Of a stretch of 64,000 nt of DNA, positions 1 through 64,000 are shown piece after piece. The DNA is from Candidatus Latescibacterota bacterium (GTDB lineage Bacteria; JAAXHH01), in contig JAJEAN010000007.1 of assembly GCA_022822725.1 (NCBI GenBank), positions 688,382 through 752,381 of the forward strand, written 5' to 3'. Both the position numbers and the translations under genes were made by a program. How positions within the stretch are numbered: position 1 is the stretch's first letter; each line of letters starts with the position of its first letter. The notes under the pieces are model-generated. The model saw only the letters and a list, made by a program, of their open reading frames with translations, was not told where the DNA came from and did no database searches.

Positions 1-1005
1 ATCCCGCACTTCGTCGGGCTCGATGTGCTGCAGGTAGCCGTTCTTGCGGTTCCAGTCCCGTCCCAGCATGCTGACGTTGCCCGGTTCGATGCCGGTGACG
101 TAGGTGCCCCGGTGGAAGTGCTGCCAGTGGGAGACGATGGGAATTTCCGCCTTGGGGAAGGACCAGTACAGGCCGAGGCCGAGGCTGTCGTTGATAAGTC
201 CTACGTGGCATAGCCCGGCAGCATCGGCCCGGGGACGAATGACGTAGACGTCGTCGTGCGCTTCGTCTTTCGGTGCGGAGACCGTGGTAAAGGTCTCTGG
301 ATCGACCTCCCGGTCTTCGAGCCATTCGGTCGCCTTCTCGATGTCGACGACGACGCGCGTCCCCTCGTCGAGGACGGGGAACCCGGGGTTGCAGTGGTAG
401 ACGAACATCAGGGGCGAGCGGTCGACCGACTGGTTGTGTATACGGTCGTGGATGTGCAGTGATTTCTCGCCCAGAACCGTCGAGATCTCCCGGGTGAGTT
501 CCAGGTTGGTGCCGAATACGACGGCTTCCCTGACCTTCCCGCGTACCTTGACGATATAGTCGTCGCCGTCCCACTGGCCGTCGGTATGGACCTGCCGGGC
601 AGGAAGGAAGGAAAGGCGTCCGTGGAGACCCAGCTCTTCGTTTTCTTCTTCCGGATCGGTCTCCGGATGGCCCGTGAAGGTCATCCCGCAGCTCAGGACC
701 AGGCCGCCGTAAAACCCGCGCATCCAGCCGTAACCCTGCGGTTCGTAGAAGGAAGGTCCCACGTCGCCCGTGTTGCCTCGGAAGCAGAGCGACATGCCCT
801 TGTAGTGGGCCGAGGCCACGTCCAGCGCCCGTCCGGGCAGCAGGGAGAAGCACAGTCCCGAGGCGTTGAATACTTCGATGAGATCGGCGCCCCGGTCGCT
901 GCCCTCCTTCAGCTCGCCGTACCGTGCGTGGGCCACCTGGCTCATGTCTCCGATGACATCAAGCAGTTCCCTCCGGGTATAGTCTCTTCCAAATAGACGC
1001 GCCAT
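1..1005 (-). CDS. DUF4432 family protein (partial, C-terminus off the window)
   Basis: From an ATG at 1005 the frame stays open for 335 codons and runs off the left edge, so the C-terminus is missing. The product begins MARLFGRDYTRRELLDVIGD and carries GGLVLSCGMTFTG, HGRLSFLPARQ and MFVYHCNPGFPVL. These are typical of DUF4432, a family with the galactose-mutarotase (aldose 1-epimerase-like) beta-sandwich fold that probably acts on sugars. A Shine-Dalgarno AGGAAGG lies five bases before the ATG. It follows glnS on the same strand after about 100 bases and may be co-transcribed. The substrate cannot be told from the sequence. Family call fairly sure, function open. Confidence 0.8.
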   Translation of the reverse strand, partial: MARLFGRDYTRRELLDVIGDMSQVAHARYGELKEGSDRGADLIEVFNASGLCFSLLPGRALDVASAHYKGMSLCFRGNTGDVGPSFYEPQGYGWMRGFYGGLVLSCGMTFTGHPETDPEEENEELGLHGRLSFLPARQVHTDGQWDGDDYIVKVRGKVREAVVFGTNLELTREISTVLGEKSLHIHDRIHNQSVDRSPLMFVYHCNPGFPVLDEGTRVVVDIEKATEWLEDREVDPETFTTVSAPKDEAHDDVYVIRPRADAAGLCHVGLINDSLGLGLYWSFPKAEIPIVSHWQHFHRGTYVTGIEPGNVSMLGRDWNRKNGYLQHIEPDEVRD

Positions 1006-1108
1006 ATTCACCTTCCTGGATGGAAATTGGTTACGTCAGACCGGTGGTCTTCCAATGTACCGATAGTATTTCGATTTCTTGCGACTTCTTCTGAATGAGT
1101 ACGCCGGA

Positions 1109-2806
1109 CTACTTCCGCTGAATCTTCGCCCAGGTATCGCGCAAGGCGATGGTCCGGTTGAACACCGGGCCGGTCTCGCCGGACGCCGGTTCGCCAGTTT
1201 TCGAATCTACTGAATCGACACAAAAGTACCCCAGCCGCTCGAACTGGTAGTTCACACCGGGCACAGCGTCCGCCAGTCCGGGTTCGACCTTGCAGTCCGT
1301 GACGGTCTTGAGCGAATCGGGATTCAGCAACGACTGGTCATCGCATGATTCGCCCGGACGGGGTTCCGGGTCGCTGAAGAGCCGGTCGTACAGGCGCACG
1401 GTGGCGTTCAGGGCGTGCGCGGCCGATACCCAGTGGATGGTGCCCCGTACTTTCCTACCGTCGGGCGTGCTGCCCCCCCGGGATTCCGGATCGTAGGTGC
1501 AGTGCAGTTCGACGACCCGTCCATCGTCATCCTTGATCACGTCCGTACAGGTGAGGTAGTAGCCGTAGCGCAGGCGGACTTCCCGACCCGGCGCCAGCCG
1601 GAAGAACTTCCGCGGCGGATCTTCCATGAAATCGTTCCGCTCGATGTAGATCTCCCGGGTAAAGGGCACCTGCCGCGTCCCCATGCCCTCGTCCTCTGGG
1701 TTGTTCACAGCCTCCATCTGCTCCGTGCGGTCGGTGGGGTAATTGGTAATCACGACCTTCAGCGGGTCCAATACGCCCATGACCCGTGGCGCCCGCTTGT
1801 TCAGGTCTTCCCGGATGATGAAATCCGACAGGGCCATGTCGATGAGATTGTGGTTCTTGGCCACGCCGACGCGGTCGCAGAGGGTCCGGATGGCCTCGGG
1901 CGTATATCCCCGGCGGCGCAGGCCGGACAGCGTGGGCATGCGCGGATCGTCCCACCCGGACAGCACGCCCTCCTCAATCAAGGGCCGGTAGAAGCGCTTC
2001 GACAGCACGGTATGGGCAAGGACAAGCGGCGCGAATTCGATCTGCTGCGGATGGTATACGTCCAGCCGGTCCAGGATCCAGTCGTAGAGCGGCCGGTTGT
2101 TCTCGAACTCCAGCGTGCAGAGCGAATGGGTGATGCCTTCGACGGAATCCGACAGGCAGTGGGTGAAATCGTACATGGGGTACACCCGCCACTTGTCCCC
2201 TGAACGGTAGTGATGGGCGTGGCGGATCCGGTACAGCACGGGATCGCGCATCGTCAGGTTGGGATGGGCCATGTCGATCCGGGCCCGCAGGACGTGGGCG
2301 CCGTCCGGGAACGCCCCGGCCTGCATGCGCCCGAACAGGTCCCGGTTCTCATCGACCGGCCGGTCGCGGTACGGACTGTCCCGGCCAGGTTCCGTGGGCG
2401 TGCCCCGGTGGTCCCGCATTTCCTCCCAGGTCAGGCTGTCGACGTAGGCGTCCCCTTGGTCGACAAGTTGCAGCGCGTAGGCGTACAGTTGATCGAAGTA
2501 ATCGGAAGCGAAGTACAGCCGGTCTTCCCAGTCGAATCCCAACCACCGGATGTCCCGTTTGATCCCCTCGACGAAGTCCACGTTTTCCGTCTCCGGATTC
2601 GAGTCGTCGAACCGGAGGTTGCACAGCCCGTCGTACTCCTCCGCCACCCCGAAATTCAGGCAGATCGACTTAGCGTGGCCGATATGGAGATAGCCGTTCG
2701 GCTCCGGGGGGAAACGGGTATGTACCTTGCCCCCGAACTTGCCGCTTTCCATGTCCGCGTCGATGATTTCGCGTATGAAGTCCCTATACTGTTTTTCTTC
2801 GCTCAT
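1109..2806 (-). CDS. glnS: Glutaminyl-tRNA synthetase
   Basis: A 565-residue class I aminoacyl-tRNA synthetase that charges tRNA-Gln with glutamine in the cytoplasm. The N-terminal catalytic fold has [15 protein letters not shown] with HIGH at residues 41-44, the GlnRS/GluRS-specific DDSNP stretch near 68, and VLSKR at 267-271 as the KMSKS loop. The C-terminal part is the GlnRS anticodon-binding beta-barrel region (for example [11 protein letters not shown]), and the protein ends near the family's usual length. The [15 protein letters not shown] form points to GlnRS rather than GluRS. AGGAAG lies just before the ATG, and a promoter is visible about 45 bases further upstream. A gatCAB route could coexist but is not in this window. 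Confidence 0.95.
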
Positions 2807-2850
2807 AACTTCCTGTTCCGGTTAACGTTGGAGCGGATTCAAGACCGTGT

Positions 2851-2879
2851 AATATAGGGCTGGAAACGCAACGACGCAA
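2851..2879 (-). promoter_or_regulatory. Predicted sigma-70-type promoter of glnS
   Basis: On the minus strand TTGCGT (2879-2874) is followed after 17 bases by TATATT (2856-2851). Transcription would start near 2844, about 38 bases before the glnS ATG at 2806. Read directly from sequence; activity is inferred. Confidence 0.55.
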
Positions 2880-2901
2880 ACGAAGTCTAATGTCAGTCCA
2901 A

Positions 2902-2955
2902 CTTTAATATAGCGGTAAAACCCGTCCATATTAAACACAGCCTTTAATATAGCGG
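2902..2955. repeat. Direct repeat CTTTAATATAGCGG, two copies 40 bases apart
   Basis: CTTTAATATAGCGG occurs at 2902-2915 and again at 2942-2955. Between them ATATTAA at 2928-2934 is the inverse of the repeat core TTAATAT. The AT-rich cores stand out in G+C-rich surroundings between glnS and the DUF4143 ATPase gene. They could be protein-binding sites or the edge of the accessory patch that follows. No function can be assigned. Confidence 0.5.
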
Positions 2956-2977
2956 CGGTGCTGTTCGGATTGGTTGG

Positions 2978-4129
2978 TCAGAACCCGTGGGCGCACGCAT
3001 GTCCAAGCCCTACAGCTTCCACGCGCTCGTGAACGCGAAACCTCGCATCGCCGGGGAACACGACGACGAGCCGGTCAAGTTTCAGGTCGGTCAACGCCGT
3101 GTGCATGGAACGCGTCAACGACGGCGTACTGGATCGCTTGAACTCGAACCCGGTTCTTCGGCCGCCTTCCATGATCAGGAGGTCAAGTTCCGGCCCGCGA
3201 TGCGTAGCCCAGTAGTAACAGTCTTCCCATGCAGTGCCGGTGATCCGGACCACCTCCTGCATGGCGAAGCCCTCCCATGACGCACCTGACTTCGGATGCC
3301 CCATGAGATCTGCCTCGTCTTTCACACCCAACAGTGCGTGCAACAGCCCCGTGTCCGAAAGATACACCTTGGGTGCCTTGACCTGCCGCTTCTTCAGATT
3401 CTCGTACCAGGGCTGCATTCTGCGCGCGACCAACGCACCGACGAGCGTGTCGAAATAGGTATTCACCGTCGGCGCCGTGACACCAAGTGCGCGGCCGAGT
3501 TCGGCACCGTTCCAGTGATTTCCGTGATAGTGGGCAAGCATGGTCCAGAACCGACGCATGGAGGCGGCAGGAACAGATACCCCGAGTTGGGGCAGGTCTC
3601 GTTCCAGGAACGATCGGATGAACGCCGTCCGCCAGGTAAGGCTGTCCTCATCGTTCCTTGCGAGGAACGAGGGAGGAAACCCGCCGCGCAACCAGAGACG
3701 GTCCGTTTCGTCGGCTCCCGTTTCGTTCACCCGCAGAGGCGGAAGTTCATAATATGCGATCCTGCCGGCGAGCGATTCCGAAGATTGGCGAAGAAGAGAG
3801 GGTCCCGCACTGCCCAGGACCAGAAAACGGGCCGGTATACCGGGGCGGTCCGCGAGTACGCGCAGCAGACGGAAAAGTCCTTCATTGCGCTGAACCTCGT
3901 CAATGACGACCAGCCCGCGGAGTGGTTCCAGTGCAAGCTTGGGATCGGACAGCCGGGTCTCGTCCGTCGGATCCTCGAGATCAAAAAAGGTGACGGAACG
4001 CGATTCGGCTTCGATCAATTGCCGTGCCAGCGTAGTCTTGCCGACCTGCCGAGCTCCGATGAGACAGACCACGGGAAACTGGTTTAGCAGTTTGCCAATT
4101 GCGGAGAGATGTTGCGTACGAGGGATCAT
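2978..4129 (-). CDS. AAA ATPase with C-terminal DUF4143
   Basis: A 383-residue cytoplasmic ATPase of the AAA_14/DUF4143 type. Walker A is GARQVGKTT at residues 25-33 and Walker B is LVVIDEVQR near 75. The C-terminal half contains KVYLSDTGLLHALLG and a nuclease-like ELDLLIMEGGRRTGFEFK stretch typical of DUF4143. Such genes are patchily distributed, often lie beside toxin-antitoxin or mobile DNA, and have no firmly established function. The longest frame opens with TTG at 4138. I chose the ATG at 4129, giving MIPRTQHL, the usual family start. It lies immediately downstream of the methyltransferase pseudogene and higBA, consistent with an acquired patch. Confidence 0.85.
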   Translation of the reverse strand: MIPRTQHLSAIGKLLNQFPVVCLIGARQVGKTTLARQLIEAESRSVTFFDLEDPTDETRLSDPKLALEPLRGLVVIDEVQRNEGLFRLLRVLADRPGIPARFLVLGSAGPSLLRQSSESLAGRIAYYELPPLRVNETGADETDRLWLRGGFPPSFLARNDEDSLTWRTAFIRSFLERDLPQLGVSVPAASMRRFWTMLAHYHGNHWNGAELGRALGVTAPTVNTYFDTLVGALVARRMQPWYENLKKRQVKAPKVYLSDTGLLHALLGVKDEADLMGHPKSGASWEGFAMQEVVRITGTAWEDCYYWATHRGPELDLLIMEGGRRTGFEFKRSSTPSLTRSMHTALTDLKLDRLVVVFPGDARFRVHERVEAVGLGHACAHGF

Positions 4130-4194
4130 ACCGAACAATATATGTGAAAATCGAAAGTGGCGCTATTGATTTTCAACATTGGCCTTCGGTTTTC

Positions 4195-4299
4195 CTACAT
4201 TGTCCTTGCCCACGCACCGATATGCGGCGGGATGACCACGGGACGCTACGACGCGACGATTTCGGCCCTGACACACTGGGGAATGGTGTCTATGTCCAC
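4195..4299 (-). pseudogene. Remnant of a methyltransferase 3' end, with in-frame stop
   Basis: About 97 bases here align without gaps to the last part of the methyltransferase gene at 5019-5115, with roughly 15 mismatches by my count. Translated on the minus strand it reads VDIDTIPQCVRAEIVAS, then a stop, then RPVVIPPHIGAWARTM and a second stop. The intact gene reads VDVETIPRRVRDEIVASKRPV followed by VIPPHIGAWTRIS. The AAG lysine codon has become TAG. Homology starts directly after the higA stop codon (4302-4304). It is therefore the decayed tail of a second methyltransferase copy, whose front part is replaced by higBA. Confidence 0.85.
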
Positions 4300-4301
4300 C
4301 G

Positions 4302-4634
4302 TTAAACACGTGCGGCTTCAATTGGCTTGATTCGGTCTCTGGCATGACGGCGTACTCGGGAACGAATTTCCTTGCCATTCATTACCAGTTCCCTGGATAA
4401 CTCATAGACTTTCTGAGCATTCATCCAGAACTCTGGTGTCTGGTCGAAATACTCACCTAAGGCGATGGCGGTTTCAGCGGTTACACCGCGCCGTTCATGA
4501 ACGATTTCATGAAGCCTCGTAGATGGTAGATCAATATCCCTCGCCAATCCATTGACTGTAAGGCCCATCTCCTGAATCTGCTCGAGAAGAAGCACCCCCG
4601 GGTGTGTCGCTATTCTGTTTGTAGGAACTGTCAT
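4302..4634 (-). CDS. higA: HigA-family antitoxin (XRE helix-turn-helix)
   Basis: A 110-residue DNA-binding antitoxin of the HigA/VapI type. It contains HPGVLLLEQIQEMGLTVNGL followed by LARDIDLPSTRLHEIVHERR, the XRE helix-turn-helix, then ITAETAIALGEYF-like text and TPEFWMNAQKVYEL, a family hallmark. It should neutralise HigB and repress the operon. GAGGT lies six bases before the ATG. higB ends 12 bases upstream, giving the toxin-first order usual for higBA. Its stop codon abuts the methyltransferase remnant. An inverted repeat at the higB promoter is its likely operator. Confidence 0.9.
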   Translation of the reverse strand: MTVPTNRIATHPGVLLLEQIQEMGLTVNGLARDIDLPSTRLHEIVHERRGVTAETAIALGEYFDQTPEFWMNAQKVYELSRELVMNGKEIRSRVRRHARDRIKPIEAARV

Positions 4635-4646
4635 AGTTTGACCTCT

Positions 4647-4931
4647 TCATTCGTAATGGTTGTTTAGTTCCACTTCAAAGGCATCTCCGTCCTTCCAGGT
4701 GAAACATATCCGCCATCCCCTGGAGACGCGAATACTGTAACGTTCCCCACGTAAACCTACCAGTCGTTCAAGTCTATTCCCCGTTGGTGTCTTGAGATCG
4801 CGGAGGACTTTTGCATTGTTGATCCGGTCCAACTTGATTCGCACACGATTGAGAAGATGATCAGGAACTGCCTTTACACGATTCCCCAGGAACACGTTCC
4901 TCGTCAGCTTATTGGCAAAAGATCGAATCAT
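4647..4931 (-). CDS. higB: HigB-type toxin (RelE/ParE superfamily)
   Basis: A 94-residue product beginning MIRSFANKLTRNVFLGN, with LERLVGLRGERYSIRV and GWRICFTWKDGDAFEVELN. This is the RelE/HigB fold of ribosome-dependent mRNA interferases. The open frame extends to a TTG at 4964, but HigB proteins normally begin at the MIRSF-like segment. The ATG at 4931 is therefore preferred; it has no Shine-Dalgarno. The predicted promoter places the transcript start almost on this ATG, so translation may be leaderless. Basic residues and the C-terminal NNHYE match the family. The pair is a type II toxin-antitoxin module. Confidence 0.88.
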   Translation of the reverse strand: MIRSFANKLTRNVFLGNRVKAVPDHLLNRVRIKLDRINNAKVLRDLKTPTGNRLERLVGLRGERYSIRVSRGWRICFTWKDGDAFEVELNNHYE

Positions 4932-4935
4932 GTCG

Positions 4936-4964
4936 AATCTATTACGAATAACGTAATACGTCAA
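4936..4964 (-). promoter_or_regulatory. higBA promoter with overlapping palindromic operator
   Basis: On the minus strand TTGACG (4964-4959), a 17-base spacer and TAGATT (4941-4936) form a promoter. Inside it ATTACG-N5-CGTAAT (4941-4957) is a perfect six-base-arm inverted repeat filling the spacer. An operator covering the core promoter is the known layout for HigA autorepression. The predicted start site coincides with the higB ATG. Confidence 0.6.
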
Positions 4965-5010
4965 GAGTAATTTGTCATTCCAACTCCACTTAATGAGTTA
5001 GTAGATTTCG

Positions 5011-5844
5011 TTAAGAAATCCTCGTCCACGCCCCGATATGCGGCGGGATGACCACGGGACGCTTCGACGCGACGATTTCATCCCGGACGCGCCGGGGTAT
5101 GGTCTCCACGTCCACTTCTTCCGCGGTGGCGATCCCGTAATGCTCCAGCAGGGGAAGCACGCTCTGGAAGGAATTCGCCACATAGGAGTATCCCGGCCAG
5201 TCGGCGGATCCTCCGATCAACAGGCCGGCATCCAGTGTCGGTTCGGGCAGCCCCGCGTCGACGAACACCCGGTAGAGTTCCATGCCCATGTTGCCGTTGG
5301 CCCCGGACCGCTCGAAAACCTCGACGACCCAGTCGCCGAGCTGACCCATGAGCGGGGTATCGGGGTGCTTGTAGGCCTCGGTGATCGTGAAATCGATCTC
5401 CTGGAACATGACGATGCCGCCGGAGCGCAGGCGGGGAATCAACTCCTTCAGGACCGCGACCGGATCGGGCAGATACATGAGCACCAGCCGGCCGACCAGG
5501 GCGTCGAAGTCGCCCCCGACGTCAAGCGTCTGTATGTCGCCGGCATGAAACGCCACGTTTTTGTGCCCCGCCTTCTCGACCCGTTCCCGCGCCGTTTCAA
5601 GGATGTCGGGATTCATGTCCACGCCCACGACTTCCCCCGTCGGCCCCACGAGTTCCGCGACGGCCAGCGCCACGTCACCGGCGCCGCTACCGATATCGAG
5701 TACCCGCATCCCGCTGCGGATACCGGCCGATTTCAGAAATCGTCTCGTGATCGGTTCGAAGAGCCGGGACTGTTCGATCAGGCGCTCCGTCTCTTCGTCA
5801 CTGCGTCCCGGGGTATATCGTCGTTCGCTGTGGTGGTCCGTCAT
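5011..5844 (-). CDS. Class I SAM-dependent methyltransferase (UbiE-like)
   Basis: A 277-residue soluble methyltransferase. SAM-binding motif I is VLDIGSGAGDVALAVAELVG near residues 48-67, followed by VVGVDMNPDILETARERV and HAGDIQTLDVGGDFDALVGR. The rest resembles ubiquinone/menaquinone-type methyltransferases, but the C-terminal substrate region gives no specific match. AGGAG lies about 12 bases before the ATG, and a 13-base tandem duplication lies in the leader. Its 3' end is duplicated downstream of higBA as a decayed remnant, so a tandem paralogue probably once existed. The substrate is unknown. Confidence 0.85.
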   Translation of the reverse strand: MTDHHSERRYTPGRSDEETERLIEQSRLFEPITRRFLKSAGIRSGMRVLDIGSGAGDVALAVAELVGPTGEVVGVDMNPDILETARERVEKAGHKNVAFHAGDIQTLDVGGDFDALVGRLVLMYLPDPVAVLKELIPRLRSGGIVMFQEIDFTITEAYKHPDTPLMGQLGDWVVEVFERSGANGNMGMELYRVFVDAGLPEPTLDAGLLIGGSADWPGYSYVANSFQSVLPLLEHYGIATAEEVDVETIPRRVRDEIVASKRPVVIPPHIGAWTRIS

Positions 5845-5872
5845 GTTCGGGATGGCTCCTTTCCGGACAATC

Positions 5873-5898
5873 TGTTGCTGTGTTCAGTTGCTGTGTTC
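5873..5898. repeat. 13-base tandem duplication upstream of the methyltransferase
   Basis: GTTGCTGTGTTC plus one base is present twice in direct succession at 5873-5885 and 5886-5898. The array is in the untranslated region before the methyltransferase ATG at 5844. No clear promoter could be read upstream. Confidence 0.7.
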
Positions 5899-6013
5899 GC
5901 GCTTTAATCTGTGCAGACATATTCAGAGTGGCACAAAGTGGGCAGCTAGACTACCCGCGTCAATCTCTTTAAGGCACTCCGGCACCCTTCACTGAAGCAT
6001 GAATCCGTCCACC

Positions 6014-6175
6014 CGCCTCACTCCTTCACCGCCCCCAGCGCCCCAGAATGATTCCCTGCACGACGTCCCGCCTCACTCCTGCACCGCCCTCAGCGCCCCA
6101 GCGTGATCCCCTGCACGACCACTCACCTCACTCCTTCACCGCCCCCAGCGTGATCCCCTGCACGAACTCCCGCTG
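6014..6175. repeat. Three 55-base units duplicating the 3' end of the permease gene
   Basis: The motif C[AG]CCTCACTCC begins at 6014, 6069 and 6124, an exact 55-base period. The third unit holds the stop codon and last codons (FVQGITLGAVKE) of the permease gene. The two downstream units are diverged copies of that gene end, including a stop-like TGA. The coding unit lacks eight bases present in the other two. The region 5845-6127 holds no other gene. Confidence 0.85.
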
Positions 6176-6952
6176 CATCGCGAGGAACAGGGCCATGATG
6201 GGGAGGATGGACAGCAGCGTACCGGCCATGAGCATGCCGTATTCCTGGCGGTAGACACCCACCAGGCTGGCCAGGCCGAGGGGCAGGGTGTACTTGGCGG
6301 CGTCCCGCAGGACGATCATGGGCCATAGGAACTCATTCCAGGCCCCCAGGAACCCGAATATGCTCAGGGCGCCCATGGCCGGCTTCACGGCCGGGATGAT
6401 GACGCGCCAGTAGATGCCGAACTCCGACGAACCGTCGATCCGCGCCTGGTCGATGAGGTCCGAGGGCACGCCGAGGATGAACTGGCGCATGAGGAACACG
6501 CCGAACCCGCTGGAAGCCAGGTAGGGCAGGATCACGCCCTGGTAGGTGTCGAGCCAGCCGAACTGGTACAACAGGGTGAACAGGGGCACCAGCACCAGGT
6601 GAAAGGGGATCATCATGGAGGCGAGGACGATGGCGAAGAGGACGCCGCGGCCCCGGAACGAGTACTTGGCGAAGGCGAACCCGCCCATGGTGGCGATAGC
6701 CAGGAGCAGCAGGGTGTGCGAAGTGGCCAGGAAGGTGCTGTTCACGACGTACTGGACGATGGGCATTTCCTGGAACAGCCGGGTGAAGTTCTCGAGCGTG
6801 GGATCCTGGGGAAGAAAGGTGGGCGGATAGGAGAAGATCTCGCCCGACGGCTTGAAGGAAGCGGATACCACCCAGAACAGCGGCGTCAGGACCAGGACGG
6901 TCAGCAAAATCAGGAGCACATAGGTGATGGTGGTGCGAACAGGGTTTCTCAT
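6128..6952 (-). CDS. Sugar ABC transporter permease (MalG/UgpE type)
   Basis: A 274-residue inner-membrane permease with six predicted membrane segments. The MalG-type EAA loop is near the C-terminus (LIDQARIDGSSEFGIYWRVI followed by IPAVKPAMGALSIFGFLGAW). Together with the preceding permease and binding protein it should import a sugar or glycoside. The open frame reaches a TTG at 6979. I chose the ATG at 6952 (MRNPVRTTITY), four bases after the stop of the upstream permease. No ATP-binding subunit is in the cluster, so a shared MsmX/UgpC-type ATPase encoded elsewhere is likely. The gene end is triplicated downstream. Confidence 0.9.
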   Translation of the reverse strand: MRNPVRTTITYVLLILLTVLVLTPLFWVVSASFKPSGEIFSYPPTFLPQDPTLENFTRLFQEMPIVQYVVNSTFLATSHTLLLLAIATMGGFAFAKYSFRGRGVLFAIVLASMMIPFHLVLVPLFTLLYQFGWLDTYQGVILPYLASSGFGVFLMRQFILGVPSDLIDQARIDGSSEFGIYWRVIIPAVKPAMGALSIFGFLGAWNEFLWPMIVLRDAAKYTLPLGLASLVGVYRQEYGMLMAGTLLSILPIMALFLAMQREFVQGITLGAVKE

Positions 6953-6956
6953 GAGG

Positions 6957-7808
6957 TCAGTTTTCCCTGAATACGCCAAATAACCGGACCTGGATGATGG
7001 AAATCACCCCGATGATCACGGCCAGGGCCCATCCGATCGTGGCCGCGTAACCAAGGTTGATGAATTCGAATCCGTGCTTGTACAGGTACATCACCATAGT
7101 CATGCTCGCGTTGCCGGGGCCGCCCTCCGTGAGCACGTAGGGCAGGTCGAAGAGCTGGAATGACCCGATCATGGAGGTGATGACCACGAAGGCAATCACG
7201 GGCTTCAAGGCAGGGATCGTTACGTGGACGAAGCTTTGCCAGGGTCCCGCGCCGTCCACCGCCGCCGCCTCGTAGAGCTCCTGGCGGATGCTCTGTAGCC
7301 CCGCGAGGAAGTAGACCATATTGAATCCCGCCCACCGCCATACGCCGGCCAGCACGAGGGCGGGCATGACCAGGTCCGGGTCCTGAAGCCACTGGATTTC
7401 GGAACCGAGGACCCGGTTCACCAGGCCGTAGCGCCGGTCGTACAAGAGGTAGAAGATCACGGCGATGAAGACGCCGGAGATCAGCACCGGCGAGAAGAAG
7501 GAAAGGCGGAACAGGTTCCGGCCCTTCAGGCGGGCATTGCTGAGGAGCAGTGCGAGGGCCAGGGCCACGGGCAGTTGCAGGAGCAGGCTGCCCGCGGCGA
7601 AATAGGCCGTGTTCCAGAGGGCGGTCCAGAAGAGCGGGTCCGCGATCAGCCGTTCGATGTTCTCGAGGCCCACGAAGGTCTGGTTCTGCATGCCCCGGAC
7701 ACTGTACGTGCTGAGACGGATCGAATCGAACAGGGGGTAGACCATGAAGACCCCGAAGAGCGCGAAGAAAGGCGCGAGGAAGAAGTAGGGGGCGTACCGG
7801 GGCTTCAT
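6957..7808 (-). CDS. Sugar ABC transporter permease (MalF/UgpA type)
   Basis: A 283-residue inner-membrane protein that starts KPRYAPYFFLAPFFALFGVF, a first membrane helix typical of MalF/UgpA-type permeases. The EAA loop is ELYEAAAVDGAGPWQSFVHV followed by TIPALKP, the site that contacts the ATPase. It pairs with the downstream MalG-type permease to form the channel. Its ATG overlaps the binding-protein stop codon by four bases (ATGA), indicating translational coupling. Specificity is not visible, but the family is confined to carbohydrates and related compounds. Confidence 0.9.
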   Translation of the reverse strand: MKPRYAPYFFLAPFFALFGVFMVYPLFDSIRLSTYSVRGMQNQTFVGLENIERLIADPLFWTALWNTAYFAAGSLLLQLPVALALALLLSNARLKGRNLFRLSFFSPVLISGVFIAVIFYLLYDRRYGLVNRVLGSEIQWLQDPDLVMPALVLAGVWRWAGFNMVYFLAGLQSIRQELYEAAAVDGAGPWQSFVHVTIPALKPVIAFVVITSMIGSFQLFDLPYVLTEGGPGNASMTMVMYLYKHGFEFINLGYAATIGWALAVIIGVISIIQVRLFGVFREN

Positions 7809-9115
7809 TCGGTCTCTGTTGTATTATTCCGCAGTGCGCGGACCTGCTCTGCCAGGTGGGACAGCGCATCGGCGGGTGTCCGAATCCCATTGGCCGCCTC
7901 ATACACGGCCTGCCGCAGCAGATCGTTGGCCTCGGCCCAGTAGGGATTCAGGTAGAATCCGGGGATGTCCGGGGCGAGATCCGTAAGGCTTCTGCCCAGG
8001 ACCTGCCCGTCCAGGTACGCCTCGGGCTCGGTATACACCGGGTTGGACCACGCCGAACGGATCGGCGGTATGATAAAGGTCTTGCGGTAACGGTTCGCGA
8101 GGGCCTCATCGTCCATGTAGGCGAACTTGGCGAATTCCCAGGCGAGGTCCGGGTTCTCGGCCTGTCTGGTGACCGCGATCATGGTGCCGCCCCAGGTCGA
8201 GGTGCGGCGCTCGCCTTCCCGCCAGGCCGGCAGGGGCATGGCCCGCCATTTCCCTTCCAGTTCCGGGACGAACCTCCGTGCGAAGCTGATGTACCAGTCC
8301 GGTGCCAGCACGCCCAGGATAATGCCTTCCTTCATGGCGGCGTAACTGGCCGGGTCCTGGGAGAATTCGGGGATGGCCAGCTGCTCTTCGTTGAGCAGGC
8401 TGCAGTAGAATTCCAGGGTGGAAACGGCAATGTCATTGTCGATGATGACCCCGCCGTTTTCATCGAACATGCCGCCACCGTTCTGCAGGAGCATCAGCCA
8501 GAAATGACCGGGCTTGTGAGCGCTCAGCATGATCGGGTATTGGTCGGGCTGCCCGTCGCCGTCGTCGTCGCGGGCGAGAGGTCTCGTCTCGCGGACGAAA
8601 TCATCCCAGGTCTCGATGGATGCCGGATCGATCCCCGCTTTCTCGTAGACGTCGTGACGGTACAGGAGCATGACGGGATGGACATCGCGGGGCAAACCGT
8701 ATATACGGCCGCCCAAGGACCAGGGTGCGAGACGGGCCTGGACGAACTCATCGGTGATCCCTTCGCGTTCGATGCGGTCGGTCAGGTCCACGAAGCCTAT
8801 TTCCTCCTTCGTGCCCTTGAAAAACCTGCCGACCGATGAAATCTCGACTTCGGACAGATCGGGGCCGCCGATGCCGGAAAGGAAGGCGGCCAGGAGCTTG
8901 TCGTGCAGTTTCGAGATCAGCCGAAGTTCGACTTTGACGCCGGGATGCGCCGCTTCGAACGCCGGAATCCTCGCGCTGAACTCATCGTAGTGCGTCTGCG
9001 CGAAGATCCAGAACTCCAGTGTGTCCGAGCGGTCATCGCCGCGGAACACGATGACGGGAAAGGCCAGGAGGAAGAGCAGTCCGAAGATCAGGGGAGCCTT
9101 GCCGAGGTGAATCAT
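7805..9115 (-). CDS. Extracellular sugar-binding protein (ABC transporter)
   Basis: A 436-residue solute-binding protein of the MalE/UgpB class. An N-terminal hydrophobic stretch (residues 4-22) serves as export signal or membrane anchor. No lipobox cysteine is visible, so it is not an obvious lipoprotein. The body has HPGVKVELRLISKLHDKLLA, GGPDLSEVEI and WAFEFAKFAYM-like text (DLAWEFAKFAYMDDE) typical of the family. It delivers a carbohydrate to the two permeases encoded just downstream. The start is three bases after the symporter stop codon, so ABC and symporter genes appear to be one operon. Confidence 0.88.
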   Translation of the reverse strand: MIHLGKAPLIFGLLFLLAFPVIVFRGDDRSDTLEFWIFAQTHYDEFSARIPAFEAAHPGVKVELRLISKLHDKLLAAFLSGIGGPDLSEVEISSVGRFFKGTKEEIGFVDLTDRIEREGITDEFVQARLAPWSLGGRIYGLPRDVHPVMLLYRHDVYEKAGIDPASIETWDDFVRETRPLARDDDGDGQPDQYPIMLSAHKPGHFWLMLLQNGGGMFDENGGVIIDNDIAVSTLEFYCSLLNEEQLAIPEFSQDPASYAAMKEGIILGVLAPDWYISFARRFVPELEGKWRAMPLPAWREGERRTSTWGGTMIAVTRQAENPDLAWEFAKFAYMDDEALANRYRKTFIIPPIRSAWSNPVYTEPEAYLDGQVLGRSLTDLAPDIPGFYLNPYWAEANDLLRQAVYEAANGIRTPADALSHLAEQVRALRNNTTETE

Positions 9116-9118
9116 TTT

Positions 9119-10606
9119 CTATCCATCCCCCATGGCCCGCCGGATAGGCCCCATCACGGGTTCGGTAACGTCTTCCGGCGGCGGGGAAGTGAAGAACGAT
9201 ACCCCGACACCCACGATGGACGAAGCCATGAAACTCCATGCGACGGGAATCAGTCCCGGATTGGGAAGCCATTCGTAGAACATGGCCACGAGCACGGCGT
9301 TCCCGGCGATAATGGCCGTAATCGCGGCCGGCGCGGTAAAACGCCGCCAGTGCAGCCCGAGCAGCCAGATGGGCGTCAGCGTAACGAATCCGGAAAAGGA
9401 CAGCTGGGCCAGGGCGAATATGGAAGCCGGACGGAGGATCACGATGTAGTAAGCGATCCCGCCGAGTACGACGAGGAACAGACGGCCGAGCACCACCTGC
9501 CGGCGCTGCGACAACCCGTACCATACGTCGCGGGTGAGCATGGACGACAGGGTCAGCATCTGGGCGTCCAGGGTGGACATGACCGCCGCCAGGATGCCGG
9601 CCAGGGCCAGTCCCTGGACCATGGGACCGAAATGGCTGCGGATCACCATGGGGAAGACCATATCCGAATCCCGGCCCACGAAATCCGGGAATTCGATGCG
9701 TCCCCATACGCCGTAAAGTGTGGCCACCAGCATCAGCCCGATCATGATGATGGGGTAATACCGGATGGAGTTCTTCAGCGATTTCACGTCTTTGGCGGCA
9801 AATACGCGCACCAGCAGGTGGGGAAAGGCGAGGACGACCAGTCCCATGGCCATGCCCCACACGAACCAGTTGCCCGGTGTGAAGGGCGCCGTGTTTTTCG
9901 TGTACGCCAGTTCCGGGAACCGGCGCGCAACTTCCTTCATGATCGCCGGGATGCCCCCGAAATCGGCCGCGACCACGAAGATCGACACGTAGAGGAACAC
10001 GCCGAAGACGAGGCCCTGGAACACGTTCGTCCACATGGTGGCACGCATGCCGCCCGTTGTGGTGTACAGCAGCGTGATGACCAGGATGCCCGCCGCCGCG
10101 ATTTCAAAGGAGATTGCCTGCTGGGTGAACACGTCGACGGCCAGCCCCACGCCGGCGACGCCGGTGGACAGATAGGGCAGCATATACACGAAGTATACGA
10201 GGAAGAGCAGCCGGCCCAGGTTGGGACTGTCCAGCCTTCGGGCAAGCAGTTCGGCGGGTGTCACGGCCTTGAGTTTCCTGGAGGCGATCCAGGCCGGATA
10301 CCCGATGACGTAGTACGCTACGGGTATGATCAGCGCCGCCATGGCCGCCGTATAGCCGAACACCCCGTAACCGTGATGGTAGGCCAGGCCCGATATGCCC
10401 ATGATCAGGAACGGCGTGATGTTCGTGCCGAAAAGGGCCATGAACATGACGAGCGATTTGGCGACTCGGCCCCCGAGGAAGTAATCTTCGGCCGTCGGCT
10501 TGGACCGGCGGAACGCGGCGGCGCCGATGCCCAGCACCACGGCGAAGTATACCACCACGACGACGAAAATGGTCGCTTCAGGACCCATCGTAGTCCCGCC
10601 ATACAT
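9119..10606 (-). CDS. Sodium:solute symporter (SSS family)
   Basis: A 495-residue membrane protein with about 13 hydrophobic segments. Family signatures include KPTAEDYFLGGRVAKSL near residue 40 and the long LAGILAAVMSTLDAQMLTLS segment, corresponding to the sodium-site helix of SSS carriers. It imports an organic solute with sodium. Two ATGs are possible: 10606 and 10588. The second has GGCGGG six bases upstream and may be the true start. The N-terminus overlaps the end of the DUF3311 gene, the usual arrangement for this SSS subgroup. The substrate is unknown; sugars, carboxylates and amino acids all occur in the family. Confidence 0.9.
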   Translation of the reverse strand: MYGGTTMGPEATIFVVVVVYFAVVLGIGAAAFRRSKPTAEDYFLGGRVAKSLVMFMALFGTNITPFLIMGISGLAYHHGYGVFGYTAAMAALIIPVAYYVIGYPAWIASRKLKAVTPAELLARRLDSPNLGRLLFLVYFVYMLPYLSTGVAGVGLAVDVFTQQAISFEIAAAGILVITLLYTTTGGMRATMWTNVFQGLVFGVFLYVSIFVVAADFGGIPAIMKEVARRFPELAYTKNTAPFTPGNWFVWGMAMGLVVLAFPHLLVRVFAAKDVKSLKNSIRYYPIIMIGLMLVATLYGVWGRIEFPDFVGRDSDMVFPMVIRSHFGPMVQGLALAGILAAVMSTLDAQMLTLSSMLTRDVWYGLSQRRQVVLGRLFLVVLGGIAYYIVILRPASIFALAQLSFSGFVTLTPIWLLGLHWRRFTAPAAITAIIAGNAVLVAMFYEWLPNPGLIPVAWSFMASSIVGVGVSFFTSPPPEDVTEPVMGPIRRAMGDG

Positions 10607-10790
10607 ATCGGGTGAAGTAGATCACGAGCGCGGCGGCTGCGATCACCCAGGCAATGTGGTAGGCCAGGTCCAGGGGGAGCCAGCCGAAGAACGGAGGAGG
10701 GGAGATTCCGTGGTTGAAGAAATCCACGTGAAGCGCGGCCAGCACGACCACGAGCACCCAGAATATCCGTCTATGCTGTCTTCGCGTCAT
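10578..10790 (-). CDS. Small DUF3311-like membrane protein, SSS partner
   Basis: A 70-residue protein with two hydrophobic segments (about residues 9-24 and 42-60) separated by [18 protein letters not shown], a DUF3311-like loop. Proteins of this type are commonly encoded directly before an SSS symporter and are thought to be small accessory subunits. It overlaps the AGCS gene at its start (20 bases) and the symporter at its end. Position, size and topology support the call; sequence recognition alone would be moderate. Confidence 0.75.
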
Positions 10791-12126
10791 GTCTGCCGAA
10801 GTACCGCCGGGTTTCCGCGGCGACGATGGGCGAAAGGAAGAGCAGGGCGACCAGGTTGGGGAAGGCCATGAGGCCGTTCATGATGTCGGAGACTCCCCAG
10901 ACCAGTTCCAGTTCCGAAACGGCGCCGACCCCTACGAAGAGGCAGAACAGCGTGCGGTAGGGCAATGCGGAGCGTTCACCGAGCAGGTACACCACCGATT
11001 TCTCGCCGTAGTAGCTCCAGCCCAGGATGGTCGAATAGGCGAAAAGTACCAGGCCCACGGCCACCAGGTGACCGCCGAAACCTCCCGGCAGCCCGCTGGT
11101 GAAGGCTGCCGCGGTGAGCGGCGCGCCCGTGTCGCCCGAAAGCCAGACCCCCGTGCCGATGATGGTGAAACCGGTGATCGTGCACACGACCAGGGTATCG
11201 ATGAAGGTCTGGGTCATGGACACCAGGGCCTGCGTGACCGGGTCCTTCGTCTGGGCGGCCGCGGCGGCGATGCCCGCGCTGCCCAGGCCGGATTCGTTGG
11301 AGAAGATGCCTCTGGCCACGCCGAACTGAACCGCCTGCCGGACCATCGCGCCTGCGAACCCCCCGGCGGCCGCGGCGGGCGTGAAGGCGTGAGTGATCAC
11401 AAGCTCGAAGATGCCCGGGATCGCCGAGGCGTTCATCAGGATGGCGGTAAGTCCTCCGAGGATGTACAGCACGATCATCGTGGGGACGATCAGGCTGGCC
11501 GCCCGCCCGATGCTCCTGATCCCTCCGATCAGGACCAGGCCCGTGCCGATCATCAGGACGACGCCCGTGACCCAGGGCTCCACGCCGAAGGTGCTCTGGA
11601 GCACGTCGGCCATGGAATTCGACTGGGTCATGTTGCCGATGCCGAAGGCCGCGAGCGCCGCGAACAGCGCGTAGACGCCACCCATCCACTTCCAGCCCAT
11701 GGCGTTGGAGATGTAGTACATGGGGCCGCCCTTCATGAGCCCCTTCGAATCCGTCTCGCGGTACTTGACCGACAGGACCGCTTCCGAGTACTTGGTGGCC
11801 ATGCCCACCAGGCCCGTCATCCACATCCAGAAGAGCGCGCCGGGTCCTCCGGCGGCGATGGCCGTGGCCACGCCCGCGATATTCCCCGTTCCGACGGTCG
11901 CCGCCAATGCGGTCATCAGGGCCTGGAAGTGGCTGATATCGCCTTCGGCCCCGGATTCCCGGCGACGGAAGAAGGCCAGGTAGAGCGCATGCCACAGGGA
12001 ACGGAATTGCACGCCTTTGAGCAGTATGGTAAGATAGAGTCCCGTACCGCCCAGCAACACGAGCAAGGGCACGCCCCATACCAGGGACTGCACGTTGCCG
12101 ACGTAATCAAGCAGCGAGTTTTCCAT
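10771..12126 (-). CDS. Sodium:alanine symporter family (AGCS) transporter
   Basis: A membrane carrier of about 451 residues with AGCS signatures: [20 protein letters not shown] near residue 70, [19 protein letters not shown], and [20 protein letters not shown] near 270. It should import alanine or glycine with sodium. The open frame extends to a GTG at 12156, but that is only about seven bases from the predicted transcription start. The ATG at 12126 ([13 protein letters not shown]) is therefore preferred. It is the first gene of a minus-strand run that continues through DUF3311, SSS and the sugar ABC genes with overlaps or gaps of a few bases. Confidence 0.9.
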
Positions 12127-12169
12127 ATGGGTTACCGTGTAAGGGTGATATGGCACACGACGAAGGCCA

Positions 12170-12198
12170 ACCTAAGAGCGCGGCGGAAAGCATGTCAA
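12170..12198 (-). promoter_or_regulatory. Predicted promoter of the AGCS-led transport operon
   Basis: On the minus strand TTGACA (12198-12193), a 17-base spacer and TTAGGT (12175-12170). The start site would be near 12163, giving a leader of about 37 bases to the ATG at 12126. Confidence 0.5.
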
Positions 12199-12217
12199 GC
12201 ACTTTCCATTTTGTTGC

Positions 12218-12246
12218 TTGATCTTTAAACGTGCCGATTTTATAGT
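12218..12246 (+). promoter_or_regulatory. Predicted promoter of the Gfo/Idh-led catabolic run
   Basis: TTGATC (12218-12223), a 17-base spacer and TATAGT (12241-12246). It is divergent from the AGCS promoter 20 bases away. The transcript would start near 12253 and carry a leader of about 120 bases containing GTACCA repeats. Confidence 0.55.
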
Positions 12247-12308
12247 GAACCATCGCCGGTGGCGGTCAGCAAAGACCGGGTCCGGTTTCCATCTCACCAT
12301 TCCAGATA

Positions 12309-12361
12309 GTACCATACCAGGTAAGTACCAGACCACCTTAGATAAGTACCAGACCACCTTG
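12309..12361. repeat. Tandem GTACCA-containing repeats in the leader
   Basis: TAAGTACCAGACCACCTT is present at 12322-12339 and 12343-12360, a 21-base period. A degenerate unit (GTACCATACCAG) begins at 12309. The last unit runs into the GGAG Shine-Dalgarno of the Gfo/Idh gene at 12375. The array is downstream of the predicted promoter and so would be transcribed. Confidence 0.75.
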
Positions 12362-12374
12362 GAGACTGCGCAAC

Positions 12375-13364
12375 ATGGAAACACTCCGAATCGGCATTGC
12401 GGGCGCCGGCGGCATGGGCGGCCACCACGCCCGGTTGCTGTCCGCCCGTGAAGACGTCAGGGTCGTGTCTTTGTTCGATACCGATCCGGTCGCGATGAAC
12501 CGGCTGGAAAAGACGCTCGGGCCGTCCGTACAGGGATTGAACCACTATGCGTCGCTCGAGTCGATGATCGACTCGGAGGCACTGGACGCAATCGTCATCG
12601 CGACCCCCCATACCCGGCACGCGGACCAGGTCCGGACCAGCCTCGAGGCGGAACTGCACGTGCTCGTGGAAAAACCCATGGCGACGACGACGCGGGACGC
12701 CAGGGATTTCATCGAATACGCGGAACGGGCGGACCGGGTGCTTGCCGTCGCCTACCAGCGTCACGGAGAGGGGAAGTTCATCAGGGCCCGGGAGATGATC
12801 GGGGACGGCGTCATCGGCGACGTGCGCCTCGTCCACGTCATCATCGCCCAGAACTGCCTGGGGATCTTCAGCCCCGGGGCCTCGTGGCGCGCCGATCCCG
12901 AGCTTTCCGGGGGCGGGCACTTCATGGACACGGGCAGCCACATCAACGACATCCTGCTGTGGACGACGGGACTGGAACCGAAGACCGTACACGCGTTCAT
13001 CAACCCCGAAGGCACTCTCGTCGACGTCAATACGGCCATCTCTGTGGAATTCACGAACGGCGCCGTAGGCAACCTGTCCTACACCTCCATGTCGCCCGAA
13101 TGGCGGGAGGAATTCACCTTCTACGGTACCGAAGGCGTGATGCGTTTCGGCGCTTCCGAGCCCCTCTTCGTCCATCGCAAGGGAGAGGACATCCGCCTGC
13201 CTCAGACCCCGGGCCGGGGGAAGCCACCCGCGGAGAACTTCATCGAGGCCATCCTGGGCGAAGCGGAAGTGCAGGCCCCGCCTGTCTGCGGCCTGCGCGT
13301 CGTGCAGTTGACCGAGGCGGCCTACAAATCGGCGGAGAGCGGCAGGCCGGAAGCAGTGGGCTGA
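12375..13364 (+). CDS. Gfo/Idh/MocA family oxidoreductase
   Basis: A 329-residue NAD(P)-dependent dehydrogenase. The Rossmann fingerprint is RIGIAGAGGMGGHHARLLS at residues 5-23. The family's EKP motif is present as HVLVEKPMATTTRDARDFIE near 95, and GGGHFMDTGSHINDILLW near 175 is the C-terminal catalytic segment. Relatives oxidise inositols, sugar acids and amino sugars. GGAG lies 10 bases before the ATG. With mmsA next and a sugar isomerase at the end of the same run, an inositol- or sugar-type catabolic pathway is plausible, but the substrate is not visible. Confidence 0.9.
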   Translation: METLRIGIAGAGGMGGHHARLLSAREDVRVVSLFDTDPVAMNRLEKTLGPSVQGLNHYASLESMIDSEALDAIVIATPHTRHADQVRTSLEAELHVLVEKPMATTTRDARDFIEYAERADRVLAVAYQRHGEGKFIRAREMIGDGVIGDVRLVHVIIAQNCLGIFSPGASWRADPELSGGGHFMDTGSHINDILLWTTGLEPKTVHAFINPEGTLVDVNTAISVEFTNGAVGNLSYTSMSPEWREEFTFYGTEGVMRFGASEPLFVHRKGEDIRLPQTPGRGKPPAENFIEAILGEAEVQAPPVCGLRVVQLTEAAYKSAESGRPEAVG

Positions 13365-13413
13365 TCGATTCCGCAACAAGGTTACATCACCTGCTTATAC
13401 TTCGAGGAAGCAC

Positions 13414-14880
13414 ATGCGTGATCAGGAATCAAACGGATGTCCCCTGTTCATCGGCGGGCACTGGACTGGCGCGGACGGTACGGCCACGGAACCGGTATAC
13501 AATCCGTCGGACGGCAGCGTGATCGCGAAGACGCCCATGTGCGGCGCCGCCGAAGTCGATGCCGCGGTTCGAGCCGCCCGGGAAGCCCTTCCCTCCTGGT
13601 CCGACACACCGGTAGTCGACCGGGCGCGGATCCTGTTTCGTTACGTGCATCTGCTTGAAGAAAACTTCGAAGCGCTGTCCCGCCTTGTCACGCGGGAGCA
13701 TGGCAAGACCCTGGTGGAAGCCCGGGGTTCGGTGCGGAGGGGCATCGAGGTCGTGGAGTTCGCCTGCGGGGCGCCTGCGCTGCTCATGGGCGACGCGCTG
13801 GAAGAGGTCGCCAGCGGGATCGACTGCGACACCATCCGTCAGCCCGTGGGTATCTGCGCGGGGATCACGCCCTTTAATTTTCCCGCGATGGTCCCCATGT
13901 GGATGTATCCCATCGCCATCGTCTGCGGCAATACCTTCGTGCTCAAGCCCTCGGAGAAAGTGCCGCTGACCGCCGTCAGGCTCGTGGAGCTCCTTCAGGA
14001 AGCCGGACTGCCGCCCGGCGTGATGAACCTCGTGCACGGCGGCGTGGACGTGGTCAACGCCCTCTGCACCCACCCGGGCATTGACGCCGTTTCTTTCGTC
14101 GGCTCGTCGCCCGTGGCCCGGCACGTCTACCAGACCGCGACGGCCCACGGCAAGCGCGTACAGGCGGCCGGCGGCGCCAAGAACTACATGGTCATCCTGC
14201 CCGACGCGGATCCGGACTTCACGGTGGACGCCCTGATCGGTTCGGTGTACGGGTGCGCCGGGGAACGGTGCATGGCCGGCAGCGTGGCGGTAACGGTGGA
14301 TGACGCGGCCCGGCGCGTGCTGCCTCTGCTCCGCGAAGCGCTGGACGGGATGAAGGTGGGGCCGACGGACCGGGACCCCGACGCGGACATGGGGCCGGTC
14401 GTTACCCGGCAGCACCTCGAAAAGGTGCGCGGATACATCGCCTCGGGCCTGTCGGACGGCGCCTCGCTCTACCGGGACGGCCGGGGCGTGGAAGTGCCGG
14501 AAACGCCGGACGGATTCTACCTTGGACCCACGATTTTCGACGAGGCGTCCACCGAAATGAAGATCGTACGGGAGGAAATCTTCGGTCCGGTCCTCTCCGT
14601 GATCCGCACCGACAGCCTGGACCATGGCATCGAGGCCTGCAACCAGAGCGGTTTCGGCAACGCCGCGGTCCTGTTCACGGGCGACGGAAAGGCCGCCCGG
14701 ACGTTCAGGAACCGGGTGAGCGCCGGGATGGTGGGTATCAACGTCGGCGTGCCGGCCCCCATGGCGTTCTTCCCGTTCTCGGGCTGGAACGGCTCGTTCT
14801 ACGGCGACCTGCACATCCAGGGCAAGGAAGGTTTCGCCTTCTATACGCGGCAGAAAGTCACCATGAGCCGGTGGGCGTGA
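13414..14880 (+). CDS. mmsA: Methylmalonate-semialdehyde dehydrogenase (CoA-acylating)
   Basis: A 488-residue aldehyde dehydrogenase of the MmsA/IolA group. It converts malonate or methylmalonate semialdehyde plus CoA and NAD to acetyl- or propionyl-CoA. MmsA features include PVGICAGITPFNFPAMVPMW at about residue 145, AAGGAKNYMVILPDAD near 252 and the catalytic cysteine in YGCAGERCMAGS near 285. The enzyme serves inositol and valine breakdown. AGGA lies just before the ATG, and the gene starts 49 bases after the dehydrogenase. The neighbouring dehydrogenase and isomerase favour the inositol-like role, as inference. Confidence 0.93.
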   Translation: MRDQESNGCPLFIGGHWTGADGTATEPVYNPSDGSVIAKTPMCGAAEVDAAVRAAREALPSWSDTPVVDRARILFRYVHLLEENFEALSRLVTREHGKTLVEARGSVRRGIEVVEFACGAPALLMGDALEEVASGIDCDTIRQPVGICAGITPFNFPAMVPMWMYPIAIVCGNTFVLKPSEKVPLTAVRLVELLQEAGLPPGVMNLVHGGVDVVNALCTHPGIDAVSFVGSSPVARHVYQTATAHGKRVQAAGGAKNYMVILPDADPDFTVDALIGSVYGCAGERCMAGSVAVTVDDAARRVLPLLREALDGMKVGPTDRDPDADMGPVVTRQHLEKVRGYIASGLSDGASLYRDGRGVEVPETPDGFYLGPTIFDEASTEMKIVREEIFGPVLSVIRTDSLDHGIEACNQSGFGNAAVLFTGDGKAARTFRNRVSAGMVGINVGVPAPMAFFPFSGWNGSFYGDLHIQGKEGFAFYTRQKVTMSRWA

Positions 14881-14906
14881 GCCTGCGGGCTCCAGGGGAT
14901 GAGAAA

Positions 14907-15989
14907 ATGTCCAAACCCGATGTATATATCCTGAAAAGCCACCTGGGCGGTGAAGACGCGCTGAACGATGCGGCGTTCGCCGGACCGGCCCGTGAGATGC
15001 TGCGCGCCCTGGACGTCGATCCCGGAAACCGCGCCGTGATGATGAAGCCCAACGTCACTGCCGGGGCGCCGCGAAACAGCGGTATCGTCACCCATCCGGC
15101 CTTCGTGGGCGGGCTCGTCGACTACTTCGTCCAAGACACGGGCGTTCCGGTCGACGAGGTATACGTCGGCGAGGCGTCCAGCCGGCTGACTTCAAAGTCC
15201 CGGCGAGACCTGGCCTGGGCCCGGAGCGGGTACACGGAGATGGCGCGCGAAAAACGCGTACGGCTGCTCGAGCTGGCGGACTACGGCAACGTACGCGTCA
15301 CCCCGGGGAACACGGTACAGCTACACAATATCGGGATCTCCCGCTGGGCTGCCGCGGAGAACGTGTTCTACGTCAACGTGCCCAAACTGAAGACCCATAA
15401 CCTGGGCGTGGTCACCCTGTGCGGCAAGAACCAACAGGGCATAATGATACCGGTCACGGAACGCCACCTGTGTTCGGACGCGTGGCGCGCCACGTTCGGG
15501 CGCGCCGACCGGCGAAAGCAGGGACGGGAATGGATGCGCGTCGAGGACCACGAAGCCTGGCAGCGGACCATCGCCCATATGCACTGGGACGTCTTCCTGG
15601 CCTGCCAGCCCGATTTCAACGTGGTGGAGGGCATCGTCGGAAGGGACGGCAACGCCTTCTATCTCGGCCGGAATTTTCCCACAGGCCTTGTCGTCGCCGG
15701 CGCGTCCATGGCCGCGGTGGACCTTGTGGCGGCCCATCTCATGGGCTTCCAACCCGATAACCTGGTATATCTGCAGGTCGGTATCGAGCGGGGACTGTGC
15801 CCGTCCTCGATCAGTGACGTGAACGTCCATCTGGTCCGGGACGGCGAAGTGGACGAACTGGTCGATCCGGATCGTTACCGGGCCGATCCGCCCTTTGCGG
15901 TGTACCGCGACATCCCCGCGGACTACGCCAAAAAAGACCTGTTCGACGAATACGATCCTGAAGCCGAGGATTTCCAGATCACGGCCTGA
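14907..15989 (+). CDS. DUF362 domain-containing protein
   Basis: A 360-residue protein with the DUF362 signatures MMKPNVTAGAPRNSGIVTHP near residue 43, YVGEASSRLTSKSRRDLAW and NVPKLKTHNLGVVTLCGKNQ. DUF362 proteins are of uncertain function; some are fused to ferredoxin domains, but no CxxCxxC cluster motif is present here. The open frame begins with GTG at 14871 inside mmsA. The ATG at 14907 has AGGGG eight bases upstream and is preferred. It sits between mmsA and the indoleamine dioxygenase in one plus-strand run. Confidence 0.85.
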   Translation: MSKPDVYILKSHLGGEDALNDAAFAGPAREMLRALDVDPGNRAVMMKPNVTAGAPRNSGIVTHPAFVGGLVDYFVQDTGVPVDEVYVGEASSRLTSKSRRDLAWARSGYTEMAREKRVRLLELADYGNVRVTPGNTVQLHNIGISRWAAAENVFYVNVPKLKTHNLGVVTLCGKNQQGIMIPVTERHLCSDAWRATFGRADRRKQGREWMRVEDHEAWQRTIAHMHWDVFLACQPDFNVVEGIVGRDGNAFYLGRNFPTGLVVAGASMAAVDLVAAHLMGFQPDNLVYLQVGIERGLCPSSISDVNVHLVRDGEVDELVDPDRYRADPPFAVYRDIPADYAKKDLFDEYDPEAEDFQITA

Positions 15990-16034
15990 GGAAAGGCCGG
16001 ATTCCCCGGCGGGACGCATCCCGGAGGGTCTCCC

Positions 16035-17219
16035 ATGACCCAGGTGGAACCGGATCCCCTGTACGCCGCCTTGATGTCGCCCGCGACGCGTGACCTCACC
16101 CACGGTTTTCTACCGTCCGAAGACCCGCTTGCCCGCCTGCCCGAACCCTTCGTCGCGTGGGAACAGGCCGGCGGCGTGCTGCCCAAGCTGGCCCTGACGC
16201 GGCATATCCGCCCCACGATTGAAGAACTGCCGTACTTTCCCGGTGACCGGCTGGCAACCCTGGCCGAGCATGAACGGGCCATGAGCCTGCTGTCCTTTCT
16301 GGCCAACATGTACGTCTTCGCCCCCGATCACCCGGTGGCCACGGCCATCCCCGGGAACCTGGCCACGGCCTGGCACGGCGTGGCCTGCCGCCTCGGGCGC
16401 CCTCCGATGCTGACCTACGCCTCGCAGGTCATGTACAACTGGCGCAGGTTCGACCGCCAGGACCCCGTCGAAGTCGGCAACCTCCACATGATGCTGAACT
16501 TCCTCGGCGGGATGGACGAGGAGTGGTTCGTCACGATCCACGTGCATATCGAGGCCGTCTCGGGACGGGCGCTCTCCGTGCTGATCCCCGGCCAGGATGC
16601 GGTGTCCCGGGACGATGCCGGGACCGTGGCGGATTGCCTGGACGCCGTGTCCGCGACGCTCCACGAAATGCGGGCGGTCCTGGAGCGCATGACGGAACGG
16701 TGTGATCCCAACACCTACTATCACCGGGTCAGGCCGTACATGTTCGGCTGGAAGAACAACCCCGAGCTGCCCGAAGGCATGGTGTATACGGGCGTGGAGA
16801 CCTATGGCGGAAGGCCCCGGCAGTTCCGCGGTGAAACCGGTGCGCAGAGCGCGGTAATCTACGCCGTGGACGGTTTTCTCGGGATCGAGCACGGCTACGA
16901 TGAGATGCGGGCCTACCTGATGGAGATGCGCGACTACATGCCCGTGCAGGACCGGCACTTCATCGAAACGGTGGAAGCGGGACCCTCCGTCCGGGCGTTC
17001 GTCCTTGAACGGGGGAACGGCGAGCCCGGATTGAGAAACGCCTACAACGCCGCGGTGGAAGCACTGTACGAATTCCGCCGGTTGCATATCGAGTACGCCG
17101 CCATGTACGTGCTCAAGCCCGGGCAGCGGGAAAACAAGGGCCACGTGGGCACGGGCGGCACGCCTTTTACCGTCTACCTTAAAAAGCACATAGACGAAAC
17201 CCTCGCGCACCGGATCTGA
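16035..17219 (+). CDS. Indoleamine 2,3-dioxygenase family protein
   Basis: A 394-residue heme dioxygenase resembling IDO, which opens the indole ring of tryptophan to N-formylkynurenine. The proximal heme histidine is H351 in RRLHIEYAAMYV. The C-terminal GTGGTPF loop is present near 373-379, as are FGWKNNPELPEGMVYTGV and FRGETGAQSAVIYAVDGFLG. R233 matches human R231. The residues matching human F226 and F227 are Y228 and Y229. GGAGGG lies six bases before the ATG. The usual kynureninase or formamidase genes are not nearby, so the pathway context is unclear. Bacterial IDOs are uncommon. Confidence 0.9.
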   Translation: MTQVEPDPLYAALMSPATRDLTHGFLPSEDPLARLPEPFVAWEQAGGVLPKLALTRHIRPTIEELPYFPGDRLATLAEHERAMSLLSFLANMYVFAPDHPVATAIPGNLATAWHGVACRLGRPPMLTYASQVMYNWRRFDRQDPVEVGNLHMMLNFLGGMDEEWFVTIHVHIEAVSGRALSVLIPGQDAVSRDDAGTVADCLDAVSATLHEMRAVLERMTERCDPNTYYHRVRPYMFGWKNNPELPEGMVYTGVETYGGRPRQFRGETGAQSAVIYAVDGFLGIEHGYDEMRAYLMEMRDYMPVQDRHFIETVEAGPSVRAFVLERGNGEPGLRNAYNAAVEALYEFRRLHIEYAAMYVLKPGQRENKGHVGTGGTPFTVYLKKHIDETLAHRI

Positions 17220-17307
17220 CCGGTCATGCGCCGAAAACCTTTGCCCCGCCGGGCGTATCCTGTTAAATTGGTATACCGGTAAAGGCCATGTCCACAAGGG
17301 CTTAGCG

Positions 17308-18564
17308 ATGGCGCGCCAGTTCGACATTCCCAGTTACTACAAGAGTGAGATCACTTCCCGGATCAAGCAGGGGAGGCGGCTCGTAGATCCCAAGAAGAAG
17401 GACCTGTCGCCGTCCATTCTGGATTTCGGCAGCGTTCGGTTCATCTTCGCCCGGCATTTCGGGTTCTGCTACGGCGTGGAAAACGCGATCGAGATCGTGT
17501 ACAAGACGCTGGAGGAAAACCCGGACAAGCGGATCTTCCTGCTCAGCGAGATGATCCACAATCCGAACGTCAATACCGACCTGCAGTCCAGGGGCATCCG
17601 GTTCATCCATACCACGCTTGGTGAACAACTCATTCCCTGGGATGAGCTGACCCGAGACGACCTGGTCGTCGTCCCCGCCTTCGGCACCACGGTGGAAATC
17701 AAGGAAATGCTGACCCGCCGCGGGATCGACTTCTGCACCTACGATACGACCTGCCCCTTCGTCGAAAAGGTCTGGACCCGGGGCGGCCAGATCGGCCAGC
17801 AGGGGTTCACGGTCGTCATACACGGCAAACCCCGGCACGAAGAGACGCGCGCGACGTTTTCCCACAGCGTCCAGCAGGCCCCGACCGTCGTGGTGCGGAA
17901 CCGGGAGGAGACCCTCATCCTCGCCGATATCATTACCGGGAAGGTCGACAGGGACCGGTTTTTCGAAGTGTTCGGCGAGAATTGCTCGGAGGGGTTCGAC
18001 CCGGAAGTCCACCTGAACCGGGTCGGCGTGATCAATCAGACCACCATGCTCGCCAGCGAAACCCACGAGATCGCGCGGCTGATCAGGGAAGCGCTGGAGG
18101 AACGGTACGGCGCCGAGCGCATCGGCGATCACTTCGCCGATACCTCCGATACCCTGTGCTACGCGAGTAACGAGAATCAGAACGCCACCTACGCCATGAT
18201 CGAGCAAGGAGCGGACGTCGCCCTTGTCGTCGGTGGTTACAACTCGTCCAACACCTCCCACCTGGTGGAGCTCTGCGAGGAAACGATCAGCACCTTTTTC
18301 ATCAACAGCAGCAAGGACATCATGTCGGACCGGCAGATCCGCCACTTCGACCTGGAATCCAAGTCGATCGTCGCGACCATCGACTGGCTGCCGGCCACCC
18401 GGCCCGTCGATCTCATCCTGACCTGCGGCGCGTCCTGTCCCGATATCATGCTGGACGACGTATTGCTGCGCATCCTTTCTTTCTTCCCCGATGCGCCGCC
18501 GGTGGAGGAAGTCATCGCCGATTACGAGCATTCGGTCCGTCAACCCGTCGTTTCCGCCTCTTGA
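17308..18564 (+). CDS. ispH: 4-hydroxy-3-methylbut-2-enyl diphosphate reductase (long form)
   Basis: A 418-residue IspH/LytB enzyme catalysing the last step of the MEP isoprenoid pathway, making IPP and DMAPP with a 4Fe-4S cluster. The first cluster cysteine is in ARHFGFCYGVENAIEI near residue 55. The others are in YDTTCPFVEKVW and LTCGASCPDIMLDD. At over 400 residues it is the long type known from cyanobacteria and plants rather than the ~315-residue E. coli type. AAGGG lies seven bases before the ATG. It sits among catabolic genes and not beside other MEP genes. Confidence 0.93.
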   Translation: MARQFDIPSYYKSEITSRIKQGRRLVDPKKKDLSPSILDFGSVRFIFARHFGFCYGVENAIEIVYKTLEENPDKRIFLLSEMIHNPNVNTDLQSRGIRFIHTTLGEQLIPWDELTRDDLVVVPAFGTTVEIKEMLTRRGIDFCTYDTTCPFVEKVWTRGGQIGQQGFTVVIHGKPRHEETRATFSHSVQQAPTVVVRNREETLILADIITGKVDRDRFFEVFGENCSEGFDPEVHLNRVGVINQTTMLASETHEIARLIREALEERYGAERIGDHFADTSDTLCYASNENQNATYAMIEQGADVALVVGGYNSSNTSHLVELCEETISTFFINSSKDIMSDRQIRHFDLESKSIVATIDWLPATRPVDLILTCGASCPDIMLDDVLLRILSFFPDAPPVEEVIADYEHSVRQPVVSAS

Positions 18565-18581
18565 ACCCACCCGGGAGTGCC

Positions 18582-19448
18582 ATGCAGATCGGCGTCAGTT
18601 CGTACAGTTACAGCCGGTTGATCCGAAACGGCGAGATGACGGAATTCGACGCCATCGGCAAGACGGCGGAACTCGGATTCGACGTGATCGAGTTCTCCTC
18701 GCTGCACCCGCCCGGAAGCGAACCGTTCGAGCGGTATGCTCCCGACGTGCGCGCGGCCTGTGATGAGGCGGACCTTCCCATCGCCAACTACACGGTCGGC
18801 GCGGATTTCATCAACGGAAGCGGAGGAGACCTGCGGGCCGAGGTGGAACGGGTGAAGGACGAGGTGCGCATTGCCCACCTGCTCGGTGCACCCGGCATGC
18901 GTCACGACGCCACGAGAGGGTTTCCCGACAGCCGTCCCGGTGCGCGCTCATTCGACGATGCCCTGGCCGTACTCGTCCCGGCGATCCGCGAGGTCACGGA
19001 GTTCTCGGCGGACCTGGGCGTCCGGACCATGGTGGAGAACCACGGGTTGTTCTGCCAGGACAGTGAACGCGTGGAAAGACTGGTCAACGCCGTTAATCAC
19101 GAGAATTTCGGCGTGCTCATAGATATCGGCAACTTCCTCTGCGTGGACGAACCGCCGGACGCCGCCGTGGGACGTTTGATCCCCTACGCCTTTCACGTCC
19201 ACGCCAAGGACTTCCACACCCGGCCCGGCACGGCCACCGACCCCGGTGAGGGCTGGTTCCGCACGCGGGGCGGCAACTATCTCCGGGGCGCTATCGTCGG
19301 CCACGGGGAAGTCCCCCTGGCTTCCTGCCTGCACGTCCTCTCACGCCACGGATACGATGGCGTGCTGTCCATCGAATTCGAAGGACTCGAGCATCCCGTC
19401 GACGGCGTACGCATCGGACTCGACAACCTCCGGCGCTACCTGGGCTGA
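18582..19448 (+). CDS. Sugar phosphate isomerase/epimerase (TIM barrel)
   Basis: A 288-residue protein of the xylose-isomerase-like/IolE TIM-barrel family. It has MQIGVSSYSYSRLIRNGEM at the start, TMVENHGLFCQDSERVERLV near 155, LIDIGNFLCVDEPPD near 185 and AFHVHAKDFHTR near 210. The glutamate, aspartate and histidine residues in these segments are the family's metal ligands. GGGAG lies four bases before the ATG. A longer TTG start at 18561 overlapping the ispH stop is less likely. It could isomerise a keto-inositol or sugar in the pathway started by the dehydrogenase at 12375; the substrate is unknown. Confidence 0.85.
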   Translation: MQIGVSSYSYSRLIRNGEMTEFDAIGKTAELGFDVIEFSSLHPPGSEPFERYAPDVRAACDEADLPIANYTVGADFINGSGGDLRAEVERVKDEVRIAHLLGAPGMRHDATRGFPDSRPGARSFDDALAVLVPAIREVTEFSADLGVRTMVENHGLFCQDSERVERLVNAVNHENFGVLIDIGNFLCVDEPPDAAVGRLIPYAFHVHAKDFHTRPGTATDPGEGWFRTRGGNYLRGAIVGHGEVPLASCLHVLSRHGYDGVLSIEFEGLEHPVDGVRIGLDNLRRYLG

Positions 19449-19481
19449 CCAGGCGGCCTGACTGTCCTGTCCTGGCTCGCC

Positions 19482-19533
19482 GCGGGAACTGCCTGTTGCG
19501 TCGCGCTGCGGGAACTGCCCGTTGCGTCGCGCC
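19482..19533. repeat. Two 26-base tandem units between convergent genes
   Basis: GCGGGAACTGCC[TC]GTTGCG followed by TCGCGC and one variable base occurs at 19482-19507 and 19508-19533. The array lies between the isomerase stop (19448) and the dehydrogenase stop (19541), two convergent gene ends. It is the only structure seen in this gap. Confidence 0.8.
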
Positions 19534-19540
19534 GCGCGGT

Positions 19541-20506
19541 CTACGCCAGGTGGACGACCTCGCCCGATTCCATGGATTCGTTCGCCGCGAGGGTGACGGC
19601 GAGGCTGTTGACGACATCACCGTAGGCCGACCGGATGAGGGACGGATTCCCCTCTTCGATGGCCTGCAGAAAAAGTTCGTTCTCGAGCAGGTAAGGGTTG
19701 TTCCGGCCGGGATAGCGCACGGTTTCTTCTTCGCGCACGACCTCCAGGTCTCCCCTCGTGATCTTCACCGTGAGACCCCGGGCAATGACCTCAAGGGCGG
19801 TTCCGTAGCCCTGTTCGGCGACACAGGAAGAGAGTATGGTGGCCACGGCGCCGCTTTCAAACACGAGCGACACCGTACTGGCGTCCTCCACGTCGTAGTT
19901 CGGCAGATCCAGCATCCGCCCCTTCGTTCCCGCCGCGTAGACGCTGACCACGTCTCCCATGAGGTACCGGGCGCAGTCGTACACGTGCGTCGTCTGCTCC
20001 ACGATCTGTCCGCCCGACTTCGATTTCACGCGCCACCAGGGGGATCCGGGCGTGTTCCCAATCCAGTATCCGACCGCCAGGGCCGGCCGCACGCCGGCCA
20101 GCAGATTCCGTGCCTTTTCCGTCGCGTCCATGTACCGCCAGTTGTACCCCACGCATGAAAGGACGCCGCGTTCTTCGACCTTGGCCGCGATGTCGCGCGC
20201 GGTATCCACATCCAGCGCCTGGGGTTTCTCCACGAACAGGTGGAGGCCGTGTTCCAGCACGGCCATTTCTGGATCGCCGTGGGCGAAGGGCGGGAGACAT
20301 ACGTACACGGCATCCAGCGCTTCCCGGTCCAGCATCTCGCGGTAGTCGCCGTACGCGCGGCCACCGCACCGGTCGGCCGCCGCTTGCGCGCGCTCGACCA
20401 GGATGTCCGCGTACGCCACGAGTTCGGCCCGCTCGATGTCCGGCAAGAGGTTCAGGTGCATGCCAGCAATGCCGCCAGTTCCGATAAAACCTATACGAAC
20501 GCCCAT
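19541..20506 (-). CDS. Gfo/Idh/MocA family oxidoreductase
   Basis: A 321-residue NAD(P)-dependent dehydrogenase. RIGFIGTGGIAGMHLNLL at residues 4-21 is the Rossmann fingerprint, LHLFVEKPQALDVDTARDIA near 90 is the EKP motif, and SKSGGQIVEQTTHVYDCARY near 160-180 is the C-terminal active-site segment. A GGAGG-like ribosome site is just upstream of the ATG. It is not close to the Gfo/Idh protein at 12375 in sequence, so the two probably handle different substrates. It follows the PP2C gene on the same strand, separated by a 27-base tandem repeat. Confidence 0.9.
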   Translation of the reverse strand: MGVRIGFIGTGGIAGMHLNLLPDIERAELVAYADILVERAQAAADRCGGRAYGDYREMLDREALDAVYVCLPPFAHGDPEMAVLEHGLHLFVEKPQALDVDTARDIAAKVEERGVLSCVGYNWRYMDATEKARNLLAGVRPALAVGYWIGNTPGSPWWRVKSKSGGQIVEQTTHVYDCARYLMGDVVSVYAAGTKGRMLDLPNYDVEDASTVSLVFESGAVATILSSCVAEQGYGTALEVIARGLTVKITRGDLEVVREEETVRYPGRNNPYLLENELFLQAIEEGNPSLIRSAYGDVVNSLAVTLAANESMESGEVVHLA

Positions 20507-20543
20507 TCGAAGTCCTCCGCTGTTCCCTGCGCGTGAATCCCAC

Positions 20544-20597
20544 GTTGACCGGCCAGGCCTGCCGCCGGTTGTTGACCGGTCAGGCCTTCCGCCGGTC
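20544..20597. repeat. Two 27-base tandem units carrying TTGACCGGYCAGGCC
   Basis: GTTGACCGG[CT]CAGGCCT[GT]CC, continuing GCCGG, begins at 20544 and again at 20571. Its core is the reverse complement of GGCCTGGCCGGTCA, which occurs twice more inside the adjacent GAF-PP2C gene (22004-22069). The array lies in the leader of the dehydrogenase gene. Confidence 0.8.
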
Positions 20598-20609
20598 CGC
20601 CGCCTGCAT

Positions 20610-22397
20610 CTATGATTCCTTCTTTACGACGATCAACGTCGTGTCGTCATCGGGCCCGCCGCCGCCCACGAAGGCGCGCCACACCTCGATCACGTGGTCC
20701 CGGATCTCCTCGACCGGGCAGTCGTGACAGTCCTTGATCGCCTGTTCCAGCCGATCGATGCCGAAAATCTCGTCTTCCAGGTTGGACTTCTCGATGAGGC
20801 CGTCCGAATACAGGACCACGACATCGCCATCGTCCAGGTACACGCGACCGTCCTCGAAACTCGCGTCCTCGAACGAACCCACGATCAGTCCCCCGGTATG
20901 GAGATTGACCGTTTCGCCGGATTTCCGGCACAGCAGGGGCGGCGGGTGGCCGGCGTTGCAATAGACGAAAGTGTTCTCCTGCTGGTTCGCGATACCATAG
21001 AAAAGGGTGGCGAACCGGTCCGCGGACGTAACCTCGTACAGGACCTCGTTAACGTGTCCAATGACGTAACTCGGAAGGTAAACGTAGTAATTGGCGAATT
21101 CGTGAAACGACGTATAGAGCGAAGCCATGGTCAGCGCGGCGGGAATGCCCTTGCCGACCACGTCGCCCACGGCCACGCCCAGCTGCTTGTCCGAAAAGGG
21201 AATGAAGTCGTAGAAGTCGCCCCCGACCTCCCTGCTGGGTTCGCTGAACACGGCCAGGGAAAGGCCGTGGACTTCGGGCACGGCGCGCGGCAACAGGGCG
21301 CGCTGAATCTCGCCGGCGACCTCCAGTTCCCGGTCCAGCAGCCGGCTTCGCCGTGCGTCATCGAACAGGCGCGCGTTCTGGATGGCGATACTCGCCTGGG
21401 ACGCGAAAGCCTCCAGCAGGGACTGGGCTTCCTCGTCATAGGCGTTAACCCGGTCGCTTTCGATGTTGAAGACCCCGATGACCTGGTCCCCGGAAAGCAT
21501 GGGAACGGCCATTTCCGAGTTCGTACCCGGCCTGTGCTGCACGTACCGGTCGTCCCGGGACACGTCCGGCACGATGATCGCCCTTCCGGTCTCGGCCGCG
21601 GATCCGCTGATGCCTTCGCCCATCTTCAGGTTGATCGCGTCCAGGTCCGGCGAATATCCCCTGATGGTCTGTTTGACCACCTCGTTCCGGTCCTCGTCGA
21701 GCAGGAAGATGACCGCCGCATCGTAGGGCACCACCGTCTGCAACGCGTCGATGATGAGGTTCAGCACCTCACCCAGGTCCAGAGAACTGCTGATCCGCTT
21801 GCCCACCTCGTACAGGGCGGTCCGGTGGACCATCTCCTGCCGGGCCAGCTTGAAATGCAAAAGGCGCGTGACCGTGTATCCGGCGTGGCGCGCCAGGGAG
21901 ATGGTTACCTCGAGGCGTTCGGGGTCGAAGCCGGTCTCGCCGGCTGCCATGACCGCGAGCAGGACGCAGTGAAACCGGTCGTCGATCTGGTGATGAGTAA
22001 GTACGGCCTGGCCGGTCAGTACATCACTGCCGGACACGGCCTGGCCGGTCAGTACATCACTGCCGGCCTCCGCCTGCCGGGGCCATTCCAGTTGCCGGAC
22101 GTCCTCGACCAGACGGGTGCTCGGCTGGGACCGCAGCCAGGACAGCAACGTCTCGACCTCCGGTTCCGCGACGGGCTGCACGGTACCGCGGCCGGCCGTT
22201 TCGAAGACGATCCGGTTCGATACACAGTCTACCACGAAAAACCGGCAGACTTCCGCGCCGGAAAGCTCAAGCGAGATCTGTTCGATGGCGCCGGACAGGT
22301 CGGCTTCACCCGTAGCGGCCGTCATGCGGGTCAGCCCCTCGACCACGCGGTGCCACAGGATATCCGAACGTGTTTCGACGACGGTTGGTTCAAGCAT
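20610..22397 (-). CDS. GAF-domain PP2C-type serine phosphatase (RsbU/SpoIIE-like)
   Basis: A 595-residue cytoplasmic protein. An N-terminal GAF-like region is followed by a clear GAF domain (SSSLDLGEVLNLIIDALQTV to FASQASIAIQNARLF), then a PP2C SpoIIE domain with EVGGDFYDFIPF, GDVVGKGIPAALTMA, NAGHPPPLL and PDDDTTLIVV. Such enzymes dephosphorylate STAS antagonists in partner-switching pathways. The first GAF region contains two 11-residue units of SDVLTGQAV type from a tandem DNA repeat. The longer frame begins at 22475, but the ATG at 22397 avoids overlap with the RluA gene. No STAS partner is adjacent; one lies at 52850. Confidence 0.88.
   Translation of the reverse strand: MLEPTVVETRSDILWHRVVEGLTRMTAATGEADLSGAIEQISLELSGAEVCRFFVVDCVSNRIVFETAGRGTVQPVAEPEVETLLSWLRSQPSTRLVEDVRQLEWPRQAEAGSDVLTGQAVSGSDVLTGQAVLTHHQIDDRFHCVLLAVMAAGETGFDPERLEVTISLARHAGYTVTRLLHFKLARQEMVHRTALYEVGKRISSSLDLGEVLNLIIDALQTVVPYDAAVIFLLDEDRNEVVKQTIRGYSPDLDAINLKMGEGISGSAAETGRAIIVPDVSRDDRYVQHRPGTNSEMAVPMLSGDQVIGVFNIESDRVNAYDEEAQSLLEAFASQASIAIQNARLFDDARRSRLLDRELEVAGEIQRALLPRAVPEVHGLSLAVFSEPSREVGGDFYDFIPFSDKQLGVAVGDVVGKGIPAALTMASLYTSFHEFANYYVYLPSYVIGHVNEVLYEVTSADRFATLFYGIANQQENTFVYCNAGHPPPLLCRKSGETVNLHTGGLIVGSFEDASFEDGRVYLDDGDVVVLYSDGLIEKSNLEDEIFGIDRLEQAIKDCHDCPVEEIRDHVIEVWRAFVGGGGPDDDTTLIVVKKES
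22004..22069. repeat. Two 33-base in-frame tandem units in the PP2C gene
   Basis: CGGCCTGGCCGGTCAGTACA, continuing with ten more identical bases, begins at 22004 and again at 22037. The 33-base period keeps frame and gives two GSDVLTGQAV-type 11-residue units. The core also matches the intergenic array at 20544-20597. Confidence 0.9.
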
Positions 22398-22435
22398 GGC
22401 GATACCGGGAAATCGCACCCTCACAGCGGGTGATT

Positions 22436-23470
22436 TCAGGACCCCCGCCGTTCCGATCGGGGGTCGGCAGAACACGTGCTGCCGGACAGTATTTCGACAG
22501 CCTGTTTGATATCCTCGGGCAGGGACGCCCTGAAGGAATGGGTCCGACCCGAGTAGGGATGGATAAACTCCAGTTCGGATGCATGCAGCGCCTGCCGTTG
22601 CAGTACATCCAGCATCTTTCTCAACATCGGGCGGCGGCGGGGCGCCGTGCCGGCCAGCCGCTTGAGCCTTCCCCCGTAGACCGGATCACCGATGACGGGA
22701 TGGTTCAGGTGGGCCAGGTGTATCCTGATCTGGTGGGTGCGCCCGGTTTCCAGCGCCAGGGCGAGCAACGTCCCGTCCTCCATGGAACTGCGTACGCGGT
22801 AATGGGTGACGGCCCTGCGGCCGCGGCTTTCCTCCACCACGGCCATCCGCTGCCTGAACCGCGGATGACGTCCGACCGGCGCGTCGATCGTACCCGAGGG
22901 TTCGGCGAAACGGCCCCATGCCAGCCCGGTGTAACCGCGTTTTATACGGCGTTCGGCCAGCTGCCGGGAGAGAAACGCGTGGGCGTCTTCACGTTTCGCC
23001 ACGATCATCAGGCCGGACGTATCCTTGTCCAGACGATGCACGATACCCGGCCGGACCCGATCGTCGAACTGCTCCAGGCTTCCACAGTGGTGCAAGAGGG
23101 CATTTACCAGTGTCGAACGCGCATGTCCGCACGCCGGATGCACGACCATGCCCGCTGCCTTGTTCACCACCAGGAGTGCTTCGTCTTCGTAGACGATGTC
23201 CAGCGGGATGGGCTCCGGCTCCGCGGTCGAGGGAGGGGTTTCGGGTATGGTCACGGCGACGACGTCGCCTTCGGAAACCCCGTGGCCGCACTTTTCCACG
23301 ACGACCGAGTTGACCGAAACCGAGCCGGCCCGGATCCAGCGCTGGATTCTCGACCGGGTTACCGGCAGGTCCGTTTGCGACAGGTACCGGTCCAGCCGCC
23401 ACTGGGACTGCGCGGCGGGTACCACGGTCTCGACGAAGGATCCCTCCCAGTCATCCGGAAGGTGCTTCAT
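22436..23470 (-). CDS. RluA-family 23S rRNA pseudouridine synthase (RluD-like)
   Basis: A 344-residue RNA-modifying enzyme. The N-terminal S4 RNA-binding domain (residues about 20-80) contains LDRYLSQTDLPVTRSRIQRW. The catalytic domain has GIVHRLDKDTSGLMIVAKRE near 145 with the essential aspartate in HRLDKDTSG, and LETGRTHQIRIHLAHLNHPV near 265. RluD converts uridines of the 23S rRNA stem-loop near 1911-1917. Target assignment to RluD is by lspA linkage and domain layout only. The start codon overlaps lspA by 20 bases. Confidence 0.92.
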   Translation of the reverse strand: MKHLPDDWEGSFVETVVPAAQSQWRLDRYLSQTDLPVTRSRIQRWIRAGSVSVNSVVVEKCGHGVSEGDVVAVTIPETPPSTAEPEPIPLDIVYEDEALLVVNKAAGMVVHPACGHARSTLVNALLHHCGSLEQFDDRVRPGIVHRLDKDTSGLMIVAKREDAHAFLSRQLAERRIKRGYTGLAWGRFAEPSGTIDAPVGRHPRFRQRMAVVEESRGRRAVTHYRVRSSMEDGTLLALALETGRTHQIRIHLAHLNHPVIGDPVYGGRLKRLAGTAPRRRPMLRKMLDVLQRQALHASELEFIHPYSGRTHSFRASLPEDIKQAVEILSGSTCSADPRSERRGS

Positions 23471-23927
23471 CGTTCAATATCCGGTTAATGGCGGGCAGAC
23501 GGGTGAACAGGAGGATGATCCCGATGGTGATGGCGGAGTCCGCCACATTGAATATGGGCCATCGGAATGCTCCCACCCCGATATCGATGAAATCCGTAAC
23601 CGCGCCGTAAACCGCGCGATCGATCAGGTTGCCGATCGCGCCTCCCAGTATGCTCATCATGGCATACCGCCCCCAACGCTCGGCAGGGGGAAGCCTGAAC
23701 AGGTAATATACCATGACCGCGCAGGCGATGACCGACAGGACAAGGTAGAGCCAGCGGCCGCCGAGGGTGATGCCGAACGCGGCTCCGGGATTCCGAATGT
23801 AAGTTAACTGGACCGCTTCCCCCAGGAGAGGATAGGACTGGTGAAGCGCCATCCCCTGCTGAACGGCGATCTTGGTAATCTGGTCCAGGATCAGGATGCC
23901 GGCGCAGACGACGGCCGGCTTTGCCAA
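23451..23927 (-). CDS. lspA: Lipoprotein signal peptidase (signal peptidase II)
   Basis: A 158-residue inner-membrane aspartic protease that removes prolipoprotein signal peptides. There are four hydrophobic segments. The catalytic aspartates lie in ILGGAIGNLIDRAVYG near 105 and FNVADSAITIGI near 132. The N-terminal LILDQITK and the RNPGAAFG segment are conserved. The frame offers only a TTG start at 23927, about 20 bases after the DksA-type gene; no ATG gives a full first helix. It serves the lipoproteins predicted here, for example the one at 29079. Confidence 0.95.
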   Translation of the reverse strand: MAKPAVVCAGILILDQITKIAVQQGMALHQSYPLLGEAVQLTYIRNPGAAFGITLGGRWLYLVLSVIACAVMVYYLFRLPPAERWGRYAMMSILGGAIGNLIDRAVYGAVTDFIDIGVGAFRWPIFNVADSAITIGIILLFTRLPAINRILNDEAPSG

Positions 23928-23946
23928 TGCGCGCAGTCCGAAGATG

Positions 23947-24321
23947 TTAGATCAGACCTCGTTCTTCTTTTGATTTACACTCTATGCACATCCGGGCGTG
24001 GGGTACGGCCTCTAGCCTTGCCTTGCCGATTTCTCCATTGCATACGTAGCAAAGACCGTAGGCGCCGTTCTTGATGCGCTCCAGGGCTTCGTCGATATGA
24101 AACAGGAACCGCCCCTCGCGAGAGGCGAGGTCGTAGGCCTGTTCCTGCTCCATCGATTCGGTACCCTGGTCCGCCGGGTGTTCCGAAAATGGATAGCTGC
24201 CCGCGACATCGCGCGCCGCGGAGTTTATGGTCTTGTTTCCGAAATAGCCCAGCTCATGCAACAGCGTTTCGCGCTTTTCGAGCAGGAGCTTTTCGAATCG
24301 TTTCAGATCTTCACCCGTCAT
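23947..24321 (-). CDS. DksA/TraR-type C4 zinc-finger protein
   Basis: A 124-residue protein with an N-terminal coiled coil (MTGEDLKRFEKLLLEKRETL) and a C-terminal zinc finger CYVCNGEIGKARLEAVPHAR, then MCIEC, near residues 90-115. This matches DksA/TraR regulators that bind the RNA polymerase secondary channel with ppGpp. The open frame extends to 24414, but the ATG at 24321 has GGAGGT five bases upstream and gives the standard length. It overlaps the end of the PNP-like gene by 11 bases. Small DksA-like proteins next to lspA are common in several phyla; the exact role here is inferred. Confidence 0.88.
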   Translation of the reverse strand: MTGEDLKRFEKLLLEKRETLLHELGYFGNKTINSAARDVAGSYPFSEHPADQGTESMEQEQAYDLASREGRFLFHIDEALERIKNGAYGLCYVCNGEIGKARLEAVPHARMCIECKSKEERGLI

Positions 24322-25069
24322 CCATACCTCCACGGCAAAGCAGACTTCGATCGATGATTGCAGCCAACCTTCCGTAATCCTTACTTCGCGCGGGTATCGA
24401 CGAACATAAGACATTTCCGTCGACCGTCAAACTCTTTTCAACGACGCCCACCGCGGCGACCGGCAAACCACAGTGCACGGCCGCGACCACTTCATCCACC
24501 AGACCTCCGCCGGCCACGTCGATTCCCGCGCTGGTCCACGCGGCGATTTCGTCACCGGTTCCGGACCGTGCGATCCGTCCATACACGACGCCTCGCAGCT
24601 CGAGTCCCATGGAAGACGCGCCCCTTCTGAGCCCGTTCGACCAGCCCACGTCATACGGCGCGCTCATGTCGGGATACCTCGGACCGAGCCGTTCGTCGTT
24701 CGGTCCCCGCAGCGGATTCTCGCCGGTGCAGTTTACATGATCGTCCACGATCACGAAAGAACCCGCTTCGCATCTGCGATGCAGCGCGGAGCACCCGATC
24801 GCGATCAGAAGGCTATCGGCACCCAGCATTCGAAGGACCCGCACCGCATCGATGCGGCGTTCAGCGGCCATGCCGTTTCCAAAACAGGGGAGCAGCACCG
24901 GTCCGGCCCGGAACACGGTCTCGAAGGGCGCCCAGGACCCGGGCGCTTTCATCTCCCTCCAGGGAAACACCTCCGGAGTCACTTCCGGGACCGACAGGCC
25001 GACGATCCTGTTTCCGCGCAGGTCATCGCCTATCCTGGCGGCCAGCCTCGCGATCCGTTCATACGTCAT
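24311..25069 (-). CDS. Purine nucleoside phosphorylase-like protein with altered active site
   Basis: A 252-residue protein of the PNP/MTAP fold. It keeps the family segment DHVNCTGENPLRGPNDERLG near residue 112 and PRYPDMSAPYD just after. Expected catalytic motifs are changed. The GPSFET purine-site glutamate segment reads ARSGTGDEI, the GMSTVPE segment reads GGGLVDEV, and the TNK asparagine segment reads VVEKSL. The phosphate-site glycines and histidine loop are also not recognisable. It may therefore have a different substrate or no phosphorolysis activity. Position between divIVA and the dksA-type gene in the yggS-yggT cluster is common for a PNP gene. Confidence 0.75.
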   Translation of the reverse strand: MTYERIARLAARIGDDLRGNRIVGLSVPEVTPEVFPWREMKAPGSWAPFETVFRAGPVLLPCFGNGMAAERRIDAVRVLRMLGADSLLIAIGCSALHRRCEAGSFVIVDDHVNCTGENPLRGPNDERLGPRYPDMSAPYDVGWSNGLRRGASSMGLELRGVVYGRIARSGTGDEIAAWTSAGIDVAGGGLVDEVVAAVHCGLPVAAVGVVEKSLTVDGNVLCSSIPARSKDYGRLAAIIDRSLLCRGGMDDG

Positions 25070-25079
25070 TCGTTAGCGT

Positions 25080-25619
25080 TCATCCTGGCCGGCGTTCAAC
25101 CTGGCCGGGACCGCCTGGCCGGGGCTGCCGCACGGGACCCGACGCCTGCTTTTCGCTGCTTTCCCGGTCCATGCCCCGCATGGCGTCGAGTTGTTCCTGG
25201 TGGGATTCGAGCAGAATCCTGAATTTAACCTCGTAGTCCTTCCTCAACGTGGTGAGCGCACCCAGTTCCCGCTTGATTTCGGCGACCTGGTTGTTCGCGT
25301 CGGAGATCCACCGGTCCGCCTTGTTTTCCGCATCTTTCAATACGTTTTCCGCTTCTTTCATGGCATTGGCCTTCATGTCGTGAATGACCTTTTGCGCGGA
25401 AACGAGCGCGTCCTCGAGCAGTTTCCTTCTCCGGCCCACGTCGGAGAACTCGCTGTCCATCTCCGTTATCCTGGCACGCAGCGATGCGTTCTCCTTCGCG
25501 AGGTTTTCTAACGCGCCGGCGGTGCTGTTCAGAAAGGCTTCCACTTCATCCATATCGTAACCGCTGACCCAGCGCGTCTTGAACTTCCGTTCCCGAATTT
25601 CCTCCGGGCTGATATCCAT
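25080..25619 (-). CDS. DivIVA domain-containing protein
   Basis: A 179-residue coiled-coil protein. The N-terminus MDISPEEIRERKFKTRWVSG, then YDMDEVEAFL, is the DivIVA lipid-binding head. A long coiled coil covers about residues 30-150. The C-terminal tail is proline/glycine-rich (RQPRPGGPGQVERRPG) and is encoded by three CCTGGCCGG repeats. DivIVA proteins sense curved membrane at poles and septa and recruit partners. GAGGT lies six bases before the ATG. The yggS-yggT-divIVA-lspA-rluA linkage is a classical cell-division-associated cluster. Confidence 0.92.
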   Translation of the reverse strand: MDISPEEIRERKFKTRWVSGYDMDEVEAFLNSTAGALENLAKENASLRARITEMDSEFSDVGRRRKLLEDALVSAQKVIHDMKANAMKEAENVLKDAENKADRWISDANNQVAEIKRELGALTTLRKDYEVKFRILLESHQEQLDAMRGMDRESSEKQASGPVRQPRPGGPGQVERRPG

Positions 25620-25659
25620 GTGTATACCTCTGTTTCCTGGTCTCCTGGTCGCGCTCCCG

Positions 25660-26484
25660 TCAGATCCGCAGCAACAGGGGCAGGAGACTCATCTGGACAA
25701 ACCTCAGTATCAGAATGGCGATCAGCGGCGAAAAATCGATGCCGTACGTCGACGGCATGATCCTGCGAATCGGCGCCAGAATGGGATCGCTGAAAAGGAT
25801 GAGCATCTGGAAGAGCGCGTTGCCCGTATCCGGATTGAAGAACGAAAGCACCGCGCGTACGAGTATCACGATGAAGAGCACATCGAAAATGAAATCGATT
25901 ACGTAGAAGACGCCTTCGAGCATCATATTCGTCGCGGAGCCGGCAACCTGCGCCACCAGCGGCCCGGCCTGCTGCTGCACAAGACCGAGCAGAACGCCCA
26001 GTAGTACGATGCCCAGCAGGGCGGATACGTCCGGCCGCCCGATCCGGTAGCCGGTGAAGCGGCGGATCGGGGCCAGGAAGAAGTGGGCGATGCTGTGCAT
26101 CATATGCCCGGACTGGCTGAATGCGAACGGAGATTCGATGGAAATGAAGAAAGCGCCCAGGAACAGGATGGCGAGCACACGCACCACGAAATCGAACACG
26201 TCCAGCAATCCGGATGCCAGGGATGAGGACAGGGGCACGCCCATGACGGTCGTGACCAGGAGGCCACGCACGACGACGAGGGCGATGATGGCGAAGACGG
26301 GCGACCAGTCGAAACGCGGCTCGCCGCGCATGATCACCTGGCGAATGGGCCGAAGCACCGGTTCAGTCGCCGAGTACAGACCCCGCTGGATCGGGTTCTC
26401 GCTGAAGGGGCTCGCGGCGGGCATGAACATTCGGAGTCCGAAAGCCAGCATGTAGATGTTGATGATGAATTCGATCAATCCCAT
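25660..26484 (-). CDS. YggT family membrane protein (two repeats)
   Basis: A 274-residue inner-membrane protein. Two YggT units are visible: AFGLRMFMPAASPFSENPIQ, then RGLYSATEPVLRPIRQVI, near the start; and VRAVLSFFNPDTGNALFQML, then FSDPILAPIRRIMP, near the end. Each unit is a membrane helix pair around a conserved P-I-R segment. YggT/YlmG proteins act in envelope or thylakoid organisation and are linked to division genes. The fused double form is less common than the ~100-residue single form. It is encoded between yggS and divIVA. Confidence 0.9.
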   Translation of the reverse strand: MGLIEFIINIYMLAFGLRMFMPAASPFSENPIQRGLYSATEPVLRPIRQVIMRGEPRFDWSPVFAIIALVVVRGLLVTTVMGVPLSSSLASGLLDVFDFVVRVLAILFLGAFFISIESPFAFSQSGHMMHSIAHFFLAPIRRFTGYRIGRPDVSALLGIVLLGVLLGLVQQQAGPLVAQVAGSATNMMLEGVFYVIDFIFDVLFIVILVRAVLSFFNPDTGNALFQMLILFSDPILAPIRRIMPSTYGIDFSPLIAILILRFVQMSLLPLLLRI

Positions 26485-26518
26485 GTAGGGTCCCGTTCAC
26501 CGGCGGATCAACGGCGCA

Positions 26519-27208
26519 TCATGCCGGGCGTGCACCGAAAACGGCCGTGCCGACCCGGACCATGTCCGCGCCTTCCTCTATGGCTACCTCGAAGTCATGG
26601 GACATGCCCATGGAGAGTACGTCCATGTCGACGCCTGCGACACCGGCGGACGCGATGCGGTCTCTCGTCTCCCGAAGCAGCCTGAATGCGGGCCGGGCAT
26701 CTTCGGGATCGGGTGAGAACGCGGGGATCGTCATCAGTCCCCTGACGGACAGTCCGGACAGGACGGACAACTGCTCCGCAAGTTCCAGGGCGCGGTCGGG
26801 CTCCACGCCGGCCTTCGTCTCCTCCGACGACGTATTGACCTGGATCAGTACGGGCATGGTCCTTCCCGCGGCCTGCAGCCGCCGGTCGAGTTCCCGGCCA
26901 AGGGAAAGGCGGTCGACGGAATGGATCATGTCGAAGATCCGCACCGCGAACCTGGCCTTGTTACGCTGCAGCGGACCGATCAGATGCCAGGTCGCACCGT
27001 CGTCCTGGTGGATCTTCTCGAGCGCTTCCTGGACCCTGTTTTCACCGAAATCAGTGACACCGGCCCGCCTGGCCTCTTCGATCATCGAAAGGGGCTTGGT
27101 CTTAGATACGGCGATGAGCTGAATGGACGAGGCCTCGCGGCCGGCTCGCGCGGCAGCCCTGGATATACGGTCGTACACCCGGACCAGATTGTCTTTGATC
27201 GTGGACAA
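26519..27208 (-). CDS. yggS: YggS family pyridoxal phosphate homeostasis protein
   Basis: A 229-residue PLP-binding protein of the YggS/YBL036C group, an alanine-racemase-like barrel without a second domain. The PLP lysine lies in SIQLIAVSKTKPLSMI near residue 32. TDFGENRVQEALEKI, WHLIGPLQRNK and LSMGMSHDFEVAIEEGADMV are family signatures. The frame extends to a TTG at 27268, which lies inside the predicted promoter. I chose the TTG at 27208 (LSTIKDNL), with GAGG seven bases upstream, matching normal length. It controls PLP supply and amino-acid homeostasis. Confidence 0.9.
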   Translation of the reverse strand: MSTIKDNLVRVYDRISRAAARAGREASSIQLIAVSKTKPLSMIEEARRAGVTDFGENRVQEALEKIHQDDGATWHLIGPLQRNKARFAVRIFDMIHSVDRLSLGRELDRRLQAAGRTMPVLIQVNTSSEETKAGVEPDRALELAEQLSVLSGLSVRGLMTIPAFSPDPEDARPAFRLLRETRDRIASAGVAGVDMDVLSMGMSHDFEVAIEEGADMVRVGTAVFGARPA

Positions 27209-27239
27209 AAGATCAACCTCACCGAAAAACCAGTTTGAT

Positions 27240-27268
27240 AATATATGCGGACCGGGGCACCGTCGCAA
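27240..27268 (-). promoter_or_regulatory. Predicted promoter of the yggS-led operon
   Basis: On the minus strand TTGCGA (27268-27263), a 17-base spacer and TATATT (27245-27240). The start site would be near 27233, about 25 bases before the chosen yggS start at 27208. This also argues against the longer TTG start at 27268. Confidence 0.6.
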
Positions 27269-27417
27269 CAGAAATCAGTAAACTACGAGGTTGCTGAAGG
27301 AAACGAGATTTCACCTGTTCCAGGCGACTGTTATGAATGTGCTGACGCCGATGGATTCCATTTCGGATTGTTCGGTATACGACCTGAGACCGTACCACTA
27401 TGCGAAAGGGGGACAGC

Positions 27418-28959
27418 TTGCTATCACGTGTATCGAGCGGCGCCGTACTGGGCATCGAAGCGATTCCAGTGGAGGTGGAAACCCATATCTCCAACGGTCT
27501 CCCTCATTTCTCGACCGTCGGACTGCCGGACAGTGCCGTTCGGGAGAGCAAGGACCGCGTCGTGGCGGCCATCAAGCAATCCGGTTTTGCCTATCCGTAC
27601 CAGCGAATCACCGTCAACCTGGCCCCCGCGGACGTGCGCAAGGCGGGTACTTCCTTCGATCTGCCCATCGCCGTAGGCATTCTCGCCGCGTCGGCACAGT
27701 TGCCGGTCCAGTCTCTCGAAGACACGGTCCTGCTCGGTGAGTTGTCGCTGGACGGCGCGCTCCGGCCGATCCGGGGTGCGTTGCCCGTTGCGCTCGCCGC
27801 GCACCGCCTCGGCGCGCGCAGGCTGATCGTTCCCAGCGAGAACGCGGAGGAAGCGGCGATGGCCGGCGGCATCGACGTTTACGGCATGCCGTCGCTGGAA
27901 TCCGCGGTCCACTTCCTCCAGGGCCGGAAGCGATTTGAACGGTCCCGGCACGATGCCGAACCGATCCTATCTTCCGGTGCGGACTATCCCTTCGATTTCT
28001 CGCTCGTCAAAGGACAGGATCACGCCAGGCGCGCCATCGAAGTGGCCATCGCGGGATCACACAATCTGCTGCTCATCGGTCCGCCGGGTTCGGGCAAGAC
28101 GCTACTCGCCCGCTGCGTGCCGTCCATATTACCCGATTTCTCCCTGGAAGAAGCGCTGGAAACGACACAGATACACAGTGTGGCGGGGAAAATCCCGCCC
28201 TTTACCCCCCTGGTCACCACCAGGCCTTACCGGGCACCTCACCACACCATCACGGAAGCGGGCCTGATCGGCGGGGGGAGCATCCCGAAACCCGGTGAGG
28301 TGTCGCTCGCCCACAACGGCGTGCTGTTCCTGGACGAGCTGCCCGAATTCCGGAAACAGGTGCTCGAAATGCTCCGGCAGCCCCTGGAAGACGGCAAAGT
28401 CAACCTGTCCCGCGTCTCCAGGTCCCTGTCCTATCCCGCACGGTTCACCCTGGTCGCCGCCATGAATCCTTGTCCATGCGGATTCCTTGGCGATCCGAGG
28501 CACGAATGTACCTGTCAGCCTGCCCGAATACACCAGTACATGTCCCGGATTTCGGGCCCGTTGCTTGACCGTATCGATTTGCACGTCGAGGTGCCGCCGG
28601 TGCCGTACGGAGACCTCGGCGACCGTCCCGTCGGCGAACCCTCCCACCGTGTCAGAGACCGGATCAACCGGGCCCGGGAACGGCAATTGCCGCGCTTCGC
28701 CAACCTTCCCGGCGCTTTTGGCAATGCGCACATGACACCACGCGACCTGAAGCAGCATTGCGTATTGGACGACCGGGCCCGCGACCTGTTGCGGAACGCC
28801 ATCGCCCGCCTGGGTCTATCCGCCAGGGCCTACGATCGCGTCCTGAAAGTCGCCCGGACCATCAGCGACCTGGCCGGTGAGGACGCGATCAGGATCGAGC
28901 ATGTGGCCGAAGCCATACAATACAGGTCGCTGGACCGCGGCAAATGGATGGATCGCTGA
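27418..28959 (+). CDS. YifB/ComM family Mg-chelatase-like AAA+ ATPase
   Basis: A 513-residue protein. The N-terminal ChlI/Lon-like domain has STVGLPDSAVRESKDRVVAA near residue 35. The AAA+ core has Walker A GPPGSGKTLLARCVP near 222 and Walker B GVLFLDELPEF near 302. A cysteine-bearing segment MNPCPCGFLGDPRHEC is near 350, and the C-terminal lid follows. ComM-type members are hexameric helicases promoting branch migration in natural transformation. The ATG at 27400 has no ribosome site. The TTG at 27418 has AAGGGGG just upstream and gives the usual LSRV start. Divergent from yggS. Confidence 0.9.
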   Translation: MLSRVSSGAVLGIEAIPVEVETHISNGLPHFSTVGLPDSAVRESKDRVVAAIKQSGFAYPYQRITVNLAPADVRKAGTSFDLPIAVGILAASAQLPVQSLEDTVLLGELSLDGALRPIRGALPVALAAHRLGARRLIVPSENAEEAAMAGGIDVYGMPSLESAVHFLQGRKRFERSRHDAEPILSSGADYPFDFSLVKGQDHARRAIEVAIAGSHNLLLIGPPGSGKTLLARCVPSILPDFSLEEALETTQIHSVAGKIPPFTPLVTTRPYRAPHHTITEAGLIGGGSIPKPGEVSLAHNGVLFLDELPEFRKQVLEMLRQPLEDGKVNLSRVSRSLSYPARFTLVAAMNPCPCGFLGDPRHECTCQPARIHQYMSRISGPLLDRIDLHVEVPPVPYGDLGDRPVGEPSHRVRDRINRARERQLPRFANLPGAFGNAHMTPRDLKQHCVLDDRARDLLRNAIARLGLSARAYDRVLKVARTISDLAGEDAIRIEHVAEAIQYRSLDRGKWMDR

Positions 28960-28985
28960 ATGGTTCGCTCTGTCTATAAACAACT

Positions 28986-29013
28986 TTGATTCCACCATGA
29001 CCTGCACTATAGT
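28986..29013 (+). promoter_or_regulatory. Predicted promoter of the 29079 lipoprotein gene
   Basis: TTGATT (28986-28991), a 16-base spacer and TATAGT (29008-29013), giving a start near 29020 and a leader of about 60 bases. Confidence 0.5.
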
Positions 29014-29078
29014 AGGTAAGTTGAACGAGACCTGAATAACGAGCTGACGTTCTACCGACTTACGCGGGTCAGAAATCC

Positions 29079-30212
29079 ATGTCCAGAACAGGAACGGGGT
29101 TGGCCGGCCTTTCCGCCATGCTCCTTTTGCTGGCGGGATGCGGCGGTACCGGGCAGGCGGATTCCGCCGAGTCCTTTTCTACGGAACGCTATGCGGCCCT
29201 TGTGGATACCCTTTCCGAACCCGGTGGGTATTTCGACAGCGACAACCTCGTCTCAAACGAGGCCGGCTATCTCCACGTCAAGCACGCGCTGAAGCGGCTC
29301 GGTGTCGAGGGCGGCGTCTACATCGGCGTGGGGCCGGACCAGAATTTCACCTACATCGCGCAGGTACGTCCTCGGTACGCCTTCATACTCGATATCCGAA
29401 GGGACAACCTCATCGAACACCTGCTTTTCAAGGCCGTCTTTGCCCTGGCGGAATCACGGGCGGAATTCCTTTCCGTGCTCTTCAGCAAACCCCTGTCGGG
29501 AACCGCAGGTGACGACGACGGCAATCCCACCATCGAAGCGCTGGTGACCTATTTCGATCGAACTGCAGGCGACGAAGATCTGTTCCGCCGGAACCTGGAA
29601 CGCGTTCGGGCTCAGATCAGCAATTACATGGTCCTTTCGGGAGACGACGAAACCCGGCGCGTGTCCGAACTGTACCGTTCCTTTTTCGAGCGGCATCTGG
29701 ACCTGAGGTGGGAGTACCGGTCGGACGGGGACCGGGGAATATCCTTCATAACCTACAGGACGTTCCTGCTGGGACGGGACCTCGAAGGGGCTTACGGGAA
29801 TTTCCTGGCCTCGGACACGGACTACCGGTTCATCCGAGAGATGCAGGCCCGAAACGCCATCATTCCCGTCACGGGAGACTTCGCGGGCAGCCATGCCCTC
29901 CGGGCCATAGGGGATTTCGTCCGGGGAAGAGGGGACCGCATCTCCGCGTTCTATCTCTCGAACGTAGAGTATTACCTGCACCCCGACGGCCGCCTCGACG
30001 AGTTCGCGGCAAACGTCCGGTATCTGCCGACGGACGGACGGAGCGTGATGATTCGCGCCTTCGTCAACCTGAGCCAGCGCGCCCATCCGTTGCGGGTGGA
30101 CCGGGAACTGATGACCACCGTACTCCAGTACACGCGCTCATTCAGCCAGCTTTTCGCCGACGGGACCTACGAGTCCTACCTGGACCTGGGCGTGAAGAAC
30201 TACATGCAGTAG
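29079..30212 (+). CDS. Lipoprotein resembling the LIC_10091-type family
   Basis: A 377-residue exported protein. The signal peptide with lipobox LLAGC gives a lipidated Cys21. The body carries GVYIGVGPDQNFTYIAQVRP near residue 86 and AFILDIRRDNLIEHLLFKAV, which I associate with the LIC_10091-like family from Leptospira, described as methyltransferase-like in fold. Later text (ISAFYLSNVEYYL) fits an acidic and aromatic pocket. No SAM glycine motif is clear. Function unknown; it is likely attached to the inner or outer membrane facing the periplasm. A 32-base tandem repeat begins immediately after its stop codon. Confidence 0.7.
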   Translation: MSRTGTGLAGLSAMLLLLAGCGGTGQADSAESFSTERYAALVDTLSEPGGYFDSDNLVSNEAGYLHVKHALKRLGVEGGVYIGVGPDQNFTYIAQVRPRYAFILDIRRDNLIEHLLFKAVFALAESRAEFLSVLFSKPLSGTAGDDDGNPTIEALVTYFDRTAGDEDLFRRNLERVRAQISNYMVLSGDDETRRVSELYRSFFERHLDLRWEYRSDGDRGISFITYRTFLLGRDLEGAYGNFLASDTDYRFIREMQARNAIIPVTGDFAGSHALRAIGDFVRGRGDRISAFYLSNVEYYLHPDGRLDEFAANVRYLPTDGRSVMIRAFVNLSQRAHPLRVDRELMTTVLQYTRSFSQLFADGTYESYLDLGVKNYMQ

Positions 30213-30276
30213 GGCCGGAGCGTCTCCGGGCCGGAACATCCCCTGGCCGGAGCGTCCCCGGGCCGGAACATCTTCG
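30213..30276. repeat. Two 32-base tandem units directly after a stop codon
   Basis: GGCCGGAGCGTC[TC]CCGGGCC, continuing GGAACATC and four variable bases, occurs at 30213-30244 and 30245-30276. It starts at the base after the lipoprotein stop (30210-30212). Each unit contains GGCCGGAGC and CCGGGCCGG elements that could pair as RNA. Confidence 0.8.
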
Positions 30277-30321
30277 GGCCGCCTTCCTCTGTTTCGCCAG
30301 GCACCGTGGCGCTCCGGCCGC

Positions 30322-31251
30322 CTACCTCAGGATGCGCTGGTCGCTCAGGTCCTTGCCCCCGACGGACTCCACGATACTCGCGCCCCGGAAGGCGACTTGC
30401 TCCAGGCCCGCAAAGGCGTTCACGATGTGGTACTGCGTGGGCAGGTCCCGCCATTCCGCCCGGTGGAACCGCACCGATCCCTGGCCACTGCGCTGCGCCG
30501 TCACCCTGCGGTTTGGGGTGGCGGACGGGGTGAGTACGGCGTATTCCGCGTCGGCCTCGTTCCATTCGCCGGTCCGAGGTATATACTTGTAGTGCAGGGT
30601 TCCGGTAAGCTCATCTCCATCGGCCGGCGCCGCGGGAGCTTCGGCCGCTGCCGCGGGAGCTTCGGCCGACGCCGCGGGTGCTTCGGCCACGGACGTGGGT
30701 TTTTCCGCCGATGCTTCGGGAGGTTCGGCCGTTGCCGCGGGGGGCGTACCCATTTCCGCCAGATTCATCTCCATGAAGCGGAATCCAAGCCAATCCGCCG
30801 TACATCGCGTTTCGCCGTTCACCATGGTCGGCGGCGGGATCGCGCAGTATATCTTCGAGAAACCGAGTTGTTCCCTCCCGGTGAGAATCGGATCGGCCAG
30901 GTTCTCCCACAGCACCGCGAGGAAGGGTCCGCGGGCCCAGTCCCGTTTCCCCCTGTACTCGGCCGGGAAACTCACGCCGAGGGTATTGTAACCCCTGCCG
31001 GCCAGCCACTCGATTTCGGTCATATAGGAAACCGTCACGGTAACCACGGGATCTTCGGCCAGCCGGAATCCCTCCGGCAGCAGGACTTCCAGCTGTTCCG
31101 GCCGGGTCAGGAAACTAACGGAATACGAGGTGGTCCGCGGGGAGTCGAGGCCGTCGAAGCGGCGTCCATCGGGGCGTTGACGGGGACCCGCGGCAGGGCC
31201 GAAATGGGTCGGCATCATGTACATCCGGCCGGGTTGAAGCTTGTAGGGCAT
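30322..31251 (-). CDS. Acetoacetate decarboxylase family protein with repeat insert
   Basis: A 309-residue protein of the ADC family. The N-terminal half has QLEVLLPEGFRLAEDPVVTV near residue 52 and the Schiff-base lysine region LTGREQLGFSKIYCAIPPP near 125. Between this and the C-terminal strands (TGTLHYKYIPRTGEWNEADA) lies an insert of about 40 residues made of five Ala/Pro/Glu heptapeptides such as EAPAASA. Acetoacetate decarboxylases release CO2 from acetoacetate; relatives act on other keto acids. The frame extends to an ATG at 31320. The ATG at 31251 has AAGGG seven bases upstream and is preferred. Confidence 0.82.
   Translation of the reverse strand: MPYKLQPGRMYMMPTHFGPAAGPRQRPDGRRFDGLDSPRTTSYSVSFLTRPEQLEVLLPEGFRLAEDPVVTVTVSYMTEIEWLAGRGYNTLGVSFPAEYRGKRDWARGPFLAVLWENLADPILTGREQLGFSKIYCAIPPPTMVNGETRCTADWLGFRFMEMNLAEMGTPPAATAEPPEASAEKPTSVAEAPAASAEAPAAAAEAPAAPADGDELTGTLHYKYIPRTGEWNEADAEYAVLTPSATPNRRVTAQRSGQGSVRFHRAEWRDLPTQYHIVNAFAGLEQVAFRGASIVESVGGKDLSDQRILR
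30629..30748. repeat. 21-base tandem array inside the decarboxylase-like gene
   Basis: Units start at 30629, 30650, 30671, 30692, 30713 and a partial one at 30734, an exact 21-base period with consensus GCCGCGGGNGCTTCGGCC plus three variable bases. It keeps frame and encodes five seven-residue Ala/Pro/Glu units. Outer units are more diverged than the central ones. Confidence 0.9.
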
Positions 31252-31419
31252 GGGCATTCCCTTACTGAAACCGTCGGTTCGCCGTCCGGTCCGGGTGCGT
31301 ACCGGGACGTGTGAACACATGCCGGTGTTTCCAATATGTACTGGCGTTGCAATGGTCGGACTATATACAATCTACTCCAGGCCTGTCAAGTAGAGGGCAT
31401 CGGCGCAACGGGGGCAGAC

Positions 31420-32406
31420 ATGCGGCACAGGATCCTGGGGAAGACCGGCATTCCGGTCAGCGAGATCGGAATGGGCGGGCTGTTCGTTTCAACCCATGGC
31501 GCGGACCGGGCCGAGGGCATTCGGGCGGTACGGCGGGGATTGGAACTCGGGATTAACTACGTTGACACGGCGCCTTCGTACGGCGATTCAGAAGAAGTGA
31601 TGGGACTGGCCCTGGATGGGGTGGCGCAACCCATCGTCCTTTCGACCAAACTCGGTGGGCGGCCCCAACCCTTCGACCCCAGGAACCCGGATCTGCTGCG
31701 CCGGTCCGTGGAGACCAGCCTTGAACTGTTGAAGCGAGACGCAATAGACATACTCATGATCCACGAACCGGACCGCCCCGGCCAGTACGACTGGTTTACA
31801 GACTGGGAGCGGTTTCACGGTCCGGTATGCGAGCTGCTCGAGGCGCTGAAGTCCGAAGGTATCATCCGGTTCACGGGACTGGGGGGCACCACGGCGTATA
31901 CACTGCCCGCCATCATGTCGACCGGCGCGTACGACGTCGTGCTCACGGCCTTCAACTACAGCCTGCTCTGGCAGGAAGCGGTCCACGCGGTGCTTCCCGA
32001 GGCCGTGAAGCAGAACATGGGGATCGTCGTGGGGTCCCCCCTGCAGCAGGTGGCGCTGTCCGCGTGTTATGTGGACCAGGTGGAGCACGGGGCGCCCTGG
32101 TTGTCACCGCCCCGGCGCGAGCAGTTCAGACGGCTGTACGCCCTGGTGGAGGAACTGGACATGCCCCTGCCGGAACTGGCGATCCGCTGGGTATTGTCCA
32201 ATCCCGCCGTTTCCACGGTCCTTTCGGGATCGAGGTCGGTCGAGGAGATTGAGCAGAACGTCGGTTACGTGGCGTCGGGGCCGCTGTCGCAAGCGGTCCT
32301 GGACCGGGTTCGGGAGATCGCGGACCTGGTGCCCTTCCGGCCCTTCGAGGAACCCTTCGGCCTGCCCTTCGCACGCGCCTATCGGGGGCCCGGCATGGCG
32401 CGGTAG
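31420..32406 (+). CDS. Aldo/keto reductase family protein
   Basis: A 328-residue NADPH-dependent oxidoreductase with an (alpha/beta)8 barrel. MRHRILGKTGIPVSEIGMGG starts the protein. The catalytic residues can be placed: Asp and Tyr in INYVDTAPSYGDSEEVMG near 52-58, Lys in PIVLSTKLGG near 80, His in ILMIHEPDRPG near 112. The C-terminal VSTVLSGSRSVEEIEQNVGY is the cofactor-binding end. The open frame begins at 31336, but the ATG at 31420 with GGGGG five bases upstream fits the family. Substrate unknown. Convergent with the TolC gene. Confidence 0.92.
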   Translation: MRHRILGKTGIPVSEIGMGGLFVSTHGADRAEGIRAVRRGLELGINYVDTAPSYGDSEEVMGLALDGVAQPIVLSTKLGGRPQPFDPRNPDLLRRSVETSLELLKRDAIDILMIHEPDRPGQYDWFTDWERFHGPVCELLEALKSEGIIRFTGLGGTTAYTLPAIMSTGAYDVVLTAFNYSLLWQEAVHAVLPEAVKQNMGIVVGSPLQQVALSACYVDQVEHGAPWLSPPRREQFRRLYALVEELDMPLPELAIRWVLSNPAVSTVLSGSRSVEEIEQNVGYVASGPLSQAVLDRVREIADLVPFRPFEEPFGLPFARAYRGPGMAR

Positions 32407-32441
32407 CGGGCAGCAGGCGGAACCCTTCCCTTCCGGCCGCC

Positions 32442-33794
32442 TTACCGGTCTTCCGAACGAACGTCCATCATGCCCAGGACATTCCGCAGATTCGCGGCGG
32501 CTGTTGCGTAGTCGTACTTCGCCGTAACGTGATCGGTCTCGGCCTGCTTCAGGACGAACTGGGCGTCGATAAGCTCGAGTTGCGTGCTGACGCCGCCCTC
32601 AAACTGTACCTGCGCGATGGACAGGCCGCGGCTTGCAAGTTCGACGGCCTCTTCGCCGGCCCTTACGCGTTCCGACGCCTCCATCATATCAAGCACGGCC
32701 TCGGTGACGTCCACCTCGATCTGCTTTCCGAGCTGACGCTCTACGTACCGTGACAGCTCGTAGTCCGCCTGGGCCTGCATGACACGGCCCGAGTTCTGCC
32801 TGCCGTCGAAAAGCGGAATCGATACGTTGATGAGTGTGTTCCAGCTCCGGGAGAAGTCGTTGAACCCGATCGACTTGAAACCGGGGTCATTTACCTGGGC
32901 CTGCATCAGGTAACCGGCGGAAAGCGATACATCGAGTCCGTTTTCTCCCCGGGCGAGCCGGATCGCCGCATCGTTCATCGTGGTCTGCAACCGGGCGGCC
33001 TTCATGTCCGACCGGTTCGCCAAAGCCTGTTCCACGGCCGTTTCGATGTCCTCCGACAAGCCGGATGCGTCTACGTCCAGGCCGCCGGTACAGCGTATAC
33101 GCGCCTGCAGGGGCAGTCCGATCAGCCGCTTGAGGTCCGCTTTCGCGATCGCGAGCCGGTTCCTGGCCTGGGTGACCGGCGGACGGGCGTTGGTCACTTC
33201 CACCCGGGCCCTGAGTACGTCATAGTCCGATACCGTCCCGGCTTCATAGTACCGTTGTACGGCTACGTGCTGGACCACGGCACGGTCATATGCCGCCGTG
33301 GAAACCTCCAGCGTGGCCTCGGCCAGAAGGACATCGTAGTACGCGTCGTGGACCTGGTGCACGATGTTCCCCCGCACCCGGTCCGCGTTGGACGTCGAAA
33401 TCTGCTGGAAGTAACGGGCGATTCTCAGGCCGACTCCGACCTGCCCGCCCCGATAGATGGTCTGGGAAAGATCGAGTCCGAAGTTGATCACATTGTCGGT
33501 GCCTACCTTGAAGGTCTGGCCGCCGAAATTAAACTCCGGCAGGGCCCAGTTCCGGGTGATGGTGCTGCTGAAGTCGAGCTTGGGCAGCGCCTCGGAATAC
33601 GCTTCCCGCACGCGCGCCCGGGCACGGTCTTCCTCCAGCCTGGAACTCAGCAGGGATTCGTTATTCCTGAGCGCAAGCTCGACGGCCCGGTCTAGCGTAA
33701 GCAGAATATCGTCGTCCTGCTGTGCGGACAGGGGCAATGCGATACCCGCCGCGCATACCAGGGACACCAGCAGTCTTGTAATGTCGCGAATCAT
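32442..33794 (-). CDS. TolC family outer membrane efflux protein
   Basis: A 450-residue protein with signal peptide RLLVSLVCAAGIALPLSAQQ and two OEP repeats rich in coiled coil (LTLDRAVELALRNNESLLSS near 30; RVRAGEEAVELASRGLSIAQ near 375). TolC proteins trimerise into the outer-membrane exit duct of tripartite pumps. The frame extends to 33911. The ATG at 33794 starts a canonical signal peptide, with GGAGA about ten bases upstream. It is the last gene of the adaptor-RND-TolC run, 37 bases after the RND stop, so it probably works with that pump. Confidence 0.93.
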   Translation of the reverse strand: MIRDITRLLVSLVCAAGIALPLSAQQDDDILLTLDRAVELALRNNESLLSSRLEEDRARARVREAYSEALPKLDFSSTITRNWALPEFNFGGQTFKVGTDNVINFGLDLSQTIYRGGQVGVGLRIARYFQQISTSNADRVRGNIVHQVHDAYYDVLLAEATLEVSTAAYDRAVVQHVAVQRYYEAGTVSDYDVLRARVEVTNARPPVTQARNRLAIAKADLKRLIGLPLQARIRCTGGLDVDASGLSEDIETAVEQALANRSDMKAARLQTTMNDAAIRLARGENGLDVSLSAGYLMQAQVNDPGFKSIGFNDFSRSWNTLINVSIPLFDGRQNSGRVMQAQADYELSRYVERQLGKQIEVDVTEAVLDMMEASERVRAGEEAVELASRGLSIAQVQFEGGVSTQLELIDAQFVLKQAETDHVTAKYDYATAAANLRNVLGMMDVRSEDR

Positions 33795-33831
33795 GTTGGT
33801 TTGGTCTCCAGATTCACTCACTGGCTTCCGG

Positions 33832-36800
33832 TTACACCGCGGGGACCGGCTGCTCCACGGTAGTCCCGGCGTCCTGGCCGGGTTCTTCCTCAGGGTTCGC
33901 CGCCGCGTCACCTCGTTCGGTCCATCCGGCCACCAGGTCGTACATGACGGGAACCACGACCAGGGTCAGCACCGTGGCTATGGCCAGTCCGAAGATCACG
34001 GCCACCCCCATGGGACCCCACCACTGCGAGCTTTCTCCACCGATCTCGAGGGTAAACGTCATGAAATTGAAGCTGAACCCGGTAGTCAGGGGTATGAGTC
34101 CGAGGATAGTCGTGATCGCCGTCAGCAGGACCGGCCGCAGCCGGGTCACCCCGCCCTGGACGATCGCTTCCCTCCGCCGCAGACCGCGGTGCCGTAGTTT
34201 TCGGATGTAATCGATCAGCACGATGGCATTGTTGACGACCACCCCGGCCAGGCTGATGACCCCGATTCCGGTCATGATGATACCGAAGGGCGTGGCTGTC
34301 GCGATCAGTCCAAACAGGACGCCGATCAGCGACAGCACCACCGACATCATGATGATGAAGGGCATGGTGATGGAATTAAACTGCGTAACGAGTACGAGCG
34401 TGATCATGATAAGGGCGATGAAAAAGGCCCTGGACAGAAAGTCCGTCGCTTCGTCCTGCTCGACGTTCTCACCGGTGTAACGCAGGGCGTATCCCTCGGG
34501 CAGATCGAGTTCCGCCAGCGTCATCTGCACATCCGCGAGCACATCGTTGGCCAGTCGACCTTCCACGTCGCCCTCGATGGTCAGTACCCGTTCCTGGTCC
34601 TTCCGCTTGATGGACCCCACGCCTCCGGCCACGCGGGTCCGGGCCAGGGTACTCAGCGAAACGAGTTCGTCCTCATGGATGATGTGGATGCGTTCCAGGT
34701 CGGCGAAGGTGGCCCGCTCGGGTTCGGCAAACCGGACCACAATGTCGTATTCTTCCTCCCCTACCCGGTACTTGGAGGCTTCCGTGCCGTTGATGGCGGT
34801 ACGCACCGCCCGCGCAATCTCGGCGGTGTTCATTTCCAGCAGGGCGGCCTGTTCGCGGTCGATTTCGACTTTAAGTTCGGGTTTGCCCGAATCGTAGTCG
34901 TCCTTGAGGTCCACCAGGCCCGGGATGTTCTCGATGCGCAGCATCACCTGGTCGGCCAGCTGTCCGAGCACGGCGAAGTCATCCCCCACGATTTCGATGT
35001 TGACGGGCGCCGCGGTGGGCGGACCGGGCTGCGGGGTGATGATCTCCACGTCGGCGCCGATGAGACGTTCCATCCTTCGGCGGATCGCCTCCACCGTTTC
35101 GAAAGAAGACTGTTCTCGCTCCTGCCGTTCCAGCAGGTCGACGATGATCCGCGACCGGTGGGGTGTCCCTCCGCCGCCGCCCGAGCCGGGGTTCTGGGAG
35201 TCCGATGCCGCCCCCACGCTGGCGACGTACTGGGTCATGTCGGGCACGTCCTGTATGAAATCCTCTGCCTGCCGGACCACGCCGTCGGAGACGTCCAGCT
35301 GGGTGCCGATCGCCGTGTTGACGTCGATGTAAGCCTGGTTGGGTTCGGTCTCCGGGAAAAACTCCACGCCCTTGCCGATCAACCCGTAAAGCACGATCAT
35401 CCCGATGAGCACGCCGCAGGTGACGGACATGACCGGCGCCCTGTGAGCCAGCGCCCACATGAGAAACCGGCTGTACCGCCGGCGCAGGGCGATCAGCCAC
35501 TTCTGGTCCTTACGGTCCGTGTTCACGGTGAGCAATACGGAGCAGACCGTGGGATTGATGATGAGCGCGACGAAAAGCGAAGCAGACAGGGTGATGATCA
35601 GCGTGGCCGGAAGGTAGCTCATGAAGTCGCCGATGATGCCCGGCCAGAAGAGCATGGGGGCGAAGGCGCACAGGGTGGTGAGGGTGGAAGTGCAGACCGG
35701 CACGGCCACCTCGCCCACGCCCTCGCGGGCGGCGCGGACCAGGGGCCTGCCTTCCTCGCGGTGGCGGTAGATGTTCTCGACGATGACTATGGCGTTGTCC
35801 ACCAGCATGCCAAGCGCCAGGATCAGGCTGAATAGCACGATCATGTTCAACGTGTAGCCCAGGATATCCAGCACGATGAAGGAGAGCAGCATGGACAGCG
35901 GAATCGCTATGGCCACGAAAAAAGCGTTGCGCACGCCCATGAACATGAACAGCACGCAGACGACGAGGATCAGGCCCGAAATGATGTTGTTCTCCAGGTC
36001 GCTGACCATGGAACGAATGTCCTTGGACTGATCCGCCAGGACCGCCAGGCTTACCGTCGCGGGCAACCGCCCCCGTTCAACTTCCAGCAGCTCCTTCACG
36101 GCGTCGGCGATCTGAATCAGGTTCTCCCCGCTGCGTTTCTGTACGTTCAATGTAACGCAGGGCAGGCCGTTCAGCCGGGCGAAGGAGGTTTCTTCCTTGA
36201 AACCGAACCGGACCTCCGCCACGTCCTCGATGGCGATGGGTTGCCGGTTGCGGGTCTCGACCACAAGCGATCCGATTTCCTCCGGCGTCGTGAATTCGCC
36301 CGGGACCCTGACGGCGTACCGCAGGGTTCCGGTCTTGATCGATCCACCAGGCATATTCAGGTTTTCCTGGCGAATCGTTTCGATGATATCATCGAGTTCC
36401 AGGCCGTAGTATACCAGCCGGTCCGGATCGACGTTGACCTGGACTTCCCGTTCCAGGCCGCCGGCGACCGATACGTCCAGCACGCCCGGTATCTGTTCGA
36501 TGCGCTGCTCCAGGTCCTCCGCGATGTCTTTCAGCGTTACGAGACTATGGGTCCCCGCGACGTTGATCACCAGGATGGGGATGTCGTCGAAGTTGATCTC
36601 CTGGATGGTGGATTCCTCCGCGTCATCCGGAATCTCGGCCCGCGCGAGGTCGACCTCTTCACGGACCTTCTGGAGCGCATTGTTGATGTCGACGTCGGTT
36701 TCGAATTCGATGACCACCGTCGAGATGCCCTCGCTGGAGGTCGAGGAGATCTCCTTCACATTGGACAGTTCTTCGAGATGCTTCTCGATCGGCTGGGTAA

Positions 36801-36987
36801 CGAGGTTCTCGATGTCCGCGGGAGACACGCCGAAATAGGGGGTGGCGACGAAAACGATCGGTATGGTGATCGAGGGGGTTGATTCGCGCGGCAGCGACAG
36901 GTAGGACATGAAGCCGAGGAGAATGACGGCTCCGGTCAGCACAAAGATGCTGATTCTGTTCTTGATGGCCAGGTCAGAGACTTTCAA
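33832..36987 (-). CDS. RND efflux pump inner-membrane subunit (AcrB-type)
   Basis: A 1051-residue proton-driven transporter. KNRISIFVLTGAVILLGFMS begins helix 1 and two large periplasmic loops follow the usual plan. In helix 4 ALGMLVDNAIVIVENIYR carries one of the two proton-relay aspartates, with Asn at the second position as in many VDNA-type members. The helix 10 segment GVVVNNAIVLIDYIRKLRHR is present. It exports toxic or hydrophobic compounds, with substrate unknown. The start is a TTG at 36987 with GGGAG nine bases upstream. A G/P-rich SGGGGGTPHRSRI segment occurs in the second half. Confidence 0.93.
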   Translation of the reverse strand: MKVSDLAIKNRISIFVLTGAVILLGFMSYLSLPRESTPSITIPIVFVATPYFGVSPADIENLVTQPIEKHLEELSNVKEISSTSSEGISTVVIEFETDVDINNALQKVREEVDLARAEIPDDAEESTIQEINFDDIPILVINVAGTHSLVTLKDIAEDLEQRIEQIPGVLDVSVAGGLEREVQVNVDPDRLVYYGLELDDIIETIRQENLNMPGGSIKTGTLRYAVRVPGEFTTPEEIGSLVVETRNRQPIAIEDVAEVRFGFKEETSFARLNGLPCVTLNVQKRSGENLIQIADAVKELLEVERGRLPATVSLAVLADQSKDIRSMVSDLENNIISGLILVVCVLFMFMGVRNAFFVAIAIPLSMLLSFIVLDILGYTLNMIVLFSLILALGMLVDNAIVIVENIYRHREEGRPLVRAAREGVGEVAVPVCTSTLTTLCAFAPMLFWPGIIGDFMSYLPATLIITLSASLFVALIINPTVCSVLLTVNTDRKDQKWLIALRRRYSRFLMWALAHRAPVMSVTCGVLIGMIVLYGLIGKGVEFFPETEPNQAYIDVNTAIGTQLDVSDGVVRQAEDFIQDVPDMTQYVASVGAASDSQNPGSGGGGGTPHRSRIIVDLLERQEREQSSFETVEAIRRRMERLIGADVEIITPQPGPPTAAPVNIEIVGDDFAVLGQLADQVMLRIENIPGLVDLKDDYDSGKPELKVEIDREQAALLEMNTAEIARAVRTAINGTEASKYRVGEEEYDIVVRFAEPERATFADLERIHIIHEDELVSLSTLARTRVAGGVGSIKRKDQERVLTIEGDVEGRLANDVLADVQMTLAELDLPEGYALRYTGENVEQDEATDFLSRAFFIALIMITLVLVTQFNSITMPFIIMMSVVLSLIGVLFGLIATATPFGIIMTGIGVISLAGVVVNNAIVLIDYIRKLRHRGLRRREAIVQGGVTRLRPVLLTAITTILGLIPLTTGFSFNFMTFTLEIGGESSQWWGPMGVAVIFGLAIATVLTLVVVPVMYDLVAGWTERGDAAANPEEEPGQDAGTTVEQPVPAV

Positions 36988-37024
36988 CAGTAATTACTCC
37001 CGTGGATGCCTTCGGCAGACGTCG

Positions 37025-38101
37025 TCACCGTGCCTGCATCCCTTCGTTTCTGACCTGAATGGTCTCACCGTTGACCAGGTTCCGGTGGCCGACGACGATG
37101 AGAGTATCACCCGTTGCGAGCCCGTTCGTGACCAGCACCTGGTCACCTGATGTCGAACCCAGCGCAACCGGTACGGACCGGGCGACGTTCTGGTCTGCCA
37201 GGAATACGATCCGGCCCTGATCGGTATCGATTACGGCATCCTGTGGGATGACGATGGCTTCCGGGATGTTGTCTCTGACGACGCGGATGGTGACGGCCAT
37301 TTCGGGTTTGAGACGGTGCGTCGGATTGTCCAGCATGATTTCCACGGGAACGGTACGGCTGTCCGGATCGAGCGTCGTTCCGACATAGGAGATGTCCGCT
37401 TCCAGGGTAACGTCCGGATAGGCGGGAAACGTCAGGGTGGCCCGTGTGCCGTAGGAGACGTGTTTCAATTGCCGTTCAGGAACGCCGGCCACGATCTTGA
37501 CCCGGTCGATATCGACCAGGTCCATGAGTTCCCTGCCCGGCGTAGCCAGTTCGCCCACCTCCAGATTGCGGCTGTCCACCACGCCGGAGATCGGCGCCCG
37601 AATGACCGTCTTGCTCAGGTAGGTCCGGGCCTGTTGATGCCGCGCGAGATTTATGTCATGGCGATACTGCGTGTCGAGGTATACGGACTCCGCAAGTGCT
37701 TTCTGCTCCAACAGCCGTTTCTGGTTTCGCAGGGTCAGACCACTGGCGTTCACGGCGGCCTGGGCTTCGTCGGCGGCGGCCTGCAGCAGTTCATCATCCA
37801 ACCGCGCCAGCACGGCGTTCTGTTCGACGGACTCGCCCTTTTCGACCTCGATCCGCTCTACCAGACCGGTCGCTTCGATACTCACTACGACGCGGCGGAC
37901 GGGCTTGACCTCGCCCACCAGCCTGAGATGATTGATGAATCCCCTGGGCTCGATCACCCGGGTCACCACGTTAGCTGACCGCGTTTCCTCCACGGCGGAC
38001 GCTTCGTTGACGGCGCTGCCGCTCTCGCCACAGCCCGCGGCGGCCAGTACGCCGGCCATGCATGCGGCCGAACCCAACCAATGCCTGGCGCGGTTAATCA
38101 T
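37025..38101 (-). CDS. RND efflux periplasmic adaptor (membrane fusion lipoprotein)
   Basis: A 358-residue adaptor. The lipobox in AGVLAAAGCGESGS predicts a lipidated Cys24. The lipoyl halves are VVSIEATGLVERIEVEKGES near 75 and SKTVIRAPISGVVDSRNLEV near 165, flanking an alpha-helical hairpin. The beta-barrel and membrane-proximal domains follow. It links the RND subunit to the TolC duct. AAGGAG lies nine bases before the ATG. It is the first gene of the operon, whose promoter contains a perfect 12-base palindrome. No TetR- or MarR-type regulator gene lies beside it. Confidence 0.93.
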   Translation of the reverse strand: MINRARHWLGSAACMAGVLAAAGCGESGSAVNEASAVEETRSANVVTRVIEPRGFINHLRLVGEVKPVRRVVVSIEATGLVERIEVEKGESVEQNAVLARLDDELLQAAADEAQAAVNASGLTLRNQKRLLEQKALAESVYLDTQYRHDINLARHQQARTYLSKTVIRAPISGVVDSRNLEVGELATPGRELMDLVDIDRVKIVAGVPERQLKHVSYGTRATLTFPAYPDVTLEADISYVGTTLDPDSRTVPVEIMLDNPTHRLKPEMAVTIRVVRDNIPEAIVIPQDAVIDTDQGRIVFLADQNVARSVPVALGSTSGDQVLVTNGLATGDTLIVVGHRNLVNGETIQVRNEGMQAR

Positions 38102-38116
38102 CGATACCCACTCCTT

Positions 38117-38136
38117 GTATATCTTCGTATATCTTC
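38117..38136. repeat. Tandem GTATATCTTC in the RND operon leader
   Basis: GTATATCTTC is repeated directly at 38117-38126 and 38127-38136, just upstream of the AAGGAG site of the adaptor gene and downstream of its predicted promoter. Confidence 0.7.
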
Positions 38137-38190
38137 GAAATCTTCCGAGTACCGATACGGACGGCCAACCCCGACTTGCCGGGACGGCCG

Positions 38191-38220
38191 AAATAACGTA
38201 ATATCAGGACGTCCTGTCAA
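38191..38220 (-). promoter_or_regulatory. RND operon promoter with 12-base palindrome in the spacer
   Basis: On the minus strand TTGACA (38220-38215), an 18-base spacer and TTATTT (38196-38191). CAGGACGTCCTG at 38205-38216 is a perfect palindrome overlapping the -35 and spacer, the position expected for a repressor operator. A repressor acting in trans is inferred. Confidence 0.55.
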
Positions 38221-38325
38221 GTACATCTATACAACGGGAAACGGGGCGTCATTCAATAAAACCGCGGTCCGCGCCGGGGTCGATTCCCTGGCCGGGAACC
38301 ACGCCGCACACGTCGCCGACACCTC

Positions 38326-39540
38326 ATGTGGAAACCGATCAACAACTTCGCATACCGGATCTACTTTGCGTACCGGAACCGGATTTCGCGCCGCGCAAAC
38401 AGGCGATGGGCGTTCCAGGTTTCGAGACCGCCGGACCCCGGACCCAGACCCATTCTATACGTGGCATGGGGCCGGATCGGTGACGTGGTGCTGGCCACCG
38501 GGCACCTCAACCGGTTGCGGCGCTGGTTTCACCCCAGTCCGGTCTGGTTCCTGGGAAGGTCCCGCGTAAGGCCGCTCGTCGAACCGCACGTGGACGTCTT
38601 CCTGCCATTTCCAAAACCGGACGCACGCCCATCCGGGTCCCGTGAATCGACCGCGCCGCTCGAAGAGATCGCGAACCGGTCGTTCCGGTGCGTCATCGCA
38701 GACATACATACGTTCTACGGCGGACTCTTCGCCCTGGATGCCGTGCTTGCCGCCGTCCGGGCGGACCGCAAGTTCGTCTACGAAGGATACCACCTCGGCC
38801 AGGACCTGGCGCCGGAACGGCCCTACCCGGCCGGGTACGAGGTCGTGCCGAAGTACGAGGAACGGGATGGCGTGGGCAAAGAGGACGTCCCGAGCCATTT
38901 ACTGCATCACAACGCCCATTACATCGGCAACGTGCTGGGGCTCTGTGGTGTCGAACCGGACGAGGAGGACGCGTGGCGGCCGGAACTGGATCATGTCGGA
39001 TCGGGAACCGACGCATGCCGCCGGTTCGGGATCGAACCCGGGAAGTACGTGGCATGGCAACCCTCAAGCGACAACCGGAGGAAGGACTACCCGCCGGCGC
39101 GTTGGGCGGAGACGATCGCCGCGTTCCCCGATTTGCCGTTTGTCGCGCTGGCCGAACCCGGCGGGGCCGACGAAGTGAACCGGACTGCGCCACCCGGCGT
39201 GCGCGTTATCGAAACGGATTTGACCGGGGCGATGGCGTTGATCCGGGAGGCGCGCCTGTTTGTCGGACTGGACTCGGGACTGAGCCATATCTCGTCGGTG
39301 ATGGGAACGCCGACGGTGTGTGTCTGCCCGGACAGCCACCTCGGGTACTTCTTCCCCTATCCGGAGAGCTACGGTTTTGCGAATCTGCACACCGTAGCAC
39401 ATCCGGACTACCTGTCGTGCCGGGGCTGTTTCATGACATGCCGCCACGAACCCCTCACGTCGACGGTCACCCGGGGCGCCCTCTGCCTACGCACGTTGCC
39501 TTCCCGGCTGGTCATCGAGGCCATCCGGACCGCTTTATAG
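38326..39540 (+). CDS. Family 9 glycosyltransferase (heptosyltransferase-like)
   Basis: A 404-residue GT-B enzyme. The N-terminal domain has ILYVAWGRIGDVVLATGHLN near residue 43, the acceptor-side motif of heptosyltransferases. The donor side has LFVGLDSGLSHISSVMGTPT near 310, followed by VCVCPDSHLG. The C-terminus has CRGCFMTCRHEP, a cysteine cluster that may bind metal. It should add a heptose or related sugar to lipopolysaccharide core or another surface glycan at the inner membrane. No other LPS gene is adjacent. Its last six codons are duplicated just downstream. Confidence 0.88.
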   Translation: MWKPINNFAYRIYFAYRNRISRRANRRWAFQVSRPPDPGPRPILYVAWGRIGDVVLATGHLNRLRRWFHPSPVWFLGRSRVRPLVEPHVDVFLPFPKPDARPSGSRESTAPLEEIANRSFRCVIADIHTFYGGLFALDAVLAAVRADRKFVYEGYHLGQDLAPERPYPAGYEVVPKYEERDGVGKEDVPSHLLHHNAHYIGNVLGLCGVEPDEEDAWRPELDHVGSGTDACRRFGIEPGKYVAWQPSSDNRRKDYPPARWAETIAAFPDLPFVALAEPGGADEVNRTAPPGVRVIETDLTGAMALIREARLFVGLDSGLSHISSVMGTPTVCVCPDSHLGYFFPYPESYGFANLHTVAHPDYLSCRGCFMTCRHEPLTSTVTRGALCLRTLPSRLVIEAIRTAL

Positions 39541-39614
39541 CTTCCTGCCGCGTCACAGTTCGGCGGATATCCGGACCGCTTTATGGCTTCCTGCCGCATC
39601 ACAGTTCGGCGGCC
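39523..39614. repeat. 46-base tandem duplication across two convergent gene ends
   Basis: ATCCGGACCGCTTTAT[AG]G begins at 39523 and 39569. Each 46-base unit also carries TTCCTGCCGC[GA]TCACAGTT, then CGGCGG. Unit 1 holds the glycosyltransferase stop codon on the plus strand; unit 2 holds the hydrolase stop codon on the minus strand. Each unit thus contains a copy of both gene ends. Confidence 0.92.
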
Positions 39615-41665
39615 GATCTGGGTTCGACCCGGGCGGGTCGGGCCAGCGCGATGAGATCCTCGATATCGAACTCGGCCAGCAACCCGAAGCAGAACAGGGG
39701 CGAGAGGGATTCGTACCGTCCGGGTTCGTCGATCAACCGGTGCAGGCTGTCAAGGCCATGATGCAGTATGATTTCATCGACCGCACGTCCGCAAAGGGAT
39801 GATGCCATCAGCGCGATCACCGAGGACACGGGACCTTGCGCCGCCACGCTCAGCCGGGCCGTTCCCTCGTGATGCATGACGGCCGCGAACTGGGCGACCT
39901 GGAGCCCCAGCATCCGTTCTCCACTCGATGCCATCATCATCGTCCACTGATGTGGCGCTTTGCCCAGTCGACAGGCGCCCTGCATGACCACTTCCACCAC
40001 CGTGGCCGTGACGTTATGCCGCAAGGCTTCCTCTACCAGGCTTTCCGCCCCCTGCCGGCCTTCATCTGTCGCGACAAGACACTTCACGCCGGATTCCGGA
40101 TGCGTCGGTACCGTGGTCACGGCGGGTAGTTCCCATCCGTCCCTCAAGTGGTAGAAGGCGCGATCCGGCAGGTGGCCGTCCACCGTGCGCGTGGCCTGGC
40201 CGGTCACGTACTCGACGGGAAGGGGCCGGTAACGCAGCAGGGACTTCAGCCGTTCTTTGCCCGCCGCCTGCCACCGTGAGAACGCACCGGGTTCCTCCGG
40301 CGGCTTCCGGCGTTTCAGTCCGCGGGCCAGGGACCGGGCCAGGGAGACGAAATCGGCGTTGCCCGCCGGCGTTCCGACCCACAATTCTCCTTCGGCGCGG
40401 ACTTCGTCTTCCGAGGGGATCTCTTCGTCGCGGTTCAGCACGCCCGGCCGGTCGTCCAGGAAATGCCGGTTCAAAAACCCGTAGAACCGCTCCCGGTGTT
40501 CCCGCTCGTAGTTGTGGGTCCCCGGATCCAGGTTGTTGTGGAATGCAAAGTCGTCAGGTCTTCCGAGTGCTTCGTACAGCGGGCGAACCGGTTCATAGAC
40601 CGAGGGCCGCGCCCGGGCGGTCTGGAAGCAACAGTCGTCATGTTCGTTATACATCAACAGGGCCGGACGCGGTGCGAGCAGGGCCGTGAGCATGGGATAA
40701 TCGGCCGTCGCGGCGAGGTCGGAGGCATTCTGCTCTATGTCGCCCCGGTCCGCCTGGTGGTTGATCCGGCAGTCCAGGCCGATGTAACCGGCGTTGGGCG
40801 CGGCGAGGCGCACCCGCGTGTCCAGGGCCGCGAGCACGATCGTCTGCCAGCCTCCTCCGGAAAGTCCGGTCACGGCAATACGTTTCGGGTCGACCTGTTC
40901 CAGGTCCAGCAACACCTCCAGCGCGCGGCACATGGCCAGGTAGAAAACGGATATGCCGGCCACACCGCACAGATCCAGGTAGCTAGCGTTGTTGTGCTGG
41001 TAGCCCGGACCCTTGAGTTCTCCGAAACTCAGCCACTCCGGATTCAGCGCGAACACACCCCGGCGGGCCAGGTTGACGCATCGAATCTGCTTGTAGTCCA
41101 CCGCCTTGCCCGGAGGACCCACATGCCCGTTTACGTTCAACACCCCCGGCGCCGAATCCGCGGGATCTTCGGGTTCGTAAAGCAGGGCCGGGATGACCAG
41201 GCCGGGTTGATCGGGCGGATCCGAGTGACCGGACTGGCCGGGCTGATCGGGCGGCCCGGGAATCGCACGGTAGGTCAGCTTGCGTATCCGGTATCCCTTG
41301 CCGGTCTCGATCACGTCGCTCCACTCGACATCAGGCGCGGTGTTTCTCCACGCGTCGGGTACGCCCTTGAAAATCACTTCTTCCAGCACGGTCTGGCGCA
41401 ACTTGCCGGCCGCTTCTTCCCAGGTCCCTGCATCGGGGAGATCGAAACGGGGTACGCGGTCCAGCAGGTATGCCTTCAGCGTGTCCACGGTGTTGGATTC
41501 CCCGACCGGCGGGACGGGCTTCTGCGCGGCCGGTTTGTCCTGGCGGCCGGTGCTGTCTTGTCGGCCGAAATTTTCCTGTTGGCCGGTACCGCCCTGCCAG
41601 CCGATGCCGTCTTGCCGGCCAATGTTGTCCTGACGGCCGGAGTTTTTCCGGTCCAGGTCTTTCAT
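39599..41665 (-). CDS. Acetyl xylan esterase-like alpha/beta hydrolase, two-domain
   Basis: A 688-residue hydrolase. The nucleophile elbow is AVTGLSGGGWQTIVLAALDT near residue 270, and the preceding FALNPEWLSFGELKGPGYQH region fits AXE1/dienelactone-type esterases. A second domain from about 450 to the end, without a clear nucleophile elbow, resembles hydrolase-like tails of some multi-domain esterases. No signal peptide is seen. Residues 9-44 are six hexapeptides of GRQDxx type. The ATG overlaps the transglutaminase stop by four bases, so it is translationally coupled to that trio. Likely deacetylates a sugar or peptide conjugate; unproven. Confidence 0.78.
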   Translation of the reverse strand: MKDLDRKNSGRQDNIGRQDGIGWQGGTGQQENFGRQDSTGRQDKPAAQKPVPPVGESNTVDTLKAYLLDRVPRFDLPDAGTWEEAAGKLRQTVLEEVIFKGVPDAWRNTAPDVEWSDVIETGKGYRIRKLTYRAIPGPPDQPGQSGHSDPPDQPGLVIPALLYEPEDPADSAPGVLNVNGHVGPPGKAVDYKQIRCVNLARRGVFALNPEWLSFGELKGPGYQHNNASYLDLCGVAGISVFYLAMCRALEVLLDLEQVDPKRIAVTGLSGGGWQTIVLAALDTRVRLAAPNAGYIGLDCRINHQADRGDIEQNASDLAATADYPMLTALLAPRPALLMYNEHDDCCFQTARARPSVYEPVRPLYEALGRPDDFAFHNNLDPGTHNYEREHRERFYGFLNRHFLDDRPGVLNRDEEIPSEDEVRAEGELWVGTPAGNADFVSLARSLARGLKRRKPPEEPGAFSRWQAAGKERLKSLLRYRPLPVEYVTGQATRTVDGHLPDRAFYHLRDGWELPAVTTVPTHPESGVKCLVATDEGRQGAESLVEEALRHNVTATVVEVVMQGACRLGKAPHQWTMMMASSGERMLGLQVAQFAAVMHHEGTARLSVAAQGPVSSVIALMASSLCGRAVDEIILHHGLDSLHRLIDEPGRYESLSPLFCFGLLAEFDIEDLIALARPARVEPRSAAEL
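41538..41645. repeat. 18-base tandem array encoding the hydrolase N-terminal hexapeptides
   Basis: Units begin at 41538, 41556, 41574, 41592, 41610 and 41628, an exact 18-base period with core TC[CT]TG[NN]GGCCG. They encode six hexapeptides of GRQDxx type. The array lies 20 bases inside the start of the gene. Confidence 0.92.
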
Positions 41666-42621
41666 CTTAGCGTCTCCTCATGCATCGAAATGGATGAATC
41701 GGCAGGATACTCGGGCACCGCTTCCATACTCACCTCTACTTCAAGCTGAGTCTCGCCTCCTCCGAACAACACGCCTCGCGTGGGGGACACGTCCTGATAG
41801 TCCCGTCCCACCGCCACCCGAACGTGGCGTTCGTCGGCCAGCATCGCGTTCGTGGGATCGAATCCCGTCCAGCCGGGTCCGGGCAGCAGGCATTCCACCC
41901 AGGCGTGCGAGGCAGCGCCTCCGCCACCCCCGTCACTCCTGGCGCTTCTGCCACCTCCTTCACACCTGGCGCCTCCGCCTCTCCCGGATTCGTCATGAAG
42001 GTATCCGGATACGTACCGGGCCGGAATGCCCCAGGTTCGCGCTATGGCGATCATGACGTGGGCGTAGTCCTGGCATACGCCGCGGCCGGTATCCAGGATG
42101 TGTTCGATCGTGGAAGAGATCGTGGTGCTTCCCGGCACGTACTCGAATCGTTCGAAGAGTGCACCGGATAGCCGGTTCAGCACGGCCAGCGGGTCGCCCG
42201 CGGGCGCTATGCCGATCCGTTGCACGAACCGTTCCAGGGCGGGCGAAGGAAGGGTCAGGCCGCTGTGATCCAGGAAGTCCCAGTGGTGGTACGAATCGGC
42301 CCAGCCCCGGATCGTCTCCCAGGCGCCTTCATCGCATCCCCCGGGCGGTGCGTCCGGCGACGAGACGTCCACCGTGGAATGTGCGGTGATGGATAGCGAC
42401 CGGTGATCGCGGTTCAGGTGAAGCTGGTGACGCGTATTGCCAAAGGCATCCGTGACCGGAAAGACCGAGCCTTCCGGTTCCGTTTCGATGCGGAACGAGG
42501 CGACCCGCTGCCCGCGGTCCGCGATTGGCTTGAGCGCCAGGGACATCGCGCAGTTACGCACGGGGACGCCATATCGGTACTTCGTGAAATGCTCGATCCG
42601 GTATCTCACGTTTCTGGCCAT
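41662..42621 (-). CDS. Transglutaminase-like cysteine peptidase/transferase
   Basis: A 319-residue protein. The N-terminal beta domain (YRIEHFTKYRYGVPVRNCAM) precedes a transglutaminase core. The core has catalytic Cys in DTGRGVCQDYAHVMIAIART near residue 190, His in ASHAWVECLLPGPGWTGFDP near 245, and Asp in FDPTN. Between Cys and His is a Gly/Arg/Ser-rich insert of about 25 residues from a 27-base tandem repeat. The frame reaches 42828, but the ATG at 42621, four bases after the alpha-E stop, is right. Together with alpha-E and ATP-grasp proteins it forms a conserved trio thought to make or process small peptides. Confidence 0.9.
   Translation of the reverse strand: MARNVRYRIEHFTKYRYGVPVRNCAMSLALKPIADRGQRVASFRIETEPEGSVFPVTDAFGNTRHQLHLNRDHRSLSITAHSTVDVSSPDAPPGGCDEGAWETIRGWADSYHHWDFLDHSGLTLPSPALERFVQRIGIAPAGDPLAVLNRLSGALFERFEYVPGSTTISSTIEHILDTGRGVCQDYAHVMIAIARTWGIPARYVSGYLHDESGRGGGARCEGGGRSARSDGGGGGAASHAWVECLLPGPGWTGFDPTNAMLADERHVRVAVGRDYQDVSPTRGVLFGGGETQLEVEVSMEAVPEYPADSSISMHEETLR
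41913..41989. repeat. 27-base tandem units inside the transglutaminase-like gene
   Basis: Related units begin at 41913, 41940 and 41967, a 27-base period sharing GGCGC[CT]TC[CT]GCC. They encode nine-residue Gly/Arg/Ser-rich units directly before the catalytic histidine segment. Confidence 0.8.
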
Positions 42622-42625
42622 GGCG

Positions 42626-43594
42626 TCAGCGAGCAGGCAGGGCTTCCAGGGGATAGGCGATGTAGGCGTCCATGACGTGCTGGTGGAGCTTCCGGCTGTC
42701 GCCGTACACTTGTTCCAGCGTTGCGTGCCATGACGTAACGTCGTTCCTGCCGTCCCGGACGGTGACGCACAGGGAGGCGCTGAGCGCCGCCGCTTCCCTG
42801 CCCGCGCCGGGCGACGGGCCCGGTCCAATGGCGTCCAGCACGGAGGCGATCGCTTCGAGGGACCGGCGCACGGAACCCGGAAGCAGTTCGTCCGTGACGA
42901 TCAGGTCGAGCACCTGTCCGGGCTGAACCACAACGCTGTAGGTATGCACATAGGCGTCGAAGGCGCGGAACACGTGCAGCAGGTTCGCCCAGTCCGCGTC
43001 GAAAGATTCGTCCTGCCTTTCCTGCGCCGCGATCTGCGCCAACAGGACCGACGCCGACAGCTGCACCCGTTCGATGTACCTGCCCAGCTGGATGAAATGC
43101 CAGCCTTCATCGCGGTACATGGTCGCGTCCGCCACGCCGGTGAAGGTGGCGATGTCCTTTGCCGTCCCCGCGTAGAAAGACTCCGGCGCCGTTTTCCATA
43201 TCTCCTGGATGGTCAACCCCTGCAGGCGCAGGAAGGTCAAGTTCAGCGAAAGCCACATCTCGGCGCTGATGTAATTACGGACTTGCCGCGCGTTCTCCCG
43301 GGCGTACGCGAAGAAGTTCCATATGGAATCCGGATTCGTAGATTCGAAGGTCAGGTGGTCGGCCAGGGTATACGAGTCGGCCAGCGTGTAGTCGTCGCTC
43401 CTGAATGCTTCCAGCGTACCGGCGGGCGGGTGCTGGTTCATGCTGCTGTACACGCGGTTCCATCCGAAATGGATCTCGCGCAGCGGCCGGTCCACCAGCG
43501 TTTCCACCTGCAGTTGCATCAGCCGGCTGAGGTGCGCGGCGCGCTCGAGATACCGGCCCATCCAGTACAGACCCTGTGCGCTTCTGGACAGCAT
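42626..43594 (-). CDS. Alpha-E domain-containing protein
   Basis: A 322-residue all-helical protein starting MLSRSAQGLYWMGRYLERAA, the alpha-E hallmark, with YHFLQLGRYIERV-like text (WHFIQLGRYIERVQ) near 160. Alpha-E proteins have no known catalytic activity but almost always accompany a circularly permuted ATP-grasp protein and a transglutaminase-like protein, as here. The start codon follows the ATP-grasp stop codon directly. It may be a scaffold or substrate-binding subunit of that peptide-related complex. Confidence 0.93.
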   Translation of the reverse strand: MLSRSAQGLYWMGRYLERAAHLSRLMQLQVETLVDRPLREIHFGWNRVYSSMNQHPPAGTLEAFRSDDYTLADSYTLADHLTFESTNPDSIWNFFAYARENARQVRNYISAEMWLSLNLTFLRLQGLTIQEIWKTAPESFYAGTAKDIATFTGVADATMYRDEGWHFIQLGRYIERVQLSASVLLAQIAAQERQDESFDADWANLLHVFRAFDAYVHTYSVVVQPGQVLDLIVTDELLPGSVRRSLEAIASVLDAIGPGPSPGAGREAAALSASLCVTVRDGRNDVTSWHATLEQVYGDSRKLHQHVMDAYIAYPLEALPAR

Positions 43595-45028
43595 TCAGTC
43601 CCCCAGAACCCAGACGTCCTTGCCCCCGCCTCCCTGGCTGGAGTTTACGACCAGGCTGCCCTCCCGCAACGCGACCCGGCAGAACGCGCCCGGCACGATA
43701 CGCGTCTCGCGGCCATGGAGCACGAAGGGTCTCAGGTCCACGTGCCGCGCCGCGGCACGGCCTTCGATCAGGCAGGGCGCGCGCGAAAGGTCCAGTACGG
43801 GCTGCGAAATGAAATCGGCCGGGTTCTCCCGCAAAGCTCGGGCGCAGGCCTCCCGTTCATCCGGTGTCGATTCCGGCCCGACCAGCATGCCGTATCCCCC
43901 CGAACCGCCCACCCGTTTGACGACGAGGTCCTCCAGGTTGTCCAGGGTGAATTCGAGGTCCGCCGGGCGGCGGCAGATATAGGTCTTCACGTTCCGCAGC
44001 AGCGGTTCTTCGTCAAGGTAGTACCGGATCATGTCGGGGACGTATGCGTATACGCTTTTGTCGTCCGCGACGCCCGTGCCCGGCGCGTTTACCAGGGTGA
44101 CGTTGCCGGCCCGGTAGACGCCCATGAGACCCGGGAGGCCCAACAGGGAGTCCGGCCGGAATACGAGCGGGTCCAGGAAATCGTCGTCCACCCGGCGGTA
44201 GATGACGTCTACCCGTTGCAACCCCGAAGTGGTGCGCATGTACACGTAGCCGCCGTCGACCAGCAGGTCCCTGCCCTCGACCAGGGTCGCGCCGATTTCG
44301 TGCGCCAGGTAGATGTGCTCGTAAAACGCCGCATTGTATACGCCGGGCGTCAGCAATACCACGCAGGGATCATCTTCCTCGCGAGGCGCGAGTTCCTTCA
44401 GCGTTTCGCGGAGCATGCGGCCGTAGTGCTCGACTTCCCGCACCCGGCAGCTGCGGTATAGCCGGCGCAGGTTGGCCTTGACCGCTTTACGGTTGGCGAC
44501 CATGTAGGAAACGCCCGACGGCACGCGCAGGTTGTCTTCGAGTACGTGGAATCCTTCATTCGTGCGGACCAGGTCGGTGCCGCAGACCGCGACATACGTC
44601 CCGTGCGGCACGGGCGCCCCCCGCATTTCGACGCGGTACTGGGGACAGCCGCGCACCAGGTCGACCGGAACGACCCCGTCTTCGACAATGCGGGCGGGAC
44701 CGTATACGTCGGCGAGAAACCGGTTCAACGCCTTCAGCCGCTGGGTAAGTCCGGTTTCGAGCTCCTGCCATTCTCCCGCGGGAAGGATCCGGGGCAGGCA
44801 GTCGACGGGCATGATGCGTTCGCCGGACGCTTCTCCCCCGTACACGGTGAACGTGATACCTTCGCTGGAAAAGGAGTGCGTGACCCGCTCCTGCATGCGA
44901 ACGAGTTCTTCGACAGGCAGCCGGAGCAGTGATTCGTGAAGACTTCGGCAATGTATGCGCGGTGTACCGTCAGGCAGGAACATCTCGTCGTAGAAAGCGC
45001 TGTCCAGGTCGTAAGCGTCGAAATCCAT
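43595..45028 (-). CDS. Circularly permuted type 2 ATP-grasp protein
   Basis: A 477-residue ATP-grasp ligase of the CP_ATPgrasp_2 type. Signatures include GFHVLEDNLRVPSGVSYMVA near 165, DVIYRRVDDDFLDPLVF near 270, NAPGTGVADDKSVYAYVPDM near 310 and LVVKRVGGSGGYGMLVGPES near 375. ATP-grasp enzymes form amide bonds through acyl phosphates. The frame extends to 45121, but the ATG at 45028 (MDFDAYDLDSAFYDEMF) matches the family. It is the first of the ATP-grasp/alpha-E/transglutaminase/hydrolase run with gaps of only a few bases, indicating one operon. The true substrate is unknown. Confidence 0.93.
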   Translation of the reverse strand: MDFDAYDLDSAFYDEMFLPDGTPRIHCRSLHESLLRLPVEELVRMQERVTHSFSSEGITFTVYGGEASGERIMPVDCLPRILPAGEWQELETGLTQRLKALNRFLADVYGPARIVEDGVVPVDLVRGCPQYRVEMRGAPVPHGTYVAVCGTDLVRTNEGFHVLEDNLRVPSGVSYMVANRKAVKANLRRLYRSCRVREVEHYGRMLRETLKELAPREEDDPCVVLLTPGVYNAAFYEHIYLAHEIGATLVEGRDLLVDGGYVYMRTTSGLQRVDVIYRRVDDDFLDPLVFRPDSLLGLPGLMGVYRAGNVTLVNAPGTGVADDKSVYAYVPDMIRYYLDEEPLLRNVKTYICRRPADLEFTLDNLEDLVVKRVGGSGGYGMLVGPESTPDEREACARALRENPADFISQPVLDLSRAPCLIEGRAAARHVDLRPFVLHGRETRIVPGAFCRVALREGSLVVNSSQGGGGKDVWVLGD

Positions 45029-45283
45029 AACGCGGGTCTCCGATCGTCGGACCTGCGGGAGCCTGGACCTGTATACGCAGGGCATGAAGCGGTCGGGGTT
45101 TGACCTACAAGCCTTGCTCATACGTTACTCACATCCAGCTCGTTCTTTCCGACGGTTAACATGTTATATCGGGTCATGCGGCAGATCAAGGGAAGTCTCA
45201 CCGCGCGATACGAGGCCGGACGGCCTGCATGCGGCGTGTGGCCGGATCGAATGCGACCATGCTTTCCGAATCCAACAATTCTG

Positions 45284-45311
45284 TTGCGTTTCCGGGTTCT
45301 CCCGGTATAAT
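45284..45311 (+). promoter_or_regulatory. copA promoter with inverted repeat in the spacer
   Basis: TTGCGT (45284-45289), a 16-base spacer and TATAAT (45306-45311). CCGGG-N4-CCCGG (45292-45305) fills the spacer, a plausible operator. The transcript would start near 45318 and have a leader of about 168 bases. Apart from this and the downstream array, the 45029-45485 gap holds nothing I can recognise. Confidence 0.6.
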
Positions 45312-45367
45312 CACTCTCAGGTACAATCACGCATGGGTTTACCACACGCACACCGTGCATCGCGTAC

Positions 45368-45411
45368 GTGCACCACGCGCGAATCCATCGTGCACCGCGC
45401 GCGAATCCATA
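45368..45411. repeat. Two 22-base tandem units in the copA leader
   Basis: GTGCACC[AG]CGCGCGAATCCA plus two bases occurs at 45368-45389 and 45390-45411; GAATCC recurs shortly after. The array lies between the predicted copA promoter and its start codon. Confidence 0.8.
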
Positions 45412-45485
45412 TCGAATCCGTGACCATGCACAGGCTGGACACCCTGCGTTCCTATTAGCATCCCCCCGTACCGCGAGCTGCGCCC

Positions 45486-47714
45486 ATGTCGACCTCCACC
45501 CAGGGCACGGAATCCGGCGTGGATACCGAAACCCGCGTATTCCACGTCGAGGGCATGACCTGCAGCGCGTGCTCGGCGCGGGTGGAGAAGATCCTCTCCC
45601 AGGTCCCCGGTGTCGCTGCCGCCCACGTAAACCTCGCCCTGGAACGAGCGACGCTGACAGTCGCGCCCGGCGTGGAAGGAAACGCCCTGTCCGGTCCCGT
45701 GGCCGACGCGGGGTACCGGTTGAACGCCGTACAGGACGACCGGTACGAGCAGGAAGCGGACCCCCGGCAGTCACGCCGGGACCGTGTCGCCATGGTCGTC
45801 GCGATCTGCGTGACGGTTCCCTTCCTGCTGCAGATGCTGGCCGGACTGCTGCAGGGCTGGACCGGTCTGGAATGGCTTATGCCGGTATACGCGGAAGCGA
45901 TGCTCGCGACCGTGCTGCAAATCGGCATCGGCTCCCGTTACTACCGGAGCGCATTCCACGCACTGCGCGGCGGCGGTGCGAACATGGACGTCCTCGTGGC
46001 CCTGGGGACCACTTCGGCCTATGTGTATAGCGTCTATCTCGTCTATCACCTGGGCGACGGCGCGGCGGGCCGGCTTTACTTCGAAGCCTCTGCGATTATC
46101 ATTACCCTCGTACTCATCGGCAAATATATCGAGAGCCGGGCGCGCCGCAGCGCAAGCCGGGCGATTCGGGAACTGCTGGCGATCCGGCCGGTTACCGCGC
46201 GGATACGGACGGCGGACGGCTCGGAGCGGGAAACACCGGTAAGTGCCTTGCAGCCCGGCGACGTCGTTATCTGCCGTCCCGGCGACCGGGTGGCGGCGGA
46301 CGGCGTCGTGCTCCGGGGCGAAGCCGAAGTCGACGAAGCGCTCATCACCGGCGAGAGTGTCCCGGCACCCAAGCACCCGGCCGACACCGTGATTGCCGGA
46401 TCGATGAACGTCAATGGCTTCCTGGAGATCGAGGCCCGGGCCGTGGGGAGCGATTCGACGCTGGGGCGGGTGATTCGCCTGGTCGAAAGCGCACAGGCCG
46501 CCAAGCCGGCCATCCAGCGCATGGTGGATCGGGTCAGCGCCGTATTCGTACCGGCCGTGGTCGGCCTGGCCGTGATCACCTTCGCCGCGTGGGTCCTTTC
46601 AGGTGCCGGCCTGGAATCCGCGTTGATCAATGCCGTCTCCGTCCTCGTCATCGCCTGTCCCTGCGCGCTGGGCCTGGCGACGCCGACGGCCATCGTGGCC
46701 GGTGCGGGCGTGGCGGCCCGGGCGGGCATCCTGGTCAGGGACATCGAATCCCTGGAACAGGCGAACAGCCTGACCCACGTTGTTTTCGACAAGACGGGCA
46801 CCCTGACCGAAGGCCGGCCCGTGATCGATTCCGTAACGCCCCTGACCTGGCGGGACGAAGTCGATCTGCTTCGCGTCGCCGCATCGCTGCAGCGGGGCAG
46901 CGAGCATCCCCTGGCCACGGCGTTTCTGCGCATGGCCGCGGACCGGGAAATCGCCCTGGCCGACGTGAGCGGATTCAGGAACCTGGTGGCGAGAGGCGTC
47001 CAGGGCGACATCGAAGGCACAGGCTATCTGCTGGGAAACCGGAGGCTTTTCGAGGATACCTGCCCGGGCATCGGGCCGCCCGCCGTACCGGGCAACGGGG
47101 GTTCTACAACGGTCTGGCTGGCGGCTCGCGCCGAATCGGGATGCGAATTCCTCGCACGCTTCGAACTCATCGACGCGCTGCGGCCCGATGCCGTCGAGGC
47201 GGTGGATGGACTCAGGAGGCTGGGAGTCAGGACCCTGCTGGTTTCAGGCGACGCGGAGGCCGTCGCTGAGCGTATCGGAAGGCAGGCCGGCATCGACGAA
47301 ACCTACGGCGCCGCCTCGCCGGAAGAAAAGGAGCGTATCGTAAGTCGGCTGTCCGCAGGCGGAGCGAAGGTCTGCATGGTCGGAGACGGGATCAACGACG
47401 CCCCCGCCCTCGCCCGTGCCACGGTGGGGATTGCCATGGGCTCCGGAACGGACGTGGCCATGGAAACGGCCGCGATCACGCTGATGAGACCCGATCCGAA
47501 CCTGGTGGCCGGGGCGATCGACGTGAGCCGTAGAACCATCCGGAAAATCAAGCAGAATCTGTTCTGGGCGTTTGTCTACAACGTGATCGGGCTGCCCCTC
47601 GCGGCCCTGGGATTCCTCGTCCCCGCGCTCGCCGCGGCCATGATGGCGGCCTCAAGCATCAGCGTCGTACTGAACGCGCTGACGCTCCGGTCATGGCGTC
47701 CCGGAAGCCGGTAG
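45486..47714 (+). CDS. copA: Copper-exporting P1B-type ATPase
   Basis: A 742-residue membrane ATPase that pumps Cu(I) out of the cytoplasm. It has one N-terminal metal-binding domain with GMTCSACSARVEK (Cys26, Cys29). The membrane metal site is CPC at 391-393 in VIACPCALGLATPTAI, the phosphorylated aspartate is in DKTGTLTEG at 435, and SEHPLATAFL carries the HP motif. GDGINDAPALA is the hinge. The YN of FVYNVIGLPLAA and MMAASSISVVLNAL near the end complete the Cu(I) signature. No CueR or CopZ gene is adjacent. The stop codon lies in a 16-base tandem repeat. Confidence 0.96.
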   Translation: MSTSTQGTESGVDTETRVFHVEGMTCSACSARVEKILSQVPGVAAAHVNLALERATLTVAPGVEGNALSGPVADAGYRLNAVQDDRYEQEADPRQSRRDRVAMVVAICVTVPFLLQMLAGLLQGWTGLEWLMPVYAEAMLATVLQIGIGSRYYRSAFHALRGGGANMDVLVALGTTSAYVYSVYLVYHLGDGAAGRLYFEASAIIITLVLIGKYIESRARRSASRAIRELLAIRPVTARIRTADGSERETPVSALQPGDVVICRPGDRVAADGVVLRGEAEVDEALITGESVPAPKHPADTVIAGSMNVNGFLEIEARAVGSDSTLGRVIRLVESAQAAKPAIQRMVDRVSAVFVPAVVGLAVITFAAWVLSGAGLESALINAVSVLVIACPCALGLATPTAIVAGAGVAARAGILVRDIESLEQANSLTHVVFDKTGTLTEGRPVIDSVTPLTWRDEVDLLRVAASLQRGSEHPLATAFLRMAADREIALADVSGFRNLVARGVQGDIEGTGYLLGNRRLFEDTCPGIGPPAVPGNGGSTTVWLAARAESGCEFLARFELIDALRPDAVEAVDGLRRLGVRTLLVSGDAEAVAERIGRQAGIDETYGAASPEEKERIVSRLSAGGAKVCMVGDGINDAPALARATVGIAMGSGTDVAMETAAITLMRPDPNLVAGAIDVSRRTIRKIKQNLFWAFVYNVIGLPLAALGFLVPALAAAMMAASSISVVLNALTLRSWRPGSR

Positions 47715-47747
47715 TCCCGGAACCCGGTAGTCCCGGAACCCGGCAGG
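47700..47747. repeat. Three 16-base tandem units over the copA stop codon
   Basis: CCCGGAA[GC]CCGG[TC]AG plus one or two bases begins at 47700, 47716 and 47732. The copA stop codon (47712-47714) is in unit 1, so the end of the coding sequence has been copied downstream. Confidence 0.88.
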
Positions 47748-47771
47748 TGCGATTGGAACGGGCCGTCTTGT

Positions 47772-49955
47772 TCAGGCTGTTTGATCTGAAGGGGAATCCG
47801 CGGGGGTTGCCGGTGCGGCCTCGCCCGCGGCCAGCGGCAACCTGATGGTCATTTCGGTGTATTGGCCCGGTTCCGAATCCACCTCGATGGATCCACCGTG
47901 TTCGCGGACGATATCGTTGGACAGGGCCAGCCCGAGGCCGGTGCCCTGGTCGGTAGGCTTCGTGGTGAAGAAGGGGTTGAAGATCTTGTCGATCACGTGG
48001 GGCGGTATACCCTTGCCGTTATCCTTTATCCGTACGACGATCTGATCTACCTCGCGGCGGGTGGACAACCATATGCCGGGTACGTAACCGGTTTCCGTGT
48101 CCGGGTCTTCCCGTTTTTCGTTGGTGGCGTGACAGGCGTTGTTCACCATGTTCAGGAATACCCGGGCCATTTCCTGGGAGACGATCTCGATCTCGCCCAG
48201 TTCGGATTCGAAGTCTTCGTTGATTTCGAGCTGGAAGTCCGAGTCCGTTGCCCGGGCGGCGTGGTAGGCGAGGCGGGCGTGTTCTTCCAGCAGGGCGTTG
48301 ACGTCTGTCGACTGTTTCTCACCCGATCCCCGGCCCATCTGGAGCATATCGCGCACGATGCGGTTGGCCCGTTCGCCATGCTCCCGGATCCGGCGCAGGT
48401 TATCCGTGAGGTCTTCGCCGATCTCCTGGATCAGTCCGTCCTGCTCCTCGTTGATCGTGCCGCCGGCCGCGGGCAGTTCCTCCTTCATTTCCTCGAGGAG
48501 TTCTTCCGAGGACTCCGCGAAGTTCTTGACGAAATTCAGCGGGTTCTGGATCTCGTGCGCCACGCCCGCGGTGAGTTCGCCCAGGGCCGCCAGTTTCTCC
48601 CTCATGACGATCTGATCCTGCGCCTTCTGAAGTTCCGCCAGCGTACTTTCCAGCTCGTCGTTCTTTCCGCGCAGTTCCTCGGCCAGTTTTTCCACGAGAT
48701 TCAGCCGTTGCGCTTCGATCGAGTGCAGCCTGAAGACTTCCAGCGCGGCCGCCATGTCTGCCACCTCGTCGCGGCCGTCCAGTTCGACTTTATGCTTCAG
48801 GTCACCCCCCGCCATGCGCCGCATGTGTGCAGATAGAAACTCCAGGCGCTTCAGCAGCACCTTGCCGACGAAGAGCCACGCGATCAGCAAGGCGCCGGTC
48901 AGGCTGACGGCGTTCAAGGCCAGGAGAAGCTGCCTGCCTACCTGGATCGTCTGCGTCGACGCGATCGTGGCGGCCTCGGTACTTTCCTGCGCCGAATTCA
49001 CGAGGCTTTCCACCTCGGCCACCAGTTCGACGGACAGATCCCGGTTGTTATCGATCAGGGCGCGTTGCTGGGCAATCAGGTCCAGGTCCTCGCCTCGAAT
49101 CTCGAAGATCTTTCCCTGGCCGCTGCCCAGTTCGAAGAGCTGGCTGAACACCGGTTCGAGTTGTTGCCGCAGGGGCGCCGTGCCCAGGCCCGCGAGGCTT
49201 CGCTCCACGCCGCCGTCGGCCGACTCGAAACGCTCCAGCAGGGGTTCCAGCCGGTCGGCATCGGAAAGGTTGAAGACGTTGGACAGGATTCGGGTGCTGA
49301 CGGTCGCCTCGGCCTGCAGATCGGCCAGGTGCCTGTACCGCTGCAGTTCTTCTTCGGAAAGGTATTCCTCTCGGGACGCCGCCGGCTGATCGAAATCCCG
49401 GTATCCCGTAACCGTGTAGAACAACTGGTTGTCGATCGCCGGGATCAGTATGCTCGCCAGTTCGAGTTGCAGCCGTTCCAGTTCAGCACGCAGAAGCTGT
49501 CCCTGCTCCTGAAGCTCGAAGCGCCTGGCAACGGACTCCTCGATCATCTCGATATTCGACATCAGCGTGTTGCCGGCTTCGCGGATGTGTTGATAGCGCT
49601 CGTCCGCCATGCCGTAGCCGGCGATGGCTTCCAGCTGTTCCGCGAAACTCTCCCGTTCTTCGGAGATGCTCGCGGTAACCGATTCGAGTGCTTCAGGAGT
49701 TTCAGCTGCCGTCAGGCGCGGCGCGGCCGCCGCCAGCGTTCCGCTCCGCTGGGCCACGCCGAAGGCCGCCGCGATCTCGGGTACGGCGACCTCGTTTACT
49801 TCGCGCTGGGCCTCGCCGACTTCGTTGAAGGCGAACCACGCCACCATACTGGTCATCATGGTAAGCGCAACCGCCGCCCCGATGCCCAGATACAGCTGCC
49901 CCGATATACGGGATGGGCCCTTGTCGTACAACCACAAAAGCCACTGCTTGATCAT
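47772..49955 (-). CDS. Membrane sensor histidine kinase (TorS-like input)
   Basis: A 727-residue sensor kinase. A membrane helix at about 20-42, a long helical periplasmic domain (45-340) and a second helix at about 346-365 precede a HAMP region (LKRLEFLSAHMRRMAGGDLK) and a coiled coil. The phospho-accepting His467 is in GVAHEIQNPLNFVKNF. The ATPase has NMVNNACHA, IKDNGKGIPPHVIDKIF and TGLGLALSNDIV. It lacks its own receiver. Its ATG overlaps the binding-protein stop by four bases. The likely partner is the receiver-PP2C protein at 51588, with the binding protein as ligand sensor, as in TorT-TorS. Partnership is inferred. Confidence 0.9.
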   Translation of the reverse strand: MIKQWLLWLYDKGPSRISGQLYLGIGAAVALTMMTSMVAWFAFNEVGEAQREVNEVAVPEIAAAFGVAQRSGTLAAAAPRLTAAETPEALESVTASISEERESFAEQLEAIAGYGMADERYQHIREAGNTLMSNIEMIEESVARRFELQEQGQLLRAELERLQLELASILIPAIDNQLFYTVTGYRDFDQPAASREEYLSEEELQRYRHLADLQAEATVSTRILSNVFNLSDADRLEPLLERFESADGGVERSLAGLGTAPLRQQLEPVFSQLFELGSGQGKIFEIRGEDLDLIAQQRALIDNNRDLSVELVAEVESLVNSAQESTEAATIASTQTIQVGRQLLLALNAVSLTGALLIAWLFVGKVLLKRLEFLSAHMRRMAGGDLKHKVELDGRDEVADMAAALEVFRLHSIEAQRLNLVEKLAEELRGKNDELESTLAELQKAQDQIVMREKLAALGELTAGVAHEIQNPLNFVKNFAESSEELLEEMKEELPAAGGTINEEQDGLIQEIGEDLTDNLRRIREHGERANRIVRDMLQMGRGSGEKQSTDVNALLEEHARLAYHAARATDSDFQLEINEDFESELGEIEIVSQEMARVFLNMVNNACHATNEKREDPDTETGYVPGIWLSTRREVDQIVVRIKDNGKGIPPHVIDKIFNPFFTTKPTDQGTGLGLALSNDIVREHGGSIEVDSEPGQYTEMTIRLPLAAGEAAPATPADSPSDQTA

Positions 49956-51163
49956 GGCATCACGTCCCGGAGGGTCCGGATGGGATGGTACTGGCCATCC
50001 TGTCCGATCACCGTAAGGAAGACCGCGTCCGAACCCTGGTTGTCCCCTTCGCCGAACTGAAGACGAAGGCCGCCCATGTCGATCGTGCCCGCCCTGTTCA
50101 GGCTTTCAATAAGGCAGGACCGCCTTACGTCGGGGCCGCAGCCCTCGAGGGCGGTGATCGTCAGCCTGCCGGCAATATATCCCTCGAAGGAAACGAATCC
50201 GGGGTTCGTGCCCGGCGCGTGCGCGGAGAGCGCTCTGCGGTACTGAACGGCGATGGCGATGTTCCCGGCCGCGGGGAAGGGTACCACCTGCGAAACCAGG
50301 ACGCCGCGGCCGTTTGGACCCAGTTCACCGGCCAGCGCGTTGCTCCCTACAAATGAAATCGTTGCGAATACGGGATTGAAACCCACGTGACGCGCCCATG
50401 AAATGAGCGCAGCGACGGGCTGGTAGGCGCCGATCACCACGACCGCGTCCGGTTTTCCCTGCTGCAGGTCGAGCAGGCCGGCCTTGATCGCGGTGGTGTT
50501 CCTGGGATACACTCCGATCGCCACCGGATCGAGCTGCCTGCGTTCCAGCGCGCGTCGTACGCCGCGGTAGCCGACCCGGCCAAAGGAATCGTTCTGGTAC
50601 ATCACACCGATGCGCGTGATGCCGAGATCGCGCGAAAGCCGGTCGACGATTTCCTCGGTCTCCTGGAAATAGGAGGCGCGGAGGTTAATGACGCCCGTAT
50701 CCGTATTGTCTCGCAGGAAAATAGCACCGGTGAATGGTGCTATATAGGGTACGCCGGCCTCCGCGGCAATGGGGACGGCCGAGCGGGAGGTGGGCGTGCC
50801 GACGGCGCCGATCAGCGCGAAAACCCCTTCCTCTTCGATCAGATTCCGGGTATTCGCGATGGCGGCTTCGGGCTCGTAGGCGTCATCGAGTGTGATCAGC
50901 TCGAGCTGCCGGCCATGTATGCCGCCGCGGCGGTTCGCTTCCTGAAAGGCCGCCTCGATCCCGAGGTTCATGTTCCGACCGAGTTCGCGGGCCGGTCCGC
51001 TGAAAGCCGCGGACTGGCCGAAGAGTATGCGTTCGGCCGTCACACCGGGTTCTTCGACCTGGGAGGCGTTCGCGCCGCTGTTTTCAGAGGATAAAGCGGG
51101 AGAGAACGCCGTCGCACAAAGGGCGAGCAGGACGACCGCCCAGTGGTCGCGCGTTCGTCTCAT
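49952..51163 (-). CDS. Periplasmic Leu/Ile/Val-type binding protein (sensory)
   Basis: A 403-residue Peripla_BP_6 protein. A signal peptide ends near SPALSSENSG, then GVTAERILFGQSAAFSGPAR and ELGRNMNLGIEAAFQEANRR follow, the LivJ-type start. IGAVGTPTSRSAVPIAAEAG and AVVVIGAYQPVAALISWARH are typical of the ligand cleft. No ABC permease or ATPase genes are nearby; it lies between a kinase-type anti-sigma factor and the sensor kinase with four-base overlaps on both sides. It therefore most likely senses a ligand and signals through the kinase rather than feeding a transporter. Confidence 0.88.
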   Translation of the reverse strand: MRRTRDHWAVVLLALCATAFSPALSSENSGANASQVEEPGVTAERILFGQSAAFSGPARELGRNMNLGIEAAFQEANRRGGIHGRQLELITLDDAYEPEAAIANTRNLIEEEGVFALIGAVGTPTSRSAVPIAAEAGVPYIAPFTGAIFLRDNTDTGVINLRASYFQETEEIVDRLSRDLGITRIGVMYQNDSFGRVGYRGVRRALERRQLDPVAIGVYPRNTTAIKAGLLDLQQGKPDAVVVIGAYQPVAALISWARHVGFNPVFATISFVGSNALAGELGPNGRGVLVSQVVPFPAAGNIAIAVQYRRALSAHAPGTNPGFVSFEGYIAGRLTITALEGCGPDVRRSCLIESLNRAGTIDMGGLRLQFGEGDNQGSDAVFLTVIGQDGQYHPIRTLRDVMP

Positions 51164-51585
51164 CCGTTTTCCTTCCGCTTGACGATGGTGAGAATGTTGG
51201 TGTTGTCTTCCCGGCGGTAGCTCAGTTCATCCATCATGGTCCGGACGAGGTAGATGCCCAGGCCGCCCACGGGCCGATCATCCAGTCCGGAGTCGACATC
51301 CGGTTCCGGCGAGTCGGTCAGGGGGTTGAACGCCCGTCCTTCGTCCCGAAGTTCGATCGTCAGCGCGTCGGCATCGGTGTCCATCACGATTTCGAATTCG
51401 TGGTCGGGCTCACCGCCGTGGCCGTGCGTGACGATGTTCACGCCGAGTTCCTCGAGGACCAGCTTTACCTGGTAGACCATGCCGGGAGGCCATTCCTCGG
51501 ACTCTCCGAGCTCATCCACGGCCTCGTAGATGCGCTCCAGCTGGTCTAGCTTGGTGGGCAGGCTTAGGGACAGTCTTCTGCTCAT
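51160..51585 (-). CDS. Anti-sigma factor-type serine kinase (RsbW/SpoIIAB-like)
   Basis: A 141-residue GHKL ATPase. The N box is VKLVLEELGVNIVTHGHGGE, the G1 box is ELRDEGRAFNPLTD and the G2 region is PVGGLGIYLVRTMMDELSYR. This is the HATPase_c_2 type of RsbW, SpoIIAB and RsbT. Such proteins hold a sigma factor or another client and phosphorylate their STAS antagonist on serine. It sits two bases after the PP2C gene and overlaps the binding-protein gene by four bases. Its partner is probably the STAS protein at 52850. No sigma factor gene is in the window, so its client is unknown. Confidence 0.9.
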   Translation of the reverse strand: MSRRLSLSLPTKLDQLERIYEAVDELGESEEWPPGMVYQVKLVLEELGVNIVTHGHGGEPDHEFEIVMDTDADALTIELRDEGRAFNPLTDSPEPDVDSGLDDRPVGGLGIYLVRTMMDELSYRREDNTNILTIVKRKENG

Positions 51586-51587
51586 AA

Positions 51588-52751
51588 TCAGGGCTGGCGT
51601 TGAAGCACGGTTACACAGGTTATGTCATCTGACTGCGGTGTTTCTCCGGCGAATTCATGGACCGCCTTGAACACCGCCTTGTTGGCGGCTTCAGGACTGT
51701 CGGGAGGGGCATTCGCGAAAACCGCCTGCAGGCGGTCCATGCCGAATTCCTCCCCGTCGGCGTTCATGGCTTCGGTTACGCCGTCGGTATAAAGCAACAG
51801 GAGATCGCCCGGTGAAAGAACGACGGCGGACTGGCCGAAACCGACCCCCGGGAAAACCCCGAGCGCCATGCCGTCCGTACCGGGGAGAAGCGTCGACGAG
51901 CCGTCGGAATGCACCACCAGCGGAGGATTGTGCCCGCCGTTGGCATAATCTACCTGTCCGGTATGGGGGTTGTATACCGCGTAGAAGGTCGTGACGAACA
52001 TGGCCGCTTCGTTATCCTCGGTAAGCAGGTCGTTGACTTCCTTGAGCACAGCGCCCGGTTCGATGGCGCCGATCGCCGAGCCCTTCAGCAGGGTCCGGCT
52101 GGACATCATGAACAGGGCGGCTGGAACGCCCTTGTCGGAGACATCGGCGATGGCAAGGGCGATTTTGCCTCCGGGCAGGCCGAATACGTCAAAAAAGTCG
52201 CCGCCGACCTCCCGGGCCGGTTCCATGTTCGCATAGATCTCGCACAGATCGGATTCGGGGAACTCGGTGGGCAGAATCGACTGCTGCATCTTGCTGGCAA
52301 CGTTCAGCTCGTTCTGCAGACGTACGAGCTTGTCCCGCGATTCCAGGGCTTCGCGCCATTGCTCCATGTTCTTCAGCGTACGCTCGATGGTAACCCGCAG
52401 GTCCTGGAAATCTATGGGCTTGGTGATGAAATCGAAGGCGCCTCGGTTCATGGCCGTACGGATGTTCTTCATGTCCCCGTAGGCGGAGACCACCACGGCA
52501 CGGATGTCGGGGGCGATGTTTGGAATCTGCGCCAGCAGCGTCAGGCCGTCCATCCGGGGCATGTTGATATCGGAGAGGACCATGTCGATATCGGGCACTT
52601 CGTTCAGGCGTTCCAGGGCTTCCACACCGTTCTGGGCGAAATACAGTGTATACGTGCCGGAACGCACGTCACGGCGCATGCGCTGCCGCATCAGGTGTTC
52701 GAGATCCGGCTCGTCGTCCACTACAAGGATTTTATATGGTGTCTGCGTCAT
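51588..52751 (-). CDS. Response regulator fused to PP2C phosphatase (RsbU-like)
   Basis: A 387-residue output protein. The receiver (residues 1-125) has the acidic pair in KILVVDDEPDLEHL, the phospho-accepting Asp61 in VLSDINMPRMDG and Lys111 in FITKP. A coiled linker leads to a SpoIIE-type PP2C domain (about 165-385) with EVGGDFFDVFGL, ADVSDKGVPAALFMM, NGGHNPPLVVH and YTDGVTEAMNADGE. Phosphorylation should switch a phosphatase that removes phosphate from the STAS antagonist. GGGGG lies just before the ATG. A weak stem-loop lies in the 98-base gap behind the STAS gene. Confidence 0.92.
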   Translation of the reverse strand: MTQTPYKILVVDDEPDLEHLMRQRMRRDVRSGTYTLYFAQNGVEALERLNEVPDIDMVLSDINMPRMDGLTLLAQIPNIAPDIRAVVVSAYGDMKNIRTAMNRGAFDFITKPIDFQDLRVTIERTLKNMEQWREALESRDKLVRLQNELNVASKMQQSILPTEFPESDLCEIYANMEPAREVGGDFFDVFGLPGGKIALAIADVSDKGVPAALFMMSSRTLLKGSAIGAIEPGAVLKEVNDLLTEDNEAAMFVTTFYAVYNPHTGQVDYANGGHNPPLVVHSDGSSTLLPGTDGMALGVFPGVGFGQSAVVLSPGDLLLLYTDGVTEAMNADGEEFGMDRLQAVFANAPPDSPEAANKAVFKAVHEFAGETPQSDDITCVTVLQRQP

Positions 52752-52791
52752 TTCACCCCCGGATACCGCCGTGGCCGATACTGTTTCACGG

Positions 52792-52829
52792 TTCGCAGCG
52801 GCGCCTTGAATCTATCGCTGCGGTGCGAA
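52792..52829. other. Possible stem-loop between STAS and PP2C genes
   Basis: TTCGCAGCG at 52792-52800 can pair imperfectly with CGCTGCGGTGCGAA at 52816-52829, leaving a two-base bulge. It could modulate expression between the two genes; there is no T-run, so it is not a typical terminator. Low certainty. Confidence 0.3.
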
Positions 52830-52849
52830 GTGGAAACGGGTAGCGGCGC

Positions 52850-53188
52850 CTATCGGCCGATCTTATCCACCGCTTCGGCCTGGGAATCGTGAATGGATAT
52901 GATCTTGTCGAAACCGCTGATTTCGAAGACTTCCCGGATCGGGTCCGAAAGCGAGCACAACGCGAACGCGGCATTCCGTTTCTGAAGCAACCGCGCAATC
53001 AGCAGGATGACCCTCAGGCCCGCGCTGCTTATATAGGACAAGGTACTGAAATCCAGCAGCACCTTGCTGTCGTCTTCACCGATGGCGCCGTTGAGCGCGT
53101 CTTCGAATTCCCGCGCATTGGCACCGTCGATTCGACCTTCAACCTTCGCAATAAGTACTTCGTTTGCTCGGTCGACACTGATCTCCAT
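52850..53188 (-). CDS. STAS domain anti-sigma factor antagonist (RsbV-like)
   Basis: A 112-residue STAS protein beginning MEISVDRANEVLIAKVEGRI. The switch segment is DFSTLSYISSAGLRVILLIA. By alignment with SpoIIAA (DSSG), Ser55 is the likely phosphorylated residue. Unphosphorylated antagonists bind the kinase-type anti-sigma factor and free its client; the phosphatase regenerates the active form. It is the first gene of the signalling operon, followed by the receiver-PP2C gene. The ribosome site AAGGGGG is eight bases upstream. Confidence 0.92.
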   Translation of the reverse strand: MEISVDRANEVLIAKVEGRIDGANAREFEDALNGAIGEDDSKVLLDFSTLSYISSAGLRVILLIARLLQKRNAAFALCSLSDPIREVFEISGFDKIISIHDSQAEAVDKIGR

Positions 53189-53247
53189 GAAACCAACCCC
53201 CTTTACAGGTTTAAATTACTGCCTGGTTCGGCAGAACCAGCAATCCT

Positions 53248-53283
53248 TACTCCGTATCTGCTCAGTACTCCGTATCTGCTCAG
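53248..53283. repeat. Two 18-base tandem units over a PhyH stop codon
   Basis: TACTCCGTATCTGCTCAG occurs at 53248-53265 and 53266-53283, perfectly repeated. The PhyH stop codon (53280-53282) is in the second unit, so the last codons have been duplicated downstream. Confidence 0.92.
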
Positions 53284-54071
53284 CCCGAAGCCAGGATGGG
53301 ATGCAACGGTCCCCCGAACGGCTCGCCCGGATTCATGGTCTGGTCGCCGCCCGCGTCCCATCGGCCGTTGTAGTTCACGTACTCCGGTATGTATATGATC
53401 GCCAGCGCTCTCCGGGGCGATGCGGTGCGATTCGGCGTGGCATAATGGAACGTGCATCCATGGTGAAAAGTAACGCCGCCCGCTTCCATGTCCATCACGA
53501 CGGGTTCGACCTCGACCTCGATGTCCGTACTCTCGAGATCTTTCAGTACACTCGCGCCTTCCGTGCTCAGCGGCACCGGCTCCAACCGGCCGTACTTGTG
53601 CGAACCGGGAATGAACTGCATGCACCCGTTGTCCACCGATACATCGTCCACGGCGATCCATGCCGATAGCGCGCCGACCTGTTCCATGGGCCAGTACGGT
53701 GCGTCCTGATGCCAGTTGGTCGCCTTGCTCCGTTCACCGCCGGGCTTGATCAGTCCATGGTCGTGGTAAATTACCAGGCGCCTGCACTTCGATATCTTCC
53801 GGGCGACCTCCGCCAACCGCGCGTCAAAAGAGTATTTCCGGATGACCTCGTAGTCGACCCAGAGGTTGACCATCTGGTTGAAAACACGGTTGTAATCGTC
53901 GTCCGTCTCGCCTCCACCACCCAGTATGCGTGCTCTCTTTTCCTCGACGGTCTTGTCCAGCGCGTCAGCGAGTTCCTCGATTTCCCGTTTCGAGAAGAAC
54001 CCCGGAATCTGGAGATAGCCATGCTCCTGAAAGAACTCAACCTCTTCGGCGCCAATGTGATTTGGATTCAT
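53280..54071 (-). CDS. Phytanoyl-CoA dioxygenase (PhyH) family protein
   Basis: A 263-residue Fe(II)/2-oxoglutarate oxygenase. The iron-binding HxD is in ATNWHQDAPYWPMEQVGALS near residue 120, and the distal His is in GVTFHHGCTFHYATPNR near 205 with a 2-oxoglutarate-binding arginine following. DVSVDNGCMQFIPGSH is a strong family motif. Relatives hydroxylate lipids, small molecules and natural products. It is transcribed divergently from a second PhyH gene, sharing the AT-rich 54072-54427 gap. Substrate unknown. Confidence 0.9.
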   Translation of the reverse strand: MNPNHIGAEEVEFFQEHGYLQIPGFFSKREIEELADALDKTVEEKRARILGGGGETDDDYNRVFNQMVNLWVDYEVIRKYSFDARLAEVARKISKCRRLVIYHDHGLIKPGGERSKATNWHQDAPYWPMEQVGALSAWIAVDDVSVDNGCMQFIPGSHKYGRLEPVPLSTEGASVLKDLESTDIEVEVEPVVMDMEAGGVTFHHGCTFHYATPNRTASPRRALAIIYIPEYVNYNGRWDAGGDQTMNPGEPFGGPLHPILASG

Positions 54072-54226
54072 AACTCGGTAGAACCCGGGGCCTGTATCGA
54101 ATTACTCATATATAATCCTGCCCAGTACAAATCAACAACAATTAACAATTCTATGCAGAATCTTGCACGAATAACGTAAATTAACTTACAGTCAAGAATT
54201 ATCAACCCCTTTTCACAATTCAAGGG

Positions 54227-54232
54227 TATAAT
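54227..54232 (+). promoter_or_regulatory. Candidate -10 element of the PhyH gene at 54428
   Basis: TATAAT at 54227-54232 in an AT-rich stretch that otherwise differs from the G+C-rich surroundings. No good -35 is visible at the right distance. If used, the transcript starts near 54239 and its leader of about 190 bases includes the whole 22-base repeat array. The AT-rich stretch 54100-54235 also holds GTAAATTAACTTAC, an imperfect palindrome. Confidence 0.4.
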
Positions 54233-54256
54233 TCGACATTAGGACGCCATGGCAGC

Positions 54257-54397
54257 ATCGAATCGGCGACTCGCCGAGACCGAAACGACGCCCCGGTCAG
54301 CATCGGAACGGCGTTTCTCAAAAATCGAAACGACGCACGGCTAAAATCGAAACGCGCGGCAGGGATCGAATCGGCGCCCTTCAGCAATCGAAGTCTC
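54257..54397. repeat. Seven ~22-base degenerate units upstream of a PhyH gene
   Basis: The hexamer ATCGAA or a one-base variant begins at 54257, 54279, 54302, 54324, 54346, 54365 and 54387, spacings of 22, 23, 22, 22, 19 and 22. The unit consensus is ATCGAAACGRCGC followed by about nine variable bases. The array ends about 30 bases before the start codon at 54428. Spacing near two helical turns places every motif on one face of DNA, or gives a repeated RNA motif in the leader. Confidence 0.85.
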
Positions 54398-54427
54398 AAC
54401 CATCTTATCATCCCGGAGGACAGCACC

Positions 54428-55405
54428 ATGTCGACAGACCGCTACCAGATCCGAGTCCAGCACTATATCGACTATCACCGGGATGGCTTCCTCGTCGTCC
54501 GCGGACTCGTGCCTGACGCCGAGGTGGCCGAGATACGACGTCACACGGAGGATCTGATGAACGGCCGTATCGTCATCGACGGCGTCGTTCCGCCGCCGCC
54601 CGGATTGACGTCCGATCAGATGGGACAGCACTGGCTGCGCATACACATGCTCCACCGGAAGCACGCGATCCATGAGCAGTTTATGCTGCAGCCTCGTATA
54701 CTGGACGTGCTCGAAGCCCTGATCGGGCCGGACGTGCTCGCGCTCCAGACCATGTTGTTCCTGAAGCCGCCCGGTCGTGAAGGCCAGGGTTATCACCAGG
54801 ACTCGTACTACATACCCAGCTATCCCGACACACTGATCGGTTCCTGGCTGGCCGTGGATCCCGCGGATGAAGAAAACGGTTGCATGATGGTCATACCGGG
54901 ATCGCATCACGAACCTATCTATCCGGACGGTAACAAAATCGGCCAGAACCACACCGACGGCGCCATTGGAGACCTCGGGGTAATCGAGGGCGCCAGTGCG
55001 ACGGATGAGGCCCTGAACGGACTGGCCCCCGTCGCCGGAAAGTACGCCGGCCGCGAGGTGGCCGCGCGGATGGCGCCGGGCGATGTCCTCTTCTTCCATG
55101 GCCATCTCCTGCACCGGTCGCACGAGAACCGGACCGGGTCGCGGTTCCGCCGGGCGTTTGTTGGCCATTATTGCAACGCGAGGTCCTGGGTGCCGTGGAA
55201 CCATGGCGCCGATTTCGAGGGGCCGACCGCGAATCACCTCCACATCCTCGCCCGGGGCAATTCCCACCTGCCCTACGCCACGCCGAAGTTCGGCACGCCG
55301 TGCGACGCGCTCAATCCCAGGGAAACGGCCGGGGGCGTGCGGCCGGCGCGCATGATGGGCGACATGCCCGCGTCGACCGTGAAGGGCGTCATGGTGCCGC
55401 GATGA
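54428..55405 (+). CDS. Phytanoyl-CoA dioxygenase (PhyH) family protein
   Basis: A 325-residue Fe(II)/2-oxoglutarate oxygenase. The HxD pair is in GYHQDSYYIPSYPDTLIGSW near residue 120. DPADEENGCMMVIPGSHHEP matches the family. The distal His is in LLHRSHENRTGSRFRRAFVG near 225, with arginines for 2-oxoglutarate. GGAGG lies nine bases before the ATG. It shares motifs with the divergent PhyH protein but is longer and only distantly related. PhyH genes are expanded in several uncultivated marine and soil phyla. Substrate unknown. Confidence 0.92.
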   Translation: MSTDRYQIRVQHYIDYHRDGFLVVRGLVPDAEVAEIRRHTEDLMNGRIVIDGVVPPPPGLTSDQMGQHWLRIHMLHRKHAIHEQFMLQPRILDVLEALIGPDVLALQTMLFLKPPGREGQGYHQDSYYIPSYPDTLIGSWLAVDPADEENGCMMVIPGSHHEPIYPDGNKIGQNHTDGAIGDLGVIEGASATDEALNGLAPVAGKYAGREVAARMAPGDVLFFHGHLLHRSHENRTGSRFRRAFVGHYCNARSWVPWNHGADFEGPTANHLHILARGNSHLPYATPKFGTPCDALNPRETAGGVRPARMMGDMPASTVKGVMVPR

Positions 55406-55497
55406 CTGAATCGGGCAGCAGGTAGGAGGGAATGGATTCAAAAGGTACCGGAGACCGTCCCGAAGGGCCGGGTTCAGCGCGTCGAACGATCGAACGC

Positions 55498-56778
55498 CTA
55501 CGCGCCGAAGAGGGTCCGTGCCCTGAGGATGGCCCCGGCAAGTTTGTCGATCTCTTCGGAGGTGTTGTAGAAATAAAGGCTTGCCCGCGCCGTGGCGCCG
55601 TAGGGCGTCCCGAGCCGGCGCATCAGGGGTTGCGCACAGTGGTGACCGGCGCGGATGGCGATGCCCTGGCGGTCCAGCACCGTCGACAGGTCGCTGGGAT
55701 GCATGTTGTCGAGGTTGAAGGAAACGGCGCCTCCCCGTCCCGGTGCGTGGCCGTATACCGTCAGGCCGTCGATTTCCTCGAGCCGATCGATGGTGTAGTC
55801 CGTCAGCGCTCTTTCGTGAGTGTGAATGTGCGACATCCCGACGTCGGAGAGGTAGTCCACCACGTTGCCGAAGACAATGGCATGAGCGATATTGGGCGTG
55901 CCCGCCTCGAATTTCTCCGGGATGTCCGCGCAGTCGAACCCATCGAGCCGGACTTCGTCGATCATCGAACCACCGCCCATGTAGGGATCCATCGACTCCA
56001 GCAACTCCCGCCGGCCGTAGAGTCCGCCGATACCGGTCGGACCGCACATCTTGTGTCCGGAGAACGCGAGGAAATCGCAACCCAGTCGCACCACGTCCAC
56101 CGGCATGTGCGGCACGCTCTGCGCGGCGTCCACGAAGACCAGTGCGCCGGCGTCGTGGGCCCGTTCCACGATCGCTTCGACGGGATTGACAGTCCCCAGC
56201 ACGTTCGACATGTGCGCGATGGACACGATGCGCGTCCGCTCCGTGATCAGGCCGTCCGCCTGGTCCATGTCGAGCGACCCGTCCTCGCGGATGTCGAAGT
56301 ATCGGAGCACGGCGCCGGTTTCCCGCGCAAGCATCTGCCAGGGCACGATGTTGCTGTGGTGCTCCATGACTGACAGCAGGATTTCGTCGCCCGCCTTGAC
56401 ATTCTTCCGGCCCCAGGCGCTCGCCACGAGGTTGATGCCCTCGGTCGTGTTCCGCACGAAGACCAGGCTGCGGTCCGGCGCGTTGATGAAACGGGCTACC
56501 TGTTCACGGGCGGCCTCGTAGGCGTTGGTCGCCTCCTCGCTGAGCGTGTGGAGTCCGCGGTGCACGTTGGCGTTCAGTCGCGTGTAGTAGTCTTCCAGGG
56601 CGTCGAGCACGACCCGGGGTTTCTGCGACGTGGCGCTGTTGTCCAGGTAGACGAGCGGCTTGCCGTGCACCTTCCGGTCCAGAATGGGGAAATCCCCGCG
56701 GTAACGCAGGGCGTGCTCGTCAGACAGGCGGACCGCGTCATCCAGCCTGCGCGGCGCTTCTACCAGTGCTTCTTCCAT
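55498..56778 (-). CDS. sufS: SufS-type cysteine desulfurase
   Basis: A 426-residue PLP enzyme that removes sulfur from cysteine to make persulfide for Fe-S cluster assembly. LVYLDNSATSQKPRVVLDAL near 42, SVMEHHSNIVPWQMLARETG near 135, the PLP lysine in LAFSGHKMCGPTGIGGLYGR near 238 and the catalytic Cys in IRAGHHCAQPLMRRLGTP near 380 are SufS hallmarks. AAGGG lies four bases before the ATG. It closes the suf operon. No sufE or sufU is present, so the sulfur-transfer partner must be elsewhere or absent. Confidence 0.95.
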   Translation of the reverse strand: MEEALVEAPRRLDDAVRLSDEHALRYRGDFPILDRKVHGKPLVYLDNSATSQKPRVVLDALEDYYTRLNANVHRGLHTLSEEATNAYEAAREQVARFINAPDRSLVFVRNTTEGINLVASAWGRKNVKAGDEILLSVMEHHSNIVPWQMLARETGAVLRYFDIREDGSLDMDQADGLITERTRIVSIAHMSNVLGTVNPVEAIVERAHDAGALVFVDAAQSVPHMPVDVVRLGCDFLAFSGHKMCGPTGIGGLYGRRELLESMDPYMGGGSMIDEVRLDGFDCADIPEKFEAGTPNIAHAIVFGNVVDYLSDVGMSHIHTHERALTDYTIDRLEEIDGLTVYGHAPGRGGAVSFNLDNMHPSDLSTVLDRQGIAIRAGHHCAQPLMRRLGTPYGATARASLYFYNTSEEIDKLAGAILRARTLFGA

Positions 56779-56790
56779 GATGCCCTTACT

Positions 56791-56863
56791 GTATGTGATA
56801 TCGGGTACGGTGTGTGATATCCGAATATGGTGTGTGCGATCCGATACGACAGGCGTATGCGAT
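56791..56863. repeat. Four degenerate units between sufT and sufS
   Basis: G[TC]G[TC]ATG/GTGTG-type units ending in GATAT or CGAT begin at 56791, 56810, 56830 and 56853, spacing 19 to 23. They fill most of the 97-base gap between sufT and sufS. Confidence 0.65.
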
Positions 56864-56875
56864 TGGCGAATGCGG

Positions 56876-57190
56876 TCAGTAGTCTATGCCGAGTTCCAGC
56901 TTGGCGTCTTCGGTCATCATGTCGATATGCCAGGGCGGCTCCCACACGATCTCGATCAGCGCGTCCGAGACCTCTTCCAGGTCCTTCACCTTGGTCTCCA
57001 CCTCGGCAGGCAGCGACTGGGCTGCCGGGCAGTTCGGCGAGGTGAGCGTCATCTTGATGTTGGTCATGCCGTCCTGCTGCACGTCGATTTCGTAGATGAG
57101 TCCCATTTCGTAGATGTTGACCGGGATCTCGGGGTCGTAGCACGTCTTCAAAACGTCCACGATCCGTTCTTTCACGGCATCGGTATCCAT
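56876..57190 (-). CDS. sufT: SufT-type DUF59/MIP18 Fe-S assembly protein
   Basis: A 104-residue protein beginning DAVKERIVDVLKTCYDPEIP, with VNIYEMGLIYEIDVQQDG and the conserved TSPNCPAAQSLPAEVE (Cys near 54). The DUF59 domain is shared by SufT, PaaD and eukaryotic MIP18, which help mature Fe-S proteins. It lies between sufD and sufS in the operon, which supports the SufT call. The leader contains a six-unit 15-base repeat. Confidence 0.92.
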   Translation of the reverse strand: MDTDAVKERIVDVLKTCYDPEIPVNIYEMGLIYEIDVQQDGMTNIKMTLTSPNCPAAQSLPAEVETKVKDLEEVSDALIEIVWEPPWHIDMMTEDAKLELGIDY

Positions 57191-57279
57191 TCGTCAGCCC
57201 CTGTGTCGTCAGCCCATGTGCAGCCAGTGCTTATGTCGTCGGCGCTTGTGTCGTCGGCGCTTGTGTCGTCACCCATGTC
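57190..57279. repeat. Six 15-base tandem units between sufD and sufT
   Basis: Units of consensus GTCGTCNGCSCWTGT begin near 57190, 57205, 57220, 57235, 57250 and 57265. Units 4 and 5 (57235-57264) are identical. The array fills the gap between the sufD stop (57301) and the sufT start (57190). Confidence 0.85.
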
Positions 57280-57300
57280 GCGGGTGTGAAAGTTGTGACG

Positions 57301-58734
57301 CTATTTCCCCGTCCGGTCCCGGGCCGCCGAAAGATCCCGGATGGTGGTTTCGAAAAGCGTGTCCAGCGAGATACGGACGGCGTCGATCCCGAGACGCCGT
57401 ATCAGGTCGGCCGCGAACCCGTAGGTAAGCAGGTGGCACGCGCTGTCGTGGGACAGGCCGCGGGTCCGCAAGTAGAAGATCTGGTCTTCGTCGAGCTGGC
57501 CCACGGTGGCGCCGTGGGTGCATTTCACCTGGTCCGCGTAGATCTCGAGCTGCGGCTTGGTGTGTATCATCGCGTCGGGCGAGAGCATCAGGTTCTTGTT
57601 GAGCTGCTTGGCGTCCGTTTCCTGGGCATCCTGGTGCACGAACACCTTGCCGTTGAACACGCCGCGGGACCGGCCCTCGAGGATGCCCTTGTACACCTCG
57701 TAGCTGTCGCAGTTCGGCACGGCGTGATCGATGGCGGTGTGGTTGTCCACGTGCTGGTCGCCCGCGACCAGGTACAGCCCGTTCATGCGCACCACCGCGT
57801 GCTCGCCCGCGAGCCGGGCGTTCGTATCGTTCCGGGTCAACGCGCCGCCCATGCTCATGTTGAAGGTGGAGATCCGGCCGTTCCCCTCCAGGTGGAGCTG
57901 GGTCGTGGACAGATGAGCGGCCCCGGCGCCTTCCCGGTTGATCCGGTAGTGGTCCACGTTTCCGTCCCGCCCCACGGAGATTTCCGTGACGGCGTTGGTG
58001 AGGTACGGCTGATCCGTCAAGCCGGAATAACTCTCGACCACCTTCAGGTTCGCTCCGTCCGCCGCTGCGATGAGCGTTCGCGGTTGCGTGGCTGATGTCG
58101 CGTCGAGTCCGGTCGTCACGTAGTGTACGTGCACCGGGGTTTCCAGGGACCCGCCGCGCGGTACGTGGACGAACAGGCCGTTTTCGATCAGGGCCGTGTT
58201 CAATGCCGTCAGACCGGTGCCTTCGTAATCGGCATAGCGCGCAAGGTGCGGATGAACGAGTTCGGGATGTGCCGCGAGGGCATCGGCGAGGCTGCTCACC
58301 ACGACGCCCCGGGGCAGGTCTGGCCCGTGCGACAACGCCGGTGCGTGCACGCCGTTCACGAATACGATCCTGTGCCAGCCGTTGCTTCCGAACTCGTAGG
58401 GCGCGAGCGCGTCCTCGTCCAGCTCCGCTTCCGCTGGTCTGCCTGGTCCGCCCGGTCCACCGGGCCCACGTGGTTCGCCCGTTTCGCCCGGTCCACCCGG
58501 TTCGGCCTGGTAGGCCGTGTCCGCGATCCGCCGGAGATCAGTGTAAACCCAGTCCTCTTTGAGCGGAAAGGAAAGCTCACGGGCGACCGGCATGCCGAGT
58601 TCCCGGAAGCGCTTCATGGCATCCGAACGGGTCCGGTGCAGCCAGAGCGGCGCATCCAGGGAACGGATGCGGTCGTAAGCGTCATAAAAACCGGTGTATC
58701 TACTGGTCGTCGCCTGCTTCAGTGATTCCGTCAT
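57301..58734 (-). CDS. sufD: SufD, Fe-S scaffold subunit, with collagen-like insert
   Basis: A 477-residue beta-helix protein of the SufBCD scaffold complex. The C-terminal half has YADQVKCTHGATVGQLDEDQ, then FYLRTRGLSHDSACHLL, the standard SufD end, and central THYRINREGAGAAHLSTTQL is typical. Near residues 77-101 there is a run of G-x-y triplets (GGPGETGEPRGPGGPGGPGR) encoded by a nine-base tandem repeat; SufD normally has no such segment. It partners SufB and SufC. The start ATG has GGAAA upstream. Confidence 0.93.
   Translation of the reverse strand: MTESLKQATTSRYTGFYDAYDRIRSLDAPLWLHRTRSDAMKRFRELGMPVARELSFPLKEDWVYTDLRRIADTAYQAEPGGPGETGEPRGPGGPGGPGRPAEAELDEDALAPYEFGSNGWHRIVFVNGVHAPALSHGPDLPRGVVVSSLADALAAHPELVHPHLARYADYEGTGLTALNTALIENGLFVHVPRGGSLETPVHVHYVTTGLDATSATQPRTLIAAADGANLKVVESYSGLTDQPYLTNAVTEISVGRDGNVDHYRINREGAGAAHLSTTQLHLEGNGRISTFNMSMGGALTRNDTNARLAGEHAVVRMNGLYLVAGDQHVDNHTAIDHAVPNCDSYEVYKGILEGRSRGVFNGKVFVHQDAQETDAKQLNKNLMLSPDAMIHTKPQLEIYADQVKCTHGATVGQLDEDQIFYLRTRGLSHDSACHLLTYGFAADLIRRLGIDAVRISLDTLFETTIRDLSAARDRTGK
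58434..58505. repeat. Eight 9-base tandem units inside sufD
   Basis: Nine-base units (C[CT]GGTCC[AG]C types) begin at 58434 and continue in register to 58505. They encode Gly-x-y triplets on the minus strand, a collagen-like segment in the N-terminal region of SufD. Confidence 0.9.
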
Positions 58735-58762
58735 TTCTTGTTTCCATGCTCCATGAATGAAT

Positions 58763-59527
58763 TCAACCTGCGGCTTCCACTTCTTCGCGTATCCACTCGT
58801 ATCCTTTGTCTTCCAGTTCTATCGCCAGTTCTTTACTGCCCGACTTCACGATCCGGCCCTGGTACATGACATGGACGTAGTCCGGCACGACGTAGTCCAG
58901 CAGCCGCTGGTAGTGGGTGATGACGATCATCGCGTTGTCCGCGTTGCGCTGCTGGTTGATCCCGTGGGCCACGATGCGCATGGCATCGATGTCCAGACCG
59001 GAATCCGTCTCGTCCAGGATGGAGAGCGTCGGCTCGAGCACGGCCATGTGGAAGATCTCGTTGCGTTTCTTCTCGCCGCCGGAGAAGTCCTCGTTCACGG
59101 GGCGCCGGGCCAGATCGGGGTCCATGTCGACCTGCTTCATCTTCTTGTCCAGCAGGCGGCGGAAGGCTCCGGCGCTCATTTCCGGCTGGCCGCGGTACTT
59201 CAGGCGTTCGTTCAGCGCCGCGCGGAGGAAATAGGCGTTGCTCACGCCCGGGATCTCCACGGGATATTGAAAGGCGAGGAATATACCCTCGTTGGCCCGC
59301 TCCTCGGGGGTGAGCTCGAAGAGGTCCTTGTCCTGGAACCGTACCGTGCCTCCCGTTTCTCCGTATTCCTCGTGGCCGGCCAGGATCTTTCCCAGCGTGC
59401 TCTTCCCGGACCCGTTGGGTCCCATGATCGCGTGGACCTCGCCCCGTTCCACGGTCAGGTCGATCCCGTTGATGATGTCCTGGTCCTTGATCCCGCCGCG
59501 TAGATTACTGATGTCGAGTAATGCCAT
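58763..59527 (-). CDS. sufC: SufC, ABC-type ATPase of the SUF complex
   Basis: A 254-residue ATPase that drives the SufBCD scaffold. Walker A is IMGPNGSGKSTLGKILAG near residue 35, the ABC signature is EDFSGGEKKRNEIFHMAVL near 147, and Walker B is LSILDETDSGLDIDAMRIV. These match SufC closely, including the SGGEKKRNE form. AGGAG lies eight bases before the ATG. It lies between sufB and sufD, giving the canonical sufBCD order. Confidence 0.97.
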   Translation of the reverse strand: MALLDISNLRGGIKDQDIINGIDLTVERGEVHAIMGPNGSGKSTLGKILAGHEEYGETGGTVRFQDKDLFELTPEERANEGIFLAFQYPVEIPGVSNAYFLRAALNERLKYRGQPEMSAGAFRRLLDKKMKQVDMDPDLARRPVNEDFSGGEKKRNEIFHMAVLEPTLSILDETDSGLDIDAMRIVAHGINQQRNADNAMIVITHYQRLLDYVVPDYVHVMYQGRIVKSGSKELAIELEDKGYEWIREEVEAAG

Positions 59528-59598
59528 CTTGCTTGCTTTCTCCTGTTGTGATCCGTGGTTCAGGGCTCAGCCGCCTCGGGCTCAGCCGCCCGTACTCG

Positions 59599-61032
59599 TC
59601 AACCCACGCTGCCTTCCAGGCTGATCCCCAGCAGCTTTTTCGCCTCCACGGCGAATTCCATAGGCAGTTCCTGGAAGACCTCCTTGCAGAACCCGTTGAT
59701 AATCATGGAAATGGCGTCTTCGGTGGATATGCCCCGGGTCTTGCAGTAGAAGAGCTGGTCCTCGCTGATCCGGGCCGTCGAGGCTTCGTGTTCCACGCTC
59801 GCCGAGTTGTTCCCCACGTCGATATATGGAAAGGTATGGGCGCCGCAGCGGTCGCCGATCAGCATCGAGTCGCACTGGGTGTAGTTCCGCGCCCCGTCCG
59901 CCTTCTTCAGGACCTGGATCCTTCCCCGGTAGACATTCTGGCCGTTGCCTGCGGAAATCCCCTTGGAAACCACGGTGCTGCGGGAGTTCTTCCCCACATG
60001 GATCATCTTGGTTCCCGTGTCGGCCACCTGCTTGTTTCGGGTCAGCGCCACGGAGTAGAACTCGCCGATGGATTCGTCGCCTTGCAGGATCACGCTGGGG
60101 TACTTCCACGTGATGGCCGATCCCGTTTCCACCTGGGTCCAGGAGATCTTGCTGTTATCTCCCTTGCAGGCCCCGCGCTTGGTCACGAAGTTGTAGACGC
60201 CCCCCTTGCCTTCTTCATTTCCCGGATACCAGTTCTGCACCGTGGAATACTTGATCTGCGCGTCTTTCAGGGCGACCAGTTCCACGACCGCCGCGTGCAG
60301 CTGGTTTTCGTCCCGCATGGGCGCGGTACAGCCTTCCAGGTAGCTCACGTAGGAACCTTCGTCGGCGATGATCAGCGTGCGCTCGAACTGGCCCGTCCCG
60401 GCCGTGTTGATGCGGAAGTAGGTGGAAAGTTCCATGGGACACCGGACGCCGGGCGGGATGTAGCAGAAGGAGCCGTCGCTGAAGACGGCCGAGTTCAGCG
60501 TCGCGAAGAAGTTGTCCCGGTACGGCACCACGGTGCCCAGGTATTTCTCCACCAGGTCGGGATGTTCCTGCGCCGCCTCGGAAAAGGAACAGAAGATGAT
60601 GCCCAGTTCGGCCAGCTTGTCCTTGAAGGTCGTGTGGACCGACACGCTGTCGAAGACCGCGTCCACGGCCACGCCCGCGAGCACCTTCTGCTCTTCCAGC
60701 GGGATGCCGAGTTTGTCGTAGGTCTCCAGCAGTTCGGGATCCACCTCGTCGAGACTGTTGTACTGCGGCGTGTTCTTCGGCGCGGCATAGTAGACGACAT
60801 CCTGGTAATCGACCGGCGGATAGGCCATGTACTGCCAGTTCGGCTCCTTCATCGTGAGCCAGTGCCGGTAGGCCTTCAGGCGCCACTCCAGCAGAAACGC
60901 GGGCTCGTTCTTCTTGGCGGATATGAACCGGATGATATCTTCGTTGAGCCCCGGTGGCGCCGTTTCCATCTCGATGTCGGTCACCCAGCCCTCTTTGTAT
61001 TCCTGTTGGGCTAAAGTTTCAATAGTATCCAT
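59599..61032 (-). CDS. sufB: SufB, Fe-S cluster scaffold
   Basis: A 477-residue beta-helix scaffold on which SufBCD assembles Fe-S clusters. Conserved segments include [20 protein letters not shown] near 215, [20 protein letters not shown] near 250, [20 protein letters not shown] near 285 and [20 protein letters not shown] near the end. Length and text are standard. AAGGAG lies five bases before the ATG. The leader has 14-base repeats. Follows the rrf2 regulator gene directly. Confidence 0.97.
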
Positions 61033-61065
61033 TGCGTCTCCTTAAAACGAAAAAACTGCCGTGCC

Positions 61066-61131
61066 AATTCTGTCGAGCCAATTCTGTCGAGCCTGTCCTG
61101 CCGTGCCAATTCTGTCGAGCCTGTCCTGCCG
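61066..61131. repeat. 14- and 28-base tandem units in the sufB leader
   Basis: AATTCTGTCGAGCC is present at 61066-61079, 61080-61093 and 61108-61121, and TGTCCTGCCG follows the second and third copies. The array sits between the rrf2 stop (61134) and the sufB start (61032). Confidence 0.9.
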
Positions 61132-61133
61132 GG

Positions 61134-61658
61134 CTAACGGTCAATCTGGATCGTGCCGCCCATGGCCTGGTCCCGCATGGTATCCAGGGAGACCTGCTCC
61201 ACCACCTCGAGGACCTGGTATTCCTTCTGCAGCAGGTCCATGAGCGTAATGTGGTCGAGCACGCCGGACAGGTACCGGGCCAGGACCGTCCAGACCGGCC
61301 GGATGGCGCAGGCGTTCAGGTGCGTGCACGCCTCCAAATGTCCGGAGAAATGATCGCACATGTGGCTGTCCGGACTGGTGATCACGATCCCCTCTTCGGA
61401 ACTCAGGGCGCGCATGACCTCGCCCAGCGTTATGCTCCGCGGCTCCTTCGCCAGCGCGTAACCTCCCCGGATCCCCCGCACGCTTCGGACGAGTTCCGCC
61501 CGCCGCAGGATCATCAGCAGCTTCGATACGTAGTCCAGGGAAATGCCCTCCGACTCGGCAATCTGCCGTCCCGTAACCGGGTCACGGGAATGGTATCGCG
61601 CCAGCTGCAGAATACACCGGAGTCCGTATTCTTCCTGGGAGGTGACTTTCATGGTCAA
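61134..61658 (-). CDS. Rrf2 family regulator of the suf operon
   Basis: A 174-residue winged-helix regulator. MKVTSQEEYGLRCILQLARY at the start and LDYVSKLLMILRRAELVRSV near 40 are Rrf2 hallmarks, and GIRGGYALAKEPRSITLGEV follows. Three cysteines (C-x9-C-x5-C in MCDHFSGHLEACTHLNAC near 110-126) match the cluster-binding region of IscR/SufR-type members. It probably binds an Fe-S cluster and controls suf transcription in response to cluster supply, including its own gene. AAGGAG lies eight bases before the ATG. Confidence 0.93.
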   Translation of the reverse strand: MTMKVTSQEEYGLRCILQLARYHSRDPVTGRQIAESEGISLDYVSKLLMILRRAELVRSVRGIRGGYALAKEPRSITLGEVMRALSSEEGIVITSPDSHMCDHFSGHLEACTHLNACAIRPVWTVLARYLSGVLDHITLMDLLQKEYQVLEVVEQVSLDTMRDQAMGGTIQIDR

Positions 61659-61670
61659 GTCTCCTTAAAT

Positions 61671-61759
61671 AACCGGGTCCTGCCGGATCTTGCCGGGTTC
61701 TGCATGATCTTGCCGGGTCCTGCATGATCGTGCCAGGTCCTGCCGGGTCCTGTCTGATC
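61671..61759. repeat. 20-base tandem units in the rrf2-suf leader
   Basis: TGATCTTGCCGGGTCCTGCA and close variants begin at 61684, 61704 and 61724, a 20-base period; partial units with CCGGGTCCTG flank them. The array lies between the predicted -10 (61768-61773) and the rrf2 start codon, so it would be transcribed. Confidence 0.85.
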
Positions 61760-61767
61760 GTTACGGG

Positions 61768-61795
61768 AATATAGCAAACCTGACTTTTATGTCAA
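61768..61795 (-). promoter_or_regulatory. Promoter and candidate Rrf2 operator of the suf operon
   Basis: On the minus strand TTGACA (61795-61790), a 16-base spacer and TATATT (61773-61768). The imperfect palindrome CTTGACATAAAAGTCAGG (61796-61779) overlaps the -35. Its TTGAC-N6-GTCAG form resembles IscR type 1 half sites but has six rather than seven central bases. Autoregulation by the Rrf2 protein is a reasonable inference. Confidence 0.6.
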
Positions 61796-61977
61796 GTATT
61801 ATATCCTATACGGTTCGAAGCGGTTGTCGCGCGCAGATTCTACATTTGCTGAACCAATCCGGCCGAACGGGGCGAGACGCCGCCATTTCCTGCGCGATCT
61901 CCTTGACATCCGGGGCGGCCCGCGTTACCGTCGGTCCCATAACCGCTGCAACGAATCTCACCTGACGAATCTCACGC

Positions 61978-63093
61978 ATGAACAAGAACTCGGGAACATC
62001 CATGTCCGAAAAACTCGATGTGCGCACGCTCCCCGGTACCCAGACTGTCGACGCGGCCGTGGGACAGGGCTATTTTCCCGTCATTACCCGGCTGGGTGGC
62101 AGTGAACTGCTCATGGCCTACCGCGGCGGCGCCGCACACATTGGCCTGGGTGGGCGGCTGGACGTGGGGCGCTCCCTGGACGGCGGCCTGACCTGGTCCG
62201 CACCCCTGACCGTGGCCGACAGCGAACGGGACGACCGCAACCCCGCACTCGGCATGGCGCCGGACGGCACGCTCGTACTGGCCTACCACTGGCAGGGTTC
62301 CTACGACGAAGCGGGTGCCTGGAAACCGGAAATGGGCCGGGCCGATACCCGGGTCGTATTCTCCAAGGACGGCGGCCATTCCTGGGTGGACGACGCACTC
62401 ATCGACTATACCCCGATCAACGGCGCCTCGCCCTTCGGCAAGATCATCACGGACGGCGGCGTAATGCACATGCTGATCTACGGAGGTTCGCCTTGCCTCG
62501 AGCCTGGAGAGGGCACGGTCCGGGTCGGACCCGCGTCGACACCGACATACATCCTCCGGTCTAAGGACAACGGCCGCTCCTGGGGCGATCCGACCCTGGT
62601 TGCGCTGGGGCTGAACGAATCGGACATGACCCTTCTGCCCGACGGACGCTGGTTGTTCGTCGCCCGTTCCGAAGACCGTGCCGAACAGGCGCTTTATACC
62701 TGTGTTTCAGAGGACGGCGGGTACAACTGGCGTAAGGTCGGCCGGGTCACGGAAGCAAAGGAACATCCCCCGGACCTTACCCTGTTGCCTAACGGCTGGC
62801 TGCTGCTGCTCTTCGGTCGCCGGCATCCGCCCTACGGCGTGGAGGGCCTGATCAGCCGGGACGGCGGGATGACCTGGGATGACCGCAGGATGGTGCTGGA
62901 CGACTCCCTTCCCGGCGGCGACATCGGCTATCCCTCCACCGCCCTGCTGGACGATGGACGGCTGGTCTCCGCTTACTACACCGCGGGGACACCGGACAGG
63001 CAGTGGGAGATGTACCGCACCGCGGACGTAGCCTGCAAGGTCGTGATCTACGACGCTCCCAGCCTGATTTACCACTGGAACAAAAACGCGTAA
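61978..63093 (+). CDS. Sialidase-like BNR-repeat protein
   Basis: A 371-residue six-bladed beta-propeller protein. Five Asp-box (BNR) motifs are visible: RSLDGGLTWS, FSKDGGHSWV, RSKDNGRSWG, VSEDGGYNWR and ISRDGGMTWD. The family includes sialidases and other exo-glycosidases, but many propeller members are not sialidases and the catalytic arginine triad and nucleophile Tyr/Glu could not be verified here. No signal peptide is apparent. A second, similar gene follows after about 40 bases. Start by ATG at 61978; an internal ATG at 62002 is possible. Confidence 0.85.
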   Translation: MNKNSGTSMSEKLDVRTLPGTQTVDAAVGQGYFPVITRLGGSELLMAYRGGAAHIGLGGRLDVGRSLDGGLTWSAPLTVADSERDDRNPALGMAPDGTLVLAYHWQGSYDEAGAWKPEMGRADTRVVFSKDGGHSWVDDALIDYTPINGASPFGKIITDGGVMHMLIYGGSPCLEPGEGTVRVGPASTPTYILRSKDNGRSWGDPTLVALGLNESDMTLLPDGRWLFVARSEDRAEQALYTCVSEDGGYNWRKVGRVTEAKEHPPDLTLLPNGWLLLLFGRRHPPYGVEGLISRDGGMTWDDRRMVLDDSLPGGDIGYPSTALLDDGRLVSAYYTAGTPDRQWEMYRTADVACKVVIYDAPSLIYHWNKNA

Positions 63094-63132
63094 CAAACTG
63101 TACAGGAATGGGTTACGGACCTGGAGATCTGA

Positions 63133-64000
63133 GTGCGTGTCCTTGATTTCGGCACGGTCTGCGACGGAAATCCAGTTCCTGGTCGCCGCCGCAGCTGCGC
63201 CTTCACCACCATCAACCGGCTCCATGACGGCACGATACTCGTCTCGGGCCGGTGGGGATCGGCCCGAGACTCGGTGGACGGCCACGCCTGCATATGGGCT
63301 ACCGCCGATACGGGCCGCACCTGGAGCCTTCGCTATGATGGCTACGGGAAGGGATCCTGGGACGGCACACCGGGCGAAGTAAAGGGGCTGACCAGTACGG
63401 AACTGGATCCTGGCAGGCTCACGGCTACGGCCCTGTGGGTCGACCGTTCCGACCCTGATCTTCCCTTCATCCACCCGGAAACGCAGGGCCTTCTGCCCAT
63501 GCGCATCATGCACGTCGAGTCGGCGGACGGCGGCTGCACCTGGAGCCCGCCGCGGCGCATGGACACGTCGCCCCACCTCGCCGCGTCACCCTGTTCCCAT
63601 ACCATCGTCCGGTTGCCCGACGGCGTCCTGGCGCAGCCCTACGAACAGTGGAAGGAATACGAGGATGTGTCACCCGGACGGCCCGTGGCGCGGCTGCGCT
63701 TCTCCCGGGACGGCGGCCGGACCTGGCCGGAGTTCGCCACGGTGGCCCGCCATCCGGACAACGCACTGGCCTACTGGGACCAGCGGCTGGCCGTACACCC
63801 TGGAGACGGGCGCCTCGTCGCCACGTTCTGGACCCATGATTTCAGGGCGGGGTCGGACACCGATGTCCATATCGCCTGGGGGTCGCCGGACGGACGGTCG
63901 TGGACGGTCCCGTGCGGCACCGGACTTCCCGGCCAGCACTGCCAGCCGCTGTCCCTGGGCGGCGACCGGCTGCTGGCCGCCTATCCGCGGCGGCGGGATC
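63133..64000 (+). CDS. Sialidase-like BNR-repeat protein (partial, C-terminus off the window)
   Basis: A GTG at 63133 with GGAG six bases upstream opens a frame that runs past the right edge with no stop (289 codons seen). The product carries Asp boxes ATADTGRTWS, ESADGGCTWS and FSRDGGRTWP, and SPDGRSWT as a weaker one. It begins VRVLDFGTVCDGNPVPGRRR. Paralogous in type to the preceding gene but with different sequence, so the pair may act together on related glycans. The actual substrate is unknown. Confidence 0.82.
   Translation, partial: MRVLDFGTVCDGNPVPGRRRSCAFTTINRLHDGTILVSGRWGSARDSVDGHACIWATADTGRTWSLRYDGYGKGSWDGTPGEVKGLTSTELDPGRLTATALWVDRSDPDLPFIHPETQGLLPMRIMHVESADGGCTWSPPRRMDTSPHLAASPCSHTIVRLPDGVLAQPYEQWKEYEDVSPGRPVARLRFSRDGGRTWPEFATVARHPDNALAYWDQRLAVHPGDGRLVATFWTHDFRAGSDTDVHIAWGSPDGRSWTVPCGTGLPGQHCQPLSLGGDRLLAAYPRRRD

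Follow-up and report, generated by a model that had tools for sequence, protein, structure and literature searches.

A higBA toxin-antitoxin operon between two copies of a methyltransferase gene end in a Latescibacterota-type genome

The direct repeat around higBA

The DNA analysed here (the window, 64 kb within a 2.54 Mb contig of a genome of 9 contigs and 3.8 Mb) raises the question of how a toxin-antitoxin operon came to lie between two homologous ends of a methyltransferase gene. On the minus strand, which carries all the features of the locus, the order is the methyltransferase gene with a first copy of its end (tail A), higB, higA, a second copy of the end (tail B), a hairpin, a DUF4143/AAA_14 ATPase gene and glnS. 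The methyltransferase (5011..5844) is an intact class I SAM-dependent enzyme of 277 aa (Pfam Methyltransf_31, E 8e-28), and tail A (5019..5115) forms its functional end. Between this gene and higB, the junction and the region upstream of higB (4965..5018) have no match at this place in relatives. Tail B (4203..4299) is followed by the hairpin GAAAATCAATAGCGCCACTTTCGATTTTC (4146..4174), which in relatives stands after the single tail and is the methyltransferase's native 3′ hairpin; its region folds at -24.3 kcal/mol (z -3.5). Beyond lie the ATPase gene (2978..4138, with an ATG at 4129) and a glnS-type aminoacyl-tRNA synthetase gene (1109..2806; Pfam tRNA-synt_1c, E 1e-99), which is syntenic in relatives and constitutes the conserved border of the variable interval.

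The original prediction, made from the letters of this DNA, had described a recurrence of about 97 bases with some 15 differences, starting directly after the higA stop codon, with a TAG in place of a lysine codon and the toxin-antitoxin pair filling the gap between the two tails. Comparison of the copies confirmed this description: 83 of the 97 bases match, leaving 14 differences (86% identity, with a longest identical run of about 31 nt), one copy borders higBA directly on each side, 2 nt separate the stop of higA (4634-4302) from tail B, and tail B carries the in-frame TAG at a lysine codon. When the 64 kb window was compared with itself by BLAST, the pair scored an E value of about 4e-25. 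The only other self-match with E<1e-4 was a tandem repeat at 6006-6173, so that no widely spaced direct repeats besides the tails were found at this threshold in the 64 kb, and we counted this low background in favour of insertion with duplication. In the whole 3.8 Mb genome the tail is present in two copies and no third. Since the next-best match has an E value of 0.06, the tail is not a motif common to methyltransferases, and the remnant did not prove equally similar to many of them, an outcome that would have counted against the original prediction; the other methyltransferases of the genome resemble the query weakly, mostly in the SAM-binding core. The hairpin was likewise considered as a dispersed repeat causing the duplication, which was ruled out because it occupies one locus in its own genome. 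A separate observation concerns an ABC permease gene (6128-6979): beyond its 3′ end, about 55 nt of the gene's tail are repeated twice more in tandem (6012-6176), and the alignments of several relatives contain fewer copies.

The empty site and the native gene end

Orthologues of the methyltransferase were found in 10 of the 11 other congeners searched. Three of these genomes (G006, G007 and G008) form a near clade with that of the window, with p-distances of 0.05-0.08 and dS of 0.15-0.17 for the pairs computed (0.15-0.16 to G006 and G008), while the other congeners carrying the gene form a far clade at a dS of about 0.9. In G008, read from loci L022 and L034, one methyltransferase tail runs straight into the hairpin and the DUF4143 ATPase gene without higBA, constituting an empty site. 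Both tails of the window map to this one tail (1500-1596 of L022) and the rest is collinear at 92-94%; the ATPase gene stands at the same place, with 94.7% nucleotide identity, no gaps and a dN/dS of about 0.08. The search for relatives suggested by the original prediction therefore yielded, in G008, a strain with one gene and no higBA. It yielded none with two intact methyltransferases, as two genes of this type occurred together in none of the family genomes examined and the two matches of G011 were halves of one gene on separate contigs. A higA-like gene without a complete higB lies beyond the hairpin in G006, G007, G003, G010 and G011, and in G002, G004, G005 and G009 the interval contains neither a higA-like gene nor higB. 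The arrangement of tail A, higBA and tail B was present in one sampled genome only. This singularity counts against the reading that we favour below; at the same time, with the site empty in G008, relatives do not share the arrangement free of any sign of insertion.

The two tails end differently. Tail B closes with ..GAWARTM and a stop, after which come the spacer and hairpin that G008 also has. Tail A matches the near relatives at 92-94 of 97 bases and then departs from the family sequence: its last two codons and stop (ATTTCTTAA) are new, giving ..TRIS as opposed to the native ..ARTM or ..ARTR, and the length of the methyltransferase is unchanged despite the remade end. Because tail B shares the ..ARTM ending, the spacer and the unique hairpin with the relatives, it represents the original end. 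The original prediction was right that there are two tails, but the direction it assumed, an intact end and a decayed copy of it, is reversed: judged by comparison with relatives, the apparently decayed copy at 4203-4299 lies at the native gene end and the intact gene bears an end remade at the junction, at 5019.

Tail B is also uneven in its divergence. Compared with every near relative, 10 of its bases are private; 8 of these fall within the first 36 nt, against 2 in the remaining 61 nt (Fisher p 0.005, or 0.04 when any breakpoint is allowed). At three of the six sites that distinguish the near from the far clade (sites 7, 12 and 18) it carries the far-clade state, with a simulated P of 2e-4 under random substitution that ignores codon effects; sites 49 and 95 are of the near-clade type, as is all the sequence downstream. 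A maximum likelihood tree placed tail B just outside the near clade; the AU test for sisterhood with tail A gave p 0.10. Neither the uneven divergence nor the far-clade states are predicted by a simple recent duplication. Private changes amount to about 0.07-0.10 per site and the neutral expectation to about 0.075 per lineage, from which we infer that the event took place near the time when the near clade split, or somewhat earlier. The duplication could have that age, the insert having been lost in the relatives when the copies recombined; otherwise the initial part of tail B was brought in by the cargo.

The higBA cargo

The toxin gene (4647..4931, 94 aa from the ATG at 4931, with a frame extendable from a TTG at 4964) matches PF05015 above its cut-off (E 5e-14), a feature of HigB-type toxins with the RelE fold, and matches solved structures in sequence (PDB 6f8s_B, E 5e-14; 4mct_B, a HigB, E 3e-5). 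The gene downstream (4302..4634, 110 aa) matches the antidote_HigA model TIGR02607 (E 2e-22; 79 bits against a cut-off of 47.7) and HigA-type entries of the PDB, and encodes the HigA-type HTH antitoxin. In front of the pair, a sigma-70-like promoter, TTGACG-17-TAGATT, was found at 4936..4964, one such site being no more than the chance rate. The palindrome TTACG-TTATT-CGTAA between its hexamers is a possible HigA operator, and a similar TTGACGTATTAC motif is present upstream of the higA of G006. By family models and structure matches, the pair is an ordinary HigBA type II toxin-antitoxin system, for which toxicity of HigB and neutralisation by HigA are the predicted functions. It resembles HigBA and GraTA (PF05015, TIGR02607; PDB 6f8s, 4mct) in having the toxin first, the HigA-type HTH antitoxin second and a promoter-like site with a palindrome in front, and its chromosomal position alone is unusual.

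The higA of the window differs from the five higA genes located in the same interval of the relatives by a dS of 0.9-1.3, whereas these differ among themselves by 0.45-0.81. Since the neighbouring methyltransferase is only 0.15-0.16 away from those of G006 and G008, the window gene does not behave as a local allele and, on these distances, is foreign to the locus. A search for a donor gave no match in plasmid DNA, less than 60% identity among plasmid proteins and nothing in viral contigs; poribacterial methyltransferases were discarded as a source of the tail for being too distant (46-57 of 97 bases). The insert (4300-5018) encodes only higB and higA, with no integrase or transposase ORF. No inverted-repeat pair bounding it was found among the pairs listed, so that it lacks the marks of a transposon or IS insertion (transposase, terminal inverted repeats or short target duplication), and the window contains no tRNA, tmRNA or RNA-family attachment site.

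Several observations concern related genes in the vicinity. The five higA genes without a complete higB, all in the interval between the methyltransferase and glnS (L021 in G006, L025 in G010, L026 in G003, L032 in G011 and L028 in G007), are under purifying selection, with dN/dS of 0.11-0.28 between them. Four of the five loci retain the last 8-14 codons of higB, with at least two distinct deletion endpoints, and these resident genes may possibly act as anti-addiction antitoxins. A second, different HigB/HigA-like pair is located just past glnS, just outside the low end of the window (L177, 5583-6237; G000:C9, about 687.6-688.2 kb), and G002, G003 and G011 likewise have HigB-like matches within a few kb of the methyltransferase.

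Similar scars in the genus and the route of insertion

Toxin, PIN and DUF4143 loci of the family were scanned for flanking direct repeats, and two further cases survived inspection. In G009 and G010, a sulfatase gene with an intact end (..PPAEDAEKPGL and a stop) is followed by a DUF4143 gene in the opposite orientation, beyond which lies a second copy of the last 32-37 nt of the sulfatase gene, stop included, joined to the native downstream sequence. The tail is single and contiguous in G000, G005, G006 and G011, which represent empty sites. At the same gene end, G003 and G004 carry a block some 15 kb long, in which the DUF4143 gene adjoins the second tail (L263, G003:C42; L262, G004:C4) and an RND efflux system, an HlyD-type protein and several similar 6-bladed beta-propeller genes lie between the sulfatase gene and that tail; no recombinase or integrase was recognised among the ORFs listed for this block, part of which were scanned. 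The second case is the relB leader of G005 and G011, where a higBA pair lies between two copies of about 37-56 nt, the leader being single in G009 and G010 (empty site). Low-complexity repeats at L013 and L147 were not counted as flanking duplications, and neither were the repeats at the DUF4143 loci L164, L166 and L173, where short TTGCAATTGGACGG-type motifs cluster on both sides; we take these clusters to be probably IS21-like ends. At L143 (1386-1499), a 57-nt tandem duplication (91%) stands just before a PIN-domain toxin gene. Most of the toxin, PIN and DUF4143 loci scanned had no flanking duplication. This counts against the reading that follows, and we claim neither a rate nor a specificity for the process.

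We counted as established that the gene end is duplicated, that a relative has the site empty, that higA is of foreign origin, where the native end lies, that the insert is free of recombination genes and that two similar scars exist elsewhere in the genus. Taken together, the lack of recombination genes in a small module, the empty site and 30-100 bp of duplicated target fit insertion with a long target duplication, and we consider it probable that a bare, horizontally acquired higBA operon was inserted in this way at the 3′ end of the methyltransferase gene. An operon of about 719 bp, lacking transposase and integrase, would have entered the very 3′ end of the chromosomal gene, duplicating about 97 bp of the target and leaving one copy on each side. 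The methyltransferase frame would be kept through tail A, with the junction supplying the last two residues and the stop, while tail B, still joined to the native end and the hairpin, would have decayed as a non-coding remnant. Equipped with its own promoter-like site, higBA would now lie between the methyltransferase and its old hairpin. Duplication and insertion may have been one event, perhaps by a staggered break or by replication-fork repair with end joining, as could be proposed for restriction-modification genes, and addiction would then retain the pair.

The main rival, which we regard as unlikely, is that higBA came already attached to part of the tail of a related methyltransferase gene, and that homologous recombination within this part integrated it, either by a single crossover of a circle or by homology-facilitated recombination of a linear fragment, so that the start of tail B would be the donor's and the rest the host's. 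Such a route would account for the mosaic of tail B, with far-clade states at sites 7, 12 and 18 in its first 36 nt, and for its position just outside the near clade in the tree; higA-type genes do adjoin the methyltransferase in far-clade genomes. However, tail B as sister of tail A was not rejected (AU test, p 0.10), and an ancient duplication predating the derived states of the near clade explains the same sites. In addition, the higA genes of the relatives lie beyond the hairpin and are not joined to a tail, no donor was found, and the duplications at two other loci involve unrelated target genes. We consider it improbable that, instead, a fragment from a G008-like donor (methyltransferase tail, hairpin, ATPase and glnS) took the place of the sequence following higA in a chromosome already bearing higBA, its left end being joined illegitimately after the higA stop. 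Although tail B, hairpin and ATPase are collinear with G008 as one block and five relatives hold higA genes in the interval, the higA of the window is not of the resident type (dS about 1), tail A lacks the native hairpin of the resident alleles, which requires a second illegitimate event, and the other two duplicated loci would be left unexplained.

The original prediction had itself offered two routes. In one, the methyltransferase gene had been duplicated in tandem and higBA entered the duplicate, removing its front; a tandem duplication of the tail alone can be considered along with it. The empty site of G008 supports the insertion but not the tandem duplicate: no relative carries two methyltransferases or a tandem tail, and the insertion would have had to hit the tandem junction exactly. 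Tandem copies of a gene tail do exist nearby (the ABC permease tail at 6012-6176), and even so we give this route very little probability. An assembly or binning artefact is less probable still; the locus is known from an assembly and the relatives with records are metagenome-assembled genomes, but there are 14 differences between the 97-base copies, which sit well within one contig of 2.54 Mb and have flanks collinear with independent assemblies. The other route was arrival together with a replacement gene end, as for integrative elements, which restore the end of the gene when they integrate at gene 3′ ends. The replacement has support in the new last two codons and stop of tail A and in the outside-clade states of the first 36 nt of tail B. 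Its attribution to an integrative element does not, as the insert holds no integrase and the window no tRNA or tmRNA gene, and no single integrase target is evident because the other insertions hit the sulfatase end and the relB leader. The locus resembles such elements in keeping the gene end on one side and a remnant of the end on the other, with native downstream DNA after the remnant; it differs in having no integrase or excision gene in 816 bp, a protein gene as target and copies only 86% alike, and the other insertions of this type in the genus use unrelated targets. A long target duplication accounts better for the locus than an integrative element does.

Insertions of this kind have precedents. 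Passages of PMC3874152 describe some restriction-modification systems that insert with long, variable target duplications of the order of 100 bp; such insertions of restriction-modification genes are also described in passages of PMC3031569 and PMC1643837, and all three cite Nobusato et al. 2000 for Helicobacter pylori. The locus resembles the H. pylori insertions, as presented in those passages, in combining a bare addiction-type module without transposase, a long and variable target duplication and an empty site in a relative. It differs from them, as described there, in its cargo (a type II toxin-antitoxin operon or, at the sulfatase, a DUF4143 ATPase), in its host, which has a Latescibacterota-type genome, and in a duplication that spans a gene 3′ end with the reading frame preserved.

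The event belongs with a type of gene movement that is known but has received little explanation, in this instance with a toxin-antitoxin operon, and the scars point to movement without a visible transposase. More tentatively, the small selfish modules of the genus (type II toxin-antitoxin pairs and DUF4143 ATPases) might move bare by a common route that duplicates 30-100 bp of the target, often a gene 3′ end, leaves the target gene working and can be reversed when the two copies recombine. The three insertions in this genus, each with an empty site and a long target duplication, provide concrete junctions at which to study the spread of toxin-antitoxin operons from one chromosome to another in the absence of a visible mobile element. 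They extend to toxin-antitoxin genes a signature that the cited sources tie to restriction-modification genes.

Follow-up and report, generated by a model that had tools for sequence, protein, structure and literature searches.

A three-unit tandem array behind an ABC-transporter permease gene: a fairly young gene-end minisatellite, most likely neutral

Behind an ABC-transporter permease gene lie two extra copies of its own end, stop codon included, raising the question of how such copies arise, whether they alter the protein and whether they serve a function. The array lies at positions 6009-6165 of the 64,000-nucleotide stretch of DNA analysed here (the window), and its genus is Latescibacterota-like and, by some isolate names, probably sponge-associated. 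An initial annotation had placed a triplicated gene end with a 55-base period at 6014-6175, close to these limits, with the stop codon in every copy and an eight-base difference in the coding one, and all of these features were recovered. TRF called a period of 55 at 6009-6150 (score 221), and a repeat search gave three copies with start-to-start spacings of 55 and 55. Among 500 dinucleotide-preserving shuffles of window positions 5401-6800 (1400 bases), one reached a score of 50 at a period of at least 20 and the maximum was 63, so the head-to-tail copies are more alike than chance would make them.

All three units are on the minus strand. Unit 1, the coding copy (47 nt, 6119-6165), contains the final codons of the gene with their TGA stop (6128-6130), while the non-coding units 2 (55 nt, 6064-6118) and 3 (55 nt, 6009-6063), delimited by repeat search and alignment, carry their TGA triplets at 6073-6075 and 6018-6020, with successive stops 55 bases apart. 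Pairwise, the units show 5 to 7 differences at aligned sites, and the coding one is in addition 8 bases shorter, reading ATCACGCTGGGGGCGGTG where units 2 and 3 are longer; the bases that it lacks (GGGCGCTG as aligned) are found in both other copies, at 6091-6098 and 6036-6043. On alignment, this difference looks like a small tandem duplication of CGCTGGGG, nested within the unit; in the window, substitutions would have obscured it in units 2 and 3, neither of which has an exact doubled 8-mer. CGCTGGGG occurs twice in the extra copy of a related genome (G003) and once in the window's coding unit.

The permease gene (6128-6979, minus strand, from the ORF list) encodes an inner-membrane protein belonging to Pfam family PF00528 (BPD_transp_1; E 1.2e-16, 61.4 bits against a cut-off of 26.4). 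It is 283 codons long from a TTG, with an ATG at the tenth codon as the alternative start, and upstream of it on the same strand lie the genes of a solute-binding protein and another permease. The array occupies the gap before the next gene downstream, a methyltransferase (5011-5844, minus strand, from the ORF list and Pfam). A plasmid search with positions 5880-6300 returned three Deinococcus records, which matched from query base 245 on only, that is, in the coding part. Elsewhere in the window, a HigB-like toxin gene (PF05015, 4647-4964) stands beside a small gene without a Pfam match (4302-4634), in our reading a type II toxin-antitoxin pair (4302-4964), and an ATPase gene with AAA_14 and DUF4143 domains is found at 2978-4138.

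Orthologues of the permease gene were matched at E <=1e-150 in 11 of the 12 genus genomes, the window's own included. Only weaker relatives (best E 3.1e-52) were found in the remaining genome, G004 (completeness 90 percent, 520 contigs), which may lack the gene or have it in an unassembled part. Counted from the window's TTG position, each of the 11 orthologues is 283 codons long and ends in MQREFVQGITLGAVKE, followed by TGA, TAA or TAG. The C-terminus is thus unaffected by copy number, contrary to the suggestion of the initial annotation that the protein could be extended or truncated if the frame shifts; because a tandem duplication across the stop does not disturb the first copy or its stop, the protein becomes neither longer nor shorter.

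Copy number itself varies between species, the relatives' collections consisting of one genome per species. Two extra copies are present in the window's own genome and one each in G003 and G005 (unit letters were checked in these three), with none in G009, G001, G002, G006, G007, G008, G010 and G011. In a tree of 11 rows and 2965 columns, the window's genome, G003, G005 and G009 grouped together (100/100), and the array comprises 3, 2, 2 and 1 units across four species of one clade, a variation typical of minisatellites. The same three units in all relatives, the pattern that would have spoken against spread from the coding end, were looked for across the orthologues and were absent. As no extra copies occur in G009 or in seven more distant members of the genus, the comparison of 3' ends supports the coding copy as ancestral and the others as additions outward into the gap (0, 1, 1 and 2 in the close species), which is what had been proposed from the window.

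The history within the clade is less simple. The same tree placed G009 with the window's genome and G003 (94/91) and left G005 outside, so that a single gain of the extra copy would require a later loss in G009. Grouping the window's genome, G003 and G005 without G009 was unrejected (AU p 0.176). The 8-base insert is at the same place in these three genomes, suggesting a single origin, in which case G009 has lost its copy or the tree is in error. The genus genomes with named records are metagenome assemblies, in which short-read assembly could have collapsed a copy, and this concern is greatest for the single unit of G009 (87 percent complete, about 400 contigs, gene end 323 bases from a contig end).

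How the first copy may have arisen is indicated by G009 itself, where GCGGGAG within the gene recurs imperfectly as GCGGGGAG beyond the stop, in direct orientation and with starts exactly 47 bases apart. This distance equals the length of the coding unit, and slippage between the two would yield an exact 47-base unit. It is very probable that the array is a neutral tandem duplication of the gene end by replication slippage (or short-homology recombination), with a further copy gained in the window's species. In the ancestor of the four-species clade, slippage between GCGGGAG and GCGGGGAG would have doubled the gene's final codons together with the stop and the first part of the gap; the new copy would then have gained 8 bases through the nested duplication of CGCTGGGG, and the resulting 55-base unit would have been doubled again in the window's species, while G009 would lack an extra copy through loss or as a branch that never had one. 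The order of these events, slippage as the process and the absence of function are what we infer from the comparison.

The sequences of the copies fit little or no constraint on the extra ones. Across 38 aligned bases, the four extra copies (two from the window, one each from G003 and G005) depart from the consensus at 11 of 152 sites, and the four coding copies (from the window, G003, G005 and G009) at 1 of 152 (Fisher p 0.005, a guide only since the copies share history). The array is best described as an ordinary, fairly young gene-end minisatellite, most likely without function. Counting against this description, the window sequence at 5985-6180 folds better than its shuffles, none of the 200 equalling it (z -2.9). 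Such a fold, directly behind a permease gene with a further permease gene and one for a solute-binding protein ahead of it on the same strand, would suit a functional 3' untranslated element, that is, an RNA-protecting or terminating hairpin or a G-rich structure whose extra copies adjust expression. However, a scan of 5800-6250 found neither promoter- nor terminator-like sites, Rfam gave zero matches in the window at gathering scores, the extra copy is missing in 8 of the 10 other orthologues, and differences are more numerous in the extra copies than in the coding ones. A functional element consequently appears improbable.

Two other origins for the copies are still harder to credit. In unit length and place, the array resembles the MIRU of the senX3-regX3 gap, as described in an excerpt of PMC4213456, and the copies could in principle have been left by a small mobile repeat of the dispersed MIRU or REP type that had entered at the stop codon. 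However, a search of the window's own genome with the unit found one locus only, the next best matches being 20 and 26 bases long at E 0.085, and the unit is the gene's own end, the coding part of which is present in 11 of 11 orthologues. Insertion of a mobile repeat is thus very unlikely and close to refuted. That the assembler made the copies has a similarly slight chance of being correct: metagenome assembly of the named genus records leaves room for such an artefact, but 5 to 7 aligned sites separate the units from one another, the coding copy lacks 8 bases besides, and two other species (G003 and G005) bear 55-base copies with substitutions of their own. Neutral duplication of the gene end remains the preferred reading.

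Tandem arrays are abundant in this genus beyond the permease locus. In 1.2 Mb of the window's own genome, 153 arrays had a period of at least 20 and 68 a period of at least 30 (57 per Mb). At the latter limit, G005 and G008 had 12 and 10 arrays in 400 kb each (30 and 25 per Mb), compared with none in 400 kb of G027 and 1 in 320 kb of G044 (0 and 3 per Mb), two unrelated controls that are few in number and of which G027 is lower in G+C (0.54, against 0.60 in G044 and 0.62 in the window's genome). The 68 arrays comprised 38 in genes, 18 across a stop, 4 across a start, 1 across both and 7 between genes. Periods divisible by three accounted for 37 of the 38 arrays in genes versus 5 of the 18 across stops, a pattern that would be expected if duplications arise everywhere and selection leaves only harmless ones.

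Many of these arrays also differ in length between species. Both flanks were found in G005 for 51 of 57 arrays (period of at least 20) from 400 kb of the window's genome; 6 had the same length within 1 base and 45 did not, some of the latter including other insertions or unaligned flank, and 35 were longer in the window's genome, a direction favoured by picking the arrays there. Ten of the 51 differed by one unit within 5 percent. One further array of the window, at 39523-39612, has two copies of a 46-base unit (95 percent matches) that straddle the stops of two gene calls, and its interval is 30 bases shorter in G005.

Whether arrays outside genes favour stop codons was assessed by comparing the number straddling a stop with random placement, using gene calls from a simple codon-usage script rather than a standard gene finder; starts, taken from the longest open frames and unreliable, were unused. 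At a period of at least 20, the first 0.8 Mb of the window's genome gave 15 against 11.4 expected (fraction of simulations at least as high 0.147, not significant). The period limit of 30 was set after this result was seen and was then tried on other stretches: the 0.8 Mb on which it was chosen gave 13 against 4.95, a fresh 0.4 Mb of the same genome 5 against 1.94 (0.031), G005, where part of the loci are shared by descent, 6 against 1.77 (0.002) and G008 1 against 0.69 (0.534). With a period of at least 20, the corresponding values were 13 against 5.35 in the fresh 0.4 Mb (0 of 1000 simulations), 10 against 4.52 in G005 (0.008) and 6 against 3.40 in G008 (0.095). An excess at stops is therefore seen in the window's genome and G005 in most comparisons, made stronger by the latter counts, and is not significant in G008.

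Repair genes were considered as a possible cause of the many repeats, using profile searches in 11 of the 12 genus genomes (G000-G010, with G011 left out). MutL, RecJ and RecA each exceeded their cut-offs in all 11 genomes and MutS in 9, with two pieces in G010 and one partial match in G004 falling under the cut-off. Loss of MutS, MutL, RecJ or RecA was rejected as the cause, as these genes are mostly or always present. For SbcD, none of the 11 genomes had a match over the NCBIfam cut-off (one weak match lay below it, in G006), and all four genomes from other genera of the family (G012, G013) and order (G014, G015) did, as did 8 of 14 named control genomes. The array-poor controls G027 and G044 had matches under the cut-off only and none at all, respectively; because these two have few arrays yet also lack SbcD over the cut-off, its absence is not sufficient. 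Lack of the SbcCD nuclease may contribute, though insufficient alone, and is offered as a lead only.

Taken alone, the array leaves the protein unchanged and is most likely one product of slippage. The four close species nevertheless provide a natural series (1, 2, 2 and 3 units) of a gap growing from the gene's own end, and the genus's set of arrays, of more interest than the single array in the window, marks out a lineage in which the rate of duplication could be measured. A tentative and somewhat doubtful extension is that this genus makes or keeps short tandem duplications unusually often, with gene ends as the places where those of any length survive and stops seeding new non-coding DNA.

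Among the papers listed by literature searches, none dealt with the array or with tandem repeats of Latescibacterota, and its comparison is with repeats described from other bacteria. MIRU elements are a dispersed family whose ends overlap stop codons. Unlike these, the unit in the window is confined to one place in its own genome, where it forms no MIRU-like family, and derives from the adjacent gene. Arrays of 77- and 53-bp MIRU units nevertheless lie behind a gene in the senX3-regX3 gap (excerpt of PMC4213456), and replication slippage has been blamed for small variable segments between short repeats (excerpt of PMC2884548). In being a short head-to-tail array at one locus with a copy number that differs among close relatives, the array resembles bacterial intergenic minisatellites or VNTRs; it departs from the usual ones in that its unit holds the last codons and stop of a gene and in that the variation documented here is between species rather than strains.
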